A stretch of 64,000 bases of DNA from Paracoccus isoporae. GTDB taxonomy: Bacteria; Pseudomonadota; Alphaproteobacteria; Rhodobacterales; Rhodobacteraceae. How positions within the stretch are numbered: the stretch's first letter is position 1; each line of letters starts with the position of its first letter. The notes beneath the pieces were generated by a model. The model did no database searches. It saw only the letters and a program-made list of their open reading frames with translations, and was not told where the DNA came from. Location of the stretch: the NCBI RefSeq assembly GCF_900101865.1, contig NZ_FNAH01000012.1:1-64000 (forward strand), written 5' to 3'. This document shows, one piece after another, positions 1 to 64,000 of this stretch. The position numbers and the translations under genes were made by a program.

Positions 1-286
1 CCGCAACAGAGGCCGGATACATGTCAGCACCCGGTGACGCGCCAGCAGCAGCTCCGAAATTACCTCTTGCGCAAGGGGCGGTTATACATGTTGCACAATT
101 CGGCTGATGGCCAAGGCTCCCCTTTCCCCGGACGGACTTATCCCGCGGCTTCCGTGACGGGTGTGCCGAGCGCGGTGTAGCCGTTCAGGAGGGCGATGCG
201 GACCTGGAGTTCGGCAACCTGACTGGACGTGCATCGGTTCTGTTCCGGTCTTCTGAGAGCGATGCTCTCACCAAAGGAGACAGGAT
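1..286. other. Flank with no clear gene
   Basis: I see no convincing gene here. On the minus strand about 170-250 there is a short open stretch ending in the residues ALLNGYTALGTPVTEAAG before a stop, which could be the 3' end of a lost gene that I cannot identify. From about 245 onward the sequence belongs to the leader of the IS3-type orfA that starts at 287. A strong ribosome binding site (AAAGGAG) lies just before that start. Confidence 0.3.
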
Positions 287-562
287 ATGGCAGCGACACA
301 CAGCGCGGAATTCAAACGGGATGCGGTTCGCATTGCACTCATCAGCGGCCTGACACGGCGTCAGGTTGCGTCTGATCTAGGGGTTGGGCTTTCGATGCTC
401 GGCAAGTGGATCCGGGCGATTTCCGATGAGGCGAAGACGCCAGAACCTGACGGCGATCTTCTCCGCGAGAATGAACGGCTTCGGAAAGAAAACCGTATAC
501 TGCGCGAGGAGAGGGAGGTGCTAAAAAAGGCGGCTCAGTTCTTCGCGGCTCAAAAGCCGTGA
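287..562 (+). CDS. IS3-family transposase OrfA
   Basis: This 91-residue protein has the layout of IS3-family OrfA. An N-terminal helix-turn-helix (about residues 8-45, with RRQVASDLGVGLSMLGKWI) is followed by a leucine-zipper-like region (about 55-85, RENERLRKENRILREEREVLKK). OrfA normally binds the element ends and is fused to the OrfB catalytic domain by a -1 ribosomal frameshift. A slippery A-AAA-AAG run sits at 523-529, as expected for that mechanism. The OrfB frame that follows is broken after about 20 codons, so the element is dead in cis. OrfA alone cannot transpose. Confidence 0.85.
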   Translation: MAATHSAEFKRDAVRIALISGLTRRQVASDLGVGLSMLGKWIRAISDEAKTPEPDGDLLRENERLRKENRILREEREVLKKAAQFFAAQKP

Positions 563-622
563 AGTTTCAGTTCATTGCCAACTATCTGGGCAGCCTTTCG
601 CGCAGCCATTTCTGTCGCATGA
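559..622 (+). pseudogene. Start of IS3 OrfB, truncated
   Basis: A GTG directly after the orfA slippery region opens VKFQFIANYLGSLSRSHFCRM, the characteristic first residues of an IS3 OrfB integrase. The similarity stops at about position 622. The sequence there switches to a reversed hydrolase gene. The whole DDE catalytic core is missing. The junction reads as a deletion between the IS and the neighbouring gene. Confidence 0.65.
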
Positions 623-897
623 CCAGCGCCGCATCCGTCGCGTCTGTTCCCGTCATCGCTGCCACAAGATTTTCTGGCATGTTGTCATGGCCATAGCACC
701 CGCCCGCATGTTCGGAATGACCGAAGCCCCGGCGACACGGGGCGATCACGCGAAAACCGCGCCTCAGTCGGCGCGGTTGTCTGCTGTTTCTACATTTCAT
801 GTCCGAGTGGCCGACCCTGCATCACCACACCGTCCGTGCCGCCGCCTTCGACGTGAATGCGCAGCTCCGTTCCGTCTGCTACGGTGACGTGCGACAT
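622..897 (-). pseudogene. Alpha/beta hydrolase (chloroperoxidase-like), broken
   Basis: Read on the minus strand from 897, the frame begins MSHVTVADGTELRIHVEGGG and reaches RPLGHEM, typical of the N-terminus of cofactor-free haloperoxidase/esterase-type alpha/beta hydrolases. It then hits a stop. In another frame it continues FRVIAPCRRGFGHSEHAGG and GTDATDAALV, the next conserved block. The gene therefore carries at least one frameshift near 797. It is cut just before the expected GxSxG nucleophile elbow by the IS3 fragment at 622. It cannot make an active enzyme. Confidence 0.7.
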
Positions 898-1006
898 CGG
901 ACATTTTCCGGCCTGCAGGGTCGCTCAGGCGTTAGTTAGGTCATCTCACCATGGAAAACCGCGGTAGTACGCCCGTGGTCGTGCGAACGGACTGTAATGC
1001 CGGATA

Positions 1007-1567
1007 TCAGGCGGAACTGCGCTCGTGGCGGCCCTCTTTCACTTCCTCGATGATCTTGGCGCAAAAGGCATCGAGATCGCCGGGATTGCGCGACGTGATG
1101 AGCGCCTGATCGGTGACGACCTCACTGTCTTCCCAGATGCCGCCGGCGTTTTTCACATCGGTCTGGATCGACGCGTAGGAGGTTACATTGCGACCCTCGA
1201 TCACACCCGCCTCGACCAGCAGCCAAGGCGCATGGCAAATCGCGGCCAGCGTCTTACCGCTGTTGAAAAAGTCGCGCACGAAGCCAACGGCCTTCTCATT
1301 GGTGCGCAGGATGTCGGGGTTAATCTGTCCGCCGGGCAGCACAAGCGCGTCGAAATCCTCAACCCGCGCATCATCGAGGGCAAGATCGACGTCGATGCTT
1401 TCGCCCCAGTCGTCTTCGTCCCATCCCCTGATGGAGCCGCTTTCGGGGGAAATTACGGTGATCGTCGCGCCCGCCTCTTCCAGCTGCCGTTTCGGTTCGA
1501 ACAGTTCTGACTGCTCGAACCCATTGGTGGACAGAATTGCAATTTTTGCGTCTTTGATGTCGACCAT
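1007..1567 (-). CDS. DJ-1/PfpI family protein
   Basis: The 186-residue product belongs to the type-1 glutamine-amidotransferase-like DJ-1/PfpI superfamily, subgroup of YhbO/PfpI stress proteins. Visible motifs are an early GFEQSELFEP with the conserved acidic residue, LVLPGGQINPD, and the nucleophile elbow AAICHAPWLL with Cys111 and His112. Family members are linked to protein or nucleic-acid deglycation and stress survival; the substrate here is unknown. I place the start at 1567 because a GGAG ribosome site lies nine bases upstream and homology begins there; upstream codons look non-coding. It stands alone between two damaged regions. Confidence 0.85.
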   Translation of the reverse strand: MVDIKDAKIAILSTNGFEQSELFEPKRQLEEAGATITVISPESGSIRGWDEDDWGESIDVDLALDDARVEDFDALVLPGGQINPDILRTNEKAVGFVRDFFNSGKTLAAICHAPWLLVEAGVIEGRNVTSYASIQTDVKNAGGIWEDSEVVTDQALITSRNPGDLDAFCAKIIEEVKEGRHERSSA

Positions 1568-1870
1568 GTCGAATTTCTCCGTTCGGTTTCGATACGTGAT
1601 TCCGACATCCACACCGCACGGGGCGTCGGTGTCGCAGTATCGGAATGATCGTTCCAAATATAGAACCGTGTCGATATTGCTCTGGTTCCGAACGGGCGGA
1701 AAAATCAGTCGAGCAGGGCTTCGCCGGTCTTCAGCACCGTACCGGCTTCTGCCTTGTCCCTGCCTGATTTGCGCATAAGCGTTGCGCCATAGGCCAGCGA
1801 CACCAGCGTGAAGTGGTCCTATCATTTCGGACAGGTTTGCAGCGTTTCTAAGGTGTATCGGGTTTAGGTT

Positions 1871-2872
1871 TCATGCTGCTTTTTGCTCTTCCAAGCCGGT
1901 CCAATATGCGTCGTCTGGCGTCCGCCGATCAAGCCCGGAATGGGGCCGCTTGGTGTTGTAGAAGGCCATCCAGTCCTTAACGACGCGCCGCGCCTGGAAG
2001 CCGTCGGTGATTTCCTCAAGGTAGATGGCCTCTTGTTTCAGGCTTCGCCAGAGGCGCTCGATGAAGATGTTGTCGAGGTAACGGCCGCGCCCATCCATCG
2101 AGATGCGCACGCCTGCCTCGGTCAACGTCGCGATCCAGGCTGATCCCGTGAACTGCGACCCTTGATCCGTGTTCATGATCTCCGGTGGGCCGTGTTTCGC
2201 GATGGCCTCGTTCAGAGCCTCGACACAGAAGTCGGCATGCATCGTGTTCGACAGCCGCCAGCTGAGCACCTTGCGCGTGGCCCAATCCATGATGGCAAGC
2301 AGATACAGGAAGCCGTTCGTGACAGGCACGAAGGTAATATCCGCACACCAGACCTGGTTGGGTCGGTCGATCTGCATTTTCCTCAGCAGATACGGATAAA
2401 CCGGGTGCTGCGGATGCCGCTGGCTGGTTCTGGGGCGCTTGTAGATTGCCTCCAGCCCCATCTTCGCCATCAGTCGGCGCACGCGATGGCGGCCCACGAC
2501 GGTGCCTTCCCGGCGCAGATAGGCCGCGATCTGGCGTGACCCGAAGAACGGATACTTCGTGAACACGCGGTCAATCTCTTTCATCATCGCCAGCGTCTCG
2601 GCATCAACACCGACCGGCGTGTAGTAGAACGCCGACCGGCTCAGGTTCACCAGCTTGCATTGCCGGCTGATGCTCAGTTCGGGATGGTCGCGCTGGACCA
2701 TCGACCGTTTCTTTGCCGGGCTCACCTCTTGAGCCCTTCCGACAAAAAATCGTTCTCCACCGCCAGCCTCCCGATCTTGGCGTGAAGCTCCTTGACTTCG
2801 GCTTCGGTCGGGCCGCTTTGCTTGCCGCCCGAGAATACGTCCGCCATGCCCTCGATGGCCTGCCGCTTCCAC
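1871..2872 (-). CDS. IS3 transposase OrfB (DDE integrase)
   Basis: This frame carries the catalytic half of the transposase. From SPAKKRSMVQRDHPELSIS it runs through the HTH_21 region and an rve integrase core with the acidic residues visible in VWCADITFV, MNTDQGSQF and the final glutamate in FIERLWRSLKQE. The C-terminus ends YNTKRPHSGLDRRTPDDAY, typical of IS3. Translation probably enters this frame by -1 frameshifting from orfA near 2743, so the first about 45 codons of the open frame are not real protein. No damage is visible. Confidence 0.85.
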   Translation of the reverse strand: MEAAGHRGHGGRILGRQAKRPDRSRSQGASRQDREAGGGERFFVGRAQEVSPAKKRSMVQRDHPELSISRQCKLVNLSRSAFYYTPVGVDAETLAMMKEIDRVFTKYPFFGSRQIAAYLRREGTVVGRHRVRRLMAKMGLEAIYKRPRTSQRHPQHPVYPYLLRKMQIDRPNQVWCADITFVPVTNGFLYLLAIMDWATRKVLSWRLSNTMHADFCVEALNEAIAKHGPPEIMNTDQGSQFTGSAWIATLTEAGVRISMDGRGRYLDNIFIERLWRSLKQEAIYLEEITDGFQARRVVKDWMAFYNTKRPHSGLDRRTPDDAYWTGLEEQKAA

Positions 2873-2997
2873 GTGCTGACCTGGTTAGGGGGCAGCTGAT
2901 GCTTCGCCGCGATCTCCTGCACGGTCTTGTCCCCACGCAGCGCTTCCAACGCCACCTTGGCTTTAAACTGGTCTGTAAAGTTCCGGCGCTTCGCCAT
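2722..2997 (-). CDS. IS3 transposase OrfA
   Basis: The 91-residue product has a helix-turn-helix (residues about 5-55, KVALEALRGDKTVQEIAAKH and NQVSTWKRQAIEG). A coiled region with KELHAKIGRLAVENDFLSEGL follows and would dimerise. It binds the terminal repeats and forms the N-terminal half of the OrfAB transposase. The 3' end overlaps orfB, with the slippery run at the complement of 2743-2749. It differs clearly from the orfA at 287, so the two IS3 elements belong to different groups. Confidence 0.88.
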   Translation of the reverse strand: MAKRRNFTDQFKAKVALEALRGDKTVQEIAAKHQLPPNQVSTWKRQAIEGMADVFSGGKQSGPTEAEVKELHAKIGRLAVENDFLSEGLKR

Positions 2998-3129
2998 TCT
3001 CGTATCCCTTCAAAGGTTTGGGATACACCTTAGCCGGCTGTCCGGATTCCTGGGACCACTTCAGCGCACGCGCCTTGGCGCGGATCGCGGGATTCGCATG
3101 TTCGCCACAATTTTATTTGTAAATCAACA

Positions 3130-3282
3130 TTTTAGCCCGTCTAGACCTTCCAGCCTGTAGCGCGACAGCCAGCGTTGCGCCGTCGGGATCGGCAAATCGG
3201 CCGCGCGGGTGGCAGCGACCAGAGAAACTCCCTCTTCCAGATGAGACTGCAGAGCGGCGAACCGACGCATCGCTTCACCCAT
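3130..3282 (-). pseudogene. N-terminal fragment of a TniA/Mu-type transposase
   Basis: From an ATG at 3282 on the minus strand the frame reads MRRFAALQSHLEEGVSLVAA and PTAQRWLSRYRLEGLDGL. This is the helix-turn-helix that opens transposases with a Mu/TniA-like integrase core. The frame collapses after about 50 codons and no catalytic region follows. It is a remnant of yet another mobile element. Confidence 0.55.
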
Positions 3283-3443
3283 TCTGTTTCTCCAACCTGT
3301 CCGTAAGGGGATCGTTGAAGGGACGGCCAGCTTGCCCCTGAACCGGCCAGTTGAAGGCCAGCAAATGCTGGCAGGCCAAAATCTCAGATGAATGGTCCGA
3401 TAATTTTTGCAATGAGGGGGCGGCTACTGTTACAGATCAGGAC

Positions 3444-4023
3444 ATGACACAGATTTTGATCGGCTACGCCCGCTGTTCCACCGACAAACAAGACCTTGCT
3501 GCGCAGAAGGGCATCCTTGTCAGCTTCGGAGTTGCCTCCGATCGCATCTACACCGACCACGGCTATACCGGCACGAACCGCGCCCGCCCTGGTCTGGATC
3601 AGGCGCTTGCAGCTTTGCGGGAAGGTGACACGCTTGGTGCCGAAGCTGGACCGGCTGGCGCGTTCCGTTCCCGACGCCCGCGACATTGCCGACAAGCTGG
3701 CCGCGCGCGGGATCAAGCTTCAGCTTTGCAGCGCCATCTATGACCCGACCGTCCCGATGGGCAAGCTGTTTTTCAACATCCTGGCAACCTTTGCCGAGTT
3801 CCAGGCCGACCTGATCCGAATGCGGACGCGCGAGGGCATGGCTGTGGCCCGAACCAAGGGCAAGCTGCGCGGTAAAAAGCCGAAGCTGTCAGAGCGCCAG
3901 CAGCAGCTGCGGCGCATGTATGACACCGGGGAGTATTCCATCAGTGATTTAGCAGAAGTGTTCTCGATTCCGCGGCCGACCGTGTATCGCACTTTAGGCC
4001 GTCAGGCGCCGACGGCGGCGTGA
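3444..4023 (+). pseudogene. Serine recombinase (resolvase) with one-base frameshift
   Basis: The 5' frame from 3444 begins MTQILIGYARCSTDKQDLAA, with the catalytic serine of small serine recombinases, and runs to LREGDTL. Near 3632 the reading frame shifts by one base. It continues LVPKLDRLARSVPDARDIAD, then FNILATFAEFQADLIRMRTR and a C-terminal helix-turn-helix (EYSISDLAEVFSIPRPTVYR). Without the shift the length (about 193 residues) matches Tn3-type resolvases and invertases. Either one base is missing in this copy or the sequence has an error there. The downstream HNH-like gene starts right at its stop codon. Confidence 0.8.
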
Positions 4024-4331
4024 TGTCAGATGATCCAAAGCCTCCACGTCCGCCCTCGCTGAAAAGCGAGACCCGCCAGACTAACTGGCGCCGCACGAAC
4101 CTGCCGAAGTATCAGGCCCACCTTGCCGTTCAACGGGCGCTTATGTCCGGCGCCCTTGAAAAGCAGGGCTGCGAGGTCTGCGGCGCAGCCAAGGTCGATG
4201 CCCACCACGACCGATACGACGAACCCTTGAACGTGCGTTGGCTATGCCGCAGCCATCACGTCAAGCTGCACCATTACGGCGAGGATATGTTTCCCATTGG
4301 TCGACAGCAGGCGGGATTAGAGGGCGAGTGA
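4023..4331 (+). CDS. Small zinc-binding (HNH-like) protein
   Basis: The protein of about 102 residues carries a metal-binding pattern CEVCGAAKVDAHHDRYDE followed by WLCRSHHVKLHH, that is CxxC, HH, and CxxH. This resembles a compact HNH/zinc-finger fold seen next to phage and transposon genes. The start abuts the resolvase stop (overlapping TGATG), which suggests translational coupling. Whether it cuts DNA cannot be said: a clear HNH catalytic His-Asn pair is only partly visible (the asparagine in LNVRWLC). Function is therefore inferred weakly. Confidence 0.6.
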   Translation: MSDDPKPPRPPSLKSETRQTNWRRTNLPKYQAHLAVQRALMSGALEKQGCEVCGAAKVDAHHDRYDEPLNVRWLCRSHHVKLHHYGEDMFPIGRQQAGLEGE

Positions 4332-4338
4332 GAACAGG

Positions 4339-4569
4339 ATGACGGTACGGTCTGTTGATTGGGAGGCACTGCGCGATCAGTGTGCAGAGGTGCTGTGGCG
4401 TGAGGTTTCAGCGCCCCAACTTCCAAACTTCTGCCACCGTATCGGCCTTGCTCCTGAAAAAACGCAGGCAGAGCCAATGAACAGCAAGCGAGCCTATGTA
4501 AAATCGCTTCTAGGTGTTCAGTCCCGGCATCTGGTGGATCGGATCGACGATGAATCTGTCCGGCTCTGA
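4339..4569 (+). pseudogene. 5' fragment of an unrecognised gene cut by an IS481 end
   Basis: The frame begins MTVRSVDWEALRDQCAEVLW and runs to MNSKRAYVKSLL. The first about 57 codons look like a genuine N-terminus, possibly an AbiJ-like abortive-infection N-terminal domain, though I hold that loosely. From about 4495-4510 onward the sequence is the end of an IS481 element read backwards, so the last about 20 residues are not original. The gene is truncated. Confidence 0.5.
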
Positions 4570-4676
4570 AGTCCAGACTTTGCAGATGTATTCCTAGGGC
4601 GTGAGACCGCTGAGCGTCTTCAGCCTGCGATGTCCCCCGTCAGCGGCTATGGCACAGATTTGAGGTTGTGATTTGA

Positions 4677-4733
4677 GGAGGATTTGGGCTTCGTCGTAGT
4701 GACGAAGGAACGAAGATGAAGCCCAAATCCTCC
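4677..4733 (+). repeat. 16-bp inverted repeat over the start of an IS3 orfA
   Basis: GGAGGATTTGGGCTTC at 4677-4692 is repeated in perfect inverse at 4718-4733, with a 25-base loop. The right arm begins at the last base of the ATG (4716-4718) of the decayed orfA, so in RNA the hairpin would cover the translation start. Confidence 0.75.
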
Positions 4734-5138
4734 AATTCAAAATCGCCGACCAAGCCCCCTGCAGAGCGGGTGGTCAAGGACATCCGGCGTCAGACCCGCC
4801 GCCACTTCTCGGCCGAAGACAAGATCCGCATCGTGCTTGAAGGTCTTCGCGGTGACGACAGTATCACCGAGTAGTGCCGCAAAGAGGGCATCGCGCAGAG
4901 TCTGTACTACAGCTGGTCCAAGGAGTTCATGGAGTGAGGCGTGAGCCGCCAGTGGTTCAAGGCCACGCTGAACGGCAAACGCCGCCTGGCCGGGGACACC
5001 GCCCGTGCGGCGACCTCCGGTGACGTGCAGGACTTGCGCCGCGAAGCCCGTGCGCTGAAGGAGTGCGTGGCGGACCTGACGCTGGAAAACCGCTTGCTTA
5101 AAAAAAGCATGATCGCGGATGGGGGCGACGACGAATGA
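4716..5138 (+). pseudogene. IS3-family OrfA with in-frame stops
   Basis: The frame starts MKPKSSNSKSPTKPPAERVV and follows the IS3 OrfA plan: a helix-turn-helix with RHFSAEDKIRIVLEGLRGDD and CRKEGIAQSLYYSWSKEFME, then LRREARALKECVADLTLENR and LLKKSMIADGGDDE. It has a TAG at about 4873 and a TGA at about 4935. An extra stretch of roughly 36 bases lies between FME and GKRRLAGDTAR. No OrfB follows. The fragment sits inside the IS481 remnant. Confidence 0.75.
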
Positions 5139-5601
5139 GGTATCCCGCATCCGAGAAGCTTGGGCCCAGTCTTCAGATCCTCGACCGTCTCGCCCTTACG
5201 CCATTTCGCCACGGTCTTCGGATTGATCCCAAACTCCTGGCTCAGTTCCGCGATCGAAGCTTGCGATCGCTGTATTGCTGCTCGGATGGCGTGCGTGGTC
5301 GTGGCGCAGCCGTGAGGAACTTGTCCCATAGTGCTTCCTTCCATTCCGACGAATGGATCGCACCATCAAACCGTGGGATCAAACACCTAGGCGTTTGCTA
5401 CGCGCGTGTCACGATAAAAGACTAGTGACGGCCAGGGTCGATCAGGGCTCATTCCAGACCGAAGATACGGTGTAGCATCATATGATATAATACCTTAGTC
5501 AACGTCGGGTTGATGTTGTGGGGGGCGTGGCGGAACGAAGAATCAGTCATGCAAACACCAAACCATCGAGTATCATCACGACCTTGGCCGTGTTTTCAGC
5601 G

Positions 5602-6350
5602 CTAGCGAGAACTGATCTCACTACGTGCAACATCAATTTCGACCACTTGCGTAAAGAATCGCAGCATCTCGCCCGTGGCGTCGGGCCCAAGCGGATCGGT
5701 ATAGGAGCCTGCGGGATCGCCGCCGAACCACGCATGGCCGGCCTGCTCGACGCGCCAAAGTTCCGAGCCATCGCTAGCGATTAGGCGCGACCAGGTGCGG
5801 CCATTGCCTTCGTGCCGGGTCTCGATGCCTGCTCCGCTGACCAGCCGGTCGCCATTTATAGGGGCGACGGTCGTATCCGCCAAGCCGTGGAAGACAATCA
5901 TCGGCCTCCGCTGCGACCGGGGTCCGTCTCGGCCCTCGCCCCGCATGGCCGCGAAGGCCGAGACGATATCGTTGGCCGCGCCAGCGGGAAGGCCGGAATG
6001 CACGCCCGCCGCGGCAAAGAGATCCGGATAGGCTTCGGCCAAGATCGCGGCCATCGCGCCGCCAGCGGATAGGCCGGCGACAAAGGCCCGATCGCTCGGC
6101 AGATCGAACTCGGCCAGCAAGGCGCGCGCAATTCCGGCCAGAATTTCCGGCTCGCCCTGGCCGCGGGCCTGATCTTCCGGGCGGAACCAGTACCAGCAAG
6201 ATTGCATGTTATGGGCGCGCGACTGCTCAGCATAGGCGACGATATAGCCGTCTTTCTCGGCGGCCTCGTTCATTCGCGTGCCGTGCGCGAAATCGTCGGG
6301 CGTCTGCGTGCAGCCATGCAGCATCAGCACGAAACCACGAAACCCTTCGG
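5602..6350 (-). pseudogene. PHB depolymerase-type esterase lacking its N-terminus
   Basis: The frame holds most of the catalytic domain of a short-chain polyhydroxyalkanoate depolymerase/feruloyl-esterase family protein: FVLMLHGCTQTPDDFAHGTR, the lipase box in FVAGLSAGGAMAAILAEAY, a catalytic Asp region PMIVFHGLADTTVAP, and His in EQAGHAWFGG. The normal protein has about 100 more residues, including a secretion signal, upstream of the LHG motif. Here the gene is cut at about 6350, where a repC fragment begins. The remaining frame is open to its natural stop, so a cytoplasmic fragment could be made, but I judge it non-functional. Confidence 0.75.
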
Positions 6351-6563
6351 GTCGACAAGACGCGCGAGGTGACGACGCATCGTTGAGCACGGCATCCCAT
6401 TCAGGCGCTCACAGATCGTCTTGTTCGAGGGGAAGACTACCATCTCGGCGTTCCCGCCAAGTGCATCGTCTGGAGAGAAGCTGAGGAGTCCCTGCAAAAC
6501 GGTCAAATCACGTTCTGACACGCCAAAGGCCGCTTGCGCCTTGGAGAGCTCGCGCAAGGGGTT
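6351..6563 (-). pseudogene. Fragment of a second repC
   Basis: Minus-strand codons read KAQAAFGVSERDLTVLQGLL, VVFPSNKTICERLNGMP and STMRRHLARLVD. This is the N-terminal winged-helix region of RepC replication initiators of the type common in Paracoccus. Only about 70 residues remain, bounded on one side by the PHB depolymerase fragment and on the other by a short-chain dehydrogenase fragment. It is not closely similar to the intact repC at 11721-12947, so it records a different replicon. Confidence 0.65.
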
Positions 6564-6835
6564 CTGCGAAGAAGCGGTAAGCCGGACCCTCGAGAGGTTC
6601 GGCAGGTTTGACGTGTTGATCTGCAACGCCGCCGAACAGCATGCGCGGGAAGAGGGCATAGAGATATCCGAAGAGCAGCGTTTCCGCACGTGCCGGACGA
6701 ACATCGGCGGTCATTTCTACATGGTGCAGGCGGCATTGCGCATCTTGAGAAGGGTGCATCCATCATCTGCACGACCTCCGTCACCGCCTATCGCGGGCAG
6801 GACCTGCTGATCGACTATGCGTCGGTGCCGTGCCG
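6562..6835 (+). pseudogene. Short-chain dehydrogenase/reductase fragment
   Basis: The plus frame reads AVSRTLERFGRFDVLICNAA, then TNIGGHFYMVQAAL, with the NAA and N-x-x-G landmarks of the SDR Rossmann fold. After a one-base shift near 6735 it continues GASIICTTSVTAYRGQDLLI and DYAS, which holds the catalytic-loop serine and the tyrosine region. The N-terminal cofactor-binding motif and the C-terminus are lost. It abuts the repC fragment exactly. Confidence 0.7.
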
Positions 6836-6839
6836 GGAT

Positions 6840-7266
6840 CTCCGACACAGGATGCGCTTAGAGAGTGGCAACTCGACCCGCACGAGGACGAGGACGGCTT
6901 TCGCCACGCCTCGACCAATTACTTCCGCGATCACGAGGCGGTATTCGAGCTGAAGGTCCAGCTCTGGAGGAACGCAGAGACGCAGCCGATCGAGGACGCC
7001 TTGGTCGAGTGGCCGTCACAGGGCAAACAGCATCGCACCGTGGCCAAGATTCGCAGCCCCGCGCGGGAAGCCTACAGCTCGGCGCGCGCCAGCTATTTCC
7101 GATGAAGTGATGACCTTCCGCCCAGCCCACAGCCTGGCCGCCCATCGGCCGCTCGGGTCGGTGATGCGCGCACGGCTTCAGGTCTATCATGGCTGTCCCC
7201 TTTCGCCACCGCAAAAACCGTGTTACTGAAGAAAACACCGCTGACATCACAGCCATCCCGGTCTAA
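6840..7266 (+). pseudogene. Catalase-like protein, C-terminal fragment
   Basis: Three frames joined by two shifts give the C-terminus of the catalase-related family: TQDALREWQLDPHEDEDGFR, AVFELKVQLWRNAETQPIED, then FRPAHSLAAHRPLGSVMRAR, then FRHRKNRVTEENTADITAIP. The first frame stops at 7105. The haem-binding N-terminal half is absent. It ends just before the paoA leader. Confidence 0.65.
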
Positions 7267-7288
7267 GCCGAAGCAAGAGGCACCGATC

Positions 7289-7801
7289 ATGTCGATAGCC
7301 GTCAATTCCGCCACGTACGCCGCCATGCCGATCGGCAGGGTGCCAACCAAGCTGACGATCAACGGTGAGACACGCACCCGCGCGATCGAGCCTTGGACAA
7401 CGTTGCTCGACCTGCTGCGGGAGGGCGAAGACCTGATCGGCACCAAGAAAGGCTGCGATCATGGCCAGTGCGGCGCGTGCACCGTGCTGGTCGACGGGCG
7501 CCGCATCAACTCGTGTCTCAAGCTGGCGGTGACGCTGGACGGGGCGGATATCACGACGATCGAAGGGCTCGGTCAGCCGGGCAAACTCCATCCGCTGCAA
7601 TCCGCTTTTTGCGACCACGATGCGTTCCAGTGCGGCTATTGCACGCCCGGCCAGATTTGTTCGGCGCAGGGCCTCATCAATGAAGGCAAGGCTAGGACCC
7701 GCGAGGAGGTCCGCGAGCTGATGAGCGGAAACCTGTGCCGGTGCGGCGCCTATACGAACATCATCGATGCGGTTCTCGACGTGATCGGAGAGCAGGTGTG
7801 A
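7289..7801 (+). CDS. paoA: Aldehyde oxidoreductase, [2Fe-2S] subunit
   Basis: This 170-residue protein is the iron-sulfur subunit of a xanthine-oxidase-family enzyme, closest in layout to periplasmic aldehyde oxidase PaoABC (YagTSR). It carries a plant-type ferredoxin cluster motif (GCDHGQCGACTVLVDG with a later Cys) at about residues 55-80. The second [2Fe-2S] motif has CGYCTPGQ (about 115) and GNLCRCGAYTNI (about 150). It would pass electrons from the molybdenum site to FAD. E. coli PaoA has a longer Tat leader. Here no twin-arginine signal is visible before the ferredoxin domain, so the enzyme may be cytoplasmic. The start has a good AGAGG site. The stop overlaps paoB. Confidence 0.9.
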   Translation: MSIAVNSATYAAMPIGRVPTKLTINGETRTRAIEPWTTLLDLLREGEDLIGTKKGCDHGQCGACTVLVDGRRINSCLKLAVTLDGADITTIEGLGQPGKLHPLQSAFCDHDAFQCGYCTPGQICSAQGLINEGKARTREEVRELMSGNLCRCGAYTNIIDAVLDVIGEQV

Positions 7802-8811
7802 ACCGCTTCGACTATACCCGTCCGGCCAGCGTTGCCGAAGCAGTACAGGCAGGCACGGGAGAGCAGGTCCGCTACCTGGCGGGCGGCACGAACCTGATCG
7901 ACCTGATGAAGGAAAACGTCGATCAGCCGACGACGGTAATCGACATCAATCGCCTGCCGCTGAACGCGATCGAGGAGCTGGACGGCGGAGGGCTGCGGTT
8001 AGGCGCGCTCGTGCCGAACTCTGACACGGCGTGGGACGCGCGGGTCGAGCAGCGCTATCCCTTGCTGTCTTCCGCGATCCTCGCCGGCGCCAGCCCTCAG
8101 TTGCGCAATGCCGCGACCAACGGCGGCAACCTCAACCAGCGCACGCGCTGCTATTACTTCTATGATGTCGCAACGCCGTGCAACAAGCGTAAGCCGGGCT
8201 CCGGCTGCGGTGCAATCGGCGGGGTCAATCGTATACACGCCATCCTGGGCGCGAGTGACCAATGCATCGCCACACATCCCTCGGATATGTGCGTCGCTCT
8301 GGCAGTGCTCGACGCGATTGTTCAGGTGACCGGGCCGGAAGGTGACCGCGCGATCCCGATCGCCGATTATCATCGGCTGCCCGGCGACGAGCCGTGGCGC
8401 GACAACACGCTGCGTCCGGGCGAGTTGGTGACGGGCATCGACCTACCCGCCGAGGACTTCACCAAGAACTACACCTATCTGAAGCTGCGTGATCGTCTGT
8501 CCTATGCCTTCGCGCTGGTGTCGATAGCCGTCGCGATGCGGATCGAAGGCAGCACGATCGCCGAAGCGCGGGTGGCGCTCGGCGGCGTCGCGCACAAGCC
8601 ATGGCGCAGCACCGAAGCCGAGAAGCTGCTGAAAGGCCAGCAGCCGTCGCCGCAGACATTCAGCGCCTTCGCCGATGCCCTCCTCGCCGGAGCGGTCGGT
8701 CAGTGCAAGAACGACTTCAAAATCCCGCTCGCGCGCAAGGGGATCGTCCGTGCGCTGAAGCAGGCCGCCGAGGCCACCCCGCAATCGCAGACCGACAAGC
8801 GCATCGCTTAA
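7798..8811 (+). CDS. paoB: Aldehyde oxidoreductase, FAD/[4Fe-4S] subunit
   Basis: The 337-residue product is the FAD-binding subunit. The CO-dehydrogenase flavoprotein fold shows VRYLAGGTNLIDLMKE at about 30 and ATNGGNLNQRTRCYY at about 105. The insertion with cysteines in RCYYFYDVATPCNKRKPGSG, GCGAIGG and DQCIATHPSD matches the extra [4Fe-4S] cluster known for PaoB and 4-hydroxybenzoyl-CoA reductase. Translation starts at a GTG that overlaps the paoA stop (GTGA), so the two are coupled. The C-terminal domain (about 230-335) is complete. Confidence 0.9.
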   Translation: MNRFDYTRPASVAEAVQAGTGEQVRYLAGGTNLIDLMKENVDQPTTVIDINRLPLNAIEELDGGGLRLGALVPNSDTAWDARVEQRYPLLSSAILAGASPQLRNAATNGGNLNQRTRCYYFYDVATPCNKRKPGSGCGAIGGVNRIHAILGASDQCIATHPSDMCVALAVLDAIVQVTGPEGDRAIPIADYHRLPGDEPWRDNTLRPGELVTGIDLPAEDFTKNYTYLKLRDRLSYAFALVSIAVAMRIEGSTIAEARVALGGVAHKPWRSTEAEKLLKGQQPSPQTFSAFADALLAGAVGQCKNDFKIPLARKGIVRALKQAAEATPQSQTDKRIA

Positions 8812-8823
8812 GGAGCAGACATC

Positions 8824-11070
8824 ATGGCTACCGCAGCGAAGATCGGAATCGGCAGCGCGATCAACCGCGTCGATGGCGTCGAGAAGGTCACCGGCTCGGC
8901 GCGCTACGCCGGCGAGCATCCGGTGGAGAACCTGCTGTACGGCTACATCGTCGAGGCCGCGATCGCCAAAGGCCGCGTGCTTAGCGTCGATGAGGACGCG
9001 GCTCGCGCTGTTCCTGGCGTTGTCGAGGTCATCACACATCTCAACCGGCCGCACGTCGCCTGGACAGACCACAGCTACCAGGACGAGATGAAGATTCCTG
9101 GCTCGCCGTTCCGGCCACTCTACGATGACCGCATCCAGTTCAGCCAGCAACCGATCGCGCTGGTGTTGGCCGAGACATTCGAGGCAGCGCGCTACGCCGC
9201 CAGCCTGATTGAGATCGCCTACGAGACGGAGGCGCATAACACCGACTTCGACGTCGCACTCGACGAGAAGTATGTGCCGAAGAAAAAGCGCAGCGGCTAC
9301 GTGCCACCCAAGGACCGTGGGGACGCGGCGCAGGCGTTCGCGGACGCCCCGCTCAAGGTGGCCGGCGACTACCGGCTCGCGCCGGAACACCACAATCCCA
9401 TGGAAATGTTCGGCTCCACCGTCGAATGGCACGGCGACGGCAGCATCACCGTGTGGGATAAGACCCAAGGTTCGCAGGGGGTGCATGCCTACCTTGCCAG
9501 CGTCTTCGGCTTTTCGAAAAAGAAGTTACGCGTGCTCAACCCCTATGTCGGCGGCGCCTTCGGCTCCGGACTCCGACCGCAGCATCAGGTGTTTCTCGCG
9601 GTGCTCGCCGCAAAGATGCTTGAACGCTCCGTACGGGTGACGATGACACGCCAGCAGATGTTCAGCCACGCCTACCGCCCGCAGGCGGTTCAAAGTATCG
9701 CCTTGGGCGCGGATAGGACCGGCAAGCTCACCGCGATCCGGAACGCGGCGACCACCTCCACCTCGCGTTACGAGGACAATATGGAGAATGTCGTCACATG
9801 GGGGTTGATGAATTACGACTGTCCGAACGCCGACGCTGAATACACCGTCGCTCAGATCGACACACCGACATCAGCAGACATGCGCGCGCCGGGGGCGGCA
9901 ACCGGCATGACGCTGTTCGAGATAGCAATCGACGAGATGGCCTATGCCGCCAAGGTCGACCCGCTCGAGTTTCGGCTCATCAATTACTCACCCATCGATG
10001 CAATGAACGGCACGCCCTATACCAGCAAGGCGCTGCGGGAGGCGTTCCGCGAGGGGGCCGAGGCATTCAAATGGAGTGAGCGGTCGGCCGAACCGCGATC
10101 GATGCGCGAAGGCAGCGAGCTTATCGGCTGGGGCTGCGCGACCGGCATGTGGGACGCACAATTCTCCAAGACGTCCGCCAGCGCCAAACTCACCGCCAAC
10201 GGCCACCTAGAAGTAGCATGCGCGACTTCAGACATCGGCACCGGCAGCTACACTGTGATGACCTTGGTCGCCGCCGACACGCTGGGCCTGCCCCCTGAGC
10301 AGATAACTGCCAAGCTGGGCGACTCCGACCTCCCGACTGCCCCGGTCGAGGGCGGGTCATGGGGGGCGGCATCGTCTGGGGCGGCGGTCCAACTCGCGTG
10401 CCAAGCGGTCGGCAAGAAGCTCTTGAAGGCGGCCGGGAAGATCGCCGGCGAACCGCTGGGCGGAGCGAAAATAGAAGATGTGCTGTTTGAGGACGGCTGC
10501 ATCGTGTTGAAGGACACGCCGACGGTCCGCGTGCCATTCGGCGATGCGATGCGTGCCGCCGATCTGACGGAGATCGAAGAGGAAGCAACCGCTGCTCCCG
10601 GGTTCGGCGACATGTGGAAAGGCCTCCACAAGTCAAAGAACACCCATAGCGCAATCTTCGCGGAAGTGAGGGTGGATGAGGAGTTGGGCGTTGTACGCGT
10701 CACCCGCATCGTCGACGCCGTCGCTGCTGGCCGCATCATCAACCCGAAGACTGCGCGCAGCCAGATCCTCGGCGGCGTGGTCATGGGCATTGGTATGGCG
10801 CTTCACGAGGAGACGTTCTCCGATCACCGGCTGGGTCGTTGGATGAATCACAATTTCGGCGAATACCATGTACCCGTGCACGCCGACATCCATGATATTC
10901 AAGTCATCTTCGTCGATGAACCCGATCCTGAGGTGACTCCGCTCGGAGTGAAAGGCTTGGGCGAGATTGGCATTGTCGGCACCGCTGCGGCGATCGCCAA
11001 CGCAATTTATCATGCGACTGGCAAGCGGGTCCGGTCCCTGCCGATCACGATCGACAAGATTCTGGAATGA
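8824..11070 (+). CDS. paoC: Aldehyde oxidoreductase, molybdenum subunit
   Basis: This 748-residue subunit binds the molybdenum cofactor and oxidises the substrate aldehyde to the acid. The aldehyde-oxidase hammerhead domain (about 20-130) is followed by the molybdopterin domain with PYVGGAFGSGLRPQHQVFLA, MRAPGAATGMTLFEIAIDEM and the C-terminal VKGLGEIGIVGTAAA, whose Glu714 is the expected catalytic base. Length agrees with E. coli PaoC. It lies 12 bp after paoB. I see no paoD/xdhC-type cofactor-insertion chaperone next to it, so maturation must rely on a gene elsewhere. Substrate range cannot be deduced. Confidence 0.9.
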   Translation: MATAAKIGIGSAINRVDGVEKVTGSARYAGEHPVENLLYGYIVEAAIAKGRVLSVDEDAARAVPGVVEVITHLNRPHVAWTDHSYQDEMKIPGSPFRPLYDDRIQFSQQPIALVLAETFEAARYAASLIEIAYETEAHNTDFDVALDEKYVPKKKRSGYVPPKDRGDAAQAFADAPLKVAGDYRLAPEHHNPMEMFGSTVEWHGDGSITVWDKTQGSQGVHAYLASVFGFSKKKLRVLNPYVGGAFGSGLRPQHQVFLAVLAAKMLERSVRVTMTRQQMFSHAYRPQAVQSIALGADRTGKLTAIRNAATTSTSRYEDNMENVVTWGLMNYDCPNADAEYTVAQIDTPTSADMRAPGAATGMTLFEIAIDEMAYAAKVDPLEFRLINYSPIDAMNGTPYTSKALREAFREGAEAFKWSERSAEPRSMREGSELIGWGCATGMWDAQFSKTSASAKLTANGHLEVACATSDIGTGSYTVMTLVAADTLGLPPEQITAKLGDSDLPTAPVEGGSWGAASSGAAVQLACQAVGKKLLKAAGKIAGEPLGGAKIEDVLFEDGCIVLKDTPTVRVPFGDAMRAADLTEIEEEATAAPGFGDMWKGLHKSKNTHSAIFAEVRVDEELGVVRVTRIVDAVAAGRIINPKTARSQILGGVVMGIGMALHEETFSDHRLGRWMNHNFGEYHVPVHADIHDIQVIFVDEPDPEVTPLGVKGLGEIGIVGTAAAIANAIYHATGKRVRSLPITIDKILE

Positions 11071-11223
11071 TGCACTGTTTCACGCGGGCAGCTAGCTGCC
11101 TTCGCTACACTATTGCGTCTTCCATCGCGGCGTTATCGAGCGCGTGACCGCTGGGAACGTTTCCACGGTCTCGTTCGTTATCGTGCAAACTAATACTTGG
11201 TTATTTATCTTGAGGAGTTGATG

Positions 11224-11517
11224 ATGCCCAAACTTGCGCTGTACGTGCCACTGAAGGCCAAGGCCGGAAAAGAGAGCGATGTCGCGGATTTCTTGACCTC
11301 GGCGCTACCGCTCGTTCAAGCCGAGCCCGGTACCCTGACCTGGTATGCGATCCAGGAAGGCCCCGCTGCGTACGCGATCTTTGATACGTTCGACACAGAG
11401 GAAGATCGGCAGGCGCATCTTGACGGCAAGGTTGCCGCCGCACTGATGGACAAGGCGGATGAGCTGTTTTCCGAACCGCCAGAGATTCATAAGTTCACCC
11501 TACTGGCAGCTAAATAG
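11224..11517 (+). CDS. Antibiotic-biosynthesis-type monooxygenase (YgiN-like)
   Basis: This 97-residue protein has the ABM ferredoxin-like fold: the start KLALYVPLKAKAGKESDVAD, then EPGTLTWYAIQEG and a YAIFDTFDTEEDRQAHLDGK motif. Such small dimers oxidise quinols or have unknown roles in stress. I prefer the ATG at 11224 because GAGGAG lies six bases upstream; the tandem ATG at 11221 is too close. It follows paoC after 153 bp, which contain no obvious terminator, so it may be separately expressed. Confidence 0.8.
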   Translation: MPKLALYVPLKAKAGKESDVADFLTSALPLVQAEPGTLTWYAIQEGPAAYAIFDTFDTEEDRQAHLDGKVAAALMDKADELFSEPPEIHKFTLLAAK

Positions 11518-11720
11518 CGGAGTGCTCGGCACCATTCCGTCGGGCTTGGCTGAACGGCAGACCGGGACTTCATACGTGTCACATCCCGCGTGATTATACG
11601 GCCGCTTCGTGAACAGTGTCCGACAAACGTGGTGAAGCAGTACAGGCGGGGACGCCGATGGCTGCGAAGGTGAGGGCGGGCGCTTAGGCGTCCGCTCGTC
11701 TGTTTTGAGGCCGGCGGCTA

Positions 11721-12947
11721 TCATGCGGTCGTCATGTCCCGACGTCTTTCGGACAGACCAATGAGACTGCCAACGAGGTTCAGATTATCGGAACTTCGGG
11801 CCCGCACCATGGCGCGCATATAGCCCCCTGGGCTGGCGATGCGAATCGCCGGATCCGAGCATTTGGCGTCAATGATCAGAACACAGACCATCGCCTCGTC
11901 CTCGGACATGAGTTCCATCGCCTCGATCCAGGCGGAGTGATTTATGCCTCGATCCCTCATGACATGGTGAGCCGCAACAACAAAATCGTGGAATGTAAGC
12001 TGTTCTCGGTCACTACGGGCGTCGAGATACATCTGGAAACCATCACCAGCCAGTTCGTAAAGACGCTGCGGTCCAAGCCGGGCGAGAAAATCGCTCTTGC
12101 AAGCGACGGCGCCACCCACATCATTTTTTTCTCTGCATTGCGGCGCGTCGTCAGACGCGTCGCTATCAAGACTGTCTTGCGCGGGCAAGCCCGCGTCCAT
12201 TCTCATGTGTGTAACACTACAGGACAAAGATTTTTCTTGCGTTGTATCTTGTATATAAGGCCGCTCATAATTGAGCGGTCGAACGCTTGAATTTTCAATA
12301 TTTTCTACGATTCTGACCGCTTCTCTGCTGGAGTTATCCGCAGCCTCGACATGCGCCGCCAGCTCAGAAATATCCATCCGGTGCAGCTGCCCGGCGTCGG
12401 GCCATTCGTCAATTACTTGGGCGTAATGACTGGCTGAGGGGTGGCCAACGGCTGCCATGGCCGCAATCGCCCCGTTCAGATGCCGCTTGTGGATCGAGCG
12501 AAGCCCTCGCAGTGAGGCGTGCTGATGGCGCAATGCTTCAAGATCGTCCAGACGGCTTTGAAACTCGGCAGCGCGGCGGATCGTCGGCCCGAAAAAGATA
12601 CCGCATCCGTGCCGACCGGAACGACTGCCATTGGCGGCGACGCGCTTTCCGACAAGCCCGGCGGCGACGAGCCCGGCTTCGTGGCGCCGTAGGGTCGCAG
12701 TTGAAATGCCCGCCACCCGCGCCAACTCGACCTGGGCAGCGTAACAGCACGGATCGCCGCCTGCGGTCGTCCAGTCTCGCGGCCTGGTCAAAGAAGCCAT
12801 GATGCGAAAGATGTGGGTCGCACCGTGGGTCAGGCCAAGCATGGGGGCCACACGCTCGACCAGTGAAATCAGGTGGTCCCGGCAAAGGCGTGGACCTGCG
12901 CATTCGGGGGATTGATGCCGCTCTATGGCGACAGAGGTGGTGATCAT
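11721..12947 (-). CDS. repC: RepC replication initiator
   Basis: The 408-residue protein matches RepC initiators of alphaproteobacterial plasmids. The N-terminal winged-helix domain (about 20-170) contains VERVAPMLGLTHGATHIFRI, VELARVAGISTATLRRHEAG and the GRHGCGIFFGPTIRR region. A variable linker follows (about 215-275) and then a C-terminal domain ending in YMRAMVRARSSDNLNLVGSL. RepC binds an origin normally lying within its own gene and starts replication. No repA/repB lie next to it, so it is a stand-alone repC. A GGAG site lies before the start. The upstream region holds a candidate antisense RNA. Confidence 0.9.
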   Translation of the reverse strand: MITTSVAIERHQSPECAGPRLCRDHLISLVERVAPMLGLTHGATHIFRIMASLTRPRDWTTAGGDPCCYAAQVELARVAGISTATLRRHEAGLVAAGLVGKRVAANGSRSGRHGCGIFFGPTIRRAAEFQSRLDDLEALRHQHASLRGLRSIHKRHLNGAIAAMAAVGHPSASHYAQVIDEWPDAGQLHRMDISELAAHVEAADNSSREAVRIVENIENSSVRPLNYERPYIQDTTQEKSLSCSVTHMRMDAGLPAQDSLDSDASDDAPQCREKNDVGGAVACKSDFLARLGPQRLYELAGDGFQMYLDARSDREQLTFHDFVVAAHHVMRDRGINHSAWIEAMELMSEDEAMVCVLIIDAKCSDPAIRIASPGGYMRAMVRARSSDNLNLVGSLIGLSERRRDMTTA

Positions 12948-13000
12948 TGTCTGCTCCGTTCTTTTTTGAAGACGGGGCGTCCGGGCAAGACCTTATTGTT

Positions 13001-13018
13001 CGCGCAAGCGCGTTTTTT
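13001..13018 (+). terminator. Terminator-like hairpin in the repC leader
   Basis: CGCGC-AA-GCGCG followed by six T residues, on the strand opposite to repC, about 55 bp before the repC start codon. On the sense strand the same palindrome could form a hairpin ahead of the repC ribosome site. Confidence 0.5.
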
Positions 13019-13020
13019 CG

Positions 13021-13049
13021 TTGATCTCGATGTTCGGCGAGGCTAGAAC
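13021..13049 (+). promoter_or_regulatory. Candidate promoter of an antisense RNA
   Basis: TTGATC (-35) and TAGAAC (-10) are separated by 17 bases and point away from repC, toward a terminator at 13113-13137. This arrangement matches the promoters of the counter-transcribed RNAs that lie upstream of repC in repABC plasmids. It is an inference from spacing only. Confidence 0.4.
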
Positions 13050-13055
13050 AGACCT

Positions 13056-13137
13056 AAGATGTCAGGTGCTGAGGTTTGGTAGACCTTGGTTCTAAGCCCC
13101 CCGCCGGATTGCCCCGCGCGGGGGTTTTGCTTTTTAT
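13056..13137 (+). ncRNA. Candidate antisense (ctRNA-like) regulator of repC
   Basis: A transcript from the promoter at 13021-13049 would be about 80 nt and end at a GC-rich hairpin (CCCCGCGCGGGG) with a T-rich tail. It would be complementary to the untranslated leader of repC mRNA. In repABC replicons such RNAs limit RepC synthesis and set incompatibility. No protein-coding frame explains this stretch. Confidence 0.4.
13113..13137 (+). terminator. Rho-independent terminator
   Basis: CCCCGCGCGGGG hairpin followed by GTTTTGCTTTTT on the plus strand. It has no plus-strand gene before it, which is why I assign it to the candidate antisense RNA. Confidence 0.55.
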
Positions 13138-13246
13138 GCTGCTGGTTCTGCTGCGCCTCGCTTCTGTTTTTGTTGTTCTGTCGGGAATACACCGTGTTAC
13201 GATTCCCCGCAAATTTTAGTGTTGCGGCCTAGGCGGCCATTAACAC

Positions 13247-13945
13247 TTAGTAGCTGACGAACTCGGCACGTTCATTGCCCTGATAGTCCAGATATCGGAT
13301 CGCAACCCCGCGAAGGCGGTTTGGCGTCCAGGAAGTGGGGGCACCAGTAAAGCCGCCAATACCAGTTGAGCCATAGACGTTGGTATAGCCGACCGTTTCG
13401 TAACGACGACAGGTGCCGTCGCTGCTGGTGCTGACGCATTTCTCAACCGGCTCGCGCCTGCCGCCGACCGCGCCCGCGAGCCAGGCCGGGCCATGCCCGA
13501 AGCTGGCGCGTGACCAATAGAAATCGCCTTCTGAATCATATGCGCCAGACTCGGCAATATCCTGTACGTTGTAGGATCCGTCCTGGTTGCGCGTGCGGCT
13601 GTAGTATTTGATGTGATAAAGTTCGATGCCGTAACGGTATTGGCGCACTTCCGGGGTCAGGCCATCGGGGCCGAAGGAAGCCAAGCCGGCGATGGCCGCG
13701 CCGCCCGAGCCGCCGCCCATGGGGCAGTTCCACAGCTGCAGGGGTGGTTCAATCGGAAACGGCGTGATCCTGCGGATCATCTCAACCTTGGCGGCAGCAC
13801 ACTCCGCTGACGCGGGAAAGCCGCCTGCAAGGCATAGCAGAATGGCGCAATCAATCGGATAGGCGTCGGCGGGTTCTGCTGTCACAACGAGAGTTGTCGC
13901 GGCAACAGATAGGCAGAGTGCTGATATTGAGCCTTGAATGTTCAT
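13247..13945 (-). CDS. Secreted protein of unknown function
   Basis: The 232-residue product starts with a signal peptide (MNIQGSISALCLSVAATTLV to about residue 28, cleavage near ADA-YP). A cysteine-containing segment follows (YPIDCAILLCLAGGFPASAE, then C) and a conserved-looking RRITPFPIEPPLQLWNCPMG. The rest is tyrosine- and glycine-rich without a known domain. I do not recognise a family. Its position between repC and the quorum-sensing/T4SS block and its export signal suggest a conjugation-associated envelope protein. A 9-bp inverted repeat lies in its promoter region. Confidence 0.7.
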   Translation of the reverse strand: MNIQGSISALCLSVAATTLVVTAEPADAYPIDCAILLCLAGGFPASAECAAAKVEMIRRITPFPIEPPLQLWNCPMGGGSGGAAIAGLASFGPDGLTPEVRQYRYGIELYHIKYYSRTRNQDGSYNVQDIAESGAYDSEGDFYWSRASFGHGPAWLAGAVGGRREPVEKCVSTSSDGTCRRYETVGYTNVYGSTGIGGFTGAPTSWTPNRLRGVAIRYLDYQGNERAEFVSY

Positions 13946-13961
13946 GTGGTGACCTGCACAC

Positions 13962-13990
13962 AATTGCAATTTCATACGTATATTGCAATT
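13962..13990. promoter_or_regulatory. Operator-like inverted repeat
   Basis: AATTGCAAT at 13962-13970 and ATTGCAATT at 13982-13990 are perfect inverted arms with 11 bases between. The site lies 17-45 bp upstream of the start of the secreted protein gene, where a repressor or activator dimer would bind. Confidence 0.5.
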
Positions 13991-14006
13991 TTGTACCACA
14001 TCAGGT

Positions 14007-14207
14007 TCAGGCTGAACAGTGGCGGCTTAGCTCTGCCGCTGGCAGCGGCTGGCAGAGAAGCGGCGTCGCCCGGCGGATCGCGTCATCCCAAAAAATGGAA
14101 GCATCGCCATTGTTCCAGACGTAGAGCCAACCAGAACGCTCGCCGTCGTTGACCCGCTGTGTCGGCACGGCCGACAGTCGAGGAGCTTCTATTGCACGTC
14201 GTGTCAT
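14007..14207 (-). CDS. Small hypothetical protein
   Basis: The 66-residue frame MTRRAIEAPRLSAVPTQRVN then SGWLYVWNNGDASIFWDDAI looks like a real small protein. An AGAGAG ribosome site precedes the ATG at 14207, and the composition is protein-like. No family is recognised. It lies 3' of luxR on the same strand, 114 bp downstream, and could be co-transcribed with it. Confidence 0.45.
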   Translation of the reverse strand: MTRRAIEAPRLSAVPTQRVNDGERSGWLYVWNNGDASIFWDDAIRRATPLLCQPLPAAELSRHCSA

Positions 14208-14290
14208 CAGTTTCTCTCTGACCAATTGATATAGGTTATCGCCAATCCGCACTGCCTATTGATCGGCGAACCAGTAACCGGTCAAGTATG

Positions 14291-14327
14291 ATACCCGATT
14301 AGCTTACCCATTCGGGTATGCTAATCG
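14291..14327. promoter_or_regulatory. Nested inverted repeats at the luxR 3' end
   Basis: Two overlapping palindromes are present: ATACCCGA (14291-14298) with TCGGGTAT (14312-14319), and CGATTAGC (14296-14303) with GCTAATCG (14320-14327). The central CCATTCGGGTA also occurs, inverted, in front of luxR. It may be a second LuxR binding site or a terminator-like hairpin for luxR. Confidence 0.5.
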
Positions 14328-14941
14328 AAATAGTGTCGTGCCATGGCTATAGCGACGGCATTGGTCGCGCTTGCAGCGCCGAGCTTCGTTTTTGACCTTT
14401 CAAGACGAACCTTCACGGTTGCTGGCGAAATGCCGAGCGCTCGGGCCGCCTCCTTGTAGCTCATTCCGTCCCGCTGTGCCTTGAGAACGTCCAACTCACC
14501 GGGCGTCAGTGTGGCAAAGTTATAGAGTATATCCAGCCAGGACGAAAACTTGACGTTTAGCGTGGCGAGTTCCGCGTCTGTCAACTCGCGGTCGTTTCGG
14601 GCAACAGTAAGGAATGAGCGCCTGCCGTTGACCTTCTTGGCGAGGACCGCTCCATAGGTAAGGCCATAAGCTCTTGCGGCCTCAAACAGCCCGCCGATGT
14701 CATCGATTGGAACCTCTGACCAGCGAAGGGCGCCTTCACGCGACGAAGCCCAGGCTACAATTGGGTCACGGAAGATATAATTATGCTCGACGTAAATCTT
14801 GTTCCAACTTTCTGGAAATCGGTTCAGCAAATGCTCTGCATTGATGAAGTCGACGTTGAGTCCGAGGATCCAACCCGTTGACCCGACACTGTAGAGGTAG
14901 TCCTGTACTTCCCGGAAATTGGGTATCAGTTGTTCAAGCAT
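14321..14941 (-). CDS. luxR: LuxR-type quorum-sensing regulator
   Basis: The 206-residue protein has an autoinducer-binding domain (about 15-130) with the conserved aromatic/acidic pattern W-KIY-...-FRDPIVAWAS...ALRW. A LuxR helix-turn-helix follows (about 140-200: LTPGELDVLKAQRDGMSYKE, ARALGISPATVKVRLERS). It would bind an acyl-homoserine lactone and control nearby promoters, as TraR does for Ti plasmid transfer. It is divergent from the luxI gene and separated from it by a palindrome-rich region. Confidence 0.9.
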   Translation of the reverse strand: MLEQLIPNFREVQDYLYSVGSTGWILGLNVDFINAEHLLNRFPESWNKIYVEHNYIFRDPIVAWASSREGALRWSEVPIDDIGGLFEAARAYGLTYGAVLAKKVNGRRSFLTVARNDRELTDAELATLNVKFSSWLDILYNFATLTPGELDVLKAQRDGMSYKEAARALGISPATVKVRLERSKTKLGAASATNAVAIAMARHYFD

Positions 14942-14950
14942 GATACGACA

Positions 14951-14992
14951 TTACCCATTTGGCTTACCCGAATGGCTATACCAAATGGGTAA
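14951..14992. promoter_or_regulatory. 12-bp inverted repeat, candidate LuxR box
   Basis: TTACCCATTTGG (14951-14962) and CCAAATGGGTAA (14981-14992) are perfect inverted arms with an 18-bp spacer. Inside lies an imperfect palindrome CCATTTGG...CCGAATGG. The site is 9 bp upstream of luxR and upstream of the divergent luxI unit, where a LuxR box is expected. Confidence 0.6.
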
Positions 14993-15061
14993 GCTGGTCG
15001 AAGTGTCAATGACAATGAGATACGCGCCGTCTATCAAGAGGTGAGCTTTGGATGGTGCAGC

Positions 15062-15271
15062 ATGATACGGAACACGAAAGTTGTTGGTGTAGCAGAGTTT
15101 ACACGGGATATGGCGCAGACGCTGACCGACTATTTCGACACCTACGCGGTTGAAGGTATCGTGAGCATTGAACTTGGAGATGATGGGACGCTGTGGCTTC
15201 CCAACAGGCGGCTGGGCGGCCGACAGTTCTTGGGCATGGCAAAGTTACCTGCTGAGGCAAAGATTTTTTGA
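15062..15271 (+). CDS. Small protein upstream of luxI
   Basis: A frame of about 69 residues reads MIRNTKVVGVAEFTRDMAQT, LTDYFDTYAVEGIVSIELGD and DGTLWLPNRRLGGRQFLGMA. It ends four bases into the luxI frame (TTGA overlap), which argues for a translated and coupled gene. I know of no named family. By position it might modulate the quorum-sensing pair, as small antiactivators do on Ti plasmids, but no sequence feature supports that directly. A GTG at 15041 is an alternative start. Confidence 0.5.
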   Translation: MIRNTKVVGVAEFTRDMAQTLTDYFDTYAVEGIVSIELGDDGTLWLPNRRLGGRQFLGMAKLPAEAKIF

Positions 15272-15951
15272 ACGTGACCAGCATGCATAGAGACCTTCAG
15301 ACAGCCGTCCTGCGGCTGCCACAAACAGTTCGTGATTGGGACCTGGTGGCGAAGTTCCTTGCTTTCCGGAAAGAAATTTTCGTTGACCACAAAGGCTGGC
15401 CGATCTTTCACACCGACGAGCTTGAGTTCGACAACTATGATGGTGGCTTTGATCCAGTCTATATCGTCGCCCACCGTGGCCGTGATGTTGTTGGTGGACT
15501 GCGGCTGAAACGGACCGACGGGCGCTTTGGCTCGGGGTCGGTGACGTATTCATACATGATCCGGGATGCGTGGCTTGGATTATTGCCGGGGCTGCCCCAA
15601 AACCTTTGCGCGGTCGAGCCGCCAGTAAGCACGAGCGTTTGGGAGATGACGCGCTTTGTTGCGGCCCGCGAACCCGAGGTTGTCGAAGCCCTGCTCTTGG
15701 CTGCTAACGACTTTCTGTTTACAGAATCTGCAGACGAATGCCTGTTTCTAGGCTCCCGAGCCTTTCCACGCTTAGCACGCATGCTTGGTTGGGACGTGCA
15801 GCTCATGGGGGAAGTCGTCGGTAATGACGACGGCAAGTTTGTAGCGTTTCGGTGCCCGGTTATGGATCCTGCAACGGCTCTGACGAAATGTCGGGGGCTG
15901 GATCGCCTGCTTGGGCGCGGAACGTCCGGTATGCTTCCCATCCTATCGTAG
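15268..15951 (+). CDS. luxI: Acyl-homoserine lactone synthase
   Basis: The 227-residue protein shows the LuxI signature: FRKEIFVDHKGWPI with the invariant Arg, Phe and Trp, DELEFDNYD with the conserved acidic residues, VGGLRLKRTD, and VWEMTRFVA with the catalytic Glu and Arg. It would make an acyl-HSL from S-adenosylmethionine and acyl-ACP. The usual length is about 200-220. The TTG at 15268 overlaps the previous stop; the ATG at 15283 is an alternative. The 3' 92 bp overlap the antisense gene ending at 15860. Confidence 0.9.
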   Translation: MNVTSMHRDLQTAVLRLPQTVRDWDLVAKFLAFRKEIFVDHKGWPIFHTDELEFDNYDGGFDPVYIVAHRGRDVVGGLRLKRTDGRFGSGSVTYSYMIRDAWLGLLPGLPQNLCAVEPPVSTSVWEMTRFVAAREPEVVEALLLAANDFLFTESADECLFLGSRAFPRLARMLGWDVQLMGEVVGNDDGKFVAFRCPVMDPATALTKCRGLDRLLGRGTSGMLPILS

Positions 15952-16201
15952 CCTCGGTGAAAGCTGTGCTCTGTGCGGCCGAAAGACAGGTTGAATAGTC
16001 GGTGACCTCTGAGAAGTAGCGCTGAAAATCGGCTTCGATCTCAGCTTTATACTTTAGTGTGAGCTCTTCGTTGTTGGGAACTAGGGGCTGGACAGGCTCG
16101 GTACATTGGTAGGCGTAGGTCCCGGCCGTGGCGACGGGAGAGAACAGCATTGTAAGGATGAAGGCACTCAGCCAGGCAGACGTTTGATCTATAAGAGACA
16201 T
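15860..16201 (-). CDS. Small exported protein
   Basis: The 113-residue product has a clear signal peptide (WLSAFILTMLFSPVATAG, cleaved near residue 27). A mature part follows with two cysteines (AYQCTEPVQPLVPNNEELTL, and DYSTCLSAAQ). An AGGA site lies six bases before the ATG. The family is unknown to me. It overlaps the 3' end of luxI on the opposite strand by 92 bp, so it could interfere with luxI mRNA. Position next to the T4SS suggests a periplasmic role in transfer. Confidence 0.6.
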   Translation of the reverse strand: MSLIDQTSAWLSAFILTMLFSPVATAGTYAYQCTEPVQPLVPNNEELTLKYKAEIEADFQRYFSEVTDYSTCLSAAQSTAFTEATIGWEAYRTFRAQAGDPAPDISSEPLQDP

Positions 16202-16359
16202 TTTTTTCCTAGCACTTGCTGGTCAACTTGATGATAACTGCTGCACTGAATAAAACGTGCGTCAGTACAATATTGAAACTTGCGCACATTCTTACAATAT
16301 CGTATCAATCTTGCAGCCTTGTGGCTGCGGGTTGATGCCGGCTAATGGGATCACTCGCT

Positions 16360-16686
16360 ATGGCAATCATCCGAAACGAAGTTCCGAATGTGCTCAGCGA
16401 AGACGATATTCCAAACCGGCTTGCCGAAGGGTGGCGCATCGTCGTCATCAGTCTACAAGACGCGGAAAAGCGCCAATCCTACTGGTATGGTCAGTGGGGC
16501 ATCAAAGCCGTCTCAGGAGACGGTAAATACGAACAAACCCTGGTCACCGCCCGCAAGGGCATGGAGGCCAGGGTTTTTAAGTCGATCAACGGATTGGTCT
16601 CATTCCTTGATCAGTTCGGGATCACGATCCACTCCATTCCTACCAAAGAGTCGCAGATCGCCTGGCAGACGCTGGAATCGCAGTAG
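16360..16686 (+). CDS. Hypothetical protein at the head of the T4SS operon
   Basis: The 108-residue cytoplasmic protein begins [20 protein letters not shown] and contains [20 protein letters not shown] and [19 protein letters not shown] do not recognise a domain. It is the first gene downstream of the divergent intergenic region (16202-16359), which holds two TACAATAT repeats 27 bp apart (16266 and 16293). By position it may be a regulator of the operon, but this is only inference. Confidence 0.5.
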
Positions 16687-17410
16687 TAAACGGTGGTTCC
16701 GCGCAGCAATTCACCGGTGGACTAGCCGGCTACTCTCAGCAGCACTTTCCTCCCTGCTGCTGGCGGCGGTGGCTCAGGCGGATGTGATCCGTTTCGGGTC
16801 CTCGTCCGGAAGCGAACAGGTGTCAGCGGATTCGCGACCGCGCGCCGTCTTTCGATACGATCAGCGTGGAAAGCTGGTCGTGCCTCCGAAGCCCGAAGAA
16901 GCATCTGCCGACGAGCTTGAGCCTGAGGGCGTTTCAACATCGGGCCAGATGAATTTCGTCGCGTCGCGCGGGGCGATCGGCGACTATTCGACACCGCAGG
17001 AAGGGGCGCGCGCGACGGCGGCGAGATATCAGAACCACCCAGCAATTGCAGCCGCCGGTTTGACCCGTGCGGAATGGATGGCGCTGTTTCAGGCGATGAT
17101 CTGGCAGGAATCGCGGTTTAACCCGAAGGCGGTCAGTCCGAAGGGTGCGCGTGGCTTGGCGCAGCTGATGCCCGGAACGGCCGCGCAGCTCGGCGTCGAT
17201 CCGGGCGATCCGATGCAGAACCTGGATGGCGGCGCCCGCTATCTGCTGATGCAGCTTGGCACGTTCAAATCTCCGACGCTGGCGCTCGCCGCCTATAACG
17301 CCGGTCCCGGCGCCGTCCAGAAGTACGGCGGCGTCCCGCCGTATCGCGAAACAAGAAATTACGTGGTGACGATCCTGTCGCACCACGCCCGATTGATGGC
17401 AGCAAAATGA
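16607..17410 (+). CDS. virB1: VirB1-like lytic transglycosylase
   Basis: The exported part begins near 16715 with a hydrophobic signal ([20 protein letters not shown]). A soluble-lytic-transglycosylase domain follows at the C-terminus: [20 protein letters not shown] with the catalytic Glu, [16 protein letters not shown], and [18 protein letters not shown]. It opens peptidoglycan for the secretion channel. The start is uncertain: no ATG or GTG stands in frame before the signal peptide. The nearest standard alternative is a TTG at 16607 inside the previous gene. A small error or frameshift at the 5' end is possible. Confidence 0.75.
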
Positions 17411-17421
17411 AAGGATTTGCC

Positions 17422-17730
17422 ATGACGAAGTTGAATTTCACGCAATTGACGCGGTGTATGTTGCTGGTGGCGCTTTTTGGTCTGGCTGGTGCGGATGCCA
17501 TGGCTCAGCAGGTCCAGTTCAGCAAAATCGACACGCTCGGAACGAGCTTTCTGACTTGGCTCAAGGGCAATCCCATCACGATCTTCTTCACAGTGGCCCT
17601 GATCGTGACCGGGCTCCTGGCCGCCTTCAACCGCATCAGCTGGATGTGGGTTCTGATGATCTGCGTTGGCGCATTCTTCGCATTCGGAGCGACCAACATC
17701 GTCACGCAGCTGAAGGCGGTATTCACCTGA
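17422..17730 (+). CDS. virB2: VirB2 major pilin
   Basis: The 102-residue precursor has a long signal peptide (through DAMAQ, about residue 29). Two hydrophobic helices follow (PITIFFTVALIVTGLLAAF and MWVLMICVGAFFAFGATNIV), as in TrbC/VirB2 pilins. The start at 17422 is chosen because AAGGA lies seven bases before it; an earlier ATG at 17407 overlaps the previous stop. It would build the conjugative pilus. Its stop overlaps virB3. Confidence 0.88.
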   Translation: MTKLNFTQLTRCMLLVALFGLAGADAMAQQVQFSKIDTLGTSFLTWLKGNPITIFFTVALIVTGLLAAFNRISWMWVLMICVGAFFAFGATNIVTQLKAVFT

Positions 17731-18008
17731 TGAGCGAGAGAACCCCCGTCATTCTCGGGCTTTCGAGGCAGGCCAATCTTGCTGGCCTGCCCATGCCCTA
17801 TACGCTGGCGGTCGGGGCGTTGATCATGTTGCCCTTCATCTGGTTCAAGTGGATGCCATGGCTGCTTACCGGCTTGTTCTGGTATCCGGCTGCCCGCGTC
17901 GCCGCGATCATCAACCCACACGGCCATCGTGTGCTGGCCGTCATTTTTCAGCGGACGCCGCCGAAGCTGGCGGCCACCAGGGAAAAGAGGGTGCGTCGCT
18001 ATGTTTAA
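17730..18008 (+). CDS. virB3: VirB3 inner-membrane protein
   Basis: The 92-residue protein has the VirB3 layout: a short cytoplasmic start (TPVILGLSRQANLAGLPMPY), two adjacent membrane segments (about 25-60) and a basic tail. It cooperates with VirB4 in pilus assembly. Its ATG overlaps the virB2 stop by one base and its 3' end overlaps virB4 by eight bases. Confidence 0.85.
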   Translation: MSERTPVILGLSRQANLAGLPMPYTLAVGALIMLPFIWFKWMPWLLTGLFWYPAARVAAIINPHGHRVLAVIFQRTPPKLAATREKRVRRYV

Positions 18009-20364
18009 CGCCCGCGACATGAACGAATTGAGCGAACGTGCGCGGGCGGTCCTGCCGGCCGACATGAAGCTCTTCCGGCACATGCCCTATGTCCTGGAAG
18101 TCGATGACGAAACGATCCGAACCCGCGAAAATGGTCTGATGATGGCCATGGAAGTGACCGGCATCGACGGCACGACCAGTTCGGACGGCGATATCCGCGA
18201 ATTGCGGCGGGCGTTTGCACATGTCCTCGACGGGCTTGACGAACGCTTCACGATCTATGTCCACCGGATGATGCGCCCTGCCGAGTTCGGATTGAAGCTG
18301 ATCCGTGGCGACGGATTTGCGGCAGATGTGGATCGTGCCTGGCAGGCGCATCTGGCCAGCAGGAACCTGCATGATTTCGTGCTGGTGCTGACGATCGTTC
18401 GCAACCAGGTGCAGCCCTTGCGGGTGCCGCTCTTCGGGAAGGCGGCCAACCGCCTTCTCGACAATAATACGGCCAAGCGGCTGCACGAATTGCGTGAGGT
18501 TGTGTCGATCATCGAGACAAGCCTTGCGGTTCGCACGCGCCGGTTGAAGATCGGTGACGGAAGCCTTCTTGGCTTCCTGTCGGCCATCAACACGGCGGTT
18601 CTGCGCAAGGAATATCGTGGATCGCGGACCATGATCGCCGAGGATGTGTCGAATATCGCCGTGGCTTTCGATCCGAACAGGGGATCGATGAAGATCGAGG
18701 AAGGTTTCGACCGGCCGCGATATGCGGCGACGCTGGCGATCTGGAAATACAGTGAAACTACCTGGCCGGGAATGCTCGACGCGCTCGACACCTCGATTGA
18801 CACGGTGATCTGCCATTCCTTCACACCGGTCGCCAATCACAAGATTTCGGGACGGGTGAAGCGCCGCGTCAACCAGATCCGTGCCGCTGGCGATCTGGTG
18901 CCGACGATCGAGGCGCAACTGCTTCAGGCCGCCGATGACGTGGAGACCGGAAAACTCGGGATCGGCGCGCATCAGCTGTCGATCACGATCTTCGCGGACA
19001 GCGAAGCGGAACTGGATGCCCGCGTGTCGCATATCCGCGGCATCGCCGAGCGGATGAAGGTGACGCTGACGCGAACAATGCGTGCGCAGGAGGCTACCTT
19101 CTTCGCACAGCACCCCGGCAACCAGGACTATCAGTGCTTTGAAATGGCCGTCAGCACGGTCACATTCGCCGACATGGCGTCACTGCACATGGAAGATGCC
19201 GGCACACCGGCGGAGGGTTTGCCCTGGCAGACGCCGATCACGGTGATGGAGACAGCTGGTGGCTGCGCGCATCGCTTCAGCTGGCACAAGCCCGGCAAGC
19301 CCGCGCCCGCCGACCCGACGCTTGGACACACGCTGGTTCTCGGCCCGTCCGATGCGGGTAAATCGACGACGATGGCATTCCTGGCAACACAGGCGATGCG
19401 GGCCGGTATCCGACTCATCCTCTTCGACAAAGACAAGGCATTGCGCCCGGTGGTGACGGCACTTGGGGGCCACTATGCGGAGATCCTTGCCGGTCAGCCG
19501 ACCGGGTTGAACCCGCTTTTGACGGAAAGCGGCCCGCGTGGCGAGGCCTGGCAGATGGACTGGCTGTCAACGCTGGTAGAACGGGGTGGTAAAAAGCTGG
19601 ACGCTTGGCAGTCCGAGGCGCTGAAATCGGCGATTCGGCAGAATGGACAGGCCCCGGCCGAGCTTCGGGACTTCCGGCATTTCCAGGACCTGATCGGCGA
19701 TGTGAACGATGGCCGCAACCTGGCCATGCGGATCGGTGAATGGGGACCATTGGGACGTTATGGCTGGGTTTTCGGCGAAGCGGATCGCCCGATTATCGAT
19801 TTCGAGGGAGCGGGTAATGTGCTTGGGATCGATCTGACGGAGATCCTGGACCTGCCGATCGAGCGCACGGCGGTGCTGAGCTACATCTTCCGACGCCTGG
19901 AACTCATGTTCGAGGATCATATACCGACTGCCCTGCTGATCGATGAGGCCAGCCGGGTGATGGATGACGAATATTTCTCGCTGCGGGTTCCGAAATGGCT
20001 GCCGACCGTGCGGAAACAGAACGTCCTGATGTTTCTGATGACGCAGTTCCCAAGCCAGATCCGGGACAGCAAGGCAAAGTCGATCCTCGAAGGCCTACCG
20101 AACCGGATGCTGTTTCCGAACAGCCGCGCGACCGAGCGGGACTATGACGGCTATGGCCTGACCGAGAACCAGATCGGCTTTCTGCTGAATGGATCGCGCG
20201 GACAGCGCGAAGTGCTGTTCAATGGTCATACCGGCTCGACAGTGCTGAATGCCGATCTGTCCGCATTGGGGCCGCTCCTGGCCGCGCTTGGCAGCGATAC
20301 TGCCGCGAAACAGGCTTTTGGCGATGATTACGCAACAAGACCGAATTTCTGGAGGACCGAATAA
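18001..20364 (+). CDS. virB4: VirB4 ATPase
   Basis: The 787-residue ATPase has a CagE/TrbE/VirB N-terminal domain (about 180-390). Its C-terminal motor domain carries Walker A (LGPSDAGKST, about residue 447) and Walker B (TALLIDEASR, about 645). It powers pilus assembly and substrate transfer at the inner membrane. Length is typical. The ATG at 18001 lies inside the end of virB3; this was preferred over longer frames because homology begins MFNARDMNELSER. Confidence 0.93.
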   Translation: MFNARDMNELSERARAVLPADMKLFRHMPYVLEVDDETIRTRENGLMMAMEVTGIDGTTSSDGDIRELRRAFAHVLDGLDERFTIYVHRMMRPAEFGLKLIRGDGFAADVDRAWQAHLASRNLHDFVLVLTIVRNQVQPLRVPLFGKAANRLLDNNTAKRLHELREVVSIIETSLAVRTRRLKIGDGSLLGFLSAINTAVLRKEYRGSRTMIAEDVSNIAVAFDPNRGSMKIEEGFDRPRYAATLAIWKYSETTWPGMLDALDTSIDTVICHSFTPVANHKISGRVKRRVNQIRAAGDLVPTIEAQLLQAADDVETGKLGIGAHQLSITIFADSEAELDARVSHIRGIAERMKVTLTRTMRAQEATFFAQHPGNQDYQCFEMAVSTVTFADMASLHMEDAGTPAEGLPWQTPITVMETAGGCAHRFSWHKPGKPAPADPTLGHTLVLGPSDAGKSTTMAFLATQAMRAGIRLILFDKDKALRPVVTALGGHYAEILAGQPTGLNPLLTESGPRGEAWQMDWLSTLVERGGKKLDAWQSEALKSAIRQNGQAPAELRDFRHFQDLIGDVNDGRNLAMRIGEWGPLGRYGWVFGEADRPIIDFEGAGNVLGIDLTEILDLPIERTAVLSYIFRRLELMFEDHIPTALLIDEASRVMDDEYFSLRVPKWLPTVRKQNVLMFLMTQFPSQIRDSKAKSILEGLPNRMLFPNSRATERDYDGYGLTENQIGFLLNGSRGQREVLFNGHTGSTVLNADLSALGPLLAALGSDTAAKQAFGDDYATRPNFWRTE

Positions 20365-20365
20365 G

Positions 20366-20515
20366 ATGACGAAGGCAATTATCCTGCTTCTGACCGCCCT
20401 GCCGCTGCTGGCGGCCTGTGGCGAGACGCCGATCAAGAAATCGAACTGCTGGTCCAGCATGGCCCTGCTTCCGTCCGACGATTGCGATTTCCGCTATGTT
20501 CCTGCGGCGAAGTGA
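20366..20515 (+). CDS. virB7: Small lipoprotein, VirB7-like
   Basis: The 49-residue protein carries a lipoprotein signal (LLTALPLLAAC, lipobox LAAC). Two cysteines follow in the mature part (KKSNCWSSM and DDCDFRY). Size, lipobox and location between virB4 and the virB5 region fit VirB7, the outer-membrane lipoprotein that stabilises VirB9 by a disulfide. The GGAGGA site lies nine bases upstream. Sequence alone cannot prove the role. Confidence 0.65.
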   Translation: MTKAIILLLTALPLLAACGETPIKKSNCWSSMALLPSDDCDFRYVPAAK

Positions 20516-21659
20516 TCAGACCGGCAGGCGGGCAACCTGTCTGCTGATGGCGGCCAGCGTGGCTGCGGCACCGCTTGCGGTGCTGGCCCAGGGTGTGCCC
20601 GATATCGACGCCAAGGGCATTCTCGCCATCATCCTGCAACTCGACACCGGCCATGAGACCAGGACTGCGGAGATCGAGGAAACTGCGCGGCAGACGGAGC
20701 TTCTGGCGCGGGAAGAGGAACAGCTGGCGGCACTCGATGGCACGCTGGAACTGCTGACCGGCACCAGTGCCTTCATTCCGGGTCTGGAAGAGGGCGGCGG
20801 CGCTGGCGGCGCCTATGCGGCCTCGACGGTCTATGCGATCGACGACAATAACCCCTATGTTGATCGGATCATGGGCGATGCGCCCGTGACGATCGAGCAG
20901 ATGATCGCGGAGACGGCCATCAAGTTCGGCGGCCATCCTGCCCTTGGCCGGGCAGGCATCAACGCGGTCGAGTTCCGTTGCTGGTTCCAGGCATTGGTGA
21001 AGCAGGAATCGAATTTCTCCATCGGCGCGAAAAGCCCGAAGGCAGCCTTCGGGCTCACGCAGATCATCCCCGGCACGGCGCAATATCTCGGTATCTATCC
21101 GGCCTATTACGACGATCCGCGCCTGCAACTGGACGGCGGGGCGCGATACCTGTTGGAACAGCTGGGCAAGTTCGGCTCGATGGAACTGGCGCTTGCCGCC
21201 TATAATGCCGGTCCCGGCGCGGTCCAAAAATACAATGGCATCCCGCCTTACAAGGAAACGCAGGAATATGTGCGCAAGATCAGCGGTTATTACAGCCGCT
21301 ATGCCGCGCGCATGGGCGGCGCGGCAGATGCGATCGGGACGCTCGATCCCAGGGATCTGGCGATTGCCGAAGGCTCGAACCTGTCGGATGCCGGGACGCA
21401 TTACGCCGCCTGGTCAATGGACATGATGACCGCTTCCGCCACGCGGCTGCGGTCTATCCTCAGCCAGATCGAGGGCACGGGGTCGGTCAAGGAAGCGATG
21501 GATCTTAATACCTATGCGCGGGGCGAGGTCGCGCGGATGGGCAATATCCTGATCCGGCTGATGGCGACGCGCCAGAAGATCGAGGCGGCCAGGAATGCGC
21601 TGCTGATCCAGGCCTATATCGAGGACGAGAAATATTTGCAGGTGAGGTTGGAACAATGA
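20496..21659 (+). CDS. Lytic transglycosylase fused to a VirB5-like tail
   Basis: The 387-residue exported protein starts with a signal peptide (CLLMAASVAAAPLAVLAQ). A GVPDIDAKGILAIILQLDTG segment like the mature start of VirB5 follows, then a coiled stretch. A lytic transglycosylase domain spans about 150-275 ([51 protein letters not shown]). The C-terminal helical region (TASATRLRSILSQIEGTGSV, KEAMDLNTYARGEVARMGNI) again resembles VirB5. It looks like a VirB5-type protein with a wall-cutting domain inserted. It overlaps the lipoprotein by 20 bp and virB5 by four. Confidence 0.75.
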   Translation: MFLRRSDQTGRRATCLLMAASVAAAPLAVLAQGVPDIDAKGILAIILQLDTGHETRTAEIEETARQTELLAREEEQLAALDGTLELLTGTSAFIPGLEEGGGAGGAYAASTVYAIDDNNPYVDRIMGDAPVTIEQMIAETAIKFGGHPALGRAGINAVEFRCWFQALVKQESNFSIGAKSPKAAFGLTQIIPGTAQYLGIYPAYYDDPRLQLDGGARYLLEQLGKFGSMELALAAYNAGPGAVQKYNGIPPYKETQEYVRKISGYYSRYAARMGGAADAIGTLDPRDLAIAEGSNLSDAGTHYAAWSMDMMTASATRLRSILSQIEGTGSVKEAMDLNTYARGEVARMGNILIRLMATRQKIEAARNALLIQAYIEDEKYLQVRLEQ

Positions 21660-22447
21660 TTTTGACGAAGATGAAACTCGGCCTGACCGTGCTGGCGATC
21701 ATGGCCGCGCCGACAGCCTTCGGCCAGGGCGTGCCGACGATCGATGTGACCAGCATTGCAAAGCTTCAGGAAATGATCGCCGAGCAGAAGCTTCAGCTGC
21801 GCGAACAGATCGCGCAGAATGTGAAGCTGGATGAGCAGACGCTGAAACTGGTCGAGCAGATCAGGACGCTGGAAGCGCAGCTCGACGCGCTGCGCAACGG
21901 ATTGAGCCTGGCCGATCTCGGCCTCGATCCGGCCAGTTTCCTCCGCGATATCCTGCCTGACTTCTCGGACCTGTCGCAATCGCTCGATGCGGCCAAGGCG
22001 GGCAACTGGTCCGGCGTGCTAGCAAATGCCAGCCAGATCGGCGGCACCAGTGTCAGCGGATATGTGGACAAGACCTTCGAGCAATCCGGCATCGAGCGCA
22101 GCGATGTGGATGCGCTGGCAAGCAGCGACGATCCGTCTGCGGCGCGGATCGGCAACCAGGCCAATGTCGGCGCTTTCATGTCGGTGGCGGCGGAAAGTTC
22201 GTCGCAGGCGGCACGGGAAAGCCTGACGCGGATGGACGGCTTCATGCAGCAGATTGGCGACACGACGAACCTGAAGGAAGCCATCGATCTGAATACGCGC
22301 GTCACCGGCGAGCTCGGGATCGCGATGGCGAATATCTGGGCGATGGAGGCGGTGCAGACTGTCAGCCTTGGCGAAGCCGGGATCATGGATGCCGCGACCG
22401 CCGCCGATGAAGAGAAATACCTGACCATCAAGCTGCCGGAGGATTGA
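21656..22447 (+). CDS. virB5: VirB5 minor pilus component
   Basis: The 263-residue exported protein has a signal peptide (through AFGQ, about 24). GVPTIDVTSIAKLQEMIAEQ and a long coiled coil (about 35-80) follow. The C-terminal helices include SLTRMDGFMQQIGDTTNLKE and AIDLNTRVTGELG, as in VirB5/TrbJ. VirB5 sits at the pilus tip. The paired motif KEAxDLNT occurs in the preceding transglycosylase, so the two share ancestry in part. ATGA overlap with the previous gene. Confidence 0.82.
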   Translation: MILTKMKLGLTVLAIMAAPTAFGQGVPTIDVTSIAKLQEMIAEQKLQLREQIAQNVKLDEQTLKLVEQIRTLEAQLDALRNGLSLADLGLDPASFLRDILPDFSDLSQSLDAAKAGNWSGVLANASQIGGTSVSGYVDKTFEQSGIERSDVDALASSDDPSAARIGNQANVGAFMSVAAESSSQAARESLTRMDGFMQQIGDTTNLKEAIDLNTRVTGELGIAMANIWAMEAVQTVSLGEAGIMDAATAADEEKYLTIKLPED

Positions 22448-22448
22448 G

Positions 22449-23024
22449 ATGAAAAAGCGCATGATCCTGGGCGGAACTGCCGTCCTTGCCGTTTTGGCCG
22501 CCGTGGCGGTGGCGCAGATGCGGCCGGGCGAGACGCCCGCACCCGAGGGCCTGGTGACCCAGGCTGACGACAATCCCTTTGCCGGGCTGGACGAGATTTT
22601 CAACGAGCCCGGTCCCGATCTCGGGATGACGGAAGAGGAAGTGCAGGCCGAGGACGATTACCTGCGCATGTCGCCGCCGGCGGGCGAGACCGGCGATGTG
22701 CCCGAGGCACTGACCGAGAACGTGCTTTACGAGACCTGCGACAAGGTGCCGGAGGTGAACTCGGCTGATTATCAGGCGAAAAGCGAGGATGGTTACGCTT
22801 CGCGCATGATCTATAGCTATGTATTGATGCGTCATACGCTGGACAGCCGGGACTGCACCTGCACGGGCAAGGTCGCGCCCTTCGCCGAGGTCCAAAAGAT
22901 CAAGGATCAGATCGCCGCTGAACATGGCGAGGACTGGAACCGGTATCAATTTGGAGACGACTACTTCGACCAGTCGCGCAAGCTGCGCGATGAGGTCGAG
23001 GCGATGTGCGGGGGGAAATTCTGA
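22449..23024 (+). CDS. Periplasmic protein of unknown function in the T4SS operon
   Basis: The 191-residue product has an N-terminal hydrophobic anchor or signal (ILGGTAVLAVLAAVAVAQ). An acidic, proline-rich stretch follows (about 25-90). The C-terminal region has four cysteines (YETCDKVPEV, DSRDCTCTGK, VEAMCGGKF), so disulfides are likely. The position between virB5 and virB6 and tight spacing (one base after virB5, overlap with virB6) make it a structural or assembly part of this T4SS. I know no named homologue. Confidence 0.65.
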   Translation: MKKRMILGGTAVLAVLAAVAVAQMRPGETPAPEGLVTQADDNPFAGLDEIFNEPGPDLGMTEEEVQAEDDYLRMSPPAGETGDVPEALTENVLYETCDKVPEVNSADYQAKSEDGYASRMIYSYVLMRHTLDSRDCTCTGKVAPFAEVQKIKDQIAAEHGEDWNRYQFGDDYFDQSRKLRDEVEAMCGGKF

Positions 23025-24055
23025 TGGGCATTGTCACCGATATTTTGACCACCATCGACACCAGTGTCATAACCGCCGGAGAACGCTTCTTCGAGGCGAC
23101 CGCTGCCGGGATGCTGCCGGTGATGACCATCGTCTGCACGATCCTGCTGGTGCTGGTCGGCATGAACATGGCCATCGGCTATTACCAGATGAACGCGCGG
23201 GATTCGATCCAGCTCGCGGTGCGGATCATCCTTGTCTATTTCTTCGCCTTCAGCTGGTCGAATTTCGGGCCGATCTATGACGCTTTCGCCACGGCCAGCG
23301 GCGACATGGCCATGCGGTTCTTCGATGTTGCCGCGACCACCGGGGACAGCAGCACATATGCTGCTATGGATAAGTTTGCTACCCAAATGGCGGACACGGC
23401 CGACGGTGTGGCCAAGGCACAGGGCTCAATCGTTCGCGGCGTGCTCGGTGCCTTCTTCTTCGCGCTGCTGGCGCTGCTGATGGGCATCTATGTCCTCATC
23501 GTCGGTTTTGCCAAGATCATGCTGGCCTTCCTGATTGGCATAGCACCGATCGCCATGGTGGCGACAATCTTCGAGCGCACGAAGAACATGTTCGAAGCCT
23601 GGCTGAGCAGCTTCGTCGGCTATCTGATGTATCCGATTGCCGCCTCGTCGGTCATCGCAACCATTGTAGCCGTGGCTCGGCAACAGTTCGAACCTCAAGA
23701 CAATGTGGACACGATCAGCCAGATCATTGGTTTCCTGGTTGTGGTTTTCGTCGGCATCTTCGCGCTGAAGGCAATCCCCTCGGCGGCGTCGAATATTACC
23801 GGCCATTTCCACCTGGCCAATATCACGCCGCAGGCGCTGCGCCTCGGACAGGGCGGGTTCGGCGTAGCGGCCCAGAATGTGCCGGGCGTGCAGAAAATCC
23901 GTGAGGCGGCGACCATCGCCAGCGCCGCGCGCGCCGGCACCTCGGACGATCCGCGAAAGCAGGCCCAGGACCGGGATCGCGAATTGCGCGAGCGCGGGGC
24001 GGCGATCCGCCTGAAATTCGACCAGATGCGGCTGCTGCGCGGCGGCAAGGACTGA
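23024..24055 (+). CDS. virB6: VirB6 polytopic membrane protein
   Basis: The 343-residue protein has about six membrane segments, including MLPVMTIVCTILLVLVGMNM, LLALLMGIYVLIVGFAKIML and IIGFLVVVFVGIFALKAIPS. The central hydrophobic block and periplasmic loop follow the TrbL/VirB6 plan. It forms part of the inner-membrane channel. The cytoplasmic tail (about 290-343) is charged. The ATG overlaps the previous stop; a GGGGGA site precedes it. Confidence 0.88.
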   Translation: MGIVTDILTTIDTSVITAGERFFEATAAGMLPVMTIVCTILLVLVGMNMAIGYYQMNARDSIQLAVRIILVYFFAFSWSNFGPIYDAFATASGDMAMRFFDVAATTGDSSTYAAMDKFATQMADTADGVAKAQGSIVRGVLGAFFFALLALLMGIYVLIVGFAKIMLAFLIGIAPIAMVATIFERTKNMFEAWLSSFVGYLMYPIAASSVIATIVAVARQQFEPQDNVDTISQIIGFLVVVFVGIFALKAIPSAASNITGHFHLANITPQALRLGQGGFGVAAQNVPGVQKIREAATIASAARAGTSDDPRKQAQDRDRELRERGAAIRLKFDQMRLLRGGKD

Positions 24056-24090
24056 GCAGACAAGGCCAAGAGCCAAATTCATGAGGTGAA

Positions 24091-24777
24091 ATGATGACAG
24101 ACCGCGTGTCTGAACAGAGGACGATTCTCGAAAGCGAGCTGATTTTCGGGGCAAGACGCAGCCTGCGGACGGCCTGGGGTGTGGCGATTTTCAGCAGCCT
24201 GATTGCGGTGGGCGAGCTGACCGCCCTTGTCATGTTGCTGCCGCTGAAGGAGACGCAGGCTTACCTGACAATCGTGGACCGCGACACCGGCATCGCCGAA
24301 CGCGCGGTCGAGATCGAGAACGCGAGCATCGAACATGCGGATGCGGTCAAGCAGAGCCTCGTCTTCAATTACGTCATGGATCGCGAGACCTATGATGCCA
24401 ATGATAACGAGCGGCGCATCCTGAAGGTCTATCGCCAGTCGGCCGGCATTGCGCAGCAAAGCGTGCGGGCGCTCTGGACCGAGGGCAATGCGGATTATCC
24501 GCCTGATCTCTATGGGGCGACGGGCAAGATTTCGATCGAGGTGCTGAGCGTCAACCCAATCGATGAAGACACGGCGCAGGTGCGCTTCACCAAGACGCTG
24601 AGCCGTCCGGGTGAAGATGACCGGATCGGCAATTTCTATGCGACCGTCACCTATCAGTTCGTGCCCACGCAGCAGTCGGCGGTCGAGCTGGTCTGGGAAA
24701 ACCCCTTCGGCTTCACGGTGACGGATTATCGCGTGACGGCTGAATCGCTCGAAGCCCAGCAGGAAGGAGGCAACTGA
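24091..24777 (+). CDS. virB8: VirB8 assembly factor
   Basis: The 228-residue bitopic protein has a short cytoplasmic N-terminus and one membrane helix (about 32-55, GVAIFSSLIAVGELTALVML). The periplasmic NTF2-like VirB8 domain holds ESLVFNYVMDRETYDANDNE-type sequence and ends VWENPFGFTVTDYRV, a VirB8 hallmark. It nucleates the complex. The second ATG (24094) has better spacing to the AGGTGA site. It overlaps virB9. Confidence 0.9.
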   Translation: MMTDRVSEQRTILESELIFGARRSLRTAWGVAIFSSLIAVGELTALVMLLPLKETQAYLTIVDRDTGIAERAVEIENASIEHADAVKQSLVFNYVMDRETYDANDNERRILKVYRQSAGIAQQSVRALWTEGNADYPPDLYGATGKISIEVLSVNPIDEDTAQVRFTKTLSRPGEDDRIGNFYATVTYQFVPTQQSAVELVWENPFGFTVTDYRVTAESLEAQQEGGN

Positions 24778-25508
24778 TGCTGAAATCGACCTATGGCGCG
24801 GCCGCTCTGGCTGCTTTCCTGGCCCTGCCGGGCCTTGTTCATGCCGAGGCGCGGCCCCAATCCGGCTCGCGCGACCATCGTGTGACCTATGCGACCTATC
24901 AGGAAGGCCAGGTCTATACCGTGCAGACGCGGGTGCGGAACGTGACGCTGATCGAGCTTGGTAATGGCGAACGCATCCAGTCGATCGCCATCGGCGACAG
25001 TGAAAGCTTCCAGATCGACAAACTGGAAGGCGCGAATGTCTTCACGGTGAAGCCGGTCATCCAGGGCGCTGCCACCAATATGACTGTCGAGACGAACCGG
25101 CGGTTCTATTTCATCAACCTGGTCGAAACCAGCCGCGGCACGCCCAGCTGGTCGGTGAAATTCACGGTGCCCGGCGAGGGCGGATCGACCCGCTCGGCGG
25201 GCGCTGCCCCCGCGACCGCTGCCGCGACCCTGCCGCCAATGCGCTATGCGGTCTCTCGCAAGGTCAATGGCGCGACCTTCGCGCCAACCGGCGTATCCGA
25301 CGATGGCAACCGGACCTATTTTCAGATCCCGCCTGGTGCGCCGATGCCAAGTGTCTTCCGCGCTGATGGCAAGGGTCTCGAATATGCGGTCAACAGCACC
25401 ACGAAAGGCACCGTCATCACGGTTGCCGGCCGCTCGGAACGGTGGGTGCTGCGCTATGGCGATCAATATGTCTGCGTGACCGGCTCGGCCGCACAGGCCG
25501 GGCTGTAA
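24777..25508 (+). CDS. virB9: VirB9 outer-membrane complex protein
   Basis: The 243-residue exported protein (signal through HAEA) has the CagX/VirB9 layout. The N-terminal domain holds DHRVTYATYQEGQVYTVQTR, the central linker is Ala/Pro-rich (about 140-155), and the C-terminal domain reads GVSDDGNRTYFQIPPGAPMP, SVF, and RWVLRYGDQYVCVTG. The C-terminal domain interacts with VirB7 and VirB10. A cysteine (YVCVTG) is available for a disulfide with the lipoprotein. Confidence 0.9.
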   Translation: MLKSTYGAAALAAFLALPGLVHAEARPQSGSRDHRVTYATYQEGQVYTVQTRVRNVTLIELGNGERIQSIAIGDSESFQIDKLEGANVFTVKPVIQGAATNMTVETNRRFYFINLVETSRGTPSWSVKFTVPGEGGSTRSAGAAPATAAATLPPMRYAVSRKVNGATFAPTGVSDDGNRTYFQIPPGAPMPSVFRADGKGLEYAVNSTTKGTVITVAGRSERWVLRYGDQYVCVTGSAAQAGL

Positions 25509-25518
25509 GGAGGTATCG

Positions 25519-26841
25519 ATGGCGAATGAGAACGAGCAGAGCGGCATCGAGGAACGGTTGCAGCGCCTTCAGCGCAAGCCCGGACGGATGAACCGCTGGA
25601 AGCCCTGGGCAATCGGTGCCGGAACCTTCACCGCCGGCGCAGCTCTTGCCAGCTATGCGTTTATGACTGCGACAGATGCGCCGCCGCAAGGCACATCGCT
25701 GAACCTGCCCACATCGCAGGTGACTGACTTCCAGGACGGCAGCGGCCTCGATGGGTTCACCATCACCCGGCCTCGACCGGAGCCGCAGGTGCCGGAAGCC
25801 CCGGCCACGCGCACGGAAACGGTGGAAGTGGTCGATCAGACGCGGATCGACGAACTGGCAGCACAGCTTGAAGGGTTGCAGTTGAAGCTGACGGAGGGCG
25901 ATACTGCCCGCGAAGAGCTTCTGGCCGAAATGGAGCAGCTGAAGGGCGATGCGGCACTGAAGGACGAGGCTCTTGCCGAGGCCGAGCGGGAAATGCTGCG
26001 GCTGCAATCGCAACTGGAAACCCAGGACCAGCTTTTTGGCGAACAGGATGCCGCCGCCGCACTTGAGGCGCAGCGCAGGGCTGAATACGAGGCTCGCCGT
26101 GCCGAAGAGGAAGCACGCCGGCAAGCGCAGATCGCCTCGCCCATGGTGGCCTTCCGGGCCAGCGGCGGTTCTGGAGCGGCATCGGGCGAAGGCGGCGAGA
26201 CACGCGATTATGCGGCCGGAGACAAGTTCCTGCGAGCCGGGGCGAACAAGGCGCGGGTGACGCAGAGCGAGGTCATCGGCAGCCCTTCGAACACCATTAT
26301 CCAGGGCACGCTGATCGAAGCGACGCTGGAAACGGCGATCAGCAGCCAGTTGCCCGGCAATGTCGCGGCCAATGTCAGCTATGATGTCTGGTCGATGGAC
26401 ATGAGCCAGGTGCTGATTCCGCGAGGCTCGAAGCTCTATGGCCGCTATAACTCACAGATCGAGCGCGGACAGCGCCGGGTGATGATTGCCTGGGACCGGC
26501 TGGTCACGTCCGATGGTCAATCCGTGCAGCTGGAAGGCTATGGCACAGACCGCATCGGTCGCGCGGGTATGACCGGCAAGGTCAACAATCACACGCTGGC
26601 CCGCTTCGGATCGGCTGCGGCCGTGTCGATCATCGGTGCGCTGCCGGACATTGCCGTCGCCAGTATCGAAGAAAATGGCGGCAGCGAAACCACGCGCGAT
26701 ACCGTTGAGAGCATCGGCCAGGATGCTTCTCACGCCCTGGATAATGTCATGGCCGAATATCTCGACATTCCGGCGACGATTTCGGTCGATCAGGGCGCAG
26801 TGGTCATGGTTCGTGTCAATACCGATCTGGAAATGTTCTGA
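25519..26841 (+). CDS. virB10: VirB10 channel scaffold
   Basis: The 440-residue protein has a cytoplasmic start and one membrane helix (about 30-50, AIGAGTFTAGAALASYAFM). A long coiled coil follows (about 110-215, rich in EELLAEMEQLKGDAAL-like heptads). The C-terminal VirB10/TrbI domain has IIQGTLIEATLETAISSQLP, VLIPRGSKLYGRY and AGMTGKVNNHTLARFG. It spans both membranes and senses ATP energy. The coiled coil replaces the usual proline-rich stretch. Confidence 0.92.
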   Translation: MANENEQSGIEERLQRLQRKPGRMNRWKPWAIGAGTFTAGAALASYAFMTATDAPPQGTSLNLPTSQVTDFQDGSGLDGFTITRPRPEPQVPEAPATRTETVEVVDQTRIDELAAQLEGLQLKLTEGDTAREELLAEMEQLKGDAALKDEALAEAEREMLRLQSQLETQDQLFGEQDAAAALEAQRRAEYEARRAEEEARRQAQIASPMVAFRASGGSGAASGEGGETRDYAAGDKFLRAGANKARVTQSEVIGSPSNTIIQGTLIEATLETAISSQLPGNVAANVSYDVWSMDMSQVLIPRGSKLYGRYNSQIERGQRRVMIAWDRLVTSDGQSVQLEGYGTDRIGRAGMTGKVNNHTLARFGSAAAVSIIGALPDIAVASIEENGGSETTRDTVESIGQDASHALDNVMAEYLDIPATISVDQGAVVMVRVNTDLEMF

Positions 26842-27845
26842 TGGCTGGCTATCTCGATCATTACCTGAAGCGCCTCGATATGATCCTGGGCGACCCTCTG
26901 ACGATCGAACTGGCGATCAATGGCGATGCCGGTCTCTGGGTTGAAAAGGCCGGATCGGCTCATATGAGCCGCTTCGACGGGATCAGCCTGAATCGATCGG
27001 AAGTGACCGATCTGGCCGGACAGATCGCGCGATCCGCCGAGCAGCCGCTGACGGCTTTGTCGCCGATGATTTCCACAACGGTGCCTTATGGCGGGGCGAC
27101 GCTGCGGGTGCAGGCGATCATCGCGCCGGCGGCTTTCGGCGGGACGATCCTGTCGTTCAGGGTCTTCCGGCAGCGTCTGCCAACCGAGGAACCGAAGAAA
27201 TTCGGATTTCTCCGGCAGCAGGGAATTTCGCTGGAAACAGACCGTCTGGCGAAGATCGAGGAAATTCAGCGGATCGCATCCGATCTGGGCGTTGGCGGTG
27301 ATGCAGATGCTGTGCTGAAGGCCTGCGTCGCTATGAAGCTGAACATGATCGTGTCCGGACCGACCTCGGCAGGCAAGACGGAATTGGCGCGTCGGCTGAT
27401 GTGGATGATCCCCGACGAGGAACGGCTGGTGCTGATCGAGGATTCAGCGGAGGCGCTGCCGCACCAGCCGAACCATGTCAGCCTGATCGCCGAGCGCAAT
27501 GACGCCTCGGCGCGTTCAGCGGATAAGCTTCTCCAGGCGACGCTCCGTCTGCGACCGGACAGGATCATCCTGGGCGAAGTGCGCGGCGGGGAAGCCGCAA
27601 CCTTCCTTGGCGCGATCAATACCGGCCATGAGGGCAGTTTCACGACACTGCACGCGGCCAGCGGCCGCAAGGCGATGGACAAGATGGCGCTCCTGGTGAT
27701 GAACACCGGCACCCAACTGAACTATGGCGAGATCCTGCGCTATCTGCGCGGCTCGATCGATGCGGTGATCCAGACCGGCCGGGAAGGCGAGGCGCGCGGC
27801 ATCATGGAAGTCTATTTCCCTGCCCTGGATGACGATCTGCTCTGA
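26841..27845 (+). CDS. virB11: VirB11 ATPase
   Basis: The 334-residue hexameric ATPase has an N-terminal domain (about 15-130) and a RecA-like domain. Walker A is GPTSAGKTE (about 173), the Asp box is ERLVLIEDSAEALP, Walker B is RIILGEVRGGEAA, and the His box is NTGHEGSFTTLHAAS. It switches the T4SS between pilus assembly and DNA transfer. The start overlaps the virB10 stop. Confidence 0.93.
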   Translation: MAGYLDHYLKRLDMILGDPLTIELAINGDAGLWVEKAGSAHMSRFDGISLNRSEVTDLAGQIARSAEQPLTALSPMISTTVPYGGATLRVQAIIAPAAFGGTILSFRVFRQRLPTEEPKKFGFLRQQGISLETDRLAKIEEIQRIASDLGVGGDADAVLKACVAMKLNMIVSGPTSAGKTELARRLMWMIPDEERLVLIEDSAEALPHQPNHVSLIAERNDASARSADKLLQATLRLRPDRIILGEVRGGEAATFLGAINTGHEGSFTTLHAASGRKAMDKMALLVMNTGTQLNYGEILRYLRGSIDAVIQTGREGEARGIMEVYFPALDDDLL

Positions 27846-27911
27846 ATTGTTCCCGTTCGACCACCGGCCTGTTTCGTCCATGCGCCGCAACCAGATTTGA
27901 AGGAGTCATAG

Positions 27912-28325
27912 ATGGATAAAGATATTGAAAGCCTGGCCGCGCGGCAGCGGGAGGCATTGGCCGAGGGCCGCGCGGCGGAAAAGGCGGGACAGCCCGTCAT
28001 CTACATTCACGGCCGCCCTTACGCAGACCCGGCTGGCGAAGCCTTTGCGTCCAGTGAAGACAATCGTCCGCCGGTGAAGCTCGCAACACAGAATGACGGC
28101 AGTGAGCGCCTGCGGGACATCGAGTCTGACAATGCGTCGATGATGATGACGCTGGTTCAGAGCACCGCTGAGAACATGGCCTTCATCCGCAAGAATCTCT
28201 CACAACTCGCTGAACGGGATTGCGGGGCCGTCGAGGCCGCCTATGGTCGTATTCTTGCCGAGGCTGCCGCAGACCAGCGGCACAGCCTTTATCCGGGGAA
28301 GCGCGAACTGGACATGGATCTTTAG
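27912..28325 (+). CDS. Hypothetical protein between virB11 and virD4
   Basis: The 137-residue cytoplasmic protein is mostly helical and charged (LAARQREALAEGRAAEKAGQ, then SMMMTLVQSTAENMAFIRKN). No signal peptide, membrane helix or known domain is visible. An AAGGAG site precedes the ATG. Its place directly before the coupling protein, 11 bp upstream of virD4, suggests a cytoplasmic partner of VirD4 or of the relaxosome. Confidence 0.6.
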   Translation: MDKDIESLAARQREALAEGRAAEKAGQPVIYIHGRPYADPAGEAFASSEDNRPPVKLATQNDGSERLRDIESDNASMMMTLVQSTAENMAFIRKNLSQLAERDCGAVEAAYGRILAEAAADQRHSLYPGKRELDMDL

Positions 28326-28336
28326 GAGGCCGGCAT

Positions 28337-30259
28337 ATGAACCGGACATTGATCGCCCTGCCTTTCGGCATCATCAGCGGTGCTATCATCGGCCTTATGC
28401 TTGGGGGCATGTGGGTCCAGCATCAACTCGGTGCCAATGCCGCCTCTGCCGACATGTTCATTCTTGTGAAGCAGTTTCCGGGCTTGTCGCGCAGCATGAC
28501 GCAACCCTGGTTGACTGGTTATCAGATCGCCGGAGCGGCCCTGGTCGCGACGGTACTTTTCACGCTGGCGCTGTCCTTTACTCAGAAACTTACCCAATAC
28601 GGCAAGGCGCATTTCCAGTCTTCGGCCGAGATCAGGAAGAATGGCCTCTTGCAGATGATCGGCGGCGGTCTGGTTTTTGCTCGCCTCGGCACGTATAGTA
28701 TCCTTGGCCGCATCCTGGGCCGGTTTCGGTTTATCGCCTCGAACTGGGACAAGTTTCCGCATTGCCTCGTCGTAGCGCCGACGCGGGCGGGCAAGGGCGT
28801 CGGCTACGTCATTCCGAATACGCTGTTATTCCCCGGCAGCTGCGTCATCCTCGATGTGAAGGGCGAAATCTTCGAGGCCACCTCCCGCCACCGCCAGCGC
28901 CAAGGTGACGAGATCTTCTATTTCGCGCCCTTCGACTTCGAGCATCACTCGCATCGCTACAATCCGCTGGAACGCATCGCTGCCCTGAAGAACACTGATC
29001 AGCAGTTCACCGAATTGAGCAAACTGTCGACCTATTTCCTGACCACCAGCGAGAAGGGCGGGGCGGCGGATTTCATCGTCGGCGCAAGGGAATTGTTCGT
29101 CGCCGGTGGGATGCTCGCCATCGAGCGCGGAAAGCCGACCATCGGGGAAATTACCCGCGTCCTCTTCGGCGGTGCCGACAAGTCCGAGGAATACAAGCTG
29201 CGCGCAGCAGAGGCCCGCCACCAGCAGACCAGGGATATTTTCACGGATTTCAGCGGCTATGCTGACCGCACCCTGTCCTCCTATGTGTCGGTCCTGAAGG
29301 GCGCGGGCCTAGGTCTCTGGGTGAACCCGAAGGTCGATCGCGTCACCAGCGGCAATGACTTCAGCTGGTCGACACTCCGGATGAAGCCCCAATCCGTCTA
29401 TATCGTCGTCAACAGCGACGATATCACCACCCTCGCACCGCTGATGCGCCTGCTGTTCGGTGAATTGATCGCCACCCTGAGGTCGTCGCTGCCGAACCCG
29501 AAAACCGAGCCCTGGCCGGTGCAGATCATCCTCGACGAGTTCGACCAGTTGGGCAAGATGCCCATCGTCGTCCAGTCGCTGAAGCAGCTGGCTGGGCACG
29601 GCGGGCGCGTGTCGATCATCACGCAGTCCATCCCCGGTCTCGACAATATCTATGGCGAAAATGATCGCCTGTCGGTCGAATCTGCGGCAGGGATGAAGCT
29701 CTTCATCAGTCCGAACGAGAAAAAGACCGCTGCCGAGGTTTCCGAGGCTCTGGGCAAGACAACCCGCCTTTCGGTCAGCGACAGCCTGTCCTCAGACGGC
29801 CGTGGCTTCCGCAGACGGTCCGTGTCGCGCCGGAACGAAGAGCGTCCGCTGATGAGCCCGGACGAGGTCAAGAAACTCGACGCCTCGAAGGTTATCCTGA
29901 TCCCCGAACGGCAGAACCCGATCCTGGCTGATCGCATCGTCTATTACGAAGACCCCTATTTCTCGAAGATCATGGCGGCGCAGTCCGGACCGCTGCCCTA
30001 TCCCGACGAGCGGCATCAGATCAGGTCGATGCGTCACGAGATCGAGAAGCTGCAAGGCCAGGTGGCGCAGTTCCGGCCGCTCGCCTATGCGCCGCCGGCA
30101 GGCATCACCGCAAAGGAGATCATCGCGGAGGTCGAGGCTGCCCAACCTGCCCTGACGGATGCCGAGGCACGGGAATCACTGCGGCCATCCGACAAGGAGG
30201 CCATCAGGAAAGCGTCGGATTTCAGGAAGAAGATGAAGGCGAAGGTTCCCATCGAATGA
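28337..30259 (+). CDS. virD4: VirD4 coupling protein
   Basis: The 640-residue T4SS coupling ATPase has two N-terminal membrane helices (about 5-30 and 60-85). Walker A is APTRAGKGVG (about 147) and Walker B is VQIILDEFDQLGK (about 395). A conserved SIITQSIPGLDNIYG follows. It brings the relaxase-DNA complex to the VirB channel. An AGGAGG site lies seven bases before the ATG. A charged C-terminal tail (about 570-640) may recognise the substrate. It closes the operon. Confidence 0.94.
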   Translation: MNRTLIALPFGIISGAIIGLMLGGMWVQHQLGANAASADMFILVKQFPGLSRSMTQPWLTGYQIAGAALVATVLFTLALSFTQKLTQYGKAHFQSSAEIRKNGLLQMIGGGLVFARLGTYSILGRILGRFRFIASNWDKFPHCLVVAPTRAGKGVGYVIPNTLLFPGSCVILDVKGEIFEATSRHRQRQGDEIFYFAPFDFEHHSHRYNPLERIAALKNTDQQFTELSKLSTYFLTTSEKGGAADFIVGARELFVAGGMLAIERGKPTIGEITRVLFGGADKSEEYKLRAAEARHQQTRDIFTDFSGYADRTLSSYVSVLKGAGLGLWVNPKVDRVTSGNDFSWSTLRMKPQSVYIVVNSDDITTLAPLMRLLFGELIATLRSSLPNPKTEPWPVQIILDEFDQLGKMPIVVQSLKQLAGHGGRVSIITQSIPGLDNIYGENDRLSVESAAGMKLFISPNEKKTAAEVSEALGKTTRLSVSDSLSSDGRGFRRRSVSRRNEERPLMSPDEVKKLDASKVILIPERQNPILADRIVYYEDPYFSKIMAAQSGPLPYPDERHQIRSMRHEIEKLQGQVAQFRPLAYAPPAGITAKEIIAEVEAAQPALTDAEARESLRPSDKEAIRKASDFRKKMKAKVPIE

Positions 30260-30383
30260 CAGTCCCGGCCCTAAGCGGTCGCGCGAGCTTGTGAATGCAT
30301 TCTGCGCTCGCAGCCCGCATTGCGGACATTGGCTTCCGTCTTCGGTGCTTCTATCTTCCAAGGAAGAACCAGGAGGTATTCAC

Positions 30384-30533
30384 ATGGAACGCGAACCCAA
30401 CCTTGTCATCTCCAGCGCCTCCCAGCACGTTGTCGAGGATGGCGTGCCCTTCAAGGTGGATATCTACAAACTCGAAGGTGGGGACGGTTGGTCGCTGGAA
30501 GTCGTTACCGAAGACGTGATGTCCATTGTCTGA
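30384..30533 (+). CDS. Small protein, probably truncated by an IS fragment
   Basis: A strong AGGAGG site leads into MEREPNLVISSASQHVVEDG, FKVDIYKLEGGDGWSLEVVT, giving 49 residues. The sequence looks like the conserved N-terminal part of a small alphaproteobacterial protein of about 65-70 residues that I cannot name. The natural end seems lost, because within ten bases of the stop the sequence becomes a reversed ISKra4 transposase gene. Confidence 0.55.
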   Translation: MEREPNLVISSASQHVVEDGVPFKVDIYKLEGGDGWSLEVVTEDVMSIV

Positions 30534-30539
30534 AGCCTT

Positions 30540-30832
30540 GGCCACTTCAACTGTATTCGCCCGAAAAGAGTGTCGAGAATTCGGCCTCGATCATCATGGA
30601 TCGCGCGTTGTTCGGCACAGCCATCGCATTTCCTACGAGCCTCTATTGCTTCACCGACCTGATCTTGCACAATCGCTTCCTGCAACCGCCCCAACAAGGT
30701 TTTTGCGTCGTCGAGGAGAAGGCCCAAATTCTCGGAACAAAACTCGTCCGGCGCACGGTTAAGTCGAGCGATATTGCGCCTTTTGGTTTCTCCATCTTAA
30801 AGCGTCGTCTCGACAAAAATGCTTACGTCCAT
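30540..30832 (-). pseudogene. ISKra4-type transposase, N-terminal fragment
   Basis: From an ATG at 30832 the minus strand reads MDVSIFVETTL, a TAA stop, DGETKRRNIARLNR, then GLLLDDAKTLLGRLQEAIVQ, and RGRILDTLFGRIQLKWPRL. This is the start of the ISKra4-family transposase, with an in-frame stop. The catalytic part is gone. The breakpoint at about 30540 is also where the preceding small gene is cut. Confidence 0.65.
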
Positions 30833-30982
30833 GGTGGGTCCCGCCTTGTTCCGAAACCTTACCCTACCACGTCGACCACCAGGTTTTGCCCACCCCCCAA
30901 CCTTTCAGGTACGGCGTGGTTCCGGCCGTCAGATAGCGCGGGCAGGAAACCGCTTGGTGAAAGGAATGGACTTCAAGATCCG

Positions 30983-31471
30983 TCAGGCCATCGCATCCAC
31001 GTTCCGCGAGCGTTCTGCCAGCTCGGTCATGAAATCGTCGGACCCGTAGATGTTGTCCAACGCTTCGTCGAGCTTGCGCGCCGCCTCATCATTGCCGAGT
31101 GCCTCGGCGAATGCCTTGGCCGTGCCGAACCCGGCGATGCCGTAATGGCACATGCGCTGGTATTGCGCGATGATCGCCACGTCGAGCGCGGCACCGCTCA
31201 TGTCACTGTCGAGCGCGTGCTTCCTGGCCTCCTTCACGAGCCCTTCCATACCCTTGCAATGCTCTTTCTTCACATCGGCACCGGTGTCCTCGAGCACGGA
31301 TTTCAGAAGGCGGGTATGCTGGTCGATCCCTTCCTTGGCGGAACTCAACCGGTCGGCCAGCTTGCTGTCGGATGCCTTGTCGGCCATCGCCGACACCACC
31401 TTCGACATCTGGTCGTTTGCGGACCAGAGATCCTGTAGTTCATCGATATAAAGGTCTTTCAACGTTGCCAT
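30983..31471 (-). CDS. YciE/YciF-like ferritin-fold protein (DUF892)
   Basis: The 162-residue helical protein begins LKDLYIDELQDLWSANDQMS, the signature of the DUF892/YciF family. It has the expected four-helix pattern with acidic and His residues (KEGIDQHTRLLKSVLEDTGA, IAQYQRMCHYGIAGFGTAKA). Family members are dimeric ferritin-like proteins linked to osmotic and oxidative stress. It follows the glycan cluster by one base on the same strand, so it is probably co-transcribed. Confidence 0.85.
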   Translation of the reverse strand: MATLKDLYIDELQDLWSANDQMSKVVSAMADKASDSKLADRLSSAKEGIDQHTRLLKSVLEDTGADVKKEHCKGMEGLVKEARKHALDSDMSGAALDVAIIAQYQRMCHYGIAGFGTAKAFAEALGNDEAARKLDEALDNIYGSDDFMTELAERSRNVDAMA

Positions 31472-31472
31472 C

Positions 31473-32579
31473 TTATGCTCCTTTCACGGTCGGCAGTGCC
31501 GACGCATCGGTTTGAGTGGGTGCGGGCAGACGATCCACAGGGACCGGACAGGCCCGCATGCCGGGGCCAGCGGGGACATTTGCTGACCCCTTGCCCGGCA
31601 GCAGCGTGTCAAGGTGGGAACATGGCCTCGTTGCTGCCGAAGCTATCGAGGCGGATATCAGCCGCTCCGAATTCCTGAACGTCTCCAGTATTTCAATATG
31701 CCGCGGGAGATCCCGCACATGCAGGCGGAAGCGGGCGGGCACCTGCGGCGGCCAGGGGCCCAGCGTCTTGCCGCTGGCCTGCGTGACCAGCCAGTCCGCC
31801 GGCGGCAGGCAATCGTCGATCAGATAATCCAGGCCCCCGATCCGCGCCTTCAGCGCGACGGACATGCCCCCCGCCGCGCGTCCGATCAGGCGGCACGAGG
31901 CCTGCACCGTCACATCGTCGGCGTGACGGACCCGGCAACCCGCCGCGCGGAGCGCGCGGACGATCCGGCGGTCTTCGCCGCAACGAACGGGCGCGAACCC
32001 GCCTCCTGCCAGATAGGCCGCGCGTGTGAACCCGAGGCTCGCCCCTGCCGCTTCGCCGTGGGTGTCGCCGATATCCGCACATCCGGGCGCGTGGCGGGCG
32101 TAGATGTCCTGCACCAGGGCCCTATAGGTGCCTTCCAGTTCGGCGAGGTGAGGGTCCATGCCATCGAGGATATCTGCCTCGCCCGCGATCAGATCGACCT
32201 TGCCGCAGACAGCGTCCGCCGTCTTCAGGTGGGCAAGGTTCTGCGCGATCCAATCCGGGGCGACGATGCAATCGGCGTCGGTGGTCAAAAGGTAGCGCAG
32301 CGCGGGCATGGTCTGCAGGGCGTGATCGCATCCGATCCGCCGGGCGGTGCCGACACCCTCCCGTGAAGGCAGTGTCCGTTCCAGCACCGTCAGGTCCAGG
32401 TCATGCCGCGCGGCGATGTCGTGGGCCCCGCTGCCGGTGCGGTCGGTGGTGTTGTTGAGCACCAGGATCACCACCGCGTTGCCTTGTCCGGCCAGGGCGG
32501 TGAGACAGGCACCGATCCGGGCTTCCTCGTTGCGGGCCGGGATGACGATGGCGGTGTCTTTTGCGGCGGGGCGGGTCAT
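31473..32579 (-). CDS. Glycosyltransferase family 2
   Basis: The 368-residue cytoplasmic GT-A enzyme opens DTAIVIPARNEEARIGACLT and has the metal-binding DxD-like TTDADCIVAPDWIAQNL and an acceptor-side motif VRCGEDRRIVRALRAAG. The C-terminal third (about 270-368) is variable. It is the last of seven overlapping genes. Its start (32579) overlaps the methyltransferase stop by four bases, which sets the start. Sugar donor and acceptor are unknown. Confidence 0.82.
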   Translation of the reverse strand: MTRPAAKDTAIVIPARNEEARIGACLTALAGQGNAVVILVLNNTTDRTGSGAHDIAARHDLDLTVLERTLPSREGVGTARRIGCDHALQTMPALRYLLTTDADCIVAPDWIAQNLAHLKTADAVCGKVDLIAGEADILDGMDPHLAELEGTYRALVQDIYARHAPGCADIGDTHGEAAGASLGFTRAAYLAGGGFAPVRCGEDRRIVRALRAAGCRVRHADDVTVQASCRLIGRAAGGMSVALKARIGGLDYLIDDCLPPADWLVTQASGKTLGPWPPQVPARFRLHVRDLPRHIEILETFRNSERLISASIASAATRPCSHLDTLLPGKGSANVPAGPGMRACPVPVDRLPAPTQTDASALPTVKGA

Positions 32580-33142
32580 GTCGTGCCCTTCGCCAGTCCG
32601 CGGTCGATGCGATACCCGTCGGTCTGCGCCACGCAATCGAACTCATGGGTGTCCAGCGCCGCCGTGAAGATCGCCAGCGCCTCTTCGCCCTGCAAATCAT
32701 GGTCGGTTTCGCCAAGCCAACTCACGCAGAGCACCTCCGCCTTCGGCCAGGCGCTAGCGATATCCAATGCCAGTGTGCGCAAGCTGCTATCATCGAGGAA
32801 ATAGAGGATTTCGGACAGGATCAGCAGGTCGAAATCGCCCCTTGGCAGCGGACAAGGGTAAAAGTCGTGGATGAAGGTGGAATCCGGCACGGCACGGCGC
32901 GCTGCCTCGATCGCGATGGCCACCGCATCTATGCCGGTATAGCGGTCACAGATGTCCACCAGATGCTGTGCAAGCTGCCCGTTGCCGCAGCCCAGCTCGA
33001 AGGCCGAGGCGTAGCGGGGCCGCGTCAGCGCCGCCCGCGTCGCGGCGAACTTGGCCTGTTCGTAACCGCTGTGCTCGAAATCCCAAGGGTCCGAGGTGTC
33101 GGCATAAAGCGCGTGCAGGTGATCGCGGCCCACCCCCATCAC
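32576..33142 (-). CDS. NodS-like SAM-dependent methyltransferase
   Basis: The 188-residue protein has the class I methyltransferase fold with FELGCGNGQLAQHLVD (motif I, about 49-64), YTGIDAVAIAIEAARRAV and FDLLILSEILYFLDD. The opening YADTSDPWDFEHSGYEQAKF is characteristic of NodS-family proteins, whose founder N-methylates the deacetylated sugar of Nod factors. The next gene upstream encodes a PIG-L deacetylase, which would provide a free amine. Length agrees with NodS. Confidence 0.82.
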   Translation of the reverse strand: MMGVGRDHLHALYADTSDPWDFEHSGYEQAKFAATRAALTRPRYASAFELGCGNGQLAQHLVDICDRYTGIDAVAIAIEAARRAVPDSTFIHDFYPCPLPRGDFDLLILSEILYFLDDSSLRTLALDIASAWPKAEVLCVSWLGETDHDLQGEEALAIFTAALDTHEFDCVAQTDGYRIDRGLAKGTT

Positions 33143-33843
33143 GGCATCCTCCAGAAGATCTCGTCTTCGGTCACGAATTTCTCGATGAACCCTACCGGAA
33201 GAATGAAGCCCGATGGATCATCGGTGACGACCCTGCCCAGTTGGCTTCGATGCGATTGGATTGCCGCGCGTTTCCTGTCGCGCAGGTCCTCCGGGGGCAC
33301 GCACACCGGGGCGTGACGGGTGGCGGTCTGGCGGAAATCGGGATCGTCCCAGCGGCACCAGACGGGATAGCTGTAGAACGCCCACTCCGGGCGGCGGCGG
33401 CGCAACGCGCCGGCGAACCGCGCCGTCGCCTGGTGGTCTTCGTGGTGATCCTCGGCGGCGGGCACGAAGACATGGCGCGCGCCATGACCTTCGATGATCT
33501 GTTCCAGCCTGGCGGCAACCTCTGTCGCATCGGCCTGATAGAGACGGCTGTCGGCCATGCCCAGCCAGGTCAGATCGCGCGCGGAACCGCCGAGACATTC
33601 GATGGCCGCTACCATCTCCGCACGTCGCTGGCGGGCCAGCCGCCGGGGCGTCCATTGGCAAGATCCGGGGTGGCTCGCACTGCCATCCGTCAGGCAGATG
33701 ACATGCGCGCCGGCGCCTGCAAAACCCCGCGCCAGAAGTGCGCCGCAGCCGAGGGATTCATCGTCGGGATGCGGGGCCAAGACGACGAGGCTTTCGCGAC
33801 CCTCGAACACGTCCGGCAATAAAGGGCGGTGCGCGACATTCAT
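33139..33843 (-). CDS. PIG-L (LmbE) family deacetylase
   Basis: The 234-residue protein shows the zinc-site motif LVVLAPHPDDESLGCGALLA (about 20-40) and the second motif FVPAAEDHHEDHQATARF (about 135), as in N-acetylglucosamine deacetylases of the PIG-L/LmbE family. It probably removes an acetyl group from an amino sugar of the product built by this cluster. The start at 33843 overlaps the acyl-CoA-dehydrogenase stop (ATGA). The longer upstream frame is a shadow. Confidence 0.85.
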   Translation of the reverse strand: MNVAHRPLLPDVFEGRESLVVLAPHPDDESLGCGALLARGFAGAGAHVICLTDGSASHPGSCQWTPRRLARQRRAEMVAAIECLGGSARDLTWLGMADSRLYQADATEVAARLEQIIEGHGARHVFVPAAEDHHEDHQATARFAGALRRRRPEWAFYSYPVWCRWDDPDFRQTATRHAPVCVPPEDLRDRKRAAIQSHRSQLGRVVTDDPSGFILPVGFIEKFVTEDEIFWRMP

Positions 33844-34937
33844 CCGAACACTCCCCAGATGCGCCCGTCTTCCCCGAGAGCCGTCTGCGCCGCGCGTTGC
33901 AGGAACGCATCCCGCGCGGCCTGCCGCAGATAGACCGCCAGATCGCGGGCCATGCGTCCGGTCTCGGAACCGGCCTCGAAATGCCGCAGGCCGATGCTCT
34001 GCTCGACGGCCCGGATGGCATCGAGCCCGACCTCCTCGGTAAAGAGCCGGGCCGCGATAGAGGTGGTAACGATGTCGTCCGGCGCGATGTGGCGATCGGC
34101 AGCGGCTTCGGCGGTGCGCTCGGTCAGGGCCATGCCGGCCCATGTCCGCATCAGCACATCCATCAGGCGGCCCTTCTGGGCCTCTGCCCCCATGCGGCCT
34201 GCGGCGCGAAGCTCTGTCGCGGCCACGTCCAGCAGGCCGACGGTGGCGCCGGCCTGCAAGGCCGCGATCCGCCAAACACCGCCGACGAAATGCGGCTCCT
34301 TCAGGTAATCGCCGGGGTCGCCGATCCATTCGATCCTGTCGACCGGCAGGCCGGTGAAATCAAAGCTGCCCGAGGCAGTCGCCCGCATCCCCTGCATGTC
34401 CCATGCGGACGGGTCCGCGGGGGCGGCGTCCGTCACATCGACCAGCGCCAGCCGCACCTCGGGACCGGAATCCACAGTGACCAGCGCATGGGTCACGGTG
34501 CCCAGCCCCGAGGCATAGCACTTGCCGCCCTGCAAATGCTGCCCCGTGGCATCCAGCGTCACCGGCGCCGCGCCATCGGCCCCCCAGACGCCCAGCAGGG
34601 CACCCTCGGCGATCTGGCGATCGACCTGCGCCTCTTGCACCTTCGTTCCATAAAGGCGGACCAGGTGCAGCGCGTTGACATGCCCTTCGAACAGCCTCCC
34701 GATGCCGAGGTTCGCAGCGCCCACCTGCATCAGCACCCGGGCGGTGCGGGCGGGATCGGTCGCGCCGTCATCGGTCAGAAGGTCCGCCTGTCGCAGCAGA
34801 TCGATGGAGCGGCCGATCGGGCGCGCGCCGCGTTCCTCTTCTGCGGCGGCGGCCCGCAGGGCCTCCGCGACATCGGACGGCACCGGCCCGGCGGTGGTCG
34901 AAGGCGGCAACTCGGCAAGGGGTCTGGAAGCTGTCAT
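33840..34937 (-). CDS. Acyl-CoA dehydrogenase-like protein
   Basis: The 365-residue protein has the acyl-CoA dehydrogenase arrangement: helical N-terminus (about 15-105, LRQADLLTDDGATDPARTAR), beta-barrel middle (about 110-215) and helical C-terminus (GGVWRIAALQAGATVGLLDV to about 350). The usual catalytic Glu near the C-terminus is not obvious, so the protein may be an FAD-binding homologue with another role. It sits between a glycosyltransferase and the deacetylase, with four-base overlaps to both. This suggests oxidation or acyl handling during glycan synthesis. Confidence 0.75.
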   Translation of the reverse strand: MTASRPLAELPPSTTAGPVPSDVAEALRAAAAEEERGARPIGRSIDLLRQADLLTDDGATDPARTARVLMQVGAANLGIGRLFEGHVNALHLVRLYGTKVQEAQVDRQIAEGALLGVWGADGAAPVTLDATGQHLQGGKCYASGLGTVTHALVTVDSGPEVRLALVDVTDAAPADPSAWDMQGMRATASGSFDFTGLPVDRIEWIGDPGDYLKEPHFVGGVWRIAALQAGATVGLLDVAATELRAAGRMGAEAQKGRLMDVLMRTWAGMALTERTAEAAADRHIAPDDIVTTSIAARLFTEEVGLDAIRAVEQSIGLRHFEAGSETGRMARDLAVYLRQAARDAFLQRAAQTALGEDGRIWGVFG

Positions 34938-35989
34938 GTGCTCTTTACCATCTCCATCTCAGGATGCCTTGCAGCGGCGTGTTCCAGCAGCTGCACCCAG
35001 TCCCCGGTGACCCGGCCCAGCCGGAAGGCGGGATTGGCGGTGACCTGCGGCGGCGCACGCCGCCACGCCTGAATGCGCCCAAGGATCTGCGCCGGGTCAT
35101 GGCCATCCACGCGCTGCGTGGCATCCGCCACGATTTCCGCATTGGCGCCCAGCCCATCATGCACCAGCACCGGCGTGCCGACCGCATTGGCCTCGGCCAG
35201 CACCAGGCCGAAGGTCTCGGCAAATGTCGTCTGGGGATAGAACAGGCAGAGCGCACGGCGCATCTGCCGGATGAGCGCCCCATGGGACAGGGATCCCAGA
35301 AAAACCACGCCCTCGGGCACCGGCCCGGTATCCCAGCGCAGATAGCCCGGATCGGCCACGGCAAGGGTCAGGTTCGGAAGGTCACGGCGCAGGGCGGCGA
35401 ATTGTTCGAACACCTCGGCCAACCCCTTGTGGGGCGAACTGGCAAAGAGCAGCAGGTCGGGATCGCGGGGCGTGGCGTCGGGGTGCAGATCGTCATCGAG
35501 CGGATCGTAGATCACCCGAATGGGCGGCACATCCTCCGCCCCGAGAAACCCCGCAAGCGCACGGGCGTGCGTTTCGGACACGCAGATCACCGTGATTCCG
35601 GCAGCCTTCAGCGCCGCGGCCATCTTGCGGTTATGACGGCCGGGATAGACGTGCAGCCAAAGAAAGATCGGCGTGGCTGGATGCCGCTTGCGCAGCTTGA
35701 TCGCCACCTTCCACCGGTTGATGACGATCAGGGCGGCTTGGTTTTGCGCGTCATCGAGGTCTTGCAGGGGCCGCAACTTCCCTGCCTCGGACAGGTGCCT
35801 GTTGCTGCGACCCTGCTGATACTGCGTGATCTCGAACCGGGAGCCGAGTGCAGCGGCCACCCGCAGCACCGTCGCTTCGGTGCCGCCAAGACCGCCGGTC
35901 CCGAGGTCGGGCAGGTCGTAACCCGCGGCAGAGCACGGATCGACGATTCCCACGGGCGCGCGCGCTGTCTCTTGGCGAAAGGCCTTCAT
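34934..35989 (-). CDS. Glycosyltransferase family 1/4
   Basis: The 351-residue GT-B enzyme has an N-terminal GGLGGTEATVLRVAAAL motif (about 32). The Rossmann donor-binding half contains DLLLFASSPHKGLAEVFEQF, VVFLGSLSHGALIRQMRRAL and the signature TFAETFGLVLAEANAVGTPV, with the conserved E-x7-E. It would add a sugar from a nucleotide donor. The start at 35989 overlaps the upstream gene. Confidence 0.85.
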   Translation of the reverse strand: MKAFRQETARAPVGIVDPCSAAGYDLPDLGTGGLGGTEATVLRVAAALGSRFEITQYQQGRSNRHLSEAGKLRPLQDLDDAQNQAALIVINRWKVAIKLRKRHPATPIFLWLHVYPGRHNRKMAAALKAAGITVICVSETHARALAGFLGAEDVPPIRVIYDPLDDDLHPDATPRDPDLLLFASSPHKGLAEVFEQFAALRRDLPNLTLAVADPGYLRWDTGPVPEGVVFLGSLSHGALIRQMRRALCLFYPQTTFAETFGLVLAEANAVGTPVLVHDGLGANAEIVADATQRVDGHDPAQILGRIQAWRRAPPQVTANPAFRLGRVTGDWVQLLEHAAARHPEMEMVKST

Positions 35990-36954
35990 TGCGCGGCCAT
36001 CCGTGTAGCAGGAAAGGTGGCGAGGATTTGCGCGACACTGGCCGACGTGGCGGGCGTGACCGGCATGTCCCGCCGCGCCAGCAAGTCGGGCCGGCTGACA
36101 TGGCTGACGCCGAGGGTCGGGATATCCACCGGCACCGGGGCCACCCTGCCGTTCTCCCGCCACACCTCGACCTTGGCCCAGACCTTCTGCCGGTCCGCCC
36201 TGCGCCGGGCGCTGTCGTAATCCGAGACCGTCGATTGCGTCAGGCTGTCGGGCGTCTCGATCTTGGTCAGCAACAGTTCCGGCACGATCCAGACGATCTC
36301 GCCGTTCAGGATCAGCCGGTTGCGGAACTCGCGGTCCTCCTCGATGCAATCCTCGAACCCGCCGAGACGGCGGAACACATCCGCGCGGAACAGGCCGGAG
36401 TTGATGTGCGTCCACTCCCCCGGCACCTGCGCGCCCATCTGAAGGTTCGGGAACACGTCATCGAGCAGGGACAGGTCGCGCCGGATCTCGACGCGCCGCC
36501 CGTCCGGCAGGATCAGTTCGTGGTGGGTGAGCGCGGCGCTGACCTCCAGCCGCTGCCCCGCTTCCTTGCCCGCCAGTTGCCAGTTCAGGCAGTCGTCGGC
36601 ACCGATATCCTGCGCGGTCAACACGCGCACCTGGTGCAGAACCTTGTCGCGGTGCGGGATGTCGTCGGAATCGTGGAAGGTGACCGCATCGCCCGCGGTC
36701 AGCAGCAGGCCAGCGTTCTTGGCATTGGCGGTGCCGAGGTTCTGCGACAGCCGGATGTAGTTGAAACGCGGATCGGCCAGGAAGCACCGCACCGCGTCTT
36801 CGGTCGCGTCGGTGCTGGCGTCGTCGATCACCGTGACGCGGATGTTCCACCAGCTTTGTTCGAGTGCCGCGCGGATGGCACCGACGATTAGATGAGCGCG
36901 GTTCCAGGTCGGGATGACGATATCGACCAGGGGGGATAGCGGATCGGATGTCAT
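35986..36954 (-). CDS. Glycosyltransferase family 2
   Basis: The 322-residue cytoplasmic GT-A enzyme begins VDIVIPTWNRAHLIVGAIRA, has LGTANAKNAGLLLTAGDAVT, the metal motif FHDSDDIPHRDKVL, and INSGLFRADVFRRLGGFEDC with EEDREFRNRL. All canonical positions are present. It is the second gene of the cluster, overlapping both neighbours by four bases. Confidence 0.85.
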   Translation of the reverse strand: MTSDPLSPLVDIVIPTWNRAHLIVGAIRAALEQSWWNIRVTVIDDASTDATEDAVRCFLADPRFNYIRLSQNLGTANAKNAGLLLTAGDAVTFHDSDDIPHRDKVLHQVRVLTAQDIGADDCLNWQLAGKEAGQRLEVSAALTHHELILPDGRRVEIRRDLSLLDDVFPNLQMGAQVPGEWTHINSGLFRADVFRRLGGFEDCIEEDREFRNRLILNGEIVWIVPELLLTKIETPDSLTQSTVSDYDSARRRADRQKVWAKVEVWRENGRVAPVPVDIPTLGVSHVSRPDLLARRDMPVTPATSASVAQILATFPATRMAAQ

Positions 36955-38420
36955 GCGGAAACCTCCTTCACAGGTGAGGCGATGGTGGCACGATAGGCGC
37001 GCAGGCTCCTGTCGGTCAGCAGCGCGGCGGGCAACGGCAGCAGGAGCGCCAGTAGCGCGGCGCGGATCAGCGGCTCCGCAGGGTGCCCGCCGAGCAGCAG
37101 CAGAAGCGCGGTGAGGAAAACCACGAGGTGACAGATGGACAGGGAACCGGAGCCCTTGCCGCCCGATTTGTCGGTGACCACGAATTTCAGGCGGCAGCCC
37201 GCGAGCGCATCGAAGGTCGCCTTAGCCGATTGCGGCGCCAGCGCGATGCGACAGGCCAGCGCGTGGAGGATGACCGGAAGGGCCTGCCCGTCGCGCAACC
37301 CGCGCGCCACGACGCGTGAAACGATGTCGCAAAGCGCGAGCAGGATGGCCACCGCAGCCAGCGCGGCGGCGACCGTATGCCCCTGCGCGGTCAGCAGCCA
37401 GACCGTCAGCAGCGCGAAAGGCACGAGGGCGAGGCTGAACCATGCAGTCAGTTGCGTGAGGATCACCAGCCGCTTGTGCAGCTCGAACTCGCCCGCGGGG
37501 GTGAGGATCGTCCGCCCATGCCGCAGCAGGGTCTGGACGTTGCCGCTGCACCAGCGATAGCGCTGCCTTTCGAGATCGCGCAGCGACAGCGGCAGCAGCC
37601 CCTTGCCCACGACCCGGTTGATGAACCGGCCCGCGAAGCCCGCGTGGCAAAGCCGCACGCCCAGGTCCGCATCCTCGGTCGTGGTGGCGCCCGACCACCC
37701 GCCGACGGAAACCAGCGCGGTCTTCGAAATCACGCAGAGCGTGCCGGTCAACAGTACCGCCTCTGCCTCATCGGCGGCGGCGGCATTGGTGCGGAAATAT
37801 TCCTCAAGCTCGGCATCCACGCCCGGTGCGGTGGTCGTAGTAGCGACATAGGATTGCGGAAACTGCACGTAATCCGCCGCGGTCCGGTGCAGCGCCTCCG
37901 CCGCGCGGCGCAGGAAATCGCGGTCGACCACGTAATCCGCATCGACGGTGACCACATGGGTCGCATCGTCGCGCGTATGCGCCAGCGCGATGTTGAGCGC
38001 GCCGGCCTTGGCACCCTTGACACCCGTCCGGTGCAGGAAGGCGATCCGGCCCGGATGCGCGGCGCAAAACCTCTTCACCGGCTTCCACACCGCGGGATCG
38101 GCGGTGTTGTTGTCCATCACGACGATCTCGTAGGCATCCGACGGCCAATCCTGATCCAGCAGGGCCTGCAGGGTGCGGATCACCAGCCGGGGCGGTTCCG
38201 CATGGGTCGCGACATGGATTGAAAAACGCGGGCTGGCGAAGTCCTGCCGACCCGTCGCCAGCCGGGCGGGCAGACAGGAAACAAATGGCCGAAGGCCCAT
38301 CAAACCGATCTGAACCACGATGATGACCGCACAGAGGAACAGACCGACCGCCGGGAGGACGGCAGACAGAATCAGTATTCCCCAGATGAAGACAGCCCGC
38401 AGTTCCACATTCGCCCCCAA
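36951..38420 (-). CDS. Membrane processive glycosyltransferase (GT2, NodC/BcsA-like)
   Basis: The 489-residue protein has N-terminal membrane helices (about 8-40). Its GT2 catalytic domain holds VMDNNTADPAVWKPVKRFCA, THVVTVDADYVVDRDFLR (DxD), TTEDADLGVRLCHAG and the processive-enzyme motif QRYRWCSGNVQTLL. Further helices lie at about 320-375 and 425-470. D, DxD, TED and QxxRW together define polymerising synthases such as cellulose, hyaluronan and chitin-oligosaccharide synthases. It is the first gene of the cluster and probably builds and exports the sugar backbone. Confidence 0.87.
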   Translation of the reverse strand: MGANVELRAVFIWGILILSAVLPAVGLFLCAVIIVVQIGLMGLRPFVSCLPARLATGRQDFASPRFSIHVATHAEPPRLVIRTLQALLDQDWPSDAYEIVVMDNNTADPAVWKPVKRFCAAHPGRIAFLHRTGVKGAKAGALNIALAHTRDDATHVVTVDADYVVDRDFLRRAAEALHRTAADYVQFPQSYVATTTTAPGVDAELEEYFRTNAAAADEAEAVLLTGTLCVISKTALVSVGGWSGATTTEDADLGVRLCHAGFAGRFINRVVGKGLLPLSLRDLERQRYRWCSGNVQTLLRHGRTILTPAGEFELHKRLVILTQLTAWFSLALVPFALLTVWLLTAQGHTVAAALAAVAILLALCDIVSRVVARGLRDGQALPVILHALACRIALAPQSAKATFDALAGCRLKFVVTDKSGGKGSGSLSICHLVVFLTALLLLLGGHPAEPLIRAALLALLLPLPAALLTDRSLRAYRATIASPVKEVSA

Positions 38421-38606
38421 GCGTTAGTTAAATAGCAATAAAATTTTTCGATCAGTAGCTTGTTAGATTTCGACGCTACCGACGGTCCAACAAAGTCGTT
38501 GCTCGTCGGTTCCCACTTCGGATGATTCATCGCCGGCGCGGGTGTGCCAAGGATGCGCGACACCGCCAAACCATGCTTTCAACTGGATTGAATTCCGCCG
38601 CGGCGG
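38421..38606. other. Intergenic region upstream of the glycan cluster
   Basis: These 186 bases separate the glycan operon from the Crp/Fnr gene. They include an AT-rich stretch (38425-38455, unusual here), where the cluster promoter is expected. No clear palindromic Crp/Fnr site could be made out by eye. Confidence 0.4.
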
Positions 38607-39344
38607 TCAGTCTTGCGGAAACCAGGAGGTATCCATGTCGGCATAGCGATCATGGAAATCCGTAAGTTCTATCATCGCATCTTCCCGAAGGATCTGGAGC
38701 CGATGCTGATCGCGGTGAATATAGCCATCCTCTTCCATCCGGATGAAGGTCTTGCTGATGTAGACATTGGTCAGGCCGAGGTAATCAGCGATCTGGCTCT
38801 GCGTCATCGGCAGGCGAATCGTGTCGGTCATGCCCGGATTGGTGATCCGGAGACGGGATATGAGATCCAGCAACATGTAGCTGACCCGTTCCTGCGCACT
38901 CATCCGGCCCATTGCGCGGAGAACATCAATCAAAACAACCTGGTCGCGAAGTGCTATCGAAAGCAAAAGTGCTGAAAGCTTCGGAGACTCGCGCAGGATC
39001 TCGTCCAGCGACGATTTCGGGAATGGACACAGGCACACCTCTTCGACAGTTCGCAGCGTGGTCGTGGAGTGCTTGAGGGTGACGTCGGCGAAACCAATGA
39101 CGTCGCCGGGATGATGGATCTTGACAATCTGGCGCCGACCATCGGGCAGATCGGTAAAGCTGAAGGCCCAGCCATGTTTGACCACGTATAGGTCCTTGTT
39201 CTCGTCGCCCCCCTGATACACTTCCCGTCCTGCATCGAAAATGCGTTCGGCTCTCTCAAGCTTAGCCAACCTATCACAATCGGCCTCGGAAAGTGAGACG
39301 TAATGCGACAGCTTGGTAACGAGACAACTGGATGTGCTGGACAT
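38607..39344 (-). CDS. Crp/Fnr family transcription regulator
   Basis: The 245-residue protein has a cyclic-nucleotide-binding-like beta-barrel (about 20-140, IVKIHHPGDVIGFADVTL) and a C-terminal winged helix (about 160-230, LPMTQSQIADYLGLTNVYIS, KTFIRMEEDG). The Fnr cysteine cluster is not evident: an early Cys7 and Cys23 only. It could respond to stress or redox and control the adjacent glycan cluster or stress genes. It is transcribed after mgtC, ten bases downstream. Confidence 0.87.
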   Translation of the reverse strand: MSSTSSCLVTKLSHYVSLSEADCDRLAKLERAERIFDAGREVYQGGDENKDLYVVKHGWAFSFTDLPDGRRQIVKIHHPGDVIGFADVTLKHSTTTLRTVEEVCLCPFPKSSLDEILRESPKLSALLLSIALRDQVVLIDVLRAMGRMSAQERVSYMLLDLISRLRITNPGMTDTIRLPMTQSQIADYLGLTNVYISKTFIRMEEDGYIHRDQHRLQILREDAMIELTDFHDRYADMDTSWFPQD

Positions 39345-39354
39345 GAAAATTTTC

Positions 39355-39798
39355 CTATCTGTTGCCTCTGATATGAAGGCAGTCGAAAATATTGAGAACG
39401 ACGCAGATGAGCACAGAGATAAATGCCGCCTCCTTGAGGAAACCTAGCCCGCAAGCGATGCCAATCGACCCTACAGCCCAGATTGCGGCTCCGCTGCGGA
39501 CACCTTTTAGTCGCCCGTCGTCACTGGGCGACATGATCGCCCCCGCTCCGAGGAACCCGATGCCACCGACAATACCCTGAATAAGGCGGGTAGGGTCAAT
39601 ACTGAGGGCCTCATCCTCGGCCATGCTGCTCAGAGCAAAATTGAGGGTAACTGCCATTAAGGCGGTAGAGCCGATCGCAACCAAAACGTAGACACCCGCC
39701 CCTAGAGGCTTTCCTTTGATCTCGCGATCAAGCCCGACGATTAACCCACACCCCCCAGAAAAAAGGACGCGAAGTATAAATTCACTGAAATCGACCAC
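39355..39798 (-). CDS. MgtC/SapB family membrane protein
   Basis: The 147-residue protein has four hydrophobic helices and the MgtC motif LVAIGSTALMAVTL, GIVGGIGFLGAGAIM and GAAIWAVGSIGIACGLGFLK. MgtC proteins act in magnesium limitation, acid and host survival by affecting membrane ATPase activity. Only the membrane domain is present; the C-terminal ACT-like domain is absent, as in SapB-type members. The GTG start at 39798 follows a GGAG site. Confidence 0.85.
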   Translation of the reverse strand: MVDFSEFILRVLFSGGCGLIVGLDREIKGKPLGAGVYVLVAIGSTALMAVTLNFALSSMAEDEALSIDPTRLIQGIVGGIGFLGAGAIMSPSDDGRLKGVRSGAAIWAVGSIGIACGLGFLKEAAFISVLICVVLNIFDCLHIRGNR

Positions 39799-39959
39799 TA
39801 ACCGAGAACTCCCTGTTCTGATGCCTACCCTGCCATATACTTTCTTTAAACCCCGCTGCCTTGCGTGGATTTAATATGCATTGAAACGGGGTATTCCGCA
39901 CGCGGCTATGGTCGCGTTTGAACGAATAAGGTCTTGGATGCAAAAAGCACCTTCAAACA

Positions 39960-40487
39960 ATGGATACATTGATGTTTTTTGACGGACCTATACTCGATGC
40001 GTTGGCCAAGGGTTCCCTACTGAGCGCGGTCGGCATTACCTGGATCATCCTGCTGGTCCGCGTAGTCGGATTGCGATCATTCTCGAAAATGACGAATTTC
40101 GACTTCGTCATGACTGTTGCCATGGGCTCGCTTCTGGCCGGGGCGTCTCAGTCGCAGGAATGGGCGGGATTTCTTCAGACGCTGACGGCGATGGCCAGCC
40201 TCTTTGCCGTCCAGTATGGCGTCTCGCGGCTGCGACGCTGGTCGCCGCGACTCGACGCGCTGGTTCAGAATACGCCGGTCCTGCTGATGAAGGACGGCGT
40301 CATCCTGCACGATGCCTTGCGCGCGACGCGTGTTGCCGAGGAAGACCTGATCGCAAAGTTGCGGGAGGCCAATGCGCTTGATTTCTCATCCGTTCGAGCC
40401 GTGGTGCTGGAGACAACGGGCGATATCTCGGTGCTGCGTGGCGATCATGTGGACGAGGCCCTGTTTAAGGGGGTTGCCGACGCCTGA
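39960..40487 (+). CDS. DUF421 (YetF-like) membrane protein
   Basis: The 175-residue protein has three N-terminal membrane helices (about 18-95, ITWIILLVRVVGLRSFSKMT, NFDFVMTVAMGSLLAG) and the cytoplasmic DUF421 domain (PVLLMKDGVILHDALRATRV, EEDLIAKLREANALDFSSVR). Function is not established; relatives are often near stress and sporulation genes. It ends one base before the antiporter start. Confidence 0.85.
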   Translation: MDTLMFFDGPILDALAKGSLLSAVGITWIILLVRVVGLRSFSKMTNFDFVMTVAMGSLLAGASQSQEWAGFLQTLTAMASLFAVQYGVSRLRRWSPRLDALVQNTPVLLMKDGVILHDALRATRVAEEDLIAKLREANALDFSSVRAVVLETTGDISVLRGDHVDEALFKGVADA

Positions 40488-40488
40488 A

Positions 40489-41730
40489 ATGGAAACCGAT
40501 GCCTTCTTCGAATTCAGCACCTATCACCTGACCCTCGCGGTGGCGGGATGCATCGTGATCCTGGCGCGCTGGTTTCCGCGGCTGGTCTCCTCGCGGGAAC
40601 CGGCGGCCGCCCCGCTGATGATCCTGCTCGGGGCCGCTGCGGTCCTCACGGTCCCCGGCCTGCCCGCACCTCCCGACCCGCGCAGCGCCCCCCTGCTGTG
40701 GGAGGTCGTGGCGGAAATCACCGTCATCGTCGCGCTCTTCGCCGCCGGAATGCGGGTCGACAGCCTCGGTCCGCCGCGGAAATGGGGACCGACGCTGCGG
40801 CTGCTCGTGATCGGGATGCCCCTGACCATCCCGGCGGTCGCGCTCCTGGGCGTGGTTCTGGGTGGGCTGACCGTCGGCTCCGCGCTTCTGCTGGCCGCCG
40901 TGCTGGCACCGACCGACCCGGTTCTCGCCGCCGATGTGCAGATCGGACCACCCCAAGAGGGACAGGAGCATCCGGTGCGCTTTGCCCTGACCACGGAGGC
41001 CGCACTGAACGACGGGCTGGCCTTTCCCTTCGTCTACCTCGGCCTGCTCGTCATCGCGCAGGGTCTGGCCCCCGGCGACTGGGGTCTGCGCTGGCTGCTG
41101 GAAGACGTGATCTACCGGATATCCATCGGGGCCGCGATGGGCTGGGCCGGGGCTTGGCTGCTGGGCCAGATCCCGTTCAACCTGCCCCGCGAAACCCGGC
41201 TGGCCGATACCGGCTCCGGGGTGATCGCGATTGCCGGGGTGTTCCTGTGTTATGGCTCAACCGAACTGGTCGAGGGCTACGGTTTCATCGCCGTGGCCGC
41301 GATGGGCCTGTCGCTGAGGCGTATCGAGAGCGAACACCATTATCATCGGCATCTGCACGATTTCTCGGAATCCATCGAAGACGCCCTGACGGCGCTTCTG
41401 CTGATTGCCCTGGGTGGCCTGCTCCCCGCTCTGGCAGCGGACCTGACCTGGAACCATGTCGCCATCGCGGTGCTGCTGATCGTGGTGCTGCGCCCGCTGG
41501 CGGGATGGGTATCCCTGACGGCAAGGGCGTTAGCCCGTTCCGACCGGGCGGTGGTTGCCGTCTATGGGGTGCGCGCGATCGGATCGATCTACTATCTGGC
41601 CTATGCGACCAGCCATGCCGATCTGCCGCATATCTCTGACCTGTGGATCATCACCGCGCTGACGATCTTCCTGTCCACCATCCTACCTGGTTTCTCGGTG
41701 GGCTGGAGTATGGATAGGATCGGGCGCTGA
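40489..41730 (+). CDS. Cation/proton antiporter (CPA1 type)
   Basis: The 413-residue protein has about 12 membrane helices and the CPA1 motifs LLAAVLAPTDPVLAADVQIG and TTEAALNDGLAFPFVYLGLL, holding the paired ion-binding ND/DP residues. A His-rich loop (SEHHYHRHLHDFSESIEDAL, about 280-300) precedes the last helices. It would exchange Na+ or K+ for protons in alkaline or salt stress. It is probably co-transcribed with the DUF421 gene. Confidence 0.88.
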   Translation: METDAFFEFSTYHLTLAVAGCIVILARWFPRLVSSREPAAAPLMILLGAAAVLTVPGLPAPPDPRSAPLLWEVVAEITVIVALFAAGMRVDSLGPPRKWGPTLRLLVIGMPLTIPAVALLGVVLGGLTVGSALLLAAVLAPTDPVLAADVQIGPPQEGQEHPVRFALTTEAALNDGLAFPFVYLGLLVIAQGLAPGDWGLRWLLEDVIYRISIGAAMGWAGAWLLGQIPFNLPRETRLADTGSGVIAIAGVFLCYGSTELVEGYGFIAVAAMGLSLRRIESEHHYHRHLHDFSESIEDALTALLLIALGGLLPALAADLTWNHVAIAVLLIVVLRPLAGWVSLTARALARSDRAVVAVYGVRAIGSIYYLAYATSHADLPHISDLWIITALTIFLSTILPGFSVGWSMDRIGR

Positions 41731-41778
41731 TCGTCGGGTCTCTTGCCGCCGGTCACACACTAGCGGCAAAGAAGCTCT

Positions 41779-43887
<2,109 letters not shown>

Positions 43888-44119
43888 TTGTGTTTCTCCA
43901 AGGGATTGGTGCGCGCGCAGACAGGCTAATATCGACCAAAGCAGATCCTACGCCGGTTAATATTCCATAGCTTCCATCTAGATTGATGCGACGAGACGTA
44001 AAGTCATGCCTACCAATCTGATTGAAAGCCGTCTGCGACCTCAAACGAACGTCCGAGCTTGTCTCGAGCGTCGGAAGATCTGCCAGACCGCTCACCCTCC
44101 TTCCAAACTGGAAAAATCC

Positions 44120-44464
44120 ATGGAATTTGTCTTGATCGACTTCTGGGCCGCCAATCTTGAACCGGTGGTGCCGGATTTGCAGGTTTGGCTTGCTGCACTG
44201 GAAATGCGGGTCGCACAGACGGTGGCTCGGGGAGGTCACATACTTGTCCTGCCGGAGTTCGCCTGCGCCCAGTGGTTGAGCTTTGCGCCCGCAGATATGG
44301 CGGAGGCAGACACCCTTGAATGGCTGTTCGAATGCGGGGAGGTAGCGCTCAATGCGATTGCGGCGATGTCTGCGAAACATGGTGTTTCGATACTTGCAGG
44401 CACGATACCCTTCCTGACCGAACCGGAATGTGGAACAATTGTCGGTTTCGATCTATATCTTTAG
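44120..44464 (+). pseudogene. Truncated carbon-nitrogen hydrolase
   Basis: The frame MEFVLIDFWAANLEPVVPDL runs through GGHILVLPEFACAQWL, where the PEF contains the catalytic Glu of the nitrilase superfamily, to HGVSILAGTIPFLTEPE. After 114 residues it stops. The family needs about 260 residues, including the catalytic Lys and Cys, which are missing. The gene is cut just before ku. Confidence 0.65.
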
Positions 44465-44514
44465 GCATCCCGTCTTCGATCATGGCGGCGCATCCTGCAG
44501 GGAGAAGGACCGAC

Positions 44515-45339
44515 ATGGCACCGCGCGCACTCTGGAAGGGACAGCTTCGCCTGTCGCTGGTTTCCATCCCGGTCGAGATATTCTCGGCCACCAAATCCGG
44601 TGCGCGGGTGTCGTTCCGCCAGATCCACAAGCCTTCTGGCAAGCGCATCCGCTACGAGAAATCCGTGCCCGGCATCGGCCCGGTCAAGACCGAGGACATC
44701 GTAAAAGGCTACGAGGTCGATGACGACGAATACATCCTGCTCGACCCGGACGAGATCGACGCGATCAAGCTGGAGACGAAAAAGACCTTCGAACTGGTGC
44801 AATTCGTCGATGCCTGCGAAATCTCGCCGCTTTATTTCGACAAGCCCTATTACATCACCGCCTCGGACGATCTGGCGCAGGATGCCTACCGCGTGGTGCG
44901 CGATGCGTTGCGGGCCGCGGGCAAGGTGGGTCTGGGGCAGGTGACGATGCGCGGCAAGGAATATCTGGCCGCCGTCAAACCCTGCGGCGACGGGCTGCTG
45001 ATGGAGACGCTGCATTACGAGGACGAGCTGCGCGAGGCCGATCAGATCTTCACCGATATCGAGGACGAGAAGGTCGACAAGGAGTTGCTGGAGGTCGCCA
45101 CCTCCCTGATCGACCGCAAGAGCGCGCCCTTTGATGCGAGCGCCTATCACGACAAGTATGCCGAGGCGATGCAGGACCTGCTGGACGCGAAGATGAGGAA
45201 CAAGAAGACCCCGCGCGTGCGCACGGACGATGACAGCGGGGGCGGCGACAATGTGGTCGATCTGATGAGCGCGCTGAAACAGAGCCTGAAGGACGCCGAC
45301 GGCAAGAAGAAAAAGAAACCGGCCAAGAAGGCGTCCTAG
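44515..45339 (+). CDS. ku: Ku DNA-end-binding protein
   Basis: The 274-residue protein matches bacterial Ku: APRALWKGQLRLSLVSIPVE at the start, the beta-barrel core (about 10-180) and a Lys-rich C-terminal tail (GKKKKKPAKKAS). Ku binds double-strand ends and recruits LigD for non-homologous end joining. The ATG at 44515 has a GGGAGAAGG site. It is directly followed by ligD with no gap. Confidence 0.95.
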   Translation: MAPRALWKGQLRLSLVSIPVEIFSATKSGARVSFRQIHKPSGKRIRYEKSVPGIGPVKTEDIVKGYEVDDDEYILLDPDEIDAIKLETKKTFELVQFVDACEISPLYFDKPYYITASDDLAQDAYRVVRDALRAAGKVGLGQVTMRGKEYLAAVKPCGDGLLMETLHYEDELREADQIFTDIEDEKVDKELLEVATSLIDRKSAPFDASAYHDKYAEAMQDLLDAKMRNKKTPRVRTDDDSGGGDNVVDLMSALKQSLKDADGKKKKKPAKKAS

Positions 45340-47799
45340 ATGGCGAAATCCCCCGATCCGCTGGCCGATTACAACGCGAAGCGGGATTTTTCCCGCACCG
45401 CAGAGCCGCGCGGTCAGGTGGGGGCGGGAGGCGCGAAACGCCGTTTCGTGGTGCAGAAACACGCGGCTTCGCGCCTGCACTACGACTTCAGGCTTGAATG
45501 GAACGGCGTGCTGCTTAGCTGGGCGGTCACGAAGGGGCCGTCGCCCGATCCGGGCGAAAAGCGCCTGGCGGTGCGGACGGAGGACCATCCGCTGGACTAC
45601 GGCGATTTCGAGGGCACGATCCCGAACGGCGAATATGGCGGCGGCACGGTGATGCTGTGGGACACCGGCGGCTGGGTGCCGCAGGAGGATTTCGAAAAGG
45701 GGCTGAGCGACGGCAAGCTGAAATTCACCCTGCAAGGCCAGCGGATGAAGGGCGGCTGGGCGTTGGTGCGTATGCGCGGGAAACCGAATGAGACGCGCGA
45801 GAACTGGCTGCTGATCAAGGAGCGCGACGATTACGCCGAGGGCAACCCGGACGGCTTTACCAAGGGCAAGGCGGTCTCGGTCAAGACCGGCCGCAACATG
45901 ACGCAGATCGCCGAGGACGCGCCCGCCAAGGCTCCGCCCGATCCCGCCCCCGACCGCTGCCGCAAGCGCCCCGCCTTCGTCAAGCCGCAGCTTGCCACGA
46001 TGGTGGCCGAAGCCCCAGAGGGCGACGACTGGTTGCACGAGACCAAGTTCGACGGCTACCGCTGCCTTGCAGCACTCGGCAAGGGTGGCATGCGGCTCTA
46101 TACGCGGTCGGGCAAGGACTGGACCGATCGGTTTCACGCACTGGACGGCGCGTTCGACCCCCTGCACTGCGACGCCGCCCTGATCGACGGCGAGGTGATG
46201 GCCGCACGCATCCACGGCTCGGCCTTTTCCTCGCTCCAGAAGGCGTTGAAACAGGGCAACGCGCTGGTCTTCTTTGCCTTCGACCTCTTGCGCATCGACG
46301 GCGAGGATCTGCGCAAGCTGCCTCAGATCGAACGCCGCGAACGTCTGGCAAAGTTGCTGTCGGGTGCGCCCTCCGGCGGCCCCCTGCGGCTGAGCGAACA
46401 TATCGTCGGCAAGGGTCCAGAGGTGTTCGCCAATGCCTGCAAGGCGGGTGCGGAGGGGATCATCAGCAAACGCATTGACGCCCCCTATCGAAGCACCCGC
46501 AGCAAGGCGTGGCGCAAGGTCAAATGCACCCGCCGACAGGAATTCGTGATCGTGGGTTATTCGCCGTCCGACAAGGCCGGGCGGCCCTTTGCCTCGCTGC
46601 TTCTGGCCAGCCACGAGGGTGGCGCGCTGCGCTACAAGGGCAGGGTCGGCACCGGGTTTTCCGACGCTGTGATGGAGGCCGTGGCCCGGGCGATGACCGC
46701 GCGCAAGAATCCGCCCTGCCACGATGTCCCGGATGACATCGCGCGGGAGGCGCAGTGGGTGCGCGCCGATCTGGTGGCCGAGGTCGAGTTCACCGAATTC
46801 ACCGGCGACGGCTATGTGCGTCATGCCAGCTTCCTCGGCCTGCGCGACGACAAGAAAGCCGACGACGTGCGACTAGAGGCACCGATGACCGACGATACCG
46901 AAACCACCGTTCAGGGCATCCGCATCAGCAATGCGGACCGCCCCGTGTTCCCCGACGCAGGCTGCACCAAGGGCAACGTGGCGCGGCATTACGCGCAGGT
47001 CGGCGAACGCATGATCGCGCTCGCCGGACACCGTCCCCTGTCGCTCTATCGCTGCCCGTCCGGCATTTCCGATCCGTGCTTCTTCCAGAAACACGATGTC
47101 GGCGGGATGCCCGGTGAACTGTCGCGCGTCAGCGTCGAGGAAAGCGACGGCGACAGCGCCGATTACCTCTATGCCACGCGGACCGAAAGCCTGATCGCCG
47201 CCGCGCAGATGGGCAGCATCGAGTTCCACATCTGGGGTGGGCGGACCGACCGGCTGGAACGTCCCGATCGGCTGGTGTTCGATCTCGATCCCGACGAGGG
47301 GCTGGGTTGGACCGATGTGCAGGAGGCGGCCTTCGATGTGCGCGATACGCTGGCAAGTCTGGGTTTGCAAAGCGGTGCCATCGTCACCGGCGGCAAGGGC
47401 GTGCATGTCTGGCTGGCACTGCGGCGCACCCGCGGCTGGGACAGTGTTAAACTGTTCGCCAAGACCTTCGCGCATGTGATGGCGGCGCGCGCGCCCGACC
47501 GTTACACCGCCACCATGTCGAAATCGAAACGCCGGGGGCGCGTCTTCATCGACTGGCTGCGCAACGAACGCGGCGCGACGGCAATCGCCCCCTATTCCCT
47601 GCGCGCCCGCCCCGGCGCCCCCGTGGCCGTGCCGGTGACATGGGACGAATTGAAGGACCTGGAGGGGGCTAACAGCTTCTCGATGGCTGATATGGCCGCG
47701 CGGCTGGAGGCGGATTGCCCGGCGGCGCAGGTCCAGGACAGCTTGCAGAGCCTGAGCGATGGCGTGATCGACGCGCTTCAGGCTTTTGCAGAGAATTGA
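45340..47799 (+). CDS. ligD: DNA ligase D (multifunctional NHEJ ligase)
   Basis: The 819-residue enzyme has three domains in the Pseudomonas-type order. The 3'-phosphoesterase (about 35-150, QKHAASRLHYDFRLEWNGVL, DYGDFEGTIPNGEYGGG) comes first. The ATP-dependent ligase follows with the nucleotidyl Lys in TKFDGYR (about 236) and EGIISKRIDAPY. The primase/polymerase comes last (about 530-810, VFDLDPDEGLGWTDV, VTGGKGVHVWLAL). With Ku it repairs double-strand breaks. A plasmid-borne ku-ligD pair may supplement a chromosomal one. Confidence 0.95.
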   Translation: MAKSPDPLADYNAKRDFSRTAEPRGQVGAGGAKRRFVVQKHAASRLHYDFRLEWNGVLLSWAVTKGPSPDPGEKRLAVRTEDHPLDYGDFEGTIPNGEYGGGTVMLWDTGGWVPQEDFEKGLSDGKLKFTLQGQRMKGGWALVRMRGKPNETRENWLLIKERDDYAEGNPDGFTKGKAVSVKTGRNMTQIAEDAPAKAPPDPAPDRCRKRPAFVKPQLATMVAEAPEGDDWLHETKFDGYRCLAALGKGGMRLYTRSGKDWTDRFHALDGAFDPLHCDAALIDGEVMAARIHGSAFSSLQKALKQGNALVFFAFDLLRIDGEDLRKLPQIERRERLAKLLSGAPSGGPLRLSEHIVGKGPEVFANACKAGAEGIISKRIDAPYRSTRSKAWRKVKCTRRQEFVIVGYSPSDKAGRPFASLLLASHEGGALRYKGRVGTGFSDAVMEAVARAMTARKNPPCHDVPDDIAREAQWVRADLVAEVEFTEFTGDGYVRHASFLGLRDDKKADDVRLEAPMTDDTETTVQGIRISNADRPVFPDAGCTKGNVARHYAQVGERMIALAGHRPLSLYRCPSGISDPCFFQKHDVGGMPGELSRVSVEESDGDSADYLYATRTESLIAAAQMGSIEFHIWGGRTDRLERPDRLVFDLDPDEGLGWTDVQEAAFDVRDTLASLGLQSGAIVTGGKGVHVWLALRRTRGWDSVKLFAKTFAHVMAARAPDRYTATMSKSKRRGRVFIDWLRNERGATAIAPYSLRARPGAPVAVPVTWDELKDLEGANSFSMADMAARLEADCPAAQVQDSLQSLSDGVIDALQAFAEN

Positions 47800-47910
47800 A
47801 AGATACCATTTCCAAATCGACTCCGGCAAAATGCCGCCATCCTGGACACGCGGGGCGGAACCCGGCGGTATGGTTCTCGGTTCGTCCCGCAGTAAAATGA
47901 GGAAGATCAA

Positions 47911-48264
47911 ATGGACAATTCCGCACATGCAAGTCTCGTCTCATCCGACGATGTGGACGGGACCGACGTCTATGGTAACGATGGTGCCCACATCGGCACA
48001 ATCGACCACCTCATGATCGACAAGCAAGCCGGCAGGGTCGGCTACGCCGTGATGGGCTTTGGCGGTTTTCTGGGGCTCGGCGAAGACCATCATCCGGTCC
48101 CGTGGGGAAAGCTGTGTTACGATACGTCCAGAAACGGCTTCATGACGGACATCACCGAGCAAGAGGTAAAGGGTGCGCCTGCCCGTAACGACAACTGGTA
48201 TGCGGACCGAGACTGGGAGCGCCGAACGCACGATCATTATGGCGTTCCACACTACTGGATTTGA
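47911..48264 (+). CDS. PRC-barrel domain protein
   Basis: The 117-residue protein has the PRC-barrel motif TDVYGNDGAHIGTIDHLMID, RVGYAVMGFGGFLGLGEDHH, PVPWGKLCYD. Stand-alone PRC-barrel proteins are common in desiccation/oxidative-stress gene sets of alphaproteobacteria, with unknown molecular role. The His/Trp-rich tail is unusual (WERRTHDHYGVPHYWI). A separate GAGG-like site precedes the ATG. Confidence 0.85.
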   Translation: MDNSAHASLVSSDDVDGTDVYGNDGAHIGTIDHLMIDKQAGRVGYAVMGFGGFLGLGEDHHPVPWGKLCYDTSRNGFMTDITEQEVKGAPARNDNWYADRDWERRTHDHYGVPHYWI

Positions 48265-48385
48265 AGAGCGCACCGCAGACACATCAGCTCAGCGGCGGTG
48301 TCCGTTCGGGGACCGCCATTTCTGCATGGCCCGTTGCGGCCTGTCCTGTTCCTTTCGAAAAATCCTTTCCGCTTGTGCGGCATCA

Positions 48386-48865
48386 TGTGGAACTGGCTGG
48401 AAATCAATCTGGATTACATCCTCGAGCTAATCTTCGAGCACAACAAAAAAACGAAGAGCAAATCAGAGCTCGTTGGCGAAGTTCGCCGTGTCATCCGCGC
48501 CTGTATTGGCAACCGCGCGAAAGAAAGTCTCATCGTCGATTCCATCAATCAGATAAACCTTGACGAACTGGGGGACAAGGCCGGGGTGATTGAGGCGTTT
48601 TTTGCCTTCGCACAAGCCGAGCAACGCCGGGAAGCGGAAGAACTGATAGCGGATGAAAAATTGAACTCGGATGCCGCCAAGCGCTACACCGCGACGTCGG
48701 TCAAGCGCGAATATGCGAGCGAAAACGGCACGGAGTTGAACTCGATCCTACCGAAAATGAGCCCGCTCAATCCACAATACTTGACCAAAAAACGAGATGT
48801 GTTCCACACGCATCTCTGCGTTCGTTGAAAAGTTCAAGGGCGTTGGCGGGAAAATTTAGGCGTGT
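48386..48865 (+). pseudogene. C-terminal fragment of type I restriction subunit HsdR
   Basis: From about 48386 the frame reads [60 protein letters not shown], up to [20 protein letters not shown], the C-terminal helical domain of HsdR (EcoR124-like). After a shift near 48808 another frame finishes [16 protein letters not shown]. The motor and nuclease domains are absent, so no restriction activity is expected. Confidence 0.7.
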
Positions 48866-49085
48866 TGATGATCGATGGTCAAGAACCACTGTATACCAAA
48901 TATGGTTATCTATTCAGGTGCGTCTCGAACGTCCGGTTTCGGGTGGAGCCTTAGTCCGTTTGCGTCCGCAGCGAACTTCCGCTTTCCGCCCAAACTTTCA
49001 TAGGCCAGCGAGGGAAAACACGCCGACCCTGCACCTAAGCTGGACGGGTGATCACATGGCGATCCATTATAGATAGCTGCGCGGA

Positions 49086-49493
49086 TCATATTTGCGCGGC
49101 GAATGGATTACGGATCGTGATCCTGTCAGCCACCCTGAACCCGTCCTGCATGTCCTCGGAAAGCACGGTGTCGCAGCCTGCCAGCAACCCGGCCGCGACG
49201 ATCATCGCGTCATAGACAGACAGCGTGTGTTTCCGCGCCAGGGCTATGCCCAGATCATGGGTCTCATAGGTCAATGGCTCAACGGTCACAAATTCACGGA
49301 TCATGAGCAGAAATTCATCGCTCTGCGACCAGCTCATCTTGAACTTCCGCTGCGTGACATTCGCGATCTCGTTCAGCACCTGCACGCTGACCGTTCCGCC
49401 GTCACGCAATAGCCCTTCGGCAATGTCTGCCTTGGCTCGGTCGTCGGAGAGAAGATAAAGCAGGATGTTCGTGTCGAAGAACCTACCTGGCAT
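49086..49493 (-). CDS. vapC: VapC-type PIN-domain toxin
   Basis: The 135-residue PIN-domain protein carries the acidic metal site in FFDTNILLYLLSDD (Asp7), the Glu in QVLNEIANVTQRKF, and SVYDAMIVAAGLLAGCDTVL, SEDMQDG. VapC toxins cleave RNA. The start overlaps the antitoxin 3' end by 11 bp, a typical toxin-antitoxin arrangement. Confidence 0.88.
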   Translation of the reverse strand: MPGRFFDTNILLYLLSDDRAKADIAEGLLRDGGTVSVQVLNEIANVTQRKFKMSWSQSDEFLLMIREFVTVEPLTYETHDLGIALARKHTLSVYDAMIVAAGLLAGCDTVLSEDMQDGFRVADRITIRNPFAAQI

Positions 49494-49713
49494 TCGCCTC
49501 GTCCCGGTCGAACCGATAGCCCTTGGGCATCAACCCGCGAAACTCGCGCAAGCGTGCCAGAATTTCTTCGGGGTCGCGGCGGCGTCGCACCTGAAAATGC
49601 CCGGCATCAGTGGCCGTGATTTCGATCTCGTCGCCCGCCTTAAGCCCGAGTTCCTGGACCATCCGCGCAGGCAGGCGGACGGCCAGAGAATTACCCCATT
49701 TCGCGATCTGCAT
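49483..49713 (-). CDS. vapB: AbrB/MazE-type antitoxin (VapB)
   Basis: The 76-residue protein begins MQIAKWGNSLAVRLPARMVQ, ELGLKAGDEIEI, the swapped-hairpin AbrB/SpoVT DNA-binding domain of VapB/MazE antitoxins. The C-terminal tail (ARLREFRGLMPKGYRFDRDE) would wrap the toxin. The start at 49713 was chosen where homology begins. It would repress its own operon. Confidence 0.88.
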   Translation of the reverse strand: MQIAKWGNSLAVRLPARMVQELGLKAGDEIEITATDAGHFQVRRRRDPEEILARLREFRGLMPKGYRFDRDEANAR

Positions 49714-49791
49714 GATTTGGGCTCCGCCTTGAATGATACACATCGTCGATAATGTATATCTTGCCGACCGGCCGTGCAATCGGTGATGCGA

Positions 49792-51666
49792 TTACAACTC
49801 GTGACCGAGATCCTTATTGCGCGAGACGTGATGCTCGTCGGCCTCCTGCTCGGCCATCTTCTCTTTGACCTGCCGGGTCTGGGCGAGGGTCATGCCGACT
49901 GACTGATGGGATTCGCCCGCCGCGGCCACAGCCCGCGCGATCGCCCGACGCTGACCCGCATCAGGGAAGTCAACGGCCAGGGCGTTGGTGTCACCCGTCG
50001 CGAGCCGCGCCATGGCATTCTCGCCATAACGTTCGCGGAAGTCGAAACCGAAGCGGGCGGCATGCTCGTCATTCTGGAACTCGACCTTGCCGTGCTGGGC
50101 ATGGGAATCGGCCATGGCGGACAGCGCGCGGGTCAGCTTGTCACTCGTGGCTTCCTGCTCGATCGGTACCGCGCGGGAAATCGTGCGGGCAGCCGCCGCA
50201 TAGAAGGTATCGACCAGATCGGCCGCCCTGCCCCGCCCTTCCTCGGAAGACAGATCGATCTTCTTCGCGTCGGCTACAGCCAGGATATCGGCCTTGATCC
50301 ATTCGCGCTCCTGCCAGGCATTTGCGGCTCCGGTCACCATCCGGGACTGGATCACGATCGGATCGAGACCTGCCTTCTCTGCGGCCGCGCCGATCTGCGC
50401 CGTCATTTCCTTTGAGCCATCCGGCCCGATGACCTTGTGCTTGTCCTCGATGGTGATGCGATCTCCGTCCATCTGCACTTGATAGACCGGGGTGCGCGGG
50501 GCATGGTGCATCAGCTGCGCGCCGCGATCATCGCCCAGATCGCGCACGATCTCCGAGGCAATACCGTAGAGTTCCTCACGCATTTCGCGCTGCTCCTGCA
50601 CGGGCAGGCGCGAAATGTCCTTCTCGCTTTCATCCAGCCAGTTCCCGAAGGCATTGGCCAGATCGCCGCGATTGCGGATGGTATCGAGGTCCATGACGAT
50701 CTCCTGATTTCGGTGATTGATGATGCCGCCCTGTTCCAGCAGGTCGGCTGCGGCCTCGATCTTCCGGGCCAGGTCCTCGTCGCTGATGAGCGTGGCCACG
50801 ACCGCGAGACTGCGCAGCGTCTCGATATTGCGCTGAATGTGATCGAGGGCATCGCTGAGCGCCCTGCCCTGGCGGCGGGCCTCGACGGGCTCACGGCCTT
50901 CACGCGCAGCCCGCTCGATCTCGGCCCGTGACGGCCCATAGGTCAGGACGCCCCGGTCCAGGCGGCTGCTCTTGTCCAGAAACATGCCCTGCCCGGCGGC
51001 GATCTCGACCAGCCGTTCCTTCATGAAATCCAGATTAAAGGCGTGGTCCTTCGCCATATAGAACCAGTCGCCATTCTCCAGGCCCCGGTTGTTCACGACG
51101 ACATGGACATGCCTGTTGACCCGATCGGTGTGCAGGGCCGCAACATAGGCCCATTCCTCGCCATCCGAATGCAGACCGGACTGGAACATCTCCATGCACC
51201 ATTCTTCGACCACTGGCCGGCCGCGCTCCCCGCTCACATCGAAGGGGAAGGAAACCAGCAGATGCGTGGTATGGCCGTTCTTCGGATCGCCGGTCCATTC
51301 GTCAGACCACTGATCGACGATCACCTTGCGCTGATCGCCGTTCAGCGTCCGGGCGCGCGGGTCCAGATCGGCCATGTTGCCGAACACCGCCGCTGCCTTG
51401 GAAAAGAGGTAATCCAGCTGGTTGCCAAGCTGCTTTCCGGTGTGCGTGCCGCCATTGTGGATCTTCTTCAGCACCACCGCATTCGAGCCCTGGGCGACGC
51501 GCCACAGGCCCGCCGCCCGCCCGGAAAATTTCGGCTTCGGGGTCATGAACCTGTCGAACTCGCGCGCGACCTCGGCCTGCTGGAAGGCCAGCATACCCGC
51601 CCCGCCCTGCCAGATCGGAAACTCGATCTCGCCGATCAGCGCCTTTGCCAGTCCAACCCGGCTCAT
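49792..51666 (-). CDS. VirD2-like relaxase (MOBP)
   Basis: The 624-residue protein has relaxase motifs in order: the candidate nicking Tyr87 in GNQLDYLFSKAAAVF, then motif III HTDRVNRHVHVVVNN with His179, His186 and His188 as the metal triad. The C-terminal 400 residues are helical and charged and probably carry the T4SS export signal. It would nick oriT and pilot the strand. It overlaps its accessory protein gene by four bases. Confidence 0.9.
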   Translation of the reverse strand: MSRVGLAKALIGEIEFPIWQGGAGMLAFQQAEVAREFDRFMTPKPKFSGRAAGLWRVAQGSNAVVLKKIHNGGTHTGKQLGNQLDYLFSKAAAVFGNMADLDPRARTLNGDQRKVIVDQWSDEWTGDPKNGHTTHLLVSFPFDVSGERGRPVVEEWCMEMFQSGLHSDGEEWAYVAALHTDRVNRHVHVVVNNRGLENGDWFYMAKDHAFNLDFMKERLVEIAAGQGMFLDKSSRLDRGVLTYGPSRAEIERAAREGREPVEARRQGRALSDALDHIQRNIETLRSLAVVATLISDEDLARKIEAAADLLEQGGIINHRNQEIVMDLDTIRNRGDLANAFGNWLDESEKDISRLPVQEQREMREELYGIASEIVRDLGDDRGAQLMHHAPRTPVYQVQMDGDRITIEDKHKVIGPDGSKEMTAQIGAAAEKAGLDPIVIQSRMVTGAANAWQEREWIKADILAVADAKKIDLSSEEGRGRAADLVDTFYAAAARTISRAVPIEQEATSDKLTRALSAMADSHAQHGKVEFQNDEHAARFGFDFRERYGENAMARLATGDTNALAVDFPDAGQRRAIARAVAAAGESHQSVGMTLAQTRQVKEKMAEQEADEHHVSRNKDLGHEL

Positions 51667-52208
51667 GCCTCACCCTCGATAAATGCCTTGAAGAGCCGAA
51701 CGCCACGCCGGCGCTGCTCAGCAACGACCGCCTGAAGGAAGGTGCGCACCTTCGGCATGGTGAGCCGCAAATCGTCCAGGGCGTGCATCTGACCCTTCGC
51801 CAGCTTGATCTTCCGAGTGTTGGCAGCAAAGGCGATCTGGTTGATGTTGACGCCAATCTTGTGAAGCTCGTGTTTGATTGCCTCAAGCTCCGAGGCCTGC
51901 TCGGCCGGAAATTCGAGCATCCCGACGCTGGATCGCAGCAAGGTGCGCAGCACATCGGAACGACTTTCTGTGCCAAGAACCCCTTTCAGCCTGTCCAACT
52001 GGTGCACCTCCTCGGGGGATAGCCGCACGGTAACGACACTTCCATAGGTCGTGGTCGCCTCGGATTGACGCAGTTTCAGGGCCTTTTCCTTCTTGATCGC
52101 CTCAGGCGCGGCACCAACCGCGTCAGCAACCGTGGAAACAGCCCCGCCCGCCTTCAACTGGCGGATGGCCTCTGCCTTCTGGTCTTTCGTCAGCGATTTA
52201 CGCGCCAT
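51663..52208 (-). CDS. Relaxosome accessory protein (MobC-like)
   Basis: The 181-residue protein has an N-terminal helix-turn-helix-like part (LTKDQKAEAIRQLKAGGAVS, TVADAVGAAPEAIKKEK). A ribbon-helix-helix segment follows (SVVTVRLSPEEVHQLDRLKG). The MobC-type region reads ELEAIKHELHKIGVNINQIA, FAANTRKIKLAKG. Such proteins bind oriT and help the relaxase. The start at 52208 faces the candidate oriT. Confidence 0.85.
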   Translation of the reverse strand: MARKSLTKDQKAEAIRQLKAGGAVSTVADAVGAAPEAIKKEKALKLRQSEATTTYGSVVTVRLSPEEVHQLDRLKGVLGTESRSDVLRTLLRSSVGMLEFPAEQASELEAIKHELHKIGVNINQIAFAANTRKIKLAKGQMHALDDLRLTMPKVRTFLQAVVAEQRRRGVRLFKAFIEGEA

Positions 52209-52271
52209 CAATAGTCTCCTGACGATGGCGGTCAGACGGCTTGTATACATTCCGCATTTCCTGCCACTTTC

Positions 52272-52419
52272 CCATATGTGCCAGAGTAACCCAAGATCGC
52301 CCACCAAACAATCGGAAATCGCGGCCGTAGGCTGCGTCGATTGAGGCGATCGCAGCGGTTGCTCGGCGCGGCACATATGGTCCGTTTGCTTACCCCCAAG
52401 GGAGCGTCGCCATCGCGAC
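52272..52419. other. Candidate origin of transfer
   Basis: This non-coding stretch lies between the divergent relaxase-accessory and VirC1-like genes. It is bounded by an 11-bp perfect inverted pair, CCATATGTGCC (52272-52282) and GGCACATATGG (52370-52380). It contains an inner imperfect stem GCTGCG...CGCAGC (52331-52356) and ends with GTCGC-CATC-GCGAC (52406-52419) after CCCCCAAGGGA. Inverted repeats next to relaxase genes are typical of oriT. I do not see the IncP/Ti nick core YATCCTGY, so the nick site is not assigned. Confidence 0.5.
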
Positions 52420-52437
52420 ACCGCTTCAGGCGCGCAC

Positions 52438-52456
52438 AGAGGGCCGTCAGAGGGCC
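52438..52456. repeat. Short direct repeat near the candidate oriT
   Basis: AGAGGGCC occurs twice (52438-52445 and 52449-52456), separated by three bases, just outside the stem-loops of the candidate oriT. Tandem 11-bp-spaced sites can bind a dimeric accessory protein. Confidence 0.45.
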
Positions 52457-52586
52457 ATTCAGGACCAAGCCGCAGGGGTGATAGCCAAACCCCGCCAGCA
52501 GGCCCCACGCGCCCTCTCCGTGCGACCTAGCTCCGGCACCAACAACGGATCGCGCAGTACAGCTTACGGATGTTGCTTGTTGCATT

Positions 52587-52690
52587 GCGCATGTCGTATG
52601 TTGCAGCCACTTGTGCTTAGTGCCTGCCATTTTATATCGCATCACGTAGCGCGCATAACGTTTGTTGCACCGCGCATGTCGTTTGTAGCA
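52587..52690 (+). repeat. Three 19-bp repeats upstream of the VirC1-like gene
   Basis: The pattern GCGCATrwCGTwTGTwGCA occurs at 52587-52605, 52651-52669 and 52672-52690. Copies differ at four positions at most. Partial copies with CGCATCACG or GCGCATCATG continue to the start codon at 52847. Such iteron-like repeats next to a ParA/VirC1 gene could be the binding site for its partner (centromere or overdrive-like enhancer). Confidence 0.7.
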
Positions 52691-52846
52691 GTTCGCAAAT
52701 TGGGGCACGTATCCCGCATGAGGCATATTGCTTGACGTATTGCGTATCTAGGAGACTGTATCGCGTTTGCGGTACAGCGCTTGTCGCTTTTCGGTTATCG
52801 TGTTACGCATCAAGGACACCGCATCACGCAGAACGGATAGCGCATC

Positions 52847-53563
52847 ATGGGCACAGGCAGACGAATCATCGCAGTCATGAACAAGAAAGGTGGCTGCGGA
52901 AAATCGACGCTCGTGCGCGGTCTTGCTTCTGTGGCCATCGACCGAGGCGAGCGTGTGACGATCTTCGACACTGACAGCAACCAGGGCATCGCTGAATGGA
53001 TGAACGAAGCGCGCAGCCAGGGCTATTGGCATGACCGGATCAATGTGATCGGCACATTGAGCGCCGAGAAGGTGCTTGAGGACATTCAGTCACTATACGA
53101 AGGGCCGGACGAGAATCACCTGATCCTGATCGATACTTTCGGCGGTGGATCAGAAGCGCATGACGAAATGGCGATGACCGCGCATCTGATCGTCTCGCCC
53201 TGCCGCCTGTCATCGCAGGATGTGCGCGACACCACTTCAACCGGCATCTGGCATGAAAAACTGAAGACCCGCGTCGATGATCCCGATCATGTGCCGCCAT
53301 TTCGTGTGGTCGGAAGCCATGTCGGCAAATCGATCAGCGAATCCGCGAAGACGCAGATCGCGATCATGTTCGAGACGCTGCCGACACTTGAAGATTTCGT
53401 GCTGGACCGGGCCTGCTACGAGCGCATGAACGACACCGGGCTTCTGGGCGTCATCCGTGACAAGCACCCGAACCGAAGCCTCGTGCAATCAATCGCACCA
53501 GGCCTGACCGAAATGGGCGAATTGCTCGACCAGTTTGACACGATCATCAAGGAGAATGCGTAA
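52847..53563 (+). CDS. virC1: VirC1/ParA-like ATPase
   Basis: The 238-residue MinD/ParA-type ATPase has the deviant Walker A KKGGCGKSTL (about 12-21). It has VTIFDTDSNQGIAEWMNEAR, LILIDTFGGGSEAHDEMAMT and a late DRACYERMNDTGLLGVI block. All four parallel the Agrobacterium VirC1 sequence, which assembles relaxosomes at the cell pole. A partition ParA role is the alternative, because repC here lacks its own parAB. It lacks the long N-terminal helix-turn-helix of large ParA proteins. Confidence 0.8.
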   Translation: MGTGRRIIAVMNKKGGCGKSTLVRGLASVAIDRGERVTIFDTDSNQGIAEWMNEARSQGYWHDRINVIGTLSAEKVLEDIQSLYEGPDENHLILIDTFGGGSEAHDEMAMTAHLIVSPCRLSSQDVRDTTSTGIWHEKLKTRVDDPDHVPPFRVVGSHVGKSISESAKTQIAIMFETLPTLEDFVLDRACYERMNDTGLLGVIRDKHPNRSLVQSIAPGLTEMGELLDQFDTIIKENA

Positions 53564-54243
53564 TGGCCAATCTCAAGGCACGCGGGTTGGTTCTCAAGCG
53601 CGATGACCGTTTCGCGGCGCGTCTCGATGTGGCAAAGCCGGTGGATGCGCCGCAACCGCCCGAGAAGCCCGCGCCGAAACCATCCGCGAAGAAATCAGCT
53701 GAAGCAATAACCCCGAGACCGAAACCAGCCGACACCCCGCAAGATAAGCCGGCGAAGCCGCCGATTTCCGCACCGATCACGGCGTCTGAACCAGAGGCCG
53801 CGTCTCAAATTTCCGCGCCCGCGGCGGCTCGCAAAACCACTGAGGACATGAAGGCGCCGGTCGAAGCGGGCAGGGGGCCGAAAGTCAAGCTGCGCGCAAC
53901 ATTCCGCTGCCCGTCCGACCTGGCCGAGCGGGCAACAGCTTGGGCGGAAAAGGCCCGCTGTCCGGTAAGCGCGGTGTTTCGCAAGGCCATGGGCGAGTTA
54001 CGTCCGCAACTGATAGAGAGGATCGAGGCCGGTATCGAATACAGCGAGGTGCCGAGCGATCGCATGACAGATGCCAGCCACCCCTTCGACACATCGATGA
54101 TGATCAGCCAGGCTGCCTATGACCGGCTGGTGAAAGAGATCGATCCGGAGGCGATGACCGGGGTCGAAGCCCCAATGTCACGTTGGGTGCGGGCACAATT
54201 TCTGCCGCATTTCGACGCCTGGCTTACCAGCAAGGGCCAATAA
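53563..54243 (+). CDS. VirC2-like DNA-binding partner
   Basis: The 226-residue protein starts one base into the VirC1 stop (TAATG). It has a Pro/Ala/Lys-rich disordered N-terminal half (about 20-105). The folded C-terminal half holds VKLRATFRCPSDLAERATAW, CPVSAVFRKAMGELRPQL and a final RAQFLPHFDAWL. This layout fits VirC2, whose C-terminal domain is a tandem ribbon-helix-helix that binds DNA near the transfer border. Sequence identity is too low to be sure. Confidence 0.65.
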   Translation: MANLKARGLVLKRDDRFAARLDVAKPVDAPQPPEKPAPKPSAKKSAEAITPRPKPADTPQDKPAKPPISAPITASEPEAASQISAPAAARKTTEDMKAPVEAGRGPKVKLRATFRCPSDLAERATAWAEKARCPVSAVFRKAMGELRPQLIERIEAGIEYSEVPSDRMTDASHPFDTSMMISQAAYDRLVKEIDPEAMTGVEAPMSRWVRAQFLPHFDAWLTSKGQ

Positions 54244-54540
54244 CCACCCACACGTCCATTACCCCGATAATGTTCCACTACCTCCCTGACTGGCGCCATT
54301 TTAATACCGTCATGATAACTGCAGATTATCGTGAGTAATGGCACTTCCAAGCACATGCCCAAGTGCTCCGCAGTAGGCACTCATGACGCGGATAAGCGCT
54401 ATGTCACCCTCGCTATACAGGGGTGCAATGACCGGCCCTGCAAGGAATGCCTGTCAAAAATTGAAGCCGTAAGCTCAAATCCTCAACCATAGATGCTTGT
54501 GAGGTCCGCGCGGATGCGCGGCCCACTATGATCAGGTGAC

Positions 54541-54585
54541 GCGCCGGGGGATCGACACGGGCAAGCCCGTGCTCACCCCCGGCGC
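54541..54585. repeat. Two-tier hairpin
   Basis: GCGCCGGGGG pairs with the CCCCCGGCGC that ends at 54585. Inside, CACGGGC pairs with GCCCGTG across a two-base loop. The structure would be very stable in single-stranded DNA or RNA. It has no T-run after it, so it is not a standard terminator. Confidence 0.7.
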
Positions 54586-54774
54586 GACGATTATTCATGT
54601 TCATGAGTTGTCCGCCAGCACCCCTGGTTCTGCCCGTCAAGGGGCAAGCGTCGCCTTCGGTGCCGTCTTCCAGGCGGGCCGTGTCCTCGCCGCAGGCGGC
54701 TGCGGGCCGCACCACCCCGCCTTGCAGACCCCTTGACTGTCAGCCCCAGGGCCGCGGGCAGGGCTTCGCCCTCC

Positions 54775-54814
54775 CGCTTCGCCCGGAAAAACCTGTGGTT
54801 TTCCGGGCGAAGCG
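54775..54814. repeat. Perfect 16-bp inverted repeat
   Basis: CGCTTCGCCCGGAAAA (54775-54790) and its exact inverse (54799-54814) flank an 8-base loop ACCTGTGG. It ends 24 bp before the next gene start (54839). It could be a regulatory hairpin or a single-strand promoter. Confidence 0.75.
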
Positions 54815-54838
54815 AAAGGCCGCGCCCATAGCTGACGG

Positions 54839-55201
54839 ATGGACAGGATGAATAACGCAGAGCGTTTGATTAAGGTGCAGCAGCTGGTCAAGGCGATCTA
54901 TGACACAGATTCAACCGATGCTGTTGTGGTAATGGGTGTGATCCTGGAGGAATGGCGTGTTGGCGCTCCGCTGGTCGCATTCGAAGATGACGAAGATGAG
55001 GCATCGTCTTGGGCGGCGCTTGCGACCTTCGAAGAGCTTCGCGCCTATTTCATCGCTGCTGGTCGGCGGTTGGCGAAATATCCGCTTGGTCAGAAGGGTA
55101 CTGCACGGCTCGCCCAAAGGATGCTGGCGGAGCTGGCGCCCGAGGATCGCGTTGCGGTGCTTCTGGAGCTGAACGACATGGATACGGCGGGTCGGGCCTG
55201 A
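54839..55201 (+). CDS. Hypothetical acidic protein
   Basis: The 120-residue protein reads MNNAERLIKVQQLVKAIYDT, VVVMGVILEEWRVGAPLVAF and LAQRMLAELAPEDRVAVLLE. It is acidic (FEDDEDEASSW), soluble and helical, and has no recognised domain. Two ATGs (54839 and 54848) are possible. It is the only plus-strand gene in the first part of the leading region. Small acidic proteins there are often DNA mimics or antirestriction factors, but that is only a suggestion. Confidence 0.55.
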   Translation: MDRMNNAERLIKVQQLVKAIYDTDSTDAVVVMGVILEEWRVGAPLVAFEDDEDEASSWAALATFEELRAYFIAAGRRLAKYPLGQKGTARLAQRMLAELAPEDRVAVLLELNDMDTAGRA

Positions 55202-55306
55202 ACAGGGCAGGGCGGTCGGCTTTCCGCCAGAGACCGGCGTTAACCTGGCCACCCTGGCGATGCCGAAGGCGAACCGCCGCCCGCTTTCACGGACGCCGAT
55301 TTCCAT

Positions 55307-55330
55307 GAAAATGCCGCCCTTCGGGGCGGC
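55307..55330 (-). terminator. Rho-independent terminator
   Basis: GCCGCCC-TTCG-GGGCGGC hairpin (55313-55330), read on the minus strand and followed by ATTTTC. It lies 22 bp beyond the stop of the minus-strand gene ending at 55353, so it ends that transcript. Confidence 0.55.
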
Positions 55331-55352
55331 AGGCTAATCCTTACAACAGGGA

Positions 55353-55667
55353 TTAAAGGTTGCGGGCGGTCGCGAGGGCCATCATGATCGCTGTTCGGTT
55401 GACCTGAAGATCGTTGCCTATTTCCTCGTAAGATCTGGACCAGTCAATCGACACCTGCAGAAGCGCGTCCATGACAGCAAAGGCACCCTTGCGGGTTCGG
55501 CGGTCTCCGCCGCGCCCGCCACCGATATTCATGCCCGACGCAATATGAACGATATGCCAGCGTTTATGCAGCCGATATGTTCCGAGCCCGCCTGTACAAT
55601 ATGCGGTGACGGTTCTGTCGCCATGGATCTTGTTTGGAATGCTGACGGATTGCTGTTCGTAGGCCAT
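55353..55667 (-). CDS. Hypothetical protein downstream of ardC
   Basis: The 104-residue protein starts MAYEQQSVSIPNKIHGDRTV. It has a glycine/arginine-rich middle (ASGMNIGGGRGGDRRTRKGA) and a C-terminal segment like a DNA-binding helix-turn-helix (WSRSYEEIGNDLQVNRTAIM). A GGAG site lies seven bases before the ATG at 55667. The family is unknown. It is on the same strand as ardC and probably in the same transcript. Confidence 0.55.
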   Translation of the reverse strand: MAYEQQSVSIPNKIHGDRTVTAYCTGGLGTYRLHKRWHIVHIASGMNIGGGRGGDRRTRKGAFAVMDALLQVSIDWSRSYEEIGNDLQVNRTAIMMALATARNL

Positions 55668-55742
55668 GCTTTGGCTCCGGTTTTGAATGATTGCGGGAAA
55701 GGGCCGCGCCAAAAGGCGCGGTTTCGATGGCGGCGATCCGTG

Positions 55743-55910
55743 TCAGCCGATTTCCTCCAACAGCTTTTCGCCAGTGAAGGGACTGACCTCATAGATCAGG
55801 ACCGAAAATCCGAATCTCTCAACGCGGATGCGTGCGCGGCGCTTGGCCTCGGCCAGCGTTTCGCAGCGGATTGGCAGATCGTCGGGATGGTCGCGCAATT
55901 CATAGAACAT
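55743..55910 (-). CDS. Small hypothetical protein downstream of ardC
   Basis: The 55-residue protein MFYELRDHPDDLPIRCETLA, EAKRRARIRVERFGFSVLIY has a GGAGGT site before its ATG at 55910. It follows ardC by 22 bp. The pattern suggests a compact alpha-beta fold. No family is known to me. Confidence 0.6.
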   Translation of the reverse strand: MFYELRDHPDDLPIRCETLAEAKRRARIRVERFGFSVLIYEVSPFTGEKLLEEIG

Positions 55911-55932
55911 GGCATTACCTCCGATGGGCCGC

Positions 55933-56832
55933 TCACGCGGCGGCCCTGTCTTCAGTGGCGTCGGCCTCATCAGTTGACGCGGCTTTCAACAACCAATCGG
56001 CGGCCTTCTGTGCTTCCGATGCAGCTTTGAAGATCAGGCGCTTGTCGTCAGCCAATGCCCGCAGCCAGCTTTTCAGATAGGCCGCCGACTGGTCGAAATC
56101 GGGTGTCAGCCCAAGGCTCGCGCAAACCATGCAATTTCCGACCTCGGCCACCAACTCCTCGAACGCAACGGCCTTCCGGTCAGTGAAACGGCCAAAGCGA
56201 TCAAGCCGCGACTTGTGGCCCGTCCAATGCGTTGCCTCATGGGCGAGGGTGGCATAGTACCCGCCTGCGCTGTGAAAGGTCGCCACGGGCGGCATGTGGA
56301 TGTAATCCTCGCCGGGGACGTAATAGGCGCGTGGCTCGTCACTGTGGCGAATATCGGCACCCGTCCCGGCAAAGAATGCGTCAAGCTCGGCATCGGCTTC
56401 GGTGCCAAGGTCGCGGGCAGGATCGGCAGGCTTCGCCTGAAAATCCGCCGGCAATCCGTCGATCTGCTCGGCGTTGAAAACACGATAGGCTTTCAGATAT
56501 GGAACGCGCTTGTCTGCGCCGGTGTCCTCGTCCTTGCGATCAACCGTGCCATATTTCACAACGGTTGATGATTTCTCGCCCTTGCGGACCTGCCCGCCTG
56601 CCTCCTGCGCTTGGCGATAGGTGAACCAATAGGCGCTGCGATAGCCGTTTTCCTCGGCGGCCAGCCAGAGCATCAGCACATTGATGCCGCGATAATATTC
56701 GCCATTGGCGCGGCGCGGAAAAGGTGCGCCGCCCGCTTCTCCGGTCCATGGTTTGCGCCATGCGGGCGTACCTGCCTCAATGCTGCGGATGATCTGGTCG
56801 GTGATGGTCTGGTAAAGATCGAAAGTTGCCAT
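55933..56832 (-). CDS. ardC: ArdC-type antirestriction protein
   Basis: The 299-residue protein has the ArdC N-terminal ssDNA-binding domain (about 5-125, AWRKPWTGEAGGAPFPRRAN, YWFTYRQAQEAGGQVRKGEK). A zincin-like C-terminal domain follows with LAHEATHWTGHKSRLD (His198, Glu199, His202). ArdC proteins protect incoming plasmid DNA from restriction. The start at 56832 has a GGAGG site. The gene is directly preceded by a 371-bp leader that is repeated at 61423-61793. Confidence 0.9.
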   Translation of the reverse strand: MATFDLYQTITDQIIRSIEAGTPAWRKPWTGEAGGAPFPRRANGEYYRGINVLMLWLAAEENGYRSAYWFTYRQAQEAGGQVRKGEKSSTVVKYGTVDRKDEDTGADKRVPYLKAYRVFNAEQIDGLPADFQAKPADPARDLGTEADAELDAFFAGTGADIRHSDEPRAYYVPGEDYIHMPPVATFHSAGGYYATLAHEATHWTGHKSRLDRFGRFTDRKAVAFEELVAEVGNCMVCASLGLTPDFDQSAAYLKSWLRALADDKRLIFKAASEAQKAADWLLKAASTDEADATEDRAAA

Positions 56833-56840
56833 TTGTGGCC

Positions 56841-57211
56841 TCCTTTTTTCGCGACGATCCCGCCTTGGTCTTTTGCCTCGGTCGGGGTGCCCATAATGGG
56901 CGAAGGTTTCAGGCGAGAAGCGCGCAGCGCGCCCTCTCCTGAAGCCTTGCCAGGTGGCGAACCGGGCCGGTGAATTTCCAAAGGCGGCGCAGCCGGGACC
57001 GGAGCCACGCGCAGCTGCACGGAACCGAAGCCGCAGGCGAAGGTGGAGGAAGCGAGCATGGCGAGGACCCACCCTTTGGAAAGAGGGCCGGAACAGGCCC
57101 TCAATCCAGGACGCGGCGCGCGCCAGCGTGACGTGGCCCAGGCAAAGCCGGGGCGTTCGGCCTCCGGACGAATCCTCCGGCCGACGGCAGCCCGCGCATA
57201 GGCGCGGGCTA
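56841..57211 (-). repeat. 371-bp leader repeat, copy 1 (before ardC)
   Basis: This segment is about 93 percent identical by eye to 61423-61793, in the same orientation and of the same length. It includes the AAAAAAGGA ribosome site of ardC at its downstream edge. It has no convincing coding frame. Inverted stretches such as CCCGCGCATAGGCGCGGG (57191-57208) are present. It appears to be a shared promoter/leader module. Confidence 0.85.
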
Positions 57212-57259
57212 CCAGATCCTGATCGGCAGTAGTTGCAGGGCGATGCGATCGCCATTGGC

Positions 57260-57457
57260 GCCCGCGCCAGTGACCGTCACCCGAATGGGCCGAGACGGGC
57301 AGGGCAGGGCGACCAGGACCGGCGCGCGAGGATCTGGCTCGGGACGAGACAGACCGCAGAAGCCGCAGCCGGTCGCATCTCCCTGAATGGCTCGGATCGA
57401 GGGCGCGCAGCGGCCGAGATTAGGGCACGGTTCCCGGACGAAGGAGGGGGAGGCGCA
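57260..57457 (-). repeat. About 200-bp repeat, copy 1
   Basis: This segment matches 62470-62669 over nearly its whole length, strongest in the first 130 bp. It lies between nrdH and the ardC leader. No gene frame is convincing. The sequence is very G-rich on the plus strand. Confidence 0.8.
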
Positions 57458-57619
57458 GAAAGGAGTTTTCCGGCAGGCACATCAGAACCCGCAAAACGCT
57501 ATCCACAATACGGTAACCGACAAGCAGAAAGAAAAGGGGCTGTCTGCCCCTCGCCGCATATGCGGCTCACCCCGAGGATATTTGAAGTAGGTGCTGGGCG
57601 AAGGGACGGCAAAGCCGCC

Positions 57620-57838
57620 CTAGAGGGCGGCGATGCGATCGGGGCGGAAGCCGGACCAGTGGTCGGCGCCTGAAATCACCACGGGGGCCTGCCGATAGCC
57701 CAGGCTTTCAACGAAGCGCAGCGCGTCGTCGTCTTCGGTCAGGTCAACAACCGTATAGGCGACGCCTTTTGCGTCGAGGCTGCGGGTGGTGGCGGTGCAT
57801 TGCACGCAGGCGGGCTTGGAATAGACGGTGATGCTCAT
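57620..57838 (-). CDS. nrdH: NrdH-like redoxin
   Basis: The 72-residue glutaredoxin-like protein has the CVQC redox motif (residues 11-14), GVAYTVVDLTEDDDALRFVE and YRQAPVVISGADHWSGFRPD, as in NrdH, the electron donor of class Ib ribonucleotide reductase. No reductase genes are nearby. In an entering plasmid it might support dNTP supply for strand synthesis. An AAGGAG site precedes the ATG. A cruciform element lies 58 bp upstream. Confidence 0.88.
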   Translation of the reverse strand: MSITVYSKPACVQCTATTRSLDAKGVAYTVVDLTEDDDALRFVESLGYRQAPVVISGADHWSGFRPDRIAAL

Positions 57839-57895
57839 GGCTGTTCTCCTTTGCTTCTGTGAACCTGTTTTGGGTCGAAGCATCAGGGTGGTGGT

Positions 57896-57951
57896 CAACA
57901 GCTAATTTGCCTCGCGAGGAATGGCCATAGGCCAGGGGAAATTAGCTGTTG
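57896..57951. repeat. Branched cruciform element, copy 1 (before nrdH)
   Basis: An outer stem of 13 perfect pairs (CAACAGCTAATTT, 57896-57908, with 57939-57951) encloses two further palindromes: CCTCGCGAGG (57910-57919) and TGGCC-ATA-GGCCA (57922-57934). A single strand would fold into a three-way junction. A related copy lies at 62112-62161. Another stem, ATCATGCC-AAG-GGCATGAT, follows at about 57961-57979. Confidence 0.8.
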
Positions 57952-58039
57952 AAGGGGTGAATCATGCCAAGGGCATGATGCGCACCGCCCACCAGCCGCT
58001 TCGGCCCAGGGTCACAGTAAGGAAGCAAAGGAGAACAGC

Positions 58040-58190
58040 CATGTGACGCCGGATCCAGCTGCGACGGCAATGCACCGCCACCGCCCGGCAAAGCGCGCGG
58101 CCGTTCGCTGTTGACCTGACCGAAGACGACGACACGTCACAGAAAGCAGCGGTCGGCGGGTGGTGATTTCTGGTGCTGACCGGCTGGTTG
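58040..58190 (+). pseudogene. Degenerate inverted copy of nrdH
   Basis: The plus strand repeats the nrdH leader (GAAGCAAAGGAGAACAGCC, then ATG, then TGA at once). Blocks of the gene follow: AATGCACCGCCACC, GTTGACCTGACCGAAGACGA and GGTGGTGATTTCTGG. Many bases are changed and frames are lost. It is a decayed second nrdH in opposite orientation, forming an inverted duplication with the intact gene. Confidence 0.75.
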
Positions 58191-58237
58191 ACGAGCCGCT
58201 TGGGATGGCAGTTAGTTGGCCTATGGCACCCGTGACG

Positions 58238-58509
58238 CTAGTTTTCATCCGTCGGGATGATGCTGCATTCGCCCCGCGTCCAAACGCCGCCGGCCTCGCT
58301 GCAAGCCTGGCTATCCTGCGGCGGTGCCCACCAGGCAGCGATCCATTCTGCCAGGTATGGCCCGACGAAGTAGGCGCTCGACACGATACCGACCCCTACG
58401 AAGAACGCCGCGACGCCCCACCATGGTTGGCACGACGGAACAGCAGAATGCTCCCGGCACAAACTGCAAGACCGACGATGAGCAAGAGAATGGTTAAGAA
58501 AATGGCCAA
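58238..58509 (-). CDS. Small membrane protein with apparent frameshift
   Basis: From a TTG at 58509 (GGGGG site upstream) the frame reads LAIFLTILLLIVGLAVCAGS, ILLFRRANH and stops. The overlapping frame gives WWGVAAFFVGVGIVSSAYFV, GPYLAEWIAAW and ends CSEAGGVWTRGECSIIPTDE. Joined by one frameshift near 58430 they form a plausible protein of about 90 residues with two membrane helices. The product may be broken, or made by frameshifting. Confidence 0.4.
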
Positions 58510-58521
58510 CGTGATGCCCCC

Positions 58522-58550
58522 AAAGAAAAAAGCCCCGCCGAAGCGGGGCT
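58522..58550 (-). terminator. Rho-independent terminator of the methyltransferase operon
   Basis: AGCCCCGC-TTCG-GCGGGGCT followed by TTTTTC on the minus strand. It lies 38 bp after the methyltransferase stop at 58588 and is the strongest terminator in the window. Confidence 0.85.
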
Positions 58551-58587
58551 AAAGTGCCTTTTCGCGAAAAAAGGTTAGGGAACGGTA

Positions 58588-60024
58588 TCACTTTGTCAGG
58601 GTGAGGACCACCGTATTGATGCGCACACCGACACTGGCGAAGCTCTCGGCCGGCAGGTCTCGCCAGAGACCGCGCCGCCAGCCGCGCGTGGCATGGCTCT
58701 CGGCCCATGCCCGAAAGCATTCGTGCTTTGCGGTGCTGCCGACCTCGGCAGAGGCGGGCAGGATCGCGCGCAGCTCGCCGCCCGGCTTCAGGAAGTCGAA
58801 GGCATGCCTCAGATGATTCATGAAATGTGTCCCGGCGAACGGCGGGTTCATGACGACATAATCATAGACCGGCCGGGCGGGCAGCTTCAGGAAGTTCGCG
58901 CATTTCACGCTCAGGGCGGGGTGGGCGATGCCGCGCAGAGCCTCGGTCCGGTCGGGATGGACCTCGATCGCGTCGACGTTCGCGCCCTGCGCCAGCAGGG
59001 GGCGGACGAGCGCGCCGACGCCGGCGCTTGGTTCCAGGATCCGCGCGCCCGGTTCGATCCGCAGCCCGTCAAGCAGGTAGTCGACGACTTCGGCCGGGGT
59101 CGGATAGAAGGCCAGATCCTTTGCAAGCGCGGTGCCCGGCCAGAAATCGGCGGGCTGCGCCTCGGCGCCGGCGGCGTCGGGCAGCACCTCGCCGTAATAA
59201 TCGGCCAGCACGCGGTTCACCTTCCGCAACAGGGTTTCATCCTTGATCCAGAGATGCAGGTTTCCATTCTTGAAGGTGCGGGCGAGGAAATATTCGCTTT
59301 CGACCTCGCTCTGCCGTGCGCCGTAGCGGCCGCGTCGGCTAACCTCGATGGCGTGCTCAAGCGCGCCATAGGTCCGGTTGCCGGCAAGCTGCGAAAACAC
59401 CCGCTCAACGTCGGCCAAGGTGCGGCGCATCTGTTCGCCATGTCCAGAATAGGACCAGTACCCCCCTTCGCTGAACACCCATTCGAAGATCATGCGCTTG
59501 TTGATCTTGAAGGCGTCGTGGCTCTTGAAGGCGGGCGACAGTGACGCGAAGGCGCGCGCCACGCCGCGCTGAAAGATCAGGTTGGCCTCGCCGGTCAGGC
59601 GGGCGAGGGTGGCCCGGATCGTCTCGAATGTCGGTTCCGGCATGTCGTTTGCGGCCATCTGCTTGTCGAGCTGGTCGCGTTCGGTGCGGTCCATGATTTC
59701 CTTGAGGCGGGTTTCCTCGACGATGCGGCGCCAGATTGCGGCATCCAGGGTGCGCTTGTAGGTGGCGAAGGTCTTTTCGGTGTCGAAATCGGGATAGAGG
59801 GATTTTTCGACGGTCTGGTTGTCGTCGTAGTGCAGGTAAGAGGCGTGACCGGCGGTCGCGCCCTTGGCGGTCTCGGCCGCGCCGCGCGCGAGGGCGTAGC
59901 CCTTCGCAATAGCGGCAATAGCCTCTTCCATCTCGGACAGCGCGCGTTCGCGCATCATGCAAATGGCCTCGATGTTGAGGGGCGCGACAAGCGCCCCTGC
60001 ATTGAAGGACAGCGGGGCGTTCAT
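58588..60024 (-). CDS. DUF4942 methyltransferase
   Basis: The 478-residue protein has an N-terminal DUF4942 region (about 20-270, KSHDAFKINKRMIFEWVFSE). A SAM-dependent DNA methyltransferase domain follows with RILEPSAGVGALVRPLLAQG (motif I, about 335) and YDYVVMNPPFAGTHFMNHLR (motif IV NPPF, about 393), as in N6-adenine methylases. It probably methylates plasmid DNA and may protect it from restriction; no cognate endonuclease is nearby. It is the last gene of a five-gene operon, coupled by ATGA to the previous gene. Confidence 0.85.
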   Translation of the reverse strand: MNAPLSFNAGALVAPLNIEAICMMRERALSEMEEAIAAIAKGYALARGAAETAKGATAGHASYLHYDDNQTVEKSLYPDFDTEKTFATYKRTLDAAIWRRIVEETRLKEIMDRTERDQLDKQMAANDMPEPTFETIRATLARLTGEANLIFQRGVARAFASLSPAFKSHDAFKINKRMIFEWVFSEGGYWSYSGHGEQMRRTLADVERVFSQLAGNRTYGALEHAIEVSRRGRYGARQSEVESEYFLARTFKNGNLHLWIKDETLLRKVNRVLADYYGEVLPDAAGAEAQPADFWPGTALAKDLAFYPTPAEVVDYLLDGLRIEPGARILEPSAGVGALVRPLLAQGANVDAIEVHPDRTEALRGIAHPALSVKCANFLKLPARPVYDYVVMNPPFAGTHFMNHLRHAFDFLKPGGELRAILPASAEVGSTAKHECFRAWAESHATRGWRRGLWRDLPAESFASVGVRINTVVLTLTK

Positions 60025-60473
60025 TTCTGATCCTTCCCGTTGGTGGCATCCAGCAGCAGTTCGCGCAGCTCGGCCAGCGGATGATTTTCGAAATCGTCAT
60101 CGCGGAAATCCTCGGGGCCATCATATCCGGGGATCTCGTCATGGATGCGCTCGGCCAGTCGGTCGGCCAGCCCCGCGACAGTCCCGCCGGTACTGCGCCA
60201 GTCGCAATCGACATAGTGGACGGGTGCGCCGGTCGCGACCTCAAGCGCCAGCAGGGCGCGGCCAGCCTCGCCGACCTCAGCATCATGGACAAGCTGCCAG
60301 CCTTGGCCGGTATCGCCATAGATCGACCAGAAGGCGCGTTCCGCAGGGGGGCAAACCTCGATGGCCTCATCATAGTGGTTGCCGCGCTCGATCCGCACGG
60401 GCGAAACACAGAAGCGCCGGAAGCTGGCGGGGCTATCCCCCGCCGAAAGTCCGTTGAAGGAAATGGGGCTCAT
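60021..60473 (-). CDS. Hypothetical protein in the methyltransferase operon
   Basis: The 150-residue acidic soluble protein (RFCVSPVRIERGNHYDEAIE, AERAFWSIYGDTGQGWQLVH, WRSTGGTVAGLADRLAERIH) has no domain I can name. It overlaps the methyltransferase and the upstream gene by four bases each. The central segment is typical of plasmid-borne small proteins of unknown role. Confidence 0.65.
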   Translation of the reverse strand: MSPISFNGLSAGDSPASFRRFCVSPVRIERGNHYDEAIEVCPPAERAFWSIYGDTGQGWQLVHDAEVGEAGRALLALEVATGAPVHYVDCDWRSTGGTVAGLADRLAERIHDEIPGYDGPEDFRDDDFENHPLAELRELLLDATNGKDQK

Positions 60474-60943
60474 GCGGTGGCCTCCTTGCTGGCTTTGAAG
60501 TCCTCCAGCATGACGCCAATGTCATGCGGGGTTGGCAGATCGCCATAGAAAATTGCGGTTCCGATATAATCGGGGCTTGAAAACGTGCGGCTCCGCATCG
60601 GCGTGTCATGGTCGGCATATGCGCGACAGCGGGTTGTCGCTGCGGTATCGGGGCGGCGAAGGAAATAGACGTGCCACTTCGCCAGCCCTTCGGGGTTGGT
60701 TTCTGCGTCCCGCTTGAGCATGGTCGCCGCGAGACGTTCCACCTCGAACGAACGGGCGCTATCGCGGATGGAAGGGTGGCAATCGGGCGCGCCCCATGCA
60801 CCGCCTTCCTGAATGGCGAATTTGTTGCCGGGAAAGCGTTCGGCCAGCAGGCGGGCATAGATCTGGGCCGCGCGTGCGCTGACCACAGTGATTACGAAAG
60901 CGCCGGGCTGATGATCGGATTGAAGGACGGAATAGGGGATCAT
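60470..60943 (-). CDS. Hypothetical protein in the methyltransferase operon
   Basis: The 157-residue protein starts MIPYSVLQSDHQPGAFVITV and has SARAAQIYARLLAERFPGNK and WHVYFLRRPDTAATTRCRAY. No family recognised. The start at 60943 overlaps the upstream stop (TGATG), fixing the start and arguing for coupled translation. Confidence 0.62.
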   Translation of the reverse strand: MIPYSVLQSDHQPGAFVITVVSARAAQIYARLLAERFPGNKFAIQEGGAWGAPDCHPSIRDSARSFEVERLAATMLKRDAETNPEGLAKWHVYFLRRPDTAATTRCRAYADHDTPMRSRTFSSPDYIGTAIFYGDLPTPHDIGVMLEDFKASKEATA

Positions 60944-61152
60944 CACATATCCCCGCCGTTGATGCGCTCGCAAAGCGCGTCGATCTCATCCAGCGATAGC
61001 GGGTCAATGTCGCCGCCATTGGTCATGATCTCGTTGATCGGCGCCGGCACCCGGTTGGAACCTTGAAGCAACCGCAGGCCAGCGAGGATGGCCGAGATCT
61101 CGGCCAGGTCAAAGCCGGCGGTGATGGGCTTGTCGAAAGCGGCCATGTTCAT
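60943..61152 (-). CDS. Small hypothetical protein in the methyltransferase operon
   Basis: The 69-residue acidic protein (FDLAEISAILAGLRLLQGSN, IDPLSLDEIDALCERINGGD) has no known domain. It is coupled to both neighbours by overlapping start and stop codons. Confidence 0.58.
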   Translation of the reverse strand: MNMAAFDKPITAGFDLAEISAILAGLRLLQGSNRVPAPINEIMTNGGDIDPLSLDEIDALCERINGGDM

Positions 61153-61415
61153 GCCCCCACGAGGCCGAGTTCGCGGATGGCCCAGGCGTCGGCATATTGA
61201 ATAACCGGGGTCAGGCCGAAGGCTTTGGCGCCGACAATCGGGCCGATCCAGCCGCTGAGCTTCGGCAGTCCCTGCAATTCCTTGCTGGCGAGGGGATCAT
61301 CGACATAGCCGGTTATTTCGGCGTCATTGGCCGCGATCCAGCTTTCCAGATCATCGCAGGCATCGCGGCAGATGCCGGCATCGTCGGTCATGACGTAAAA
61401 TTCAAAGAGAACCAT
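61149..61415 (-). CDS. Hypothetical protein, first gene of the methyltransferase operon
   Basis: The 88-residue protein MVLFEFYVMTDDAGICRDAC, DDLESWIAANDAEITGYVDD has a GGAGAG ribosome site that is part of the 371-bp leader repeat beginning at 61423. No family known. It stands to the second leader exactly as ardC does to the first, so both transcripts probably respond to the same signal. Confidence 0.62.
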   Translation of the reverse strand: MVLFEFYVMTDDAGICRDACDDLESWIAANDAEITGYVDDPLASKELQGLPKLSGWIGPIVGAKAFGLTPVIQYADAWAIRELGLVGA

Positions 61416-61422
61416 TCTACTC

Positions 61423-61793
61423 TCCTTTTTTCGCGACATTCCCGCCTTGGTCTTTTGCCTCGGTCGGGGTGCCCATAATGGGCGAAGGTTTCAGGCGAGA
61501 AGCGCGCAGCGCGCCCTCTCCTGAAGCCTTGCCAGGTGGCGAACCGGGCCGGTGAATTTCCAAGGGCGGCGCAGCCGGGACCGGAGCCACGCTCAGCTGC
61601 ACGGAACCGAAGCCGCAGGCGCAGGTGAAGGAAGCGAGCATGGCGAGGACCCACCCCTTGGAAAGAGGGCAGGAACAGGCCCTCAATCCAGGACGCGGCG
61701 CGCGTCAGCGTGAGGTGGCCCACGCATAGCCGGGGCGTTCGGCCTCTGGCCGAATCCCCCGGCCGACAGCAGCCCGCGCATCAGCGCGGGCTT
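61423..61793 (-). repeat. 371-bp leader repeat, copy 2 (before the methyltransferase operon)
   Basis: Direct copy of 56841-57211 with scattered substitutions. The distance to the gene start (eight bases) matches that of copy 1 (nine bases). Palindromic blocks such as CCCGCGCATCAGCGCGGG (61773-61790) are conserved despite base changes in the loop, which favours a structural role. Confidence 0.85.
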
Positions 61794-61850
61794 CCGACCT
61801 GGGCTCGTGAAACGGTCCAGGGGCGGCTTGCGCCGCCCCTTTGCCTGCCC

Positions 61851-62045
61851 TTATTCCTGCTCGTCTTTTTCCCGACGCGGGAAGGCCACCATGTCGACAT
61901 TCGGGAACATGTTGTGACGAACGCTGATGGAGGTGATTTCCCCGGCCTCGTTGGTGTTCACGAAGACCACGCCGCAGCGATCCCAGAAGGTCGTGCCGTC
62001 TTTTTCGCCGGCTTTGACTTTGAGGGTGAAGTTTTGAGAAGCCAT
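61851..62045 (-). CDS. Small conserved-looking protein
   Basis: The 64-residue protein MASQNFTLKVKAGEKDGTTF, WDRCGVVFVNTNEAGEITSI looks like a small beta-rich protein common on alphaproteobacterial plasmids, with no assigned function that I know. An AAAGGA site precedes the ATG at 62045. The second cruciform element lies 67 bp upstream, as the first does for nrdH. Confidence 0.68.
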   Translation of the reverse strand: MASQNFTLKVKAGEKDGTTFWDRCGVVFVNTNEAGEITSISVRHNMFPNVDMVAFPRREKDEQE

Positions 62046-62111
62046 CTTGAAGTTCCTTTCCATGGGTTTTTCGATGAAAACGACAGAGTGGGTAGGGAAA
62101 GGGGCTGTCAG

Positions 62112-62161
62112 CGGCTAATTTCTTTCGCGAGGAATGGCCGCAGGCCAGGGGAAATTAGTCG
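62112..62161. repeat. Branched cruciform element, copy 2
   Basis: Outer stem CGGCTAATTT (62112-62121) pairs with AAATTAGTCG (62152-62161) with one mismatch. The inner palindrome TGGCC-GCA-GGCCA (62135-62147) is kept, with the loop changed from ATA to GCA. The core CGCGAGGAATGGCC is identical to copy 1 at 57896-57951. Confidence 0.78.
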
Positions 62162-62469
62162 TTGAAGGCAAATGCCGCATGGCAGCATGTGCCGGTCTGC
62201 CCCGACTGCCTGCTAGGTTTCATCAGATAGAAAAACCACATGAACGGAACGCATGGCTTCGGGACCGTCATCCCTGTCAATCGTACGAAAAAGACGGCAG
62301 GAACTGGCGGTTGTGCAGGCGCATCGCTCGATCCAACGAGGCCGGGGAAATCACCAGGCGCAGGCAACAGTCGCATCTTCCCGAATGACGGCATGGCCCG
62401 GCGGCGGGATGACGATCTGGAGGGCAGGCAGGGCAGCGACTGCAGACTCTGGCGCCACTTCGCGCCCCC

Positions 62470-62669
62470 GCCCGCGCCAGTGACCGTCACCCGAATGGGC
62501 CGAGACGGGCAGGGCAGGGCGACCAGGACCGGCGCGCGAGGATCTGGCTCGGGACGAGGCAGACCGCAGAAGCCGCAGCCGGTCGCATCGCCCTGAACGG
62601 CTCGGGGCGCAGGCCGGCTTGCCGGACAAGCCTAGGGCACGGTCCCCGGACAGAGGACGGGGAGGCGCA
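62470..62669 (-). repeat. About 200-bp repeat, copy 2
   Basis: Matches 57260-57457, nearly identical over the first about 130 bp and again over the last about 30 bp. It sits upstream of the cruciform copy 2. The whole stretch 62162-62786 has no convincing gene. Confidence 0.8.
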
Positions 62670-62786
62670 TCGGAATTTCACCGGATTGTTGTATGAATTT
62701 TACAGCATCAGCATTCTTTGCTTGACCTGCGCCTTCATGGCGGGCGGATGTTCTAATGTGACGACTTGTGATGGATCTGGCTGACG

Positions 62787-63014
62787 ATGGCAGAAATAAA
62801 TGTTGCCCACGAGCGATTGAAAACAGATCTGCGCCTTCGTGGCACGAACATGACGGAGCTGGCCCGCGATCTTGGCGTGACTCCTGCATCAGTGACAACC
62901 GTCAGCCAAGGTGTCCGCCGTTCTGCAAGAATTGAAGCTGCCCTCGCGGCGGCAGTTGGACGGACAGTTGCTGAGGTGTTTCCTGACCGTTACCCACCAG
63001 ACGACACAGAATAG
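62787..63014 (+). CDS. Ner-like helix-turn-helix regulator
   Basis: The 75-residue protein has a lambda-repressor-like helix-turn-helix: AHERLKTDLRLRGTNMTELA, RDLGVTPASVTTVSQGVRRS, and ends TVAEVFPDRYPPDD, as in Ner/SfsB (Nlp) regulators. It is divergent from the repeat-containing region and is a candidate regulator of leading-region transcription in established cells. Confidence 0.78.
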   Translation: MAEINVAHERLKTDLRLRGTNMTELARDLGVTPASVTTVSQGVRRSARIEAALAAAVGRTVAEVFPDRYPPDDTE

Positions 63015-63110
63015 GTTCCCGAAAGCACCCCACACCACCCGTATATTGCCTTGCGCGCTGCACGTTAATCCACGATTGCAGACGCACGTTCCTATAACGA
63101 GACGAAAATT

Positions 63111-63614
63111 ATGGATCGGGAAATTGCATACGGGGCTATTGGCGCCCGTCTTGAGACGAAATTGAATGAAACCGGACTTAGCCGGAATGAGCAAGCGGAA
63201 AGCCTTGGCATCAGCCGGTCGGCGCTTGCGACCTATATCAGCCTTGAGCGGATCCCGAGCGCGTCGACCGTGGCCAGGGCCGTGGACAGGTTTGACATTG
63301 ATCCGCGCTGGCTGCTGACCGGCGATGAACGGGATCGTATCACACGGGATCAATGGGTCGCGGTCCTTTCGGCCTTCGTGGAGCTGAAGGCGATCATGGA
63401 TCGGTTATTCAAGGATCGGATCGGCTGGCACCAGGCTTCGCATGATGATCGGATGAAGGTGTATAGGGCAGGCGAGACCCTGTACGAGATCGGTGGCATA
63501 TCGGCGTTGAACGCCTGCGCAAATGCGCTTTACGAAGGCAATCCCGGCGCGCAGCTTGGCGCCGGCGACATGCTCAACCACCTGTTCAACGGGATCGGCC
63601 CCTGGCGCGCGTAG
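63111..63614 (+). CDS. XRE-type helix-turn-helix regulator
   Basis: The 167-residue protein has an N-terminal XRE helix-turn-helix (about 10-70, LETKLNETGLSRNEQAESLG, ISRSALATYISLERIPSAST). A phage-CI-like DIDPRWLLTGDE follows. The C-terminal half (about 90-167) is helical and unassigned. Its last codons lie in a 20-bp inverted repeat. Confidence 0.78.
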   Translation: MDREIAYGAIGARLETKLNETGLSRNEQAESLGISRSALATYISLERIPSASTVARAVDRFDIDPRWLLTGDERDRITRDQWVAVLSAFVELKAIMDRLFKDRIGWHQASHDDRMKVYRAGETLYEIGGISALNACANALYEGNPGAQLGAGDMLNHLFNGIGPWRA

Positions 63615-63643
63615 GCGCGACTAGCCGATCCCGTTGAACAGGT
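63580..63643. repeat. 20-bp perfect inverted repeat at the end of the XRE gene
   Basis: 63580-63599 (ACCTGTTCAACGGGATCGGC) is exactly inverted at 63624-63643, with a 24-bp spacer containing the stop codon. The left arm encodes the LFNGIG residues of the regulator. Confidence 0.8.
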
Positions 63644-63705
63644 AGAGGCAGCGGTACCGGATATGGTGACGAAGGAAAGCGGCGGCCTGCTGGCCGCCGC
63701 TGAGT

Positions 63706-63909
63706 TCATGAGCCGATGAAGAAAAGGCGGGCGAGGGCGGCGCCGCCGCCCATGACGGCCGCGGCGGCCAGGAAGGGGGCAAGGAAGGTGCTGACCTTGA
63801 TCTGCTTGCCTTCGGCCAGCAGTTTCGACATTTCGGCCTGAAGCTTTGCGGTGTTCGCATTCAGGTTTGCGATTTCGGCTTCGTGCTTGATTGCGTCGGC
63901 GTCGGTCAT
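63706..63909 (-). CDS. Small membrane-anchored coiled-coil protein
   Basis: The 67-residue protein has a coiled coil (about 5-40, AIKHEAEIANLNANTAKLQA, EMSKLLAEGKQ). A C-terminal membrane helix follows (FLAPFLAAAAVMGGGAALAR). An AAGGAGA site lies before the ATG. The layout resembles small holin- or lysis-like and plasmid stability proteins, but no family is recognised. Confidence 0.65.
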   Translation of the reverse strand: MTDADAIKHEAEIANLNANTAKLQAEMSKLLAEGKQIKVSTFLAPFLAAAAVMGGGAALARLFFIGS

Positions 63910-64000
63910 GAATGGTCTCCTTGATGGTAATATAGGATGAAACCGTGTCCCGCGAAAGGCAAATGCCCGCCGCGCACGGTCGCCGGCAGACGGACATGCG

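Follow-up and report, generated by a model that had tools for sequence, protein, structure and literature searches.

A recurrent multi-hairpin leader and a second folded element ahead of putative leading-region genes in Paracoccus isoporae and related Rhodobacteraceae

We analysed a 64,000-nt stretch of Paracoccus isoporae DNA (contig NZ_FNAH01000012.1 of assembly GCF_900101865.1, positions 1-64,000, forward strand; hereafter the window) that contains two copies of a 371-bp leader. We interpret the leader as a conserved multi-hairpin control element, reused before leading-region units, that together with a second element, D3, would turn on establishment and anti-restriction genes early; we put the probability of this reading at a little under one half. 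The leader-bearing units, which include ardC, an operon with a DUF4942-methyltransferase gene, DUF3768 genes and others, would lie in the region that enters first, and D3 and the leader would form a two-element system for early activation in the recipient. Comparison of the DNA establishes, at the level of sequence, the copies, their family, their distance from the start codon, their covariation and orientation, and the bias of D3 as to which strand folds.

The leader copies and their family

Leader copy 1 (56841..57211) and leader copy 2 (61423..61793) are both 371 bp long and both on the minus strand, in agreement with the original prediction of two direct copies of equal length. Their starts are 4582 nt apart, and they are 97% identical over a gapless 300 nt and 95% identical over 370 nt. 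Both terminate in AAAAAAGGAG, which bears out the claim that each carries a ribosome site: the 3' end of copy 1 is the ribosome site of ardC, and that of copy 2 the ribosome site of the first gene of an operon. The spacing to the start had been given as eight to nine bases, which is one too many; there are 8 nt between copy 1 and the ardC ATG (56832), and 7 nt between copy 2 and the operon ATG (61415). Palindromes with differing loops had also been claimed, and indeed most stems are kept between the copies while the loops vary. The loop of the first hairpin is CTAT in one window copy and TGAT in the other, and by eye the long-range helix TTTCCAAAGG/CCTTTGGAAA has one pair altered on both sides between them. 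Beyond the window, a third complete copy occupies contig positions 71646-72012, and another contig carries a 140-nt fragment.

The gene behind copy 1 (ardC, 55933..56832, minus strand, 299 aa) has both the ArdC N-terminal domain and the zincin-like metallopeptidase domain (PF08401, 1e-40; PF18818, 4e-46). Copy 2 precedes a five-gene operon that spans 61415-58588, with every gene on the minus strand. Genes 1 to 4 (61149..61415, 88 aa; 60943..61146, 67 aa; 60470..60943, 157 aa; 60021..60473, 150 aa) belong to no known family, being without a match in four libraries. Gene 5 (58588..60024, 478 aa) combines DUF4942 (PF13708, 3e-43) with a methyltransferase-like C-terminal half; it matched a phage DNA methyltransferase profile at 4e-38 and mad2 at 3e-20, and scored 24.5 bits against PF13649, under the 27-bit cut-off. 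Just after the operon, on the same strand, is a hairpin with a T run that by eye resembles an intrinsic terminator (58525..58550), and an Rfam hairpin match at 58524-58581 is weak (27.4 bits against a gathering score of 49.5). The operon as a whole may constitute an anti-defence set.

The leader is a member of a wider family and not an isolated repeat. A search model made from the last ~127 nt of the element found matches in 33 of 125 Paracoccus genomes and in 10 of 392 other genera of the Rhodobacteraceae. The original prediction had proposed a search for the repeat in front of other leading-region genes, and we found it ahead of anti-restriction and other genes on many plasmids. It stands directly ahead of a gene in 74 of 83 genus rows (two of the 74 being one site with a frame-broken gene) and in 20 of 23 family rows, with duplicates of one site among the rows; a gene start was absent at the expected place in the other 9 and 3, and the gene-free copies that we inspected were mostly broken. 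Within the genus, the genes behind it are mostly ardC, DUF3768 or the same type as the window operon. Overall, the non-homologous types so preceded are ardC, DUF3768, the 88-aa type of operon gene 1, types of 78, 123 and 208 aa, and ParB. Among rows with typed gene classes, the ribosome site lies 8 or 9 nt before the start in 56 of 73 (genus) and 9 of 14 (family).

The second element, D3, and orientation relative to the relaxase

D3, which the original prediction does not mention, is a 62-bp palindrome upstream of each window leader copy. Downstream of D3 copy 1 (57892..57957, minus strand), at a distance of 53 nt, is an nrdH-like glutaredoxin gene (57620..57838, minus strand; PF00462, 7e-13) that lies between it and leader copy 1; a P. 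albus plasmid has nrdH annotated at the matching place. D3 copy 2 (62105..62170, minus strand) is followed after 59 nt by a 64-aa gene of no known family (61851..62045, minus strand), which likewise separates it from leader copy 2. Upstream of leader copy 3, D3 gave no match within the stretch searched (L101). The element is present in 38 of 394 genomes of the Rhodobacteraceae (E<=1e-4), and by eye has TTGAC at its foot, without a -10 partner. In the titles and abstract openings that we searched, a body of literature that most subscription papers fall outside, we found no description of either element.

The D3 palindrome covaries: 226 cells are changed on both sides, a number equalled by none of 500 shuffles, and slid controls gave 31-64. 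Its wobble pairs are strongly skewed, with A·C in 71 cells and G·T (G·U) in 3 on the coding strand (29 versus 3 distinct contexts; p 5e-5 against composition). Because the coding strand accepts A·C and hardly accepts G·U, it is the template (incoming) strand that appears to fold. The bias sits largely at 3 of the 19 pairs, without which the count is 5 versus 2. A model-free recount, in which some elements occur in more than one register, gave 38 A·C versus 11 G·T contexts (p 0.01). As a control we counted 20 Frpo copies, and found 32 A·C versus 18 G·T, a trend in the same direction at p 0.19 against composition; the control is weak and underpowered. These sequence patterns lend support to early expression from single-stranded DNA at D3. 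They also suggest that D3 is a better single-strand candidate than the 371-bp leader, since the leader stems are without strand bias and D3 is biased.

All of these elements share the strand of a MobA/VirD2-like relaxase gene (49792..51666, minus strand; PF03432, 3e-7). Upstream of that gene, and of the open frame preceding it, a cluster of short repeats of families D8 and D9 (52577..52842, no strand assigned) is a candidate oriT region; in the P. albus plasmid, mobC is immediately ahead of the relaxase gene. On contigs with a PF03432 relaxase, all 52 leader copies counted (28 contigs, with four known gene-free copies set aside) lie on the strand of the relaxase, as do all 77 D3 matches (46 contigs); these counts are not independent, because the copies are related. 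Treating contigs as linear, 40 of the 52 leader copies and 64 of the 77 D3 matches point at the relaxase; the nearest such leader is within 9 kb of it in 17 of 25 contigs, and the nearest such D3 within 7 kb in 30 of 41. The shared strand fits the expectation for leading-region genes. Which side of oriT leads was presumptively assigned, by the rule stated in PMC11541004.

Comparison with known elements and competing explanations

If the leader and D3 act early, the incoming strand would fold, and D3, possibly the leader too, would give host RNA polymerase (or primase) entry while the DNA is still single. Transcription would then proceed in the direction of oriT, reading the small gene, the leader and the operon, until second-strand synthesis stopped the burst. 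Both the single strand as active template and the early timing are inferences.

Among known single-strand promoters, experiment best supports the Frpo/ssi elements of enterobacterial plasmids. They lie in the leading region, as the present elements probably do, and share with them a place directly ahead of genes (SSB and other establishment genes for Frpo), an anti-restriction gene and methylases in the region, and genes read toward the transfer genes. The window leaders also reproduce the layout found in F, where two long and nearly identical copies are spaced by about 5 kb. According to PMC9849209, Frpo1 and Frpo2 of F are 92% alike and ~5 kb apart; our comparison gave 90% identity across 212 nt and 95% across 154 nt, at a distance of 5.39 kb. 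Similar, too, are the leading-region anti-defence islands described in PMC11541004, where anti-restriction genes, methyltransferases and unknown small genes lie on one strand beside oriT. The search reported there by Samuel et al. (2024) used BLAST with five known Frpo/ssi sequences plus a -35/-10 consensus, and the main text, as available, contains none of the terms "alphaproteobacteria", "rhodobacter" and "ardC".

There are also differences. A stem of Frpo rebuilds -35 and -10 boxes, whereas we found no such consensus in or beside the leaders; the scan, which took in 200-460 nt upstream of the copies, used an E. coli-type sigma-70 consensus on linear sequence only. Unlike Frpo, the 371-bp element is a GC-rich chain of many hairpins. 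It also occurs in another bacterial class and with MOBP relaxases, in contrast to the MOBF relaxases of Frpo plasmids (plasmid typing). When models R1 and R2 were run against 11 loci, 9 of them with Frpo, the searches gave a best E of 0.73 and no match at E<=1, respectively; the predicted non-homology to Frpo thus holds for the models tried.

The chief competing explanation, which we consider rather unlikely, is that the leader functions in the form of RNA, as an extended, structured 5' untranslated region controlling translation, stability or termination in the mRNAs of a plasmid regulon, with an ordinary promoter further upstream. That the leader contains the ribosome site at a fixed distance from the start codon is what this explanation expects, but the stretch scanned upstream of the copies has no promoter-like site. 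Folding of RNA alone further predicts more G-U than A-C. Covariation analysis, which had been proposed as a check, did find that the leader hairpins covary, and their wobble pairs show no strand bias, which leaves the RNA explanation without a bias against it. Nor do they give it the expected excess: hairpins 2-4 have 11 G·T versus 15 A·C contexts (most A·C cells of hairpin 2 form a conserved internal loop and were excluded as evidence), and the long hairpin has only a slight excess of G·T, 34 versus 26 over 55 distinct best hairpins, of which at least 3 come from broken copies and are other hairpins. A count on freely predicted folds (A·C 28 versus G·T 10 contexts) was disregarded, since shuffles of the same composition are also A·C-rich (918 versus 502). 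The leader folds modestly more stably than shuffles (z -2.15 as RNA, coding strand; -2.50 as DNA, other strand), values that taken alone discriminate nothing.

The loop types of the leader conflict with one another. In the long hairpin, 31 of 62 rows have a triloop that reads T-N-C on the coding strand and G-N-A on the opposite one, and 29 further rows allow this reading one register over; G-N-A triloops are very stable in DNA, and their position on the non-coding strand counts against an RNA function. In favour of RNA, four rows of one other genus have a coding-strand GCA loop in the long hairpin, and by eye a small hairpin before the long one has GNRA-like coding-strand loops in most alignment rows, though the window copies lack them.

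Structured elements beside such genes do have precedents. The radC RNA lies before anti-restriction and DNA-handling genes, and both it and STAXI are, like the leader, conserved structures. STAXI also adjoins anti-restriction and DNA-handling genes, which makes an RNA leader more plausible, but it is described as tandem pseudoknots, unlike the leader, and its authors considered single-stranded DNA as an alternative to RNA (PMC2864571). The radC RNA (RF01754) was considered as the identity of the leader, for which Rfam gives no support: among 4227 families, radC and STAXI included, none reached its gathering score in the window and the related stretches searched.

For the predicted single-strand switch, then, orientation, covariation and recurrence speak in favour, and the missing promoter consensus and unbiased leader stems speak against. 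Hairpins, several copies across one region and the D3 wobble bias would also suit sites at which synthesis of the second strand is initiated on the single strand, through loading of a primosome or primase, with proximity to genes due to descent. We regard this as improbable given how precisely the elements are fitted to the ribosome sites and start codons of unrelated genes, and given that the gene-free copies inspected are mostly broken. More improbable still are double-stranded operators, inverted repeats through which a plasmid regulator (e.g. ParB-like) would co-regulate genes in the donor; one plasmid carries several copies, and the region also holds a ParB-like gene, but a double-stranded site has no reason to prefer A·C over G·T on one strand of D3, and the leader, at 371 nt, contains a variety of stems. 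Duplication alone, or non-functional REP-like repeats, could account for two nearby copies and partial copies elsewhere, but is already contradicted by covariation, family-wide recurrence, fixed gene distance and the single strand used.

Implications for Alphaproteobacterial plasmids

Tentatively, and as one possibility, we propose that a single-strand expression system arose in Alphaproteobacterial plasmids separately from Frpo, built of two unrelated folded elements. In such a system, the pairing of D3 would be kept on the incoming strand in dozens of genera of one family, and the 371-nt hairpin chain would be joined directly to the ribosome site of every operon in the leading region. A general question that follows is whether wobble bias, with G·T on the incoming and A·C on the coding strand, is predictive of single-stranded-DNA function. 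If the proposal is true, a non-homologous counterpart of Frpo, recognisable solely by its pairing rules, would mean that the single-strand promoter solution arose more than once, and the elements would provide a route to leading regions and unknown anti-defence genes outside the Enterobacterales.

Leader copies and the genes behind them

Two 371-bp direct copies of the leader, a multi-hairpin element, were confirmed ahead of ardC and of a five-gene operon, and we located both on the minus strand. Copy 1 (56841-57211) ends 8 nt upstream of ardC, and copy 2 (61423-61793) ends 7 nt upstream of five minus-strand genes. The 92.8-kb contig that carries the window holds a third, full copy outside it, at contig positions 71646-72012 and upstream of a DUF3768 gene; a 140-nt piece lies on contig C17. 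One leader copy is 100% identical between the window's contig and Paracoccus albus plasmid p2, and the two have the gene order operon, nrdH, ardC, relaxase in common. Two direct repeats accompany both leaders (57259-57404 and 62469-62614, 95% alike; 57411-57457 and 62623-62669, 83% alike), and their order relative to D3, a palindrome described below, differs between the copies.

The phenomenon is much larger than two copies. BLAST located the leader at 44 places in 20 plasmid records out of 72,556, and 14 of those 20 are from Paracoccus. R1, a covariance model built from the last ~127 nt of the leader, matched 33 of 125 Paracoccus genomes and 11 of 394 genomes sampled from the Rhodobacteraceae, 10 of the 11 from other genera (392 sampled). 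In the fetched plasmid stretches, 22 distinct copies extend to the 3' end, and every one of them is followed by a start codon 0-8 nt beyond, with the frame broken after it in one. A search for the leader before other genes, as the original prediction had proposed, placed it directly upstream of a gene in 74 of 83 rows for the genus (some being two records of one site) and 20 of 23 for the family. Downstream genes in the genus rows were of the DUF3768 type (23), ArdC (21), an 88-aa type that heads the window's operon (11), a 78-aa type heading an ardC operon (8), a 208-aa type (7), a 123-aa type (3) and one other, with nine rows lacking a gene start; the family rows added a ParB-like gene and several unknown genes. 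For the typed gene classes, the ribosome site stands 8 or 9 nt from the start in 56 of 73 genus rows and 9 of 14 family rows. Shorter, gene-free pieces also occur (stretches L009 and L012), and a single plasmid (genome G115, contig C3) has six copies. In P. albus p2, the start annotated for the DUF3768 gene (L005:3537-4292) falls within the leader; the conserved one is where the leader ends. The 81.9-kb P. tegillarcae plasmid pBM152 (L006, L010) has a direct duplication of the leading region, and the two duplicates, ~57.2 kb apart, contain three leader copies apiece.

Gene 5 of the operon behind copy 2 encodes a DUF4942 protein of 478 aa that resembles DNA methyltransferases in its C-terminal half, and genes 1-4 matched no model in Pfam, PHROG, NCBIfam or PADLOC. 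By eye, a hairpin and T run (58550-58525) lie directly 3' of the operon. P. tegillarcae and P. zhejiangensis have a sister operon with this leader in front of it and an N6 methylase gene as its last gene, and the P. zhejiangensis gene just upstream of ardC has a weak match, below the Pfam cut-off, to the restriction alleviation protein Lar. Given its own neighbourhood and the leader it shares with ardC, an anti-defence or establishment role for the window's operon is plausible.

Leader structure and possible insertions

Aligned, the leader is a chain of hairpins. The first stands at the 5' end, followed by a GGGG..CCCC-closed stem around TTCGG/CCGAA and two more stems; beyond a variable middle lie four further hairpins: a small one (GCC/GGC), a long, imperfect one with ~22 pairs, a short one of the GCCCAT/ATGGGC type and, before the ribosome site, a final one. 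The alignment of copies and homologues that had been called for has stems that differ on both sides between groups (TTCGG/CCGAA versus TTTGG/CCAAA, GGGAACC/GGTTCCC versus GGGGACC/GGTCCCC, and GCC/GGC versus GGC/GCC), as read directly from the alignment. No Rfam family reached its gathering score for the leader.

Window positions 54680-54760 resemble, by eye, the variable middle of other plasmids' leaders (GTGTCCTCG..CTGCGGGCCGCACCACCCC), the remainder of the leader being absent, and the middle may therefore be a separate, shuffled module. Leader copies from several sources are broken at about one spot, the GCCCAT/ATGGGC hairpin just 3' of the long hairpin (L012:5921-6065 and 15689-15788; L009:23467-23614; L089, L091, L092, L093, L095, L097), upstream of DUF3768, operon and ardC genes. 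The new ends are of two kinds, which have ATAGTTCTGCC in common, inverted in one relative to the other, as though a mobile element (~9.7 kb in L012) inserts at this hairpin. The proteins recognised there were an AAA ATPase (L012) and an AAA_23 protein (L092), and no insertion enzyme was identified.

The D3 palindrome and the strand likely to fold

D3, which the original prediction missed, is the element for which a single-strand mechanism has the best support. Each leader copy of the window has a D3 upstream of it; the 62-bp palindrome lies at 57894-57955 (element 57892-57957), 53 nt upstream of nrdH, and at 62107-62168 (element 62105-62170), 59 nt upstream of a 64-aa gene. R2, the model of D3, matched 31 of 125 Paracoccus genomes and 51 of 394 family genomes at E<=0.01 per genome, of which a handful could be chance; 38 of 394 pass E<=1e-4. 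Many single contigs carry several D3. The genes that follow it in other genera are DUF736 genes (two of the tested proteins) and small ones of no known family; some weak matches have no gene start nearby. Covariation in the stem is strong: 89.5% of cells are paired and 226 are changed on both sides, with a score of 0.51 against 0.12 for shuffled and at most 0.11 for slid alignments, although fitting the alignment to the structure inflates these values.

A folded strand can accommodate G·U pairs, each of which reads A·C on the opposite strand. The coding strand of D3 has 71 A·C against 3 G·T cells (57 distinct rows), or 29 against 3 in distinct sequence contexts (p 5e-5 versus base composition). 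Of seven stem families, five have between 3 and 29 A·C cells and no more than 2 G·T; one has 1 against 0 and one has none. The bias is concentrated at three pairs, without which it is 5 against 2; a model-free recount gave 38 against 11 (p 0.01). This excess suggests that D3 pairing is kept on the template strand, and not as part of an mRNA. As a control, Frpo, a known single-strand promoter, was counted in 20 copies (F and eight other sources); the result is weak but runs in the same direction (32 A·C against 18 G·T contexts, p 0.19 versus composition). Folded single-strand control, originally proposed for the leader, is best supported for D3, by this strand bias, whereas the 371-bp leader, with about even counts, favours neither strand, and a single-strand mechanism for it is unproven. 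For that part the main rival is a structured mRNA leader.

Placement at the relaxase and comparison with Frpo

The relaxase gene (PF03432) lies at 49792-51666 on the minus strand, and a short-repeat cluster at 52577-52842 is the likely oriT. The window's elements all lie across this candidate oriT from the relaxase and read toward it. On the 28 contigs holding both, 52 of 52 leader copies are on the relaxase strand, a count that leaves out four known gene-free copies, of which one has the opposite orientation. Forty of the 52 point at the relaxase on the linear contig, and the other 12 lie on contigs where the path may be recovered once the circle is closed. For D3, 77 of 77 matches are on the relaxase strand (46 contigs, relaxase within 150 kb), and the nearest relaxase-pointing D3 is within 7 kb of the relaxase in 30 of 41 contigs. 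Under a rule adopted from PMC11541004, by which the side of the relaxase is the lagging one, the genes behind leader and D3 would lie in the leading region with the incoming strand as their template, and the strand on which D3 would fold would be the incoming one. The placing and gene content originally proposed fit these findings, the leading-region reading being conditional on that rule.

The layout is like that of F, whose two Frpo copies, according to PMC9849209, are 92% alike, ~5 kb apart and each directly upstream of early genes; we also saw both in sequence. The same paper reports that with the Frpo copies deleted, early proteins were not seen to rise in recipients. Here too, paired near-identical copies each stand directly before genes. 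Leader and D3 gave no match to Frpo in model searches, in line with the predicted non-homology, and a scan found no -35/-10 pair. Any single-strand promoter activity of theirs would therefore need another fold, or a host polymerase using other signals. A 4.9-kb contig titled Streptomyces morookaense contig 164 (L212), with a psiB 97% identical to that of F, is probably enterobacterial plasmid contamination of that assembly.

Leader and D3 are best read as a leading-region control system, which would turn on anti-restriction and establishment genes early in the recipient. We infer that D3 would supply the transcription start, and that the leader would shape the mRNA or give a second start.
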